In this document: positions 1-21,553 of the stretch, piece after piece | Layout: every line of letters begins with the position of its first letter | Numbering within the stretch: the stretch's first letter is position 1 | From: a virus | DNA length: 21,553 bases | IMG/VR virus record: IMGVR_UViG_3300027631_000153 | Span: 1 to 21,553 of that record | Reading direction: 5' to 3' (one strand) | The notes under the pieces: generated by a model | Databases searched by the model: none | What the model was told of the DNA's origin: nothing | Seen by the model: only the letters and a program-made list of their open reading frames with translations | Translations under genes and position numbers: made by a program

Positions 1-38
1 TTTTCAATCATTGCCGAACTTGCTAATATATCGCTCAT
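1..38 (-). CDS. Start of a further phage gene, cut by the left edge
   Basis: The minus strand from position 38 reads MSDILASSAMIE before running off the window. An AAGGAA ribosome binding site sits 6 bases upstream of the ATG and overlaps the TAA stop of the preceding gene, the same junction style used elsewhere in this operon. The first five residues, MSDIL, are identical to those of the Cys-rich glycine-rich protein at 730-1710. This may mark a paralogue, or it may be chance given how short it is. Product unknown; most likely another virion-associated protein. Confidence 0.7.
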   Translation of the reverse strand, partial: MSDILASSAMIE

Positions 39-47
39 ATTTATTCC

Positions 48-719
48 TTAAGTTTGTACTGTGGCTGGAACAGCTACAGGAGGAGTTAGTGTATTAAATA
101 AAGCCATTAGCTCACCAGGTATTTCTGGAACATCGTTTGCAATAGTAATAAATTTCCACTTATATGCAGTTTTAACCTTATTTACATAAGCTGAAATAAC
201 TGCTAAATAAGCTTCTACTTTTGTACGATCTTCTGCGCTAAATTCGTTATCAGCTAAATATTTTTCTATTAGCTGTTGTTTTTGTAATGCAGGCGTTAAA
301 TTAGGATTTGGCTCATTCTTTACTATTGATACCAACGACAGTACTCCTGTTTGACTACTTACTACATCATAGTAGTCATTTAGCTTAGGGTTACTTATTG
401 CATAATATACGCTATCATCATAGTTTATTTGTTTGGTATGAGTGTATTGATGTGGTGCTAATTCTGGTTGTAAAATAATTGCTGCTGCTAACTCGGCTTC
501 GGTTGCAGTAGCAATCTCAACAGGTACAGCAACTTGATTTTCACCTACTTGTGGTTCTGCTATATATGTAACAGGACTAACCATTACACTAACGCCTGTT
601 TTTTCAACTAAGAACCAGATTTTGTCTGGTCCTGAGTATATAAAATCAGCTGTTTTATTTTCTGAGAAATCGTTTACCCAAAGTTCGTTGGGTATTTTTA
701 TTGTTAAAGTTTTTTCCAT
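48..719 (-). CDS. Hypothetical protein in tail-fibre operon, 223 aa
   Basis: I do not recognise a named family. The protein starts MEKTLTIKIP, has no signal peptide or membrane segment, and is fairly acidic. A predicted helical stretch (about 145-185, rich in Glu, Lys and Ala) is followed by a short KWKF motif and a Pro-rich tail (EIPGELMALFNTLTPP). Proteins of similar size with a Trp-Lys and Pro-rich end commonly sit next to the glycine-rich adhesin of aquatic T4-like phages, so a structural or fibre-assembly role is plausible, but this is inference from context. The ATG at 719 is preceded by ATAAGG, which overlaps the stop of the upstream gene; the gap is 10 bases. Confidence 0.85.
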   Translation of the reverse strand: MEKTLTIKIPNELWVNDFSENKTADFIYSGPDKIWFLVEKTGVSVMVSPVTYIAEPQVGENQVAVPVEIATATEAELAAAIILQPELAPHQYTHTKQINYDDSVYYAISNPKLNDYYDVVSSQTGVLSLVSIVKNEPNPNLTPALQKQQLIEKYLADNEFSAEDRTKVEAYLAVISAYVNKVKTAYKWKFITIANDVPEIPGELMALFNTLTPPVAVPATVQT

Positions 720-729
720 GATTTATACC

Positions 730-1710
730 TTATGCCCAACTAACTTTTACCATACCGGTTCTACCCCAGTCACCGTATAAACTTGTACAACCGCCAAAAG
801 CAGTGTTAAACATTCCGCCATGACCAGGAATTAAATTACATCCTGCACAAGCCATTACACCTCGACCACCGCAGCAAGTACTTGTAAAACAATCACACGT
901 AATTGAACTCATGTTTCCGTTTGGTAGAGGTAGTGAATATGTGCAAACATTACCATACAAACTTGCGTTAAACATCATAGCAGCATTTTGGCTTTTAAGG
1001 CCATAAACTGTAGCATTAGTAGCTGTACCAAAAAAGCTTTCTGCAGCTAAAAAGTCTCTGCGCAGTGGGCCAGTTGGGTAACCGTTCATACAAGTAGAGG
1101 CAAGACCAAGCCCACATATACAAGCACCACTATTACCGCCACCGTAACCTTGTCCAGCCCACTTAGTACAACCAACAGCAAATTGATTTCCTAGTTGGCA
1201 CATAGTATACAACAGATTAGCGCAACCACCCATAGCACAAAAGTTTGTTAAACCTGCGCCAGTAACAAAACTAGGGCATCCGCTTGTATCACACTGTTGT
1301 GTGCAATATGACTGTATTAAGTGTGCAGCTCCTGCACACAGTACATATGCCTGTCCTGGTGTTACAGTCATGCAAACAGAAGCGTAAGCACCTGAATTAC
1401 CTGTAGGTGCAAATGAGCAACAAAGACCTGCTTGGCTGCCTGCTCCAGCTCCCCAAAGCTCAAATCGAGCTTTAGTTACACCTGCGGGTACAGTCCAGGT
1501 ACATGTTCCTCCATCTCTGAAGTAAGCACCTGCGTCATATACACATATTTGACCTACTGGTGTAGGTATTTTTGGTATTAGTGTTGACCACAAAGAGAAG
1601 CATAGTGGATTAGTTATTATTGGTAGGATTTCTGTGGGCTCTCCTAAAAGATCTACTCGCATATCTCTAGTTCCTTTAGAGATAGCATTATGCATTAATA
1701 TATCTGACAT
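730..1710 (-). CDS. Cys-rich, glycine-rich phage tail/adhesin protein, 326 aa
   Basis: Virion-type glycine-rich protein. Residues 69-125 carry the signature of phage glycine-rich domains: a TCTWTVPAGVTKARFELWGAG strand pair, then a Gly-rich stretch, then VTPGQAYVLCAG. It ends GDWGRTGMVKVSW, a typical C-terminus for this domain. It is remarkable for 25 cysteines in 326 residues (37, 56, 70, 97, 98, 113, 125, 136, 140, 145, 158, 163, 171, 181, 197, 199, 207, 256, 272, 274, 279, 280, 288, 291, 308), against only three in the 1626-residue fibre. There is no signal peptide, so it is made in the cytoplasm. Cys-rich versions are known to me from aquatic T4-like phages. The role is probably a distal adhesin or fibre tip. 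The start is supported by TAAGGAAA 8-14 bases upstream, overlapping the previous stop. Confidence 0.9.
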   Translation of the reverse strand: MSDILMHNAISKGTRDMRVDLLGEPTEILPIITNPLCFSLWSTLIPKIPTPVGQICVYDAGAYFRDGGTCTWTVPAGVTKARFELWGAGAGSQAGLCCSFAPTGNSGAYASVCMTVTPGQAYVLCAGAAHLIQSYCTQQCDTSGCPSFVTGAGLTNFCAMGGCANLLYTMCQLGNQFAVGCTKWAGQGYGGGNSGACICGLGLASTCMNGYPTGPLRRDFLAAESFFGTATNATVYGLKSQNAAMMFNASLYGNVCTYSLPLPNGNMSSITCDCFTSTCCGGRGVMACAGCNLIPGHGGMFNTAFGGCTSLYGDWGRTGMVKVSWA

Positions 1711-1721
1711 ATATAATTTCC

Positions 1722-4598
1722 TTAAACTACGGTAATGGTTTTTATACTACCATCAGTTTCGTTGTATGTAAGAGATACTGATTTAGTAACCCCCGCTTTT
1801 ATTTCTTGATAGCTATTAACTACAGTTTGTAATTGTACATTACCAAATGCACCATAAACAACATTAGTAAAATTAACGCCTGTGGTATCTTGCATTGCAG
1901 TTACCCTTGGGGCATTGCGAATAGTACTATAAGTAACAGTACCTACACTAGTATAATTTACTGTTTTATCGCCTGAATTGTTATCTACGTAAGCTTTTAC
2001 AGCAAATTCTGTTGGTACAGCGTTATTTGAATTACCGCTCATTGTACCATCACTGGAGAACTCATTAATTAGTTCTCCTAACTGTGCTCCAATTGATCCT
2101 AATTTTAAACTAGTTAAACCTGCTAAGTCAAAAGCGGAAGCATTTAAAGTTGCACGTCCAGTAGCTTGATCGATACGGAAGTATTCACCAACTCGGAAGT
2201 TACCATCTTGATCGGTAGATACAAAGTAAACACGTCCTGGGTATGCTTCATCAACTTCATTACCTTGAGCAGCAGGTTGTGTAGGAATATTTGGATAATT
2301 AGTAGTAGTTGTTCCACCTGTACCAATACTTAAAAAGTCATGTCCTGTTAAACGGATTTGTGAATATTTATATCTTATTGTAACAGAAGAACCACTTGGA
2401 CTTCCAGTCGGTTTTTCTTGTGCTAACACTATAGCTATTTTACTTGTAGCATCTACATAAGTACCTGTTACGCTTTGAATAACGTAGCTATAAGTATCAC
2501 CTGCAATACTTATAGAAGCACCTGGAAGAGGTAAACTAGTTAAACCTGTTACTACTAGTATAAATCCTTTTTGATCTTCTAAAGCACCAGCACTTACAAC
2601 ACCAGTACCGCCACTTGTAAAGGTTAGTGGATTACCTAGCGTAAATGTTCCGGAAGCACCAGTAACATAAATTTTATTAGCATTAGACTGTACATTAGTT
2701 ACTGTGGCTGTAGCACCTGTAGCAGTATTAGTAACTGTATCGCCTACTATAATATTACCACCAGTATACAAGAAGTTTATTTGCTGTCCAAATATACTAC
2801 CTGTTAATGGAGTTTCGCCTGCTAAGTATCCTCGACTAGTTGCTCCCCATGTTCCGTAGCTACTATTACCATTTAGTGAGCGAATAAATCCACCACCACT
2901 TGCAGTATATCCAAAATAGCAATAATAAGTAAAGCAACTAACAATCTCAGCTTTACCACCATCTTTAACCCAATATCCAACACCATTACTACTAATAACG
3001 GTGTATCCGTGGAAAATCATAGTTTTGTTGCCTGTAGCATTAGCAGTACCATCAATTAAGGCACCAATGGCTCCAGAGCCAATAAATGAACATTCCAAAA
3101 CATACGGAGATTTGAACAAAATAGGAGCACTAGGATTAAGCCTTACCACAACGCCTTTAATAGTAGAAGTAGTTACATCAGCAGCAGTAGTTCCAGGAAC
3201 CCAACCAGTCATACCTTTAAACGTCATTTTGTTTAAAATAGATCCGTCGCTCATTAAAAACATTGATGCTTCGTTATTAGGAATAGAGCCGTCATCACTA
3301 AAACCGCTTTTAGGCTGAACAACTACAGTACGTTGATTGTCTCCGACAATAGCTACGTTTGCTGGAACTGTTATAGGTAATTGTTCGTTATAAACACCTG
3401 TACTAACAAAAATTGTACCACCATTAGTGCCAATATTATCACAAGCATAGCGAATAGAAGCAAATGGAGTAGCTAAATTTTTACCAGCAGCTGCTGTATC
3501 TGTTCCGTGTGGCGCTACATATCTGACGTTTAAACTCTCAGTAGCCCCTATCCAGTCTACACCGTTACCAGCTGCATTAACTGTTAAACTTCTACCAGAA
3601 TCTCCTGCTTCAAGAGCAGGCAATAAATCTGAAGCACCTACTACAAATTCTTGCCATTTACCAGCTGTAAAATCAACGGTAAAATCAGAGCCAGCAGTAT
3701 GATCTTGAGCAGCTATGTAAACACTACCTGTTGCATTTTTAACAATATCATCTTTAACATAAACTGTAGTAGCTGTCCAAGCATTTTTCCACTGAAGACC
3801 ACTTGCAAATCGTGCCCATCTAGAAGCAGACAAGTCAGTAGCAAAAGTTGTGGCTGTGTGTCTTAAAAGACATACATAGGTTGTTCCGCCACGAATAACA
3901 ATATCATTTATAAAGTATTCTGTACCAACTGTCCAAGTACCTTTTGTACGGAAACCTTCCGTAAATACTTCCCAGTAACCCGAATTTAAACTACCATTAG
4001 CTAATGTAGGTAATTGATTAGTTGAATTAGTAGTTGCTTTAAAAGTATTAGCACCGTAGCTAACAACTCTTCCTGCAGCATAAGCTGTTGCTGAATTCCA
4101 TGCTCCTGCAAAAGATATACCGTCTACTAGTTTATCCCAATAAGTTGCATCTATAGGGTTATTTCCAGTACTATCTATTTTAGCTATATATGCTGATCCG
4201 CCATATGTTACAACGTCATTTCTTTGATATGTATTTGCGTCTGAATAGCTAGCTTCATATTGAATACCGTCAGCAAATTGTGACCAGTAAGTAGCGTTAG
4301 GCGGTGTGTTTGCACTACCATCAGCAATAGCAATGTATACTTTACCACCATAAGCAATACCGTCACCAACTTTATAAGCTGTTGAAGGGCTGTATACACC
4401 TGTAAACTTTATACCCTCTACTAACAAAGACCAAAAATTGGTAAGAGTTGGTATACGTCCGGCCTCATTAACAGGATAAACGTAAACATAAACATTTCCA
4501 CCGTAACGAACGCAATCGTTGTATTCGTATATAGTAGTTGACGACCAGTTGCCTTGAAATGATAGGCGTAATTTTCCTAAGTCAAGAATTTGTCCCAT
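1722..4598 (-). CDS. Tail fibre with six carbohydrate-binding repeats and beta-helix, 958 aa
   Basis: Modular adhesin. Residues 13-321 hold six repeats of about 50 residues resembling carbohydrate-binding module 5/12 (chitin-binding type): W/Y-x-x-x-T-x-Y, a GD/ND-x-V strand, YGG-x-Y, then a P-x-x-x-x-x-W. Residues 355-590 look like a right-handed beta-helix of the pectate-lyase-like class, beginning YVAPHGTDTAAAG with PFASIRYA and a run of solenoid-like turns. Residues 610-745 are small beta inserts. Residues 748-870 are the block RLTGHDFLSIG, GRVYFVSTDQDGNFRVG, FDLAGLTSLKLGSIG, PTEFAVKAYV, familiar from aquatic T4-like phage fibres. No lyase catalytic set can be assigned by eye, so binding rather than depolymerisation is the safer call. 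The start overlaps the upstream stop as TAATG, with GAGGA 7 bases before the ATG. Confidence 0.93.
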   Translation of the reverse strand: MGQILDLGKLRLSFQGNWSSTTIYEYNDCVRYGGNVYVYVYPVNEAGRIPTLTNFWSLLVEGIKFTGVYSPSTAYKVGDGIAYGGKVYIAIADGSANTPPNATYWSQFADGIQYEASYSDANTYQRNDVVTYGGSAYIAKIDSTGNNPIDATYWDKLVDGISFAGAWNSATAYAAGRVVSYGANTFKATTNSTNQLPTLANGSLNSGYWEVFTEGFRTKGTWTVGTEYFINDIVIRGGTTYVCLLRHTATTFATDLSASRWARFASGLQWKNAWTATTVYVKDDIVKNATGSVYIAAQDHTAGSDFTVDFTAGKWQEFVVGASDLLPALEAGDSGRSLTVNAAGNGVDWIGATESLNVRYVAPHGTDTAAAGKNLATPFASIRYACDNIGTNGGTIFVSTGVYNEQLPITVPANVAIVGDNQRTVVVQPKSGFSDDGSIPNNEASMFLMSDGSILNKMTFKGMTGWVPGTTAADVTTSTIKGVVVRLNPSAPILFKSPYVLECSFIGSGAIGALIDGTANATGNKTMIFHGYTVISSNGVGYWVKDGGKAEIVSCFTYYCYFGYTASGGGFIRSLNGNSSYGTWGATSRGYLAGETPLTGSIFGQQINFLYTGGNIIVGDTVTNTATGATATVTNVQSNANKIYVTGASGTFTLGNPLTFTSGGTGVVSAGALEDQKGFILVVTGLTSLPLPGASISIAGDTYSYVIQSVTGTYVDATSKIAIVLAQEKPTGSPSGSSVTIRYKYSQIRLTGHDFLSIGTGGTTTTNYPNIPTQPAAQGNEVDEAYPGRVYFVSTDQDGNFRVGEYFRIDQATGRATLNASAFDLAGLTSLKLGSIGAQLGELINEFSSDGTMSGNSNNAVPTEFAVKAYVDNNSGDKTVNYTSVGTVTYSTIRNAPRVTAMQDTTGVNFTNVVYGAFGNVQLQTVVNSYQEIKAGVTKSVSLTYNETDGSIKTITVV

Positions 4599-4867
4599 TA
4601 TAGAATCCTCATTAATAATTTATTTTTCCATACTGTACTATTATCACCCCAGTAAAATAGTACGCTGTTCTTTGACCAAAACCATGCTTGGTATTGATTT
4701 CTATCTATGTTATATACTGGTTGTGGTAAACTAACAGGCTCATTGCCGTCTAGAATATTCATATATAATTTCCCAGTTGTGGGATTAAAATTAAAACCGT
4801 AAAATACCTTGTCAGCTATTTCTGTAGCTGTGTCAAGAAACGTATCTGGTTCAAAAGTTCCAGCCAT
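4598..4867 (-). CDS. Small hypothetical virion-operon protein, 89 aa
   Basis: No family recognised. The protein starts MAGTFEPDTFLDTA and has two aromatic-rich stretches, FYGFNFNPTTGKLYMNIL (about 22-39) and YQAWFWSKNSVLFYWGD (about 59-75), suggesting a compact beta-rich fold. No membrane segment, signal or cysteines. It is translationally coupled at both ends: its ATG overlaps the stop of the gene at 4867-5187 (TAATG) and its stop overlaps the start of the six-repeat fibre gene. A strong AAGGAG lies 7 bases before the start, inside the end of the upstream gene. Context suggests an accessory baseplate or fibre-attachment protein; the function is unknown. Confidence 0.85.
   Translation of the reverse strand: MAGTFEPDTFLDTATEIADKVFYGFNFNPTTGKLYMNILDGNEPVSLPQPVYNIDRNQYQAWFWSKNSVLFYWGDNSTVWKNKLLMRIL
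4606..4610 (-). promoter_or_regulatory. Ribosome binding site GAGGA for the six-repeat fibre gene
   Basis: GAGGA sits 7 bases before the ATG at 4598, inside the last codons of the 89-residue gene. It supports the third TAATG junction. Confidence 0.75.
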
Positions 4868-5187
4868 TATGCTACTCCTTGTAATATAGAAAAGACAGCA
4901 TCTATACTGGATGCTAATCCAGAAGAGATAACTAATATATCTCCCGCCGTTAGTACTAGTTTAGTACCCTTGAATACGTCAAAAGCATCGCCCGCCTCAA
5001 TACGCTTATTTTTTTGAAGATAAGTATCTGTAGTACCTCTGCGAAGTATTAAATTAATAGGTACTGATGTAGTCAAAAGATTACTTAGATTACCTCCAAT
5101 AACAATTGACTTTTCAGTAGCAGTAAAATTAATTACTTCAGTAGTACCTACACCCCTTGAAATTGCATTTATAAATATTGTTGCCAT
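4867..5187 (-). CDS. Small phage structural-type protein, 106 aa
   Basis: A small beta-rich protein starting MATIFINAISRGVGTT, with hydrophobic strands alternating with polar turns and the segment KNKRIEAGDAFDV followed by KLVLTAGDILVIS. The IxAGDxFDxxKGxKLVLxxGD pattern is typical of small virion proteins that accompany tail fibres in aquatic phages; I know no experimentally assigned role. No cysteines and no transmembrane helix. It begins 4 bases after the stop of the collagen-like fibre gene at 5192, with AGGA in that gene's last codons serving as ribosome binding site. Its own 3' end encodes the AAGGAG for the next gene. Confidence 0.85.
   Translation of the reverse strand: MATIFINAISRGVGTTEVINFTATEKSIVIGGNLSNLLTTSVPINLILRRGTTDTYLQKNKRIEAGDAFDVFKGTKLVLTAGDILVISSGLASSIDAVFSILQGVA
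4875..4880 (-). promoter_or_regulatory. Ribosome binding site AAGGAG for the 89-aa gene
   Basis: AAGGAG sits 7 bases before the ATG at 4867, within the last codons of the 106-residue gene. It supports the TAATG start-stop overlap as the real start. Confidence 0.85.
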
Positions 5188-5191
5188 ATTT

Positions 5192-6649
5192 TTATCCTAA
5201 CGCTATTGCATAGACGGTTGCTGCATTTGTAGCAACTTGTTCTATCGATTGAGCACTTACTGAATCACCTAATAGCTCTCGGACAATTATTTGAGCTCCA
5301 CTATTTAGTGTTGGGGAAGTAATTGTTAAAGTAGTTCCAGAAACAGTATAATCAGTAGTAGGTCTTATTACTACACCATTAACTACCACAAAAATAGTAT
5401 TAGCAGTTAGTCCAGCATTAATTGTAAAAGTATTTGTACTTCCATTTGCCGTAAAAGATTCTGTTACCATGCTGTAAGGAGTAGTACCTACTGGACCAGT
5501 TGGTCCTACAGCACCTTGTAATCCTGTTAGTCCTTGAAGACCTTGTGCACCTGTTGGTCCTTGTAATCCTATTGATCCTGTAGGGCCTACTATTGTTGAT
5601 GCTGCCCCTGTAGCACCTGTTGGTCCTTGAGCTCCTTGTATACCTTGGTCACCTATAGGACCTTGAGGTCCTGGGATTATTGATGCAGGACCTGCAGGGC
5701 CTGTAGGACCATCACCAACCATTTCTCTAACTACAATTTGACTACTAGTTGTAGGAGCTACTGTAAGTGCTAAATTAGTACCAAGAACTGAATAATCTGC
5801 ACCTGGTCTTAATATTGTATTATTAACAATTACTAATAAATTACTAACGCTAAGATTTGGGGATATAGGAAATGTAGTTGTAGTATCATTTCCTGTATAA
5901 GTTCTAGTAGTAATTATAAAGGGGAAACCGTTACCTATAGGTCCTTGTATACCTTGGTCACCTTTGAGACCCTGTGCACCTTGAATACCTTGTACACCTT
6001 GTGTACCAGTAGGTCCTTGAATACCTTGAGGACCTTGAACACCTTGAGGACCTTGAATACCTTGCGCGCCTTGAATGCCTGTTCTAGCAAACGTAATAAG
6101 AATATCTTCAGAGTTTATAAAAGGAGTATTACTGCTTCCACTAACAAAAGAACAACCTATATTAAAAAAGCCTTGTTCTTCGGAAATTGAAGTTATTGTA
6201 AATAATCCAAATACTGAAAGATTAGACTTCTTAGAGATTCTAAAGTGACCTTTTATAGAAGCAGAAGAATTATTAATGCCTCTTACGTATTCCTGAATAT
6301 CTGATGAAGTGTCATCCAAATCATCAATTCGCAGTATTGTTGCGAGATTGAGAGAAGCATTGTTGAATTTTAATTTTCCTGGTCCAGGATCACTATTTAC
6401 TACATTAGTATCAAAGGTATAATCAAATGACGCACCACCAAAGTTACCATCATTACCTTGTACACCTTGTGCTCCAGTGGGACCTGTAGGGCCTGAAGAA
6501 TAAGGTAAGGAGTTCCAAGCGGATACTCCGTTACCTATCTTAAACTTTTCTGTGTCTAATTCTACGCAAAGTTCACCTTCTACAAGAACAGGATTAATAC
6601 TAGCCCATTGTGCCGCGGTGCCGCGTCTTAGTTGAACGTGAATTGCCAT
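5192..6649 (-). CDS. Collagen-like phage tail fibre with Mtd-like N-terminus, 485 aa
   Basis: Residues 1-53 ([37 protein letters not shown]) match the N-terminal attachment domain seen in the Bordetella phage Mtd receptor-binding protein and many fibres. A short GPTG run leads to a globular domain at about 67-190 ([31 protein letters not shown]). Gly-X-Y collagen-like runs follow at 191-240 and 312-388. Two copies of a beta-sandwich-like module (244-312 and 391-462; [11 protein letters not shown] or [10 protein letters not shown], then [21 protein letters not shown]) are related to modules in the neighbouring 1488-residue fibre. The likely role is a trimeric side fibre whose collagen runs act as shaft and whose modules bind surface glycans. 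The start overlaps the upstream stop as TAATG and has GGAGGAG 7 bases before it. Confidence 0.93.
5486..6079 (-). repeat. Collagen-like Gly-X-Y coding repeats of the 485-aa fibre
   Basis: Two blocks of 9-base-periodic sequence encode GIQGPQG and GPTGAQG type triplets (residues 191-240 and 312-388), with one beta module between them. The periodicity also suppresses stop codons on the opposite strand, producing spurious open frames there. Confidence 0.85.
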
Positions 6650-9600
6650 TAAATTACTCCTCCCCCATCAATTAAGGGTAAACCACCATAAACAGAATCA
6701 GGGCGTCCGCCATCTAAATTGATTCCTTGAAGTGTGCTTGTTAGTGTTAAACTTTTTGGACTTATTGCATTATTAGTATTAATTATAATACCAGGTCCTG
6801 CAACAAATTGTAACGTTGATTGTCCTGTTGCTACTAAACTTGTTTGCCCATTAACTGCTAAAGTGCTGAATGCGTCGGATAGACCGCCACCACCGCCACC
6901 TGCTAGTGCGTTTAGCGTACCATCTTCAGTTATTGTTAAATTATTACCAACTTTAATACCACCTAAGGCAGTTGTAGTTGCTGGTGAAAGTGTTGTTGTG
7001 CCATTTTGACCTGCAGGTCCTTGAGCACCTGTAGGTCCTGTAACGCCTTGAGAACCTGTAGGTCCTGTAGTACCTGTTAAACCTGTAGCACCTGTAGGTC
7101 CAGTTAACCCTGTAGCACCTGTAGGTCCAGTTAAGCCTGTAGCACCTGTGGGACCTGTAGTACTTTCGCCACTGCCTCCTGTACCAGGAGGACCTTGCGG
7201 TCCTGTTGGGCCTTGTGGGCCTGCTACTGTTGAGTCTAAACCATTTGTACCTTGAGTACCTGTTGGTCCTGCAACGCCTTGGGCACCTGTAGGTCCTGTA
7301 GCACCTTGAGCACCTGTTGATCCTGTTGGTCCAGCTACTGTTGAAGCAGCACCTGTAGCACCTGTAGGTCCAGCTACTGTTGAATCAGCACCTGTAGGTC
7401 CTGTAGCACCTTGAGCACCTTGGATTCCTTGAGCACCTGTTGGTCCGTTTTTATTTAATACGTTAATGTAACCAATCATTCCACTGTGTATTACACACTG
7501 GTAAACTATTTGGTTTGGAGCATCATAAGGTACTCTATATATAACAGGTGTTCCTGTTGCATATTTTCCTGCAACTGGATCATTGTTTTCCATTCCAGGA
7601 ACTGCAGCAGTATTTCCACTTGCTAATCTAAAAGCTAGTGGGTGTGAGCTAGTTATATTTTGTAAATTAAAATATATTAATTCGCCTCGTACTACTGTAA
7701 TAGTAGGAAAATTACCTGTAAAATTATTTACAGTGTAATTAGATTCAATATTATTTAGTACGTATAACTGACCACCTTGAATACCTTGTGCACCTGTAGG
7801 GCCTGCAATACCTTGTGAACCAGTAGGACCTGCAACTGTTGAGTCAGCTCCTGTAGGGCCTTGAATACCTTGAGCACCTGTAGGACCTACAGTACCTTGA
7901 GTACCTGTGGGGCCTGCAATACCTTGTGAACCAGTAGGACCTGCAACTGTTGAGTCAGCTCCTGTAGGGCCTGCAATACCTTGTGAGCCAGTAGGTCCTG
8001 CAATACCTTGAGCACCTGTAGGACCTGCATTACCTTGTGTACCTTGTGTACCGGTAGGTCCTGCAATACCTTGATCGCCTTGAATACCTTGAATTCCTTG
8101 AGTACCTGTAGGACCTGCTAAGCCTTGTGAACCAGTAGGTCCTACTAAGCCTTGAATTCCTTGAGCACCTGTAGGTCCTGCATTACCTTGAGTACCTTGC
8201 GGACCCTGTAGCCCGCTAGCACCGCTAAGATCTGTTGTATAAGTGTATGCTGTGCCATTCCAAAGATACAGTTTTGAATCATCTGGATTCTCTACATTAC
8301 CTGTATCAATAATTGCAAATTGTCCTGCTACAATTCCTGTTGGTGCAGTATCAGCTGTTAAAGCAGCAACACTAATATAAATCTTTGCAATTGCAAAACC
8401 AAGACCTGTAGACCCTGTAGGACCTACATTACCTTGAATTCCTTGAATTCCTTGTGCACCTGTAGGACCTGCTACTGTTGATGCAGCTCCTGCTATACCC
8501 TGAATACCTTGAGGACCTTGAATACCTTGAGGACCTTGTTCACCATAACCAATACTTGTACCACCAACTGATAAAAATCCACCACTAACACTAATAGGTG
8601 TACCACCTAAATCTATGGTATTTGCTGTAAAATAACCTGTTCTCCAGCGTTTAGTCGGGGAACCTAGATCTTGTACACCATTCTGTGCAGGTATAATATG
8701 GCCAATAACGTTAGTTAAGTCAATTGAGGGGCCTGTAGGCCCTGTAGGACCGTCACCAATCATTTGTCTAACAACAATTTCTTCACCAGTAAAGGGTGCT
8801 GTTGTAAACGTTAATGTTGTTCCACTTAGTGTATAATCTGTTATTGGTTTTAATACTAAACCATTAGAGATAACTATTATACTGTCAACAGTATATCCGC
8901 TATCAATAGTAAAATTAGTAGTACTGTTATCTCCCGTATAAGTTTTAGTAGTAATTACAAAGGGGAATCCATTACCTGTAGGTCCTGTTACACCTTGAAT
9001 ACCTTGAAAACCTTGAATACCTTGAGCACCCGTAGGTCCTGCAATACCTTGTAAGCCTGTTGATCCTGCTACACCTTGAGTACCTTGAGTACCTGTAGGA
9101 CCTGCTACTGTTGATGCAGCTCCTGTAGGTCCTTGGGCACCTGTAGGTCCTGTAACGCCCTGGATACCTTGAGTACCTTGAGTACCTTGAATTCCTTGTG
9201 CACCTGTAGGACCTACAACACCTTGAATACCTTGATCACCTTGTGCACCTGTTGGACCTGTAACGCCTTGAGTACCTTGAATTCCTTGTGCACCTGTAGG
9301 ACCTGTAACACCTTGAATTCCTTGTATACCTGTAGGACCTACAACACCTTGAATACCTTGATCGCCTTGAGCACCTGTTGGACCTGCAACGCCTTGAATT
9401 CCTTGAATTCCTTGAATACCTTGAATACCTTGTGCACCTGTTGGACCTGTAACGCCTTGAATTCCTTGAATTCCTTGAGCACCTGTTGGGCCTGTTACTG
9501 TTGATGCAGCTCCTTGAATACCTTGTGCACCTGTAGGGCCTTGAGGACCTTGTAGTCCGCTAGCGCCGCTAAGGTCTGTTGTGTATGTATATGTTGTGCC

Positions 9601-11115
9601 GTTCCATAAATACAGTTTTGAATCATCTGGATTCTCTACGTTACCTGTATCAATAATTGCGAACTGACCTGCAACAATTCCGGTTGGTGCAGTATCTGCA
9701 GTTAATGCAGCAACTGTTGTATATATTTTTGCTATTGCAAACCCAAGGCCTGTAGAACCTGTAGGGCCTGTAGAACCTGTAGGGCCTGTGGGACCTGCTA
9801 CTGTTGAGGCAGCTCCTTGAATACCTTGAGCACCTGTTGGGCCTACACCTGTAGGTCCTTGAATACCTGTTGGACCTGTAGCCCCGTCCCCTCGCATCTG
9901 TCTAATAATAATTTCGGAATTATTAGCGGGGGCTGTAGTAAATGAAAGTGTAGTTCCGGAAAGTGTGTATTCTACAGTTGGGTCAAATAAAATACCATTT
10001 ACAGCAACAATAAGGTTATTAATAGTAAACCCGCTATCAATAGTATAAGCGGTTGTAGTACCATTACCAATAAATCTTTTAACACCTATGGAAAAAGGAA
10101 ATCCTGTTCCTTCTGAACCTGTAGGACCTTGAGCACCTGTTGGGCCAATTACTGTTGAATCAGCTCCTGTTGGTCCTACAATTCCTTGAGCACCTGTCGG
10201 GCCTACAATACCTTGAATACCTTGAATTCCTGTCGGGCCTACAATACCTTGAATTCCTTGAGCACCTGTTGGGCCTGTAGCGCCTTGAATTCCTTGAATT
10301 CCTTGAATTCCTTGAATTCCTTGAGCACCTGTTGGGCCTACAATACCTTGAGTTCCTTGATCGCCTTGAGCACCTGTTGGGCCTGTAACGCCTTGAATTC
10401 CTTGAATTCCTTGAGCACCTTGAGCACCTGTTGGGCCTGTAACGCCTTGAATTCCTTGAGCACCTGTTGGGCCTGTAACGCCTTGAATTCCTTGAGCACC
10501 TGTTGGGCCTGTAATACCTTGAGCACCTGTAGGACCAATTACTGTTGAGTCAGCACCTTGAATACCTTGAATACCTTGAGCACCTGTTGGACCTGTAGGT
10601 CCTACAACAGTAGATGCAGCACCTGTAGGGCCTACTTCTCCATATCCAGATATTTCTCTAATTACTACTTGCAGTCCTGCTGGAGGAGCAGTATTAAATA
10701 TTACATTACTATTTAATACTGCGTAATCAGTAGTAGATTGGGCAATTCCGCCCATAAAAACTAAAACATTGCTAAAACCTAGACCACTGCTAATTGCAAA
10801 AGTAACGTTTGATCCGTCTGCTGTATACTGTCTTGTAGTTGCGCTAAAAGGAATATTTCCGCTATTATTACTATTAATCCATTCGGTACCAGTATACTGT
10901 AGTGATTGTCCTACTACTGGATTTACAATGTTTACGTCTAATAAATCATCAAGTCTAAGTATGTCTTTAAAGTACTTTATTTGGTTGCTTGATGATTTAA
11001 AATAGATTTTGCCATCTGCGTAATTAACGGCTAACTCGCCATAGTCGAGATCTGTGGTTAAGGGCACTTTCCCTGTTACCGCAGATTTCTTAAGAATAAT
11101 CTTATTATTTGCCAT
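6649..11115 (-). CDS. Giant collagen-like tail fibre with cupredoxin-like domain, 1488 aa
   Basis: N-terminal virion-attachment domain 1-60 ([36 protein letters not shown]). About half of the protein is Gly-X-Y collagen-like spacer (main blocks 161-338, 412-457, 518-715, 859-903, 966-1114, 1223-1371). Between these sit globular modules: three copies of the TFxIxSG / VNG / DYTLSGTTL / RQM-GDG unit (89-157, 339-411, 717-789), two near-identical 64-residue units beginning [10 protein letters not shown] (457-520, 904-967), a spacer unit at 797-858 ([22 protein letters not shown]), and a cupredoxin-like domain (1115-1222). The C-terminus has [15 protein letters not shown] and ends [22 protein letters not shown]. 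It should form a long trimeric flexible side fibre. The ATG follows AGGG at a usual distance. The next gene starts inside its stop (TAATG). Confidence 0.93.
6657..6663 (-). promoter_or_regulatory. Strong ribosome binding site GGAGGAG inside the upstream gene's last codons
   Basis: GGAGGAG lies 7 bases before the ATG at 6649 and is made from the codons for the C-terminal Gly-Gly-Val of the 1488-residue fibre (its LIDGGGVI end). It fixes the start of the 485-residue fibre at the TAATG overlap. Confidence 0.85.
7003..7449 (-). repeat. Collagen-like coding block, C-terminal shaft
   Basis: Encodes residues 1223-1371 of the 1488-residue fibre as nearly uninterrupted Gly-X-Y triplets, including a GATGLTGPT unit repeated three times and a GSGES break near residue 1315. 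This block joins the cupredoxin-like domain to the C-terminal head. Confidence 0.85.
7450..7773 (-). other. Cupredoxin-like (type-1 copper) domain within the 1488-aa fibre
   Basis: Residues 1115-1222 break the collagen repeat with a globular domain whose pattern is that of plastocyanin-like cupredoxins: a strand [14 protein letters not shown], then SSHPLAF with His1158, a loop with two Gly-Asn-rich turns, [18 protein letters not shown], and a final strand IGYINVL. The C-terminal Cys1207-x2-His1210-x2-Met1213 spacing, together with His1158, gives the full set of ligands for a type-1 copper site. It is flanked on both sides by GPTGAQG spacer, so it is an inserted bead on the fibre. Copper binding is inference from the ligand pattern. 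Confidence 0.75.
7774..8220 (-). repeat. Collagen-like coding block before the cupredoxin-like domain
   Basis: Encodes residues 966-1114 of the 1488-residue fibre as GPTGxQG and [11 protein letters not shown] units. It contains the exact 63-base direct repeat listed separately. Confidence 0.85.
7799..7972 (-). repeat. Exact 63-base direct repeat, two copies 111 bases apart
   Basis: Positions 7799-7861 and 7910-7972 are identical base for base by direct reading. The offset of 111 bases is 37 codons, so the duplication keeps the reading frame and the collagen register. Elsewhere in the gene similar peptide units differ at synonymous positions, so this pair looks like a recent duplication or gene conversion. 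Confidence 0.9.
8971..9564 (-). repeat. Longest collagen-like coding block of the 1488-aa fibre
   Basis: Encodes residues 518-715, with repeated [13 protein letters not shown] units interrupted only by AASTV pentapeptides. Strong 9-base periodicity, for example runs of the plus-strand unit CTTGAATTC. Confidence 0.85.
10102..10635 (-). repeat. N-terminal collagen-like coding block with 36-base tandem units
   Basis: Encodes residues 161-338. Around 10423-10515 a 36-base unit encoding [12 protein letters not shown] is tandemly repeated without change, and at 10283-10322 the 9-base unit for G-I-Q is repeated four times. This sequence is prone to slippage or unequal recombination. Confidence 0.85.
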
Positions 11116-11135
11116 AGTTAGCCCTAAAAAGGATG

Positions 11136-11157
11136 GGGGAACTTATAGAAGTTCCCC
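11136..11157 (-). terminator. Perfect 9-bp hairpin between two fibre genes; possible weak terminator
   Basis: In the 46-base gap between the stop at 11162 and the start at 11115 the minus-strand RNA folds as GGGGAACTT-CTAT-AAGTTCCCC, a perfect 9-bp stem with a 4-base loop. A run of five T follows, but six bases after the stem (CATCC then TTTTT), so it is a poor intrinsic terminator. It may reduce read-through, stabilise the upstream mRNA end or be an RNA-processing site. This is the only gap in the downstream unit longer than about 12 bases. Confidence 0.6.
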
Positions 11158-11161
11158 TTAA

Positions 11162-13132
11162 TTAAAAGTCACCGCCATCAATTGCTGTTAAAGTTACTGC
11201 ACCTGAAGTAATGGTAAACTGAGTAGAATCAAAACTTGCTAGACCTTTTACGCTAGTAGTTGCAAAGGGGATTGCTGTGCTGCCAGCAGCGGTTATTAAA
11301 CCCTTAGCATTTACAGTAAAGTTAGGAACTGTTGTACCGTTTCCGTAACTTCCAACATTACTATTAACAGTTGCTAATGTAAGTGCTCCTGAAACATTTG
11401 CTGAACCATCTACACTAGAGATAGTGGCTGATGCATCACCAGTTAAACTTAAATTACGAGCAGTAGCCCAGGTCGTAGCTGTTGTAGCATTACCAACTAA
11501 AGCACCGTAAACATTGGCAACTGTAAGATCTTTGTTTAAGTTCCAACGATTGTCAATAGCTGAGTATGTTAAGCTTGCTGCTGAAAATCCGTCTAAAGTA
11601 GTACCTACTGTTAATCCGCCACCATCGCTTAGAATTGCTGTGTTTGCAGCTGGTGCCAGTTGTAAGTTTTTGTCAGCAATCGTAACTGTTGTAGAACTTA
11701 CAGTAGTCATTGTACCGTTTACTGTTAAGTTTCCGGTAACGATTGCGTTACCATTAACAGCAATGTCATTAACTGTTGTATTACCAGCATTAAGAGTAGT
11801 GGTAATTGTAAGTGCATTAGCAGATAAAGCACCAGTTAATGTAAGTGCGCTAAGTTGTGCAGCACCGTCCATTTCAATTAGTACAGAATTTGTAGTATTA
11901 TCAAAAGTAGTCTTTAAACCTGACCCTGTAGTAAAGTTTAACGTGTCAGTTAATAAACTTAAACTACCTGCGGCTCCTGCTGATCCCGCAACATTTAATG
12001 TTGTAGCAATGTTAGCTGTGCTTACTGCAGTTACTAAACCTTTTTCATTAACTGTAACTATTGGAATTGCTGTTGCAGAACCAAAACTACCTAAGTTACT
12101 ATTAACAGTTGCTAATGTAAGTGCCGCTGAAACATTTGCTGCTCCATTAACATTTGAAAGAGTAGCCGTACCGTCACCAGTTAAGCTAAGGTTACGAGAG
12201 TTTAACCAACTGGTTGCAGTATCTGCATTACCAGTTAGATTACCTGTTACGTTACCAGTAATATTGCCTGTTACGTTACCTGCAAAACCACCTGTAGAAG
12301 TCAATATTCCGCTGGCAAAAGTTAATCCAGTATTATCTACTAACTTACCGGCAGTACCAGCAAATGTAACACGACCTGCTGTTAAAGAACTTGCAGTAAC
12401 ATCTACAGCAGATATGCCCGCTGTTAAATTGATAATTCCGGTGCTTAGTGTATTTGTAGTAGCATTGTAACTTAAATCACCATCGTCAATTAACTTACCA
12501 GCAGCATCAGAGAATACAATACGATCAGCTGTTAAAGAACTTGCAGTAACATCTGTTGCTAAAACGTCCCCAGTTAAATTACCAGTTACATTACCAGTTA
12601 CATTACCAGTTACATTTCCTGTAACGTTACCAACAAATCCTGTAGTAGCAGTAATTGTAGTACCAGTAACTGTAGAAGCTGCTGTAGCGCCAATAGCTGT
12701 ACCGTTAATGCTACCACCAGTAATCGTTGCATTAGTAAATGAGCTTGCTCCAGTACTTGTTATATTTCCTGTAACATTACCGGTTACATTACCAGTTACG
12801 TTACCAGTTACGTTACCAGTTACATCTCCGCTAATACCACCAGTAACACTACCAGTAACATTACCGATAATATTTAAAGTTGCGGTGTTTGCTCCGTCTC
12901 GTTTTACTAAAGTATTGTTTGTGCCAGCACTAGTTGCTGCATCAACCATATCAGTATAACGCTTACCACCAATAATGATATGGTTTACAGCATTTAAGTT
13001 GGTTTCAGTACCCATACCAATGTATAAGCGATCACCACCATTACCTGTAAAAGCTGAGTAGGCTAGTTCGCCTTGTGCAAGTTGCGGGGGGTTACCTGTC
13101 TGTTCACTACGTTTAATTCTTAAGATAGACAT
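11162..13132 (-). CDS. GNVTG-repeat phage tail fibre, 656 aa
   Basis: N-terminal attachment domain 1-62 (IKRSEQTGNPPQLAQGELAY, GGDRLYIGMG, IIIGGKRYTDM). The shaft contains GNVTG pentad-like repeats at 90-124, 168-189 and 285-302, a feature of aquatic T4-like phage fibres and probably a beta-solenoid. Two internal duplications are visible: DVTASSLTA-x-R-V/I-x-F with AGKL-V/I-D (194-230 and 244-279), and a unit of about 67 residues containing RNLSLTGD, LTLATVNSN and VN-x-KGL-V/I-TA (303-370 and 548-616). The head ends AIDGGDF. It lies 12 bases after the previous gene; TAAAGGA overlaps that gene's stop and acts as ribosome binding site. Probably a side tail fibre; receptor unknown. Confidence 0.92.
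   Translation of the reverse strand: MSILRIKRSEQTGNPPQLAQGELAYSAFTGNGGDRLYIGMGTETNLNAVNHIIIGGKRYTDMVDAATSAGTNNTLVKRDGANTATLNIIGNVTGSVTGGISGDVTGNVTGNVTGNVTGNVTGNITSTGASSFTNATITGGSINGTAIGATAASTVTGTTITATTGFVGNVTGNVTGNVTGNVTGNLTGDVLATDVTASSLTADRIVFSDAAGKLIDDGDLSYNATTNTLSTGIINLTAGISAVDVTASSLTAGRVTFAGTAGKLVDNTGLTFASGILTSTGGFAGNVTGNITGNVTGNLTGNADTATSWLNSRNLSLTGDGTATLSNVNGAANVSAALTLATVNSNLGSFGSATAIPIVTVNEKGLVTAVSTANIATTLNVAGSAGAAGSLSLLTDTLNFTTGSGLKTTFDNTTNSVLIEMDGAAQLSALTLTGALSANALTITTTLNAGNTTVNDIAVNGNAIVTGNLTVNGTMTTVSSTTVTIADKNLQLAPAANTAILSDGGGLTVGTTLDGFSAASLTYSAIDNRWNLNKDLTVANVYGALVGNATTATTWATARNLSLTGDASATISSVDGSANVSGALTLATVNSNVGSYGNGTTVPNFTVNAKGLITAAGSTAIPFATTSVKGLASFDSTQFTITSGAVTLTAIDGGDF
12227..12865 (-). 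repeat. Three clusters of 12-base GNVT-coding repeats
   Basis: Clusters at about 12227-12280, 12566-12631 and 12761-12865 encode runs of Gly-Asn-Val-Thr. The plus-strand unit is CCAGTTACGTTA with synonymous variants, so selection appears to act on the peptide and not the DNA. They form the shaft of the 656-residue fibre. Confidence 0.85.
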
Positions 13133-13144
13133 AATTATGTTCCT

Positions 13145-13408
13145 TTAAAACTGACCTGAGTCAACTACTTGCTGATTAAGCTCAGTTGTTGCTGTCCATT
13201 TTTCTGTTCCGGCATTATAAACTAATAAGCTTCCGCCAGTTAAATTGGTAATATCTAGATCCGATAAACCTTTTAGAGTAGTAACGTGGGGGCCAATCAT
13301 ACCTCCTACTACTATTTTTGTTTGTGATTGCGAAGAAACAACTGCTGGATCTTTGCGCTCAATTACAACCGTATTATTAACTTCGGTTACGATTATTTCT
13401 GTTGTCAT
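13145..13408 (-). CDS. Small fibre-adaptor-like protein, 87 aa
   Basis: The C-terminal half (LKGLSDLDITN, GGSLLVYNAGTEKWTATTELN) is a pattern seen in many phage fibre and adhesin proteins, usually just before a variable head or at a C-terminus. It ends VVDSGQF, resembling the AIDGGDF end of the next fibre. The N-terminal half (EIIVTEVNNTVVIERKDPAVV) is probably a pair of beta strands. No cysteines, signal or membrane segment. Its ATG overlaps the stop of the upstream BppU-like gene (ATGA), indicating translational coupling. Likely a short connector or chaperone-like subunit of the side-fibre assembly; this is inference. Confidence 0.85.
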   Translation of the reverse strand: MTTEIIVTEVNNTVVIERKDPAVVSSQSQTKIVVGGMIGPHVTTLKGLSDLDITNLTGGSLLVYNAGTEKWTATTELNQQVVDSGQF

Positions 13409-14001
13409 CGTGTGACTTCCTTGGTTAAGCTAACGCTGCCACTTAGAAAAGGGTAGACAGTTCCTTGATTATCTGTTAATTCCATGGAGTATACTGCTGA
13501 ATCAAAAACAAAAGTACCTGTAAGTGCTGCTGACATTTTTATTTGAATAGTAAAATTTACTGGATCAATTATAATCCTGCTATTAGCAGTAGACAGCTCG
13601 GCAATAACTGTTGTTGACTCTATAGTTTCTCGGATCTGCATTAGTGCAGTGTATCCAGTTAAGGGGATTGGGGTATTCCATGATACAATACCTCCACTAA
13701 CGTAGGCTCCGTATGCTGCCGAATTTACCTGGTTTAGGGTTAGTGTGTTAGAAGTTTTGCTAGTTACTAGATAGTATGCGTCATCTGCAATGGTATTAAT
13801 ATCTTTCATACCTGTAACACCAGTAACTCGTATTCGCCAATTTACAGGCACTGTATGAGTTGCGCCAGTAGTAATTACACAAGGAGCTGCTAGAGTAATA
13901 CCTGAAATAGGTGCGTATAGTTTTGTTTCTGACTCCCAGCGAAGAGTCTCTTCAAAAGTACTGCCTTGGTAAATTTTATAATTAATCTTTGCTGGTTCCA
14001 T
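13405..14001 (-). CDS. BppU-like baseplate/tail protein with inserted beta domain, 198 aa
   Basis: The frame of the protein matches the N-terminal domain of phage upper-baseplate proteins (BppU-like): YKIYQGSTFEETLRW at 8-22, LTGYTALMQIRE at 114-125, AELSTANSRIIIDP at 134-147, and YSMELTDNQGTVYPFLSGSV with TKEVTR at the C-terminus. Between the first and second motifs lies an extra stretch, about 36-108 (PCVITTGATHTVPVNWRIRV, TLTLNQVNSAAYGAYVSGG), resembling the small beta insertion (FCCH-type) that turns up in many aquatic phage structural proteins. Expected role: anchoring side fibres to the baseplate or tail tip. The start is 4 bases after the previous stop, with GTAAGG overlapping that stop. 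Confidence 0.85.
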   Translation of the reverse strand: MEPAKINYKIYQGSTFEETLRWESETKLYAPISGITLAAPCVITTGATHTVPVNWRIRVTGVTGMKDINTIADDAYYLVTSKTSNTLTLNQVNSAAYGAYVSGGIVSWNTPIPLTGYTALMQIRETIESTTVIAELSTANSRIIIDPVNFTIQIKMSAALTGTFVFDSAVYSMELTDNQGTVYPFLSGSVSLTKEVTR

Positions 14002-14005
14002 TACA

Positions 14006-14356
14006 TTACCTTACTTTCTTTGCTGCTGCAAGCGTAGCCGATATTCTAAACTTATTAACTTCTTCAGTTAGTGCAACAACTTCTGTTTGTAGCTGCTGAT
14101 TTTCAATGCACAACTGTGCTAGTTGTGCATTTAATATAATCATTTCTTGTTGCAAGCGGTTTAATTCGGTTGCTAGTAAGCCGTTTTGTTCACTCATACG
14201 CTCTAGCTCTGTATGCATTAAAGTAATTACGCTAGTTTCAGCATTAGTACTTTTCCAGTCTTTTAACAATTTCTGAATTCCAACTGAGAAAGCAACAACT
14301 GCTAACGCAACTAGTGAAACGGTCTGTATGAAACTGTGGTCGTTAATCTCCACCAT
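14006..14356 (-). CDS. Membrane-anchored coiled-coil protein, 116 aa, first gene of the second unit
   Basis: One N-terminal hydrophobic helix (about 11-28, TVSLVALAVVAFSVGIQ) is followed by a basic KLLKDWK stretch. A long heptad-patterned region (about 43-104) comes next, rich in Leu, Glu and Gln (ELERMSEQNGLLATELNRLQ, QLQTEVVALTEEV), and the end is basic (AAAKKVR). The layout resembles inner-membrane spanins (Rz-type) or small membrane-anchored accessory proteins, but there is no overlapping lipoprotein gene to act as an outer spanin, and the neighbours are virion genes. One cysteine (83). AAGGA lies 9 bases before the ATG. It is the first gene after the consensus promoter at 14480-14508. 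Function unassigned. Confidence 0.85.
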   Translation of the reverse strand: MVEINDHSFIQTVSLVALAVVAFSVGIQKLLKDWKSTNAETSVITLMHTELERMSEQNGLLATELNRLQQEMIILNAQLAQLCIENQQLQTEVVALTEEVNKFRISATLAAAKKVR

Positions 14357-14473
14357 AATCAGATTTCCTTATTAGCAGGGGTTGTATATTTAATTATAAT
14401 CCAAACGGCTGAGACGCCTTTTAGATCTAGGTAAAAGCTTGTCAAGAAAAAATATTGAAATGTTCTGACATTT
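14357..14473 (-). other. Untranslated leader of the second transcription unit
   Basis: About 117 bases lie between the expected transcription start and the ATG at 14356. The leader is AT-rich apart from a small imperfect hairpin near 14403-14422 (GGC-loop-GCC with A/T flanks). I see no riboswitch or attenuator with a T-run. A lone TTGACA at 14440-14445 has no -10 partner at the right distance. Confidence 0.5.
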
Positions 14474-14479
14474 TGGTAT

Positions 14480-14508
14480 ATTATACCACAAGGGCGCATA
14501 GTTGTCAA
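14480..14508 (-). promoter_or_regulatory. Perfect extended-(-10) sigma70 promoter
   Basis: Reading the minus strand, TTGACA (14508-14503) is followed by a 17-base spacer and TATAAT (14485-14480). The last spacer bases are TGG, giving the extended -10 motif TGnTATAAT. All core elements match the bacterial housekeeping sigma consensus. Transcription should begin near 14473 and read into the gene at 14006-14356 and the fibre genes beyond. It begins three bases after the T-run of the upstream terminator. Confidence 0.9.
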
Positions 14509-14511
14509 TGC

Positions 14512-14553
14512 AAAAAAATACCCTGCCCAAGTAATGGACAGGGTATAATTTTT
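14512..14553 (-). terminator. Intrinsic terminator of the tail-tip unit (bidirectional shape)
   Basis: The hairpin at 14518-14546 reads in minus-strand RNA as ATACCCTG, a T-G wobble pair, CCA, loop TTACT, TGG, then G and CAGGGTAT: a 12-pair stem with a 5-base loop. It is followed by an uninterrupted run of T (14518 down to 14512). The plus-strand side also ends in five T (14549-14553), so it could stop transcription from either direction. It lies 30 bases after the stop of the tail assembly chaperone gene. Confidence 0.92.
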
Positions 14554-14576
14554 ACAGTTTAAACTACTTAATATAA

Positions 14577-14993
14577 CTACGCAGGAGCAATGGGCCATGC
14601 TACACTATAAGGATAACCTGTTTGAGTTGGTATATCTCGTAATGCTTGGCGATATGTTTGCCATTGGTTATATACAGTATCGCCTAAACGATTTTTAGCA
14701 GATAATGTATCAGTCCAATCTGAGTTAATTAAAAATTGTCTGCGTTTATTTTTAACGTCTAGTTCTGCTAGTATTGTATTTAAAACCCACTGCTTTGTAG
14801 CATAATCAAATTCAGCGTAAACACTAGGCTTTTCTGAAATTTGTATTGGTTGATTATTTAAAATATAGTATAGTGTGTCGTCATAAGAGTTATCTATATA
14901 ACTTTCACCTTCTGAAAGTTGCAAATTAATTTCATCCGTATATACAGTTCTAGCAATTTGACCGGTAGCTTGTTTGTAGATTGTATAATTCAT
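14577..14993 (-). CDS. Phage tail assembly chaperone-like protein, 138 aa
   Basis: The C-terminal region (about 80-136) carries the pattern of the phage tail assembly chaperone family (Phage_tail_APC type): RRQFLINSDWT, then WQTYRQALRDIP, then GYP-x-x-V-x-WP-x-x-P. The N-terminal half (IYKQATGQIARTVY, EGESYIDNSYDD) is the usual variable domain placed before it in genes next to tail fibres. Such proteins help fold or attach the fibre encoded just upstream, here the 1626-residue central-fibre-like protein. Its ATG overlaps that gene's stop (ATGA) and no strong Shine-Dalgarno is visible, so translation is probably coupled. It is the last gene before the intrinsic terminator. Confidence 0.9.
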   Translation of the reverse strand: MNYTIYKQATGQIARTVYTDEINLQLSEGESYIDNSYDDTLYYILNNQPIQISEKPSVYAEFDYATKQWVLNTILAELDVKNKRRQFLINSDWTDTLSAKNRLGDTVYNQWQTYRQALRDIPTQTGYPYSVAWPIAPA

Positions 14994-17900
14994 CGTTTTA
15001 GTTCCATTATAAATAGAGATCTATTTGTTATAGAAGAGTTAATCTGTAAATTACCATAAAAACCTGTGTAATTATCTCTAATTTGTAACTCAACATTATA
15101 AGTACCTGCAGCAGGTGTAACACTATAAGCCATACTTCCTGTTCGTCCTTCAATTAGTACATAAGTGCCTACTGCAATTCTAACGTCTGGAAAGGATCCA
15201 CTAATACCACCTTCGTCTCCCCACACAGCTTGTGTTTCTGATCCGCCTGAAGTAATAAAAACAGTACCACCCGTACTAGTAAATGTAATACTTTGTACCG
15301 TTGTGTAGCTTACTGAATTTGTAGCGTATACCCTACCTGCAGTATATGCCGCAGCACTATTAGTTACCGAATTTGCAGCAATATTTGCAGTGCTAACAAC
15401 ATTGCCGTTTAGGGTCATCTGCGAACCATTAAATGCTATATTGGTAGTTTCATTTCCAAAAGCAAATAATCCAGTACCGTATAAAATACCACCACTACCA
15501 GTCATTGATGTGCCACTGATTGCAGCAGTACTGGCTTTTATATACTCAGTAACTGTTAAATTACCTGTATTAGTAGTAATTGCAGAAAGTGATCCAACCT
15601 TTAAACTTCCAATATAAGGAGTAGACCATACAGTTGTATTACTTCCGTTAAATATACCATCTGCTACGTAAAGAGAAGCATTACTGTTTGGGTCTGGATC
15701 TACAGCATACCACACTACGTTAAACGAACCTCCCCAAGTTGCTGCGGCTGCTGCACCTGAGGGTCTAGCTGCTACTGACGAAGATACACTTACATTTCCA
15801 GATACAGCAGCAGGATTGCCAGCAATACGCGCATACATAACAGTAGCTGATGCGCCAACAGTTCCTACGCCTGCTGCTCCTGTTGCTCCTGTTAGTCCTT
15901 GTGGTCCTGTTGCTCCGGTTGCTCCGGTTGCTCCGGTTGCTCCGGTTGCTCCAGGCGCTCCATTAGTGCCATTAGTACCTGCTGCCCCTGCTGTTCCTGC
16001 TGCTCCATTAGTACCATTAGTACCATTAGCGGCTGCATATCCCGATACTACTATACTAGATGTTCCCCAGTTTATAGTACTACTTGTAGCGGTCGCTGAG
16101 TCAACTACTGTTGCAATAGCACTATATAAATAAAATCCAGTTGAGGGTGCTACAGTAGTAGATTTACTCCATCCTGAAGGAGCTAAATAACTTCCGTCTG
16201 ACCAATTGTATGTGGTTGAACCAGTAATAGTTGGAGTTGATAACGCCCATTGATAAACTTCGGGTTTTGTTGTTTGTACGCCTACTACAGCATTGCCATT
16301 TTGTCCTGCAACATAGGTACTATATGAGGTAGACCAGTCTATTGTAGTTGTAATAGCTGTAGGTACATCAGTTACTTGTTTGCTTGCAACCCATAATTTA
16401 AGACCAGAAGTTCCTGGGTTTGTTGGAGGAGTATTTTGCCAACTATTTCCTCCGCCATACCCTGAAGTTATACCTGTTGACCATGTGTATGTAGCAGTAC
16501 CGCTTGGAGCTCCTATAATATTTGCTGCACTCCATTGATATAGATAAGCTGTAGCAATTTTATTGGGGGTAGTGCCTGCTGCTCCTGCTGCTCCTGCCGG
16601 ACCTGCTTTACTTTTAGATATACTATATATCTTATCTACAGTAAGTCCAATATAAGTAGCTCTTAATGTAGCTGTTCCACTATCAGTAGATAATGCACTA
16701 ACAGTATAAATGCCTGTTGATGCAATACTAATAGTTACTCCTGTTGAACTTACAACTGAATAAGTTACTGCAGCGTTACCAGTTTTATTTGTTGTACCGT
16801 CAAATACATAAAAAGTACCTCCTGTACCACTAAAACTTGAAACATTTCCAGAAGAGTCCGCTGCAACGGTACTGGCTTCATTAGACAGTATGGCACTAAT
16901 TGAGTTAACTCCGTTAATACCGCTAGTTCCAGGTTTAATCGCAATTAACGACATTATATCAGTTGCTACAATAGTTCCAGTATTTGCACCTTCTCTAATT
17001 TTTACAGTGAGTTGTTGTGGCATTGAGCTAAAAGAAGCTGTTGGTGTGTAAGTATATGTATTAGTAGTAGAATTCTGTACAGAACTAGTACCAATTAAAA
17101 ATTCATAGTATATTGTACCTGTAGTATTTTGAGCTGTAGCTGTAATTATTGCAGAAGTTGGTGATGGTGTTGTACCTGCGTCATTATATACAAAAGCTTG
17201 ACTAAATGTAGTTAAGTCAACTGATCTAGCATTAGTCCCGCTACTACCGTTAGTTCCGTTAGTTCCGTTAGTTCCGTTAGTTCCGTTAGTTCCGTTACTA
17301 CCATTTTTAGACTTGTTTAGTGTAAATACTTTATCTAAGTTAGTTGAACCTATAGTAGCTCTATAGGTTGCAGTTGCAGTATCTGCTGAGATAGCTGTAA
17401 TTGATATAATACCTGTAGTACTAACAATAGTACTGGTCATACCAGTTTCAGATACTTTAGACCACGTAACACCATCTGCGTTACTAAGGATAGTAGTGCC
17501 TCTTACAATTACTAATTGACTAGATAATGGAAATTGTCCTGGTATAACAGTACCTGTAGCATCACATGTAATAGTTTGATTTTCATTAATTAAACCTGCA
17601 ACTAAAGTGTCGTCGCCTTCTTTTAGAGCATAAACAGTAATTTGATCAAATACTGTTTTACTATTCCCAGTAGCCTCTACCTTTACTAATTTAGTTCCAG
17701 TTGTAAAACTAGATAATATAAATACAGCACTTGTTTGTCCTGTTTGAGTAGTAAAAGTTGTACCGTTATCAGTAGACACTTTCCAAGCATAACCAGGAGT
17801 AGAACCTAAGTTAAATGGTGTAGCTGTAAAAGTTATAGTAGAAGGAGATATTACCCCAGTATTTTTAGCTGCAGCAAATACTTGACCTGTAGCAGTTAAA

Positions 17901-19870
17901 ATAACATTTGAACCTGGATTACCGTCTACAGATTTATTTAAACTAAGAGTTTTTGTTAAGGTTACTCCGTTTACTGTCGCTGTAAAGACTGCTTCAGCAA
18001 AAGCATTACTTAAACTATTAATAGTAATTGTTCCTGTAGCATCAATATTAAATGATCCTGCGTCCCCACCAGTATAACTTACTTTTGCAAAAGTTGCTTG
18101 TGGATTAGTTGTATTGTCTAATAGTCTTGAGCCTAATGCTGCATATAATTTAGAAGTAAATGGGAATTGTCCAACTATTGGTGTTCCACTACTATCACAA
18201 CTAATTGTTTGGTTTTCATTAGATAGACCAACTGTAAAAGCATCGTCTCCTTCTTTGATGCTATAAATAGTAAAAGTATCAAAAGCACTATAAATACCTT
18301 CTGTAGCAGTAGCTGTAACGGTTTTTGTAGATCCTGCAGCAAAACTATTTAGTACAAAAGTGTTTCCACTAATTGTACCAGTAGCAACGTCTGGAACTAT
18401 ACCGTCCACTAGCCAGCTAAAAGTAGGGGTAACAAAATTACTTTGTGTAGCAGTAAATACTATTGTTGAAGGACTAATTGCGGTGCTATTTTTTGCAGTA
18501 ATAAACGCCTGTGCAGTTGCACTTAAGTCTACTGCTTTTGCTGTAGCACCTTCTACACCTTGTTTTGATTTTGCAAAACTTTGTGTAGTAATAATGTCTA
18601 CTGTTACACCTGTAGTAGTTATTACTCGTATAGTGTAATCAATGGTTGCAGCATCTGAAACCATTGCTGCATGAGTATCATAATAAACTAAATTTGAGCC
18701 AATTTGCGGAGTAGTATCTGCCGTAATACCTGTTGCATTTACAGAAACTACGCGCCAAGTACCGTTAGCAAAAGGACTAGTATTATCAACAGGTAAATAT
18801 ACTGAACCTTGTAGAATTTTAAGAATAGTTCCGCTACCAATGTAACTAGCAGTTACTGTTGAGCCGTTGGTATTAGCAGGTATATTATGTGACTCATTAC
18901 TAGAAACTACTGTAATTTGTTCAGTACCATCATTGGTTCTGAAAATACTCATTGTGTCAGTAGTTGTTCCTAGTGTCACTATAACTCTAGCGTTTCCTAT
19001 AGTTACGCCTTTTGCATCAAAATCTGCTGGTGTAATAGTAATAATATTATTAACTTGTGTAAAAGCAACTGCTCCTAGCGATACTCCTGCTCTTGTAAAC
19101 CCTGTTACTGTAAAAGTAGGCGTACCGGTAAGATTTGTTAAGTTAGCAGTAACAATTATAGATGAGCTTACTGAAGTAGTAGAATACTGATCTTTATACG
19201 CAAATTGATTGGCAGTGGCTGTTAAGGTAAGCATAGGCGCAGTTTGTCCTGCCTGTGCTTTATAGACATTCCAGACTTCTTCTAGAGTTATTCCACCATA
19301 AGTGGCTGTAAAAGTAACATTTCCTGAATTAGCTGTAAGACCAGTACAACTATATACGCCTGTAGTAGCATTAATAGTTGCTCCAGTAAGAGCAGTAATG
19401 CTACTTGCTTTAATAGCATAAACAGGGCCATTACCAGTTACGTCTTCAATACCGCTATATGCTTTAAAAACTCCTGTAGCTAGCGAAAAGTCGCCCCCAC
19501 TGCCGTCCATTGCTGTAGCAATAGGAGTAGGATCATTAGTTAAATAACCATAAACGGTCGTACTATCGCTAAGTACTACTTGAGTTAGCTCAGATGATAT
19601 TGTATATACGTCTGGATCAATAGCACTAATATAGGCGTACCTTACATAGTACCTGGCTCCTGGAGTTAGTCCAGTAATAGGTATAGATAGTCCGCTTCCA
19701 TTATATATTAGTGTACCTTGATTATTACTAGGATTAAACCCAGTTGTGCTAGAATACCATACTTTTACAGATATTAGGTCATCCCTAATATCTGTAGTTC
19801 TAACTATATCGTAAGGTGTATCTAATACTAGGTGTAATGATTTTACGCCTGAATATAAGTATGCCGCCAT
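14990..19870 (-). CDS. Central tail fibre-like protein with alternating Ig-like modules, 1626 aa
   Basis: Domains in order: fibronectin-III-like N-terminus (1-105). Next, nine alternating Ig-like modules at 106-1090 of two types: type B ends in a Lys-x-Lys/Gly hinge (KAQAG, KSKQG, NKSVDG, NKSKNG, SKSKAG) and type A ends KEGDD or similar. A GTN repeat sits at 857-876. Two Trp-rich repeats follow (about 1107-1190 and 1203-1280; YQW, TYTWS or TYNWS, DWSTS or NWGTS), then a collagen-like run (1281-1336), then a head at 1337-1626 (NTGNLTVTEYIKAS, GTSMTGSGGILYG, FAFGNETTNIAFNGS), which resembles the distal parts of J-type host-specificity proteins. Probably the central receptor-binding fibre. AAAGGA lies 5 bases before the ATG and overlaps the upstream stop. 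Confidence 0.9.
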   Translation of the reverse strand: MAAYLYSGVKSLHLVLDTPYDIVRTTDIRDDLISVKVWYSSTTGFNPSNNQGTLIYNGSGLSIPITGLTPGARYYVRYAYISAIDPDVYTISSELTQVVLSDSTTVYGYLTNDPTPIATAMDGSGGDFSLATGVFKAYSGIEDVTGNGPVYAIKASSITALTGATINATTGVYSCTGLTANSGNVTFTATYGGITLEEVWNVYKAQAGQTAPMLTLTATANQFAYKDQYSTTSVSSSIIVTANLTNLTGTPTFTVTGFTRAGVSLGAVAFTQVNNIITITPADFDAKGVTIGNARVIVTLGTTTDTMSIFRTNDGTEQITVVSSNESHNIPANTNGSTVTASYIGSGTILKILQGSVYLPVDNTSPFANGTWRVVSVNATGITADTTPQIGSNLVYYDTHAAMVSDAATIDYTIRVITTTGVTVDIITTQSFAKSKQGVEGATAKAVDLSATAQAFITAKNSTAISPSTIVFTATQSNFVTPTFSWLVDGIVPDVATGTISGNTFVLNSFAAGSTKTVTATATEGIYSAFDTFTIYSIKEGDDAFTVGLSNENQTISCDSSGTPIVGQFPFTSKLYAALGSRLLDNTTNPQATFAKVSYTGGDAGSFNIDATGTITINSLSNAFAEAVFTATVNGVTLTKTLSLNKSVDGNPGSNVILTATGQVFAAAKNTGVISPSTITFTATPFNLGSTPGYAWKVSTDNGTTFTTQTGQTSAVFILSSFTTGTKLVKVEATGNSKTVFDQITVYALKEGDDTLVAGLINENQTITCDATGTVIPGQFPLSSQLVIVRGTTILSNADGVTWSKVSETGMTSTIVSTTGIISITAISADTATATYRATIGSTNLDKVFTLNKSKNGSNGTNGTNGTNGTNGTNGSSGTNARSVDLTTFSQAFVYNDAGTTPSPTSAIITATAQNTTGTIYYEFLIGTSSVQNSTTNTYTYTPTASFSSMPQQLTVKIREGANTGTIVATDIMSLIAIKPGTSGINGVNSISAILSNEASTVAADSSGNVSSFSGTGGTFYVFDGTTNKTGNAAVTYSVVSSTGVTISIASTGIYTVSALSTDSGTATLRATYIGLTVDKIYSISKSKAGPAGAAGAAGTTPNKIATAYLYQWSAANIIGAPSGTATYTWSTGITSGYGGGNSWQNTPPTNPGTSGLKLWVASKQVTDVPTAITTTIDWSTSYSTYVAGQNGNAVVGVQTTKPEVYQWALSTPTITGSTTYNWSDGSYLAPSGWSKSTTVAPSTGFYLYSAIATVVDSATATSSTINWGTSSIVVSGYAAANGTNGTNGAAGTAGAAGTNGTNGAPGATGATGATGATGATGPQGLTGATGAAGVGTVGASATVMYARIAGNPAAVSGNVSVSSSVAARPSGAAAAATWGGSFNVVWYAVDPDPNSNASLYVADGIFNGSNTTVWSTPYIGSLKVGSLSAITTNTGNLTVTEYIKASTAAISGTSMTGSGGILYGTGLFAFGNETTNIAFNGSQMTLNGNVVSTANIAANSVTNSAAAYTAGRVYATNSVSYTTVQSITFTSTGGTVFITSGGSETQAVWGDEGGISGSFPDVRIAVGTYVLIEGRTGSMAYSVTPAAGTYNVELQIRDNYTGFYGNLQINSSITNRSLFIMELKR
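15863..16030 (-). repeat. Collagen-like run with a 9-base tandem repeat in the central fibre
   Basis: Encodes residues 1281-1336 (GTNGTNGAAG, then GATG repeats, then GPQGLTGATG). At about 15911-15954 the plus-strand unit GCTCCGGTT is repeated four times exactly, more GC-rich than its surroundings and likely to change copy number. Confidence 0.85.
17247..17300 (-). repeat. 9-base tandem repeat coding for GTN triplets
   Basis: The plus-strand unit CCGTTAGTT is repeated five times without change (17247-17291), followed by a partial copy. It encodes the Gly-Thr-Asn hinge between Ig-like modules B3 and A4. The identical codons suggest recent expansion by slippage. Confidence 0.9.
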
Positions 19871-19879
19871 GCTTGTCCT

Positions 19880-21553
19880 TTAAGTAATAGTTTTTACAAC
19901 TATTGTTCCGAGAGTGCTACTATTACTGTAGTTATTTGTTCTATCTACAGTTCTACATGCTACCCTATATGTAACTCCTGCTGCTGAAATTTTTGGTGCT
20001 GGTTGATCTCGTAAATCAAATCTTGCATCTCCGGTACTACGAATAATTTTAATATTATTTGTAGTTGTGTCCAATTCCCAAAAATCTGAGGAGCCTGTGT
20101 CTTTGTATAATCTATACTCGTAAGTTAAAAAATCATCTGCTTGTATAACTACAGCCGGTTTTGCCACAACAAAAGTGTGATCTAAATCCATGGTTAGCGA
20201 GGGTGCTACTGCTGAACTAGCGTTCTTACCATCATTAAGAAAAGTAAAAGTATCAGACCATGGGCCTGAAATACTGCCTGTAGCATCTAAATATCTGACT
20301 CTTACTTTATAAACTACATCAGATAATAACCCTGTAAAAGTATAGCCACTTGCTTCTTTATTAACAATGTGAATACTACTAGGACTACTATCACTAAATA
20401 ACATATCGCTTGATACAATATCAAACTGTACTTTAGTTGCTACAGCAGGTAAATTAGGAGGATTAGAAAATGAAGTAATAGCTACGTTTTGATAGTTTCC
20501 AGTAGATACTTGTTCTGATAATGCGGTAGTACTGTTTATACCGTTAATAATTGGTGCTACAGTTATTGAGTTTTTTACTAAATCTGTGTTAACACTAGAA
20601 ATATTAGCGTTAAATATTAACAATCCGCTTAAATCATCTGTATATATCTGTGGTGAATAATCTGCTAACGTTAATTTTGCACTATAATTTGTACTTGGTT
20701 CTACTGCTATAACAACACATTCTTGAGTTGTTTTGTTTATTTCACCTAACATAAACAAATTATCTACTTCTACAATATCACTGCCTGTAATTGCAGATGT
20801 TAATGTAATGCTGTCAGTATATCCATTATTTGTAATTGCAGCCAAAGTTTTTGTAACACTGCCTGCACCAGAACTATTTAAATTATTTGTTCTAATTAAT
20901 ATAGTATAAGTTTTACCAACTTCTAGAAACACTTGTTCTGTAAGAGTAATTAAAGTTCCTGTTATAGATTTAATTCTACCAGTACCTGTTCCCCATCTTG
21001 GAACATCATGTGTAACTTTTACCAAATCTCCGCGAGTACATACTAATTGTTCAAAATCAACAGTTAATGAATATGTTTCTGGACGTAATTTAATTTGTGC
21101 AAAGTGCCATCTAGCTAGTCGAGTTGCTTGATCTGCGTTTGTTACGCCAGGTAAAGTCAATTGTTCAAATAGTTCAGCAGCTTTTTTACCGCCAATAGCT
21201 GTTGCAGCATAACCATAATTATAAATAAGTAGTTCGTTAGGTTGATATGCTAATGACTCATCAGGAATAGTAACTCTAAATGCGTGCGGTAGTATAGGTA
21301 AATTTTTTGTTGATTCAAATCCCCAGCTATTATGCGGAGTAAAGTGTTGAGTAGTATAAGCTCTTGGCTTATCTATTACAACACCCCATTTGCCGTCTAC
21401 ATATGTAGGACTTGCTAATCCTGCTGCGCAAATGTCACGTAAAGTATCCATTACACTTTGTGTGCTAGTTAATATATTATTGTAAGTATATTTTGGACAG
21501 TATACTGCAGTACCTGTTCCACTACCTACTGCAGTTGCATAAAATCCTTCACC
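19880..21553 (-). CDS. Lambda-J-like tail tip (host specificity) protein, 5' part outside the window
   Basis: The frame stays open to the right edge: 34 codons (GEGFYATAVG to ILTSTQSV) precede the first in-window methionine at 21451, and they continue the family's sequence into MDTLRDICAAGLASPTYVDG. The true start is therefore outside the window. The visible 557 residues correspond to the middle and C-terminal tail-tip region of J/TipJ proteins: NADQATRLARWHFAQIKLRPETYSL, VCTRGDLVKVTHDVPRWGTG, and a fibronectin-III-like domain at about 330-405 of the in-window Met numbering (PPNLPAVA, YKVRVRYLDATGSISGPWSD). It ends shortly after this, without the long central fibre seen in lambda J; the next gene supplies one instead. 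Forms the tail tip and binds the tube and central fibre. Confidence 0.92.
   Translation of the reverse strand, partial: GEGFYATAVGSGTGTAVYCPKYTYNNILTSTQSVMDTLRDICAAGLASPTYVDGKWGVVIDKPRAYTTQHFTPHNSWGFESTKNLPILPHAFRVTIPDESLAYQPNELLIYNYGYAATAIGGKKAAELFEQLTLPGVTNADQATRLARWHFAQIKLRPETYSLTVDFEQLVCTRGDLVKVTHDVPRWGTGTGRIKSITGTLITLTEQVFLEVGKTYTILIRTNNLNSSGAGSVTKTLAAITNNGYTDSITLTSAITGSDIVEVDNLFMLGEINKTTQECVVIAVEPSTNYSAKLTLADYSPQIYTDDLSGLLIFNANISSVNTDLVKNSITVAPIINGINSTTALSEQVSTGNYQNVAITSFSNPPNLPAVATKVQFDIVSSDMLFSDSSPSSIHIVNKEASGYTFTGLLSDVVYKVRVRYLDATGSISGPWSDTFTFLNDGKNASSAVAPSLTMDLDHTFVVAKPAVVIQADDFLTYEYRLYKDTGSSDFWELDTTTNNIKIIRSTGDARFDLRDQPAPKISAAGVTYRVACRTVDRTNNYSNSSTLGTIVVKTIT

Follow-up and report, generated by a model that had tools for sequence, protein, structure and literature searches.

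A conserved fused terminator–promoter at a probable boundary between two late tail units in a group of environmental phages

Introduction

Among the described systems closest to the arrangement reported here, the late region of phage T1 has been described as a row of modules, each bounded by rho-independent terminators and equipped with RpoD promoters (PMC11447400). The view taken in a sequence-only reading of the DNA studied here, that phage late tail genes are usually read as one long transcript, meets with a published exception in T1 (PMC11447400). In TLS, a relative of T1, neither a phage RNA polymerase nor a sigma subunit was recognized, only 3 intergenic promoters were predicted, and the transcriptons could not be stated definitively (PMC11447400). 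Felix O1 likewise has no phage RNA polymerase and no apparent polymerase-modifying protein, and carries sigma70-like promoters and many rho-independent terminators; how transcription passes these terminators was left open (PMC3185647). Here, we describe a terminator fused to a full-consensus promoter in the tail region of an IMG/VR virus for which a search found no direct DNA relatives among named phages.

Results

A terminator and an exact promoter separated by 3 bases

In the window, by which we mean the whole stretch of 21,553 nucleotides that was analyzed, every tail gene of appreciable size is read from the minus strand. Rereading that strand bore out the element first described from the letters alone, a 12-pair hairpin with a T-run, 3 further bases, and a TTGACA-17 promoter. 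The element and the leader behind it comprise the following features:

14546–14518, minus strand: intrinsic terminator stem-loop of 12 bp with a loop of 5 and 6 G-C pairs; covariation in relatives
14517–14512, minus strand: T6 tail of the terminator, directly 3' of the stem
14480–14508, minus strand: extended −10 sigma70-type promoter, TTGACA-N17-TATAAT, its −10 preceded by TGG; exact consensus, kept in relatives
14508–14503, minus strand: −35 element, TTGACA
14487–14495, minus strand: spacer block GCCCTTGTG, delimited by per-position conservation in 33 divergent representatives; candidate regulator site
14485–14480, minus strand: −10 element, TATAAT, with TG one base before it
14357–14473, minus strand: predicted 5' leader, whose length hardly varies among most relatives of the p116 type
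14440–14445, minus strand: second TTGACA after a T-run, within the leader; kept in part of the relatives

The terminator has the 2 parts expected of an intrinsic terminator, a G-C-rich hairpin and a T-run immediately after it, and GCA are the only 3 bases between T6 and TTGACA on the minus strand. Folded as RNA, positions 14560–14508 reach −26.8 kcal/mol (z = −7.5; 0 shuffles were equally stable), and an Rfam search gave sub-threshold matches only, the majority of which end on the terminator hairpin. The promoter combines TTGACA, a 17-nt spacer and TGnTATAAT, as in sigma70 promoters of the extended −10 type, which places the predicted transcription start, ~7 nt beyond the −10, at ~14473. It is the sole exact sigma70 promoter in the 21,553-base record, for which base composition leads to an expectation of 0.011 exact promoters with a 17-nt spacer on both strands together. 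Since a scan of the window found no general excess of either promoter-like sites (44 observed versus 57 expected) or terminator-like sites (15 observed versus 12 expected), the element at 14480–14546 is distinctive by its quality and not by the number of such sites.

In the leader, no consensus RNA structure was found across relatives, and the fold of the window's own leader has a z of only −1.4. The T-run and TTGACA within the leader are exact, and at the same place, in about a quarter of the diverged relatives. A second promoter at this point was considered and rejected, as TTGACA is enriched there, yet no −10 follows it. An antisense promoter over the same −10 is not claimed either, with a mean of 8.7 of 12 matches that is only slightly better than the 8.0 of shuffled leaders.

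Conservation of the element among relatives

Relatives were first gathered by the p198 protein encoded downstream of the promoter, which yielded 67 viral loci in whose selection the promoter played no part; 63 of these had sufficient upstream DNA. Related phages indeed keep the terminator–promoter pair at this junction, a check that the sequence-only reading had proposed. The exact promoter is present in 58 of the 63 loci, usually with TTGACA-17-TATAAT lying 497–508 nt upstream of p198, and 4 more loci (L036, L051, L081 and L082) have TTGACT with all other bases intact (11 of 12) behind a terminator. The sole case with neither promoter nor terminator is L084, in which the p198 homologue is partial. 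The short spacing from T-run to TTGACA is also kept in the loci found by p198 alone. Scanning for the exact DNA pattern retrieved no fewer than 119 viral stretches. Nearly all of these lie at the corresponding junction, preceded by J and fibre genes and followed by p116 or p198; the loci with p116 or p198 downstream contain 89 distinct terminator–promoter sequences. Sets collected by pattern required an exact promoter, a bias that the set based on p198 alone avoids; moreover, the IMG/VR contigs are partly redundant, and the genomes of most relatives are incomplete. This conservation is strong proof that the observed element is real, which we regard as confirmed, and its persistence across diverged phages also supports the earlier proposal of a separate host-type (sigma70) promoter for the downstream unit with a terminator before it.

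Within 25 diverse sequences, 97.7% of the cells of the stem are paired, as against 34–51% in controls in which the partner strand was slid by 1–3 columns, and compensatory changes that alter both sides while keeping the pairing occur in 6 of 9 stem pairs. As judged from these alignments, such covariation is a sign that the hairpin itself is under selection, beyond merely copied DNA.

Exchangeable genes before the element and a stable unit behind it

The genes on the 2 sides of the junction are the following:

19880–21553, minus strand: J-like central tail fibre protein of the upstream unit, represented by its C-terminal part, with the frame still open where the window ends
14990–19870, minus strand: fibre-like protein of 1626 aa; upstream unit
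14577–14993, minus strand: p138, tail fibre assembly chaperone-like (PF16778); closes the upstream unit, and in most relatives unrelated genes take its place
14006–14356, minus strand: p116, with an apparent transmembrane segment and coiled coil on reading its sequence; opens the downstream unit in most relatives
13405–14001, minus strand: p198 (phrog_1084), whose homologue in Pseudomonas phage KPP25 is annotated as a structural protein
13145–13408, minus strand: p87; downstream unit
11162–13132, minus strand: p656, repeat-rich tail/decoration-like protein; downstream unit

Farther along the same strand lie 2 long collagen-like repeat proteins (6649–11115 and 5192–6649), and a 9-bp hairpin, GGGGAACTTCTATAAGTTCCCC, stands at 11157–11136, immediately before the larger of the 2 genes (6649–11115).

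Across the relatives, the last gene before the terminator belongs to at least 8 families that do not match one another, and the element stays in place. Behind the promoter, the first gene comes from 3 families only: p116 in 75 of 87 loci, p198 directly in 6, and another protein in the remaining 6; a few loci have an extra gene between the promoter and p116. Judged from these gene orders, the element stays fixed, with an exchangeable fibre region on one side of it and a conserved downstream unit on the other. We also observed that p116 is often 90–97% identical between phages whose p198 proteins are only ~55% identical.

Other exact promoters and gene content of the relatives

Exact promoters are not confined to this junction: 19 large relatives contain 59 in total (1–9 each), compared to 1 for a reversed control pattern. 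A second terminator–promoter pair recurs directly before the tape-measure gene, ~16–18 kb upstream (loci L201, L204, L206–L208, L211, L212, L215, L216, L218, L223, L227, L233 and L236), with an A/T tract between the T-run and the −35 that in many cases reads AAAAATTTTTT. Another recurrent exact promoter, this one without a terminator, precedes a gene that we assign as phoH-like. In L203, L210, L213, L214, L217, L219, L232 and L238, its −10 lies between the inverted arms GGTCTGC and GCAGACC (GTGGTCTGC/GCAGACCAC in L203). As one arm is upstream of the expected start, the arrangement resembles an operator in the DNA to which a dimeric regulator would bind. Since no terminator precedes the promoter of the phoH-like gene or several further exact promoters, the fusion does not hold throughout these genomes. 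A different phage group (L101, L102 and L115) has its own terminator–promoter fusion, CCCCCGAAAGGGGGTATTTTTTTGGC-TTGACA in L101 and L115, and further exact promoters in L102 and L115 have in common TTGACAATAATTGGATTCCTCTGTATAAT and the same downstream leader.

The relative G004 is 99,690 bp long and has a 105-bp repeat at both ends, which would fit a complete genome of circular or permuted form. Its Pfam matches include DnaB, primase, NAD-dependent ligase, 5'-3' exonuclease, dUTPase and Thy1, among other replication and nucleotide genes. In 10 relatives, neither a Pfam integrase nor sigma region 2 or 4 was matched, and the positive controls of these searches worked; a search with PF00940 for a T7-type polymerase also gave no match, but its own control failed to match as well. 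On this gene content, the phage group appears to be without sign of lysogeny. A prophage search for the host returned a single weak, partial match, in a Rhodanobacter genome.

A conserved block in the promoter spacer

The spacer between −35 and −10 is conserved unevenly. In the 33 representatives, whose leaders have diverged, GCCCTTRTG is kept, whereas the first half of the spacer is for the most part near random (0.02–0.7 bits), and several bases 3' of the −10 are kept as well (A, then an ACAAAAT-like stretch). Because the search itself partly demanded exact −35 and −10 elements of these representatives, the fair measure of exactness is the p198 set. Within GCCCTTRTG, TG is the extended −10, and GCCCTT lies outside the sigma70 consensus. 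GCCCTT is also missing from nearly all other exact promoters in the same genomes, the only other close version being GCCCTCGTGG, in the promoter before the tape-measure gene of G010. Because the motif is outside the consensus and nearly absent elsewhere, the site may be regulated. As to the control that the sequence-only reading gave as possibly early or constitutive, the conservation of the block would mildly favour regulation.

This leads to the strongest of the alternatives, a regulated late promoter at which GCCCTTRTG and the bases after the −10 bind an activator, a repressor or a promoter-loading Q-like antiterminator, with the terminator serving mainly to silence the unit until then. Lambda-type Q proteins have their binding sites in the promoter spacer, and this precedent, together with the uneven conservation of the spacer and the rarity of GCCCTT in other exact promoters, speaks for such a reading. 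However, a full-consensus promoter requires no activator, the leader shows no consensus RNA structure, and GCCCTTRTG may instead be a contact of the core promoter; we therefore consider this reading possible, but not probable. The more specific version, in which GCCCTTRTG marks the promoter for a particular phage or host regulator that switches on the distal tail unit independently of the other late units, we put forward as a conjecture that is somewhat unlikely to hold. If it were true, tail parts would be timed separately by means of full-consensus promoters of the host type.

It is improbable that the junction is mainly a short patch of shared DNA for recombination of tail-fibre modules, with transcription as a secondary matter. 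Nearly identical stretches of 60–90 nt do flank unrelated upstream genes, as such a patch would; however, the conserved positions are those of the terminator and the promoter, and homology alone does not require the compensation observed in the stem. Least probable is the moron-like or acquired, insulated cassette suggested by the sequence-only reading, which the unit's own promoter, the terminator upstream of it and the far stronger conservation of p116 than of its neighbours might have favoured, but which we regard as unsupported because the junction is the same in nearly all relatives instead of being an insertion between genes that are adjacent in them, because p116, p198, p87, p656 and further fibre genes are ordinary genes of the regular distal tail region, and because the tape-measure gene has the same kind of pair, which points to the organization of the late region rather than to an insertion.

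Discussion

We consider it likely that the element is the fixed boundary of 2 late transcription units, at which the terminator would release the polymerase and host sigma70 would restart transcription for the downstream tail unit. The position of the element, the covariation, the conservation, the exchange of neighbours, the tape-measure pair and the lack of integrase or sigma domains in 10 relatives can be read directly from the sequences. From these we infer actual termination and initiation, UP-like function, insulation and timing, as follows. Host sigma70 RNA polymerase would traverse the unit of J, fibre and chaperone genes and then be released at the intrinsic terminator. The perfect promoter fused to it would load fresh host polymerase for p116, p198 and the remaining downstream tail genes, so that the bacterial polymerase most likely produces a separate message for the last tail block. 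In this arrangement the terminator would shield the promoter from upstream traffic and separate the dose of the 2 units, and its T-run, which falls at about −44 to −39, may, going by known promoter anatomy, also act as an A/T tract resembling a proximal UP element. As one boundary would serve any gene that precedes it, the upstream gene could be exchanged with downstream expression untouched. The term host sigma70 is taken from the consensus, and late in infection some read-through of the terminator could arise from a phage antitermination factor that went unrecognized.

Under this two-unit reading, the locus is most like the "transcriptons" of Escherichia phage T1 (Drexlerviridae), in which the late structural region is cut by terminators and each module has a sigma70 promoter. 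At the level of sequence the relatives share this layout, with pairs before both the tape-measure gene and p116; the window contains the p116 pair only. Unlike in T1, terminator and promoter are here fused at a near-fixed distance of ~3 bases with the full consensus in nearly all relatives, and a conserved spacer block and a swappable upstream gene are added. Felix O1 differs in that its promoters are imperfect matches (PMC3185647). In Pseudomonas phage KPP25 (Kochitakasuvirus), which has one of the closest p198 homologues in named phages (34% identity), a large structural protein is likewise followed by a gap of ~560 bp and then by the p198 homologue; the same scan found no terminator and no good coding-strand promoter in this gap. 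Curvibacter phage P26059A has the closest named J protein (39% identity) and a similar order of tape measure, J and fibre, and its 84 kb contain no exact TTGACA-N16-18-TATAAT.

The locus thus offers a well-supported natural example of a fused, apparently insulated terminator–promoter part that is kept in many environmental phages as their fibre neighbours change. The example suggests that a single transcript for the late tail genes is not a necessity, and provides a precise boundary together with a candidate motif for regulation; such compact parts are also useful in the design of laboratory expression. The principle is already known from T1 and Felix O1; what differs here is the spacing, the near-invariant consensus, the spacer block and the exchange of genes around a fixed element.
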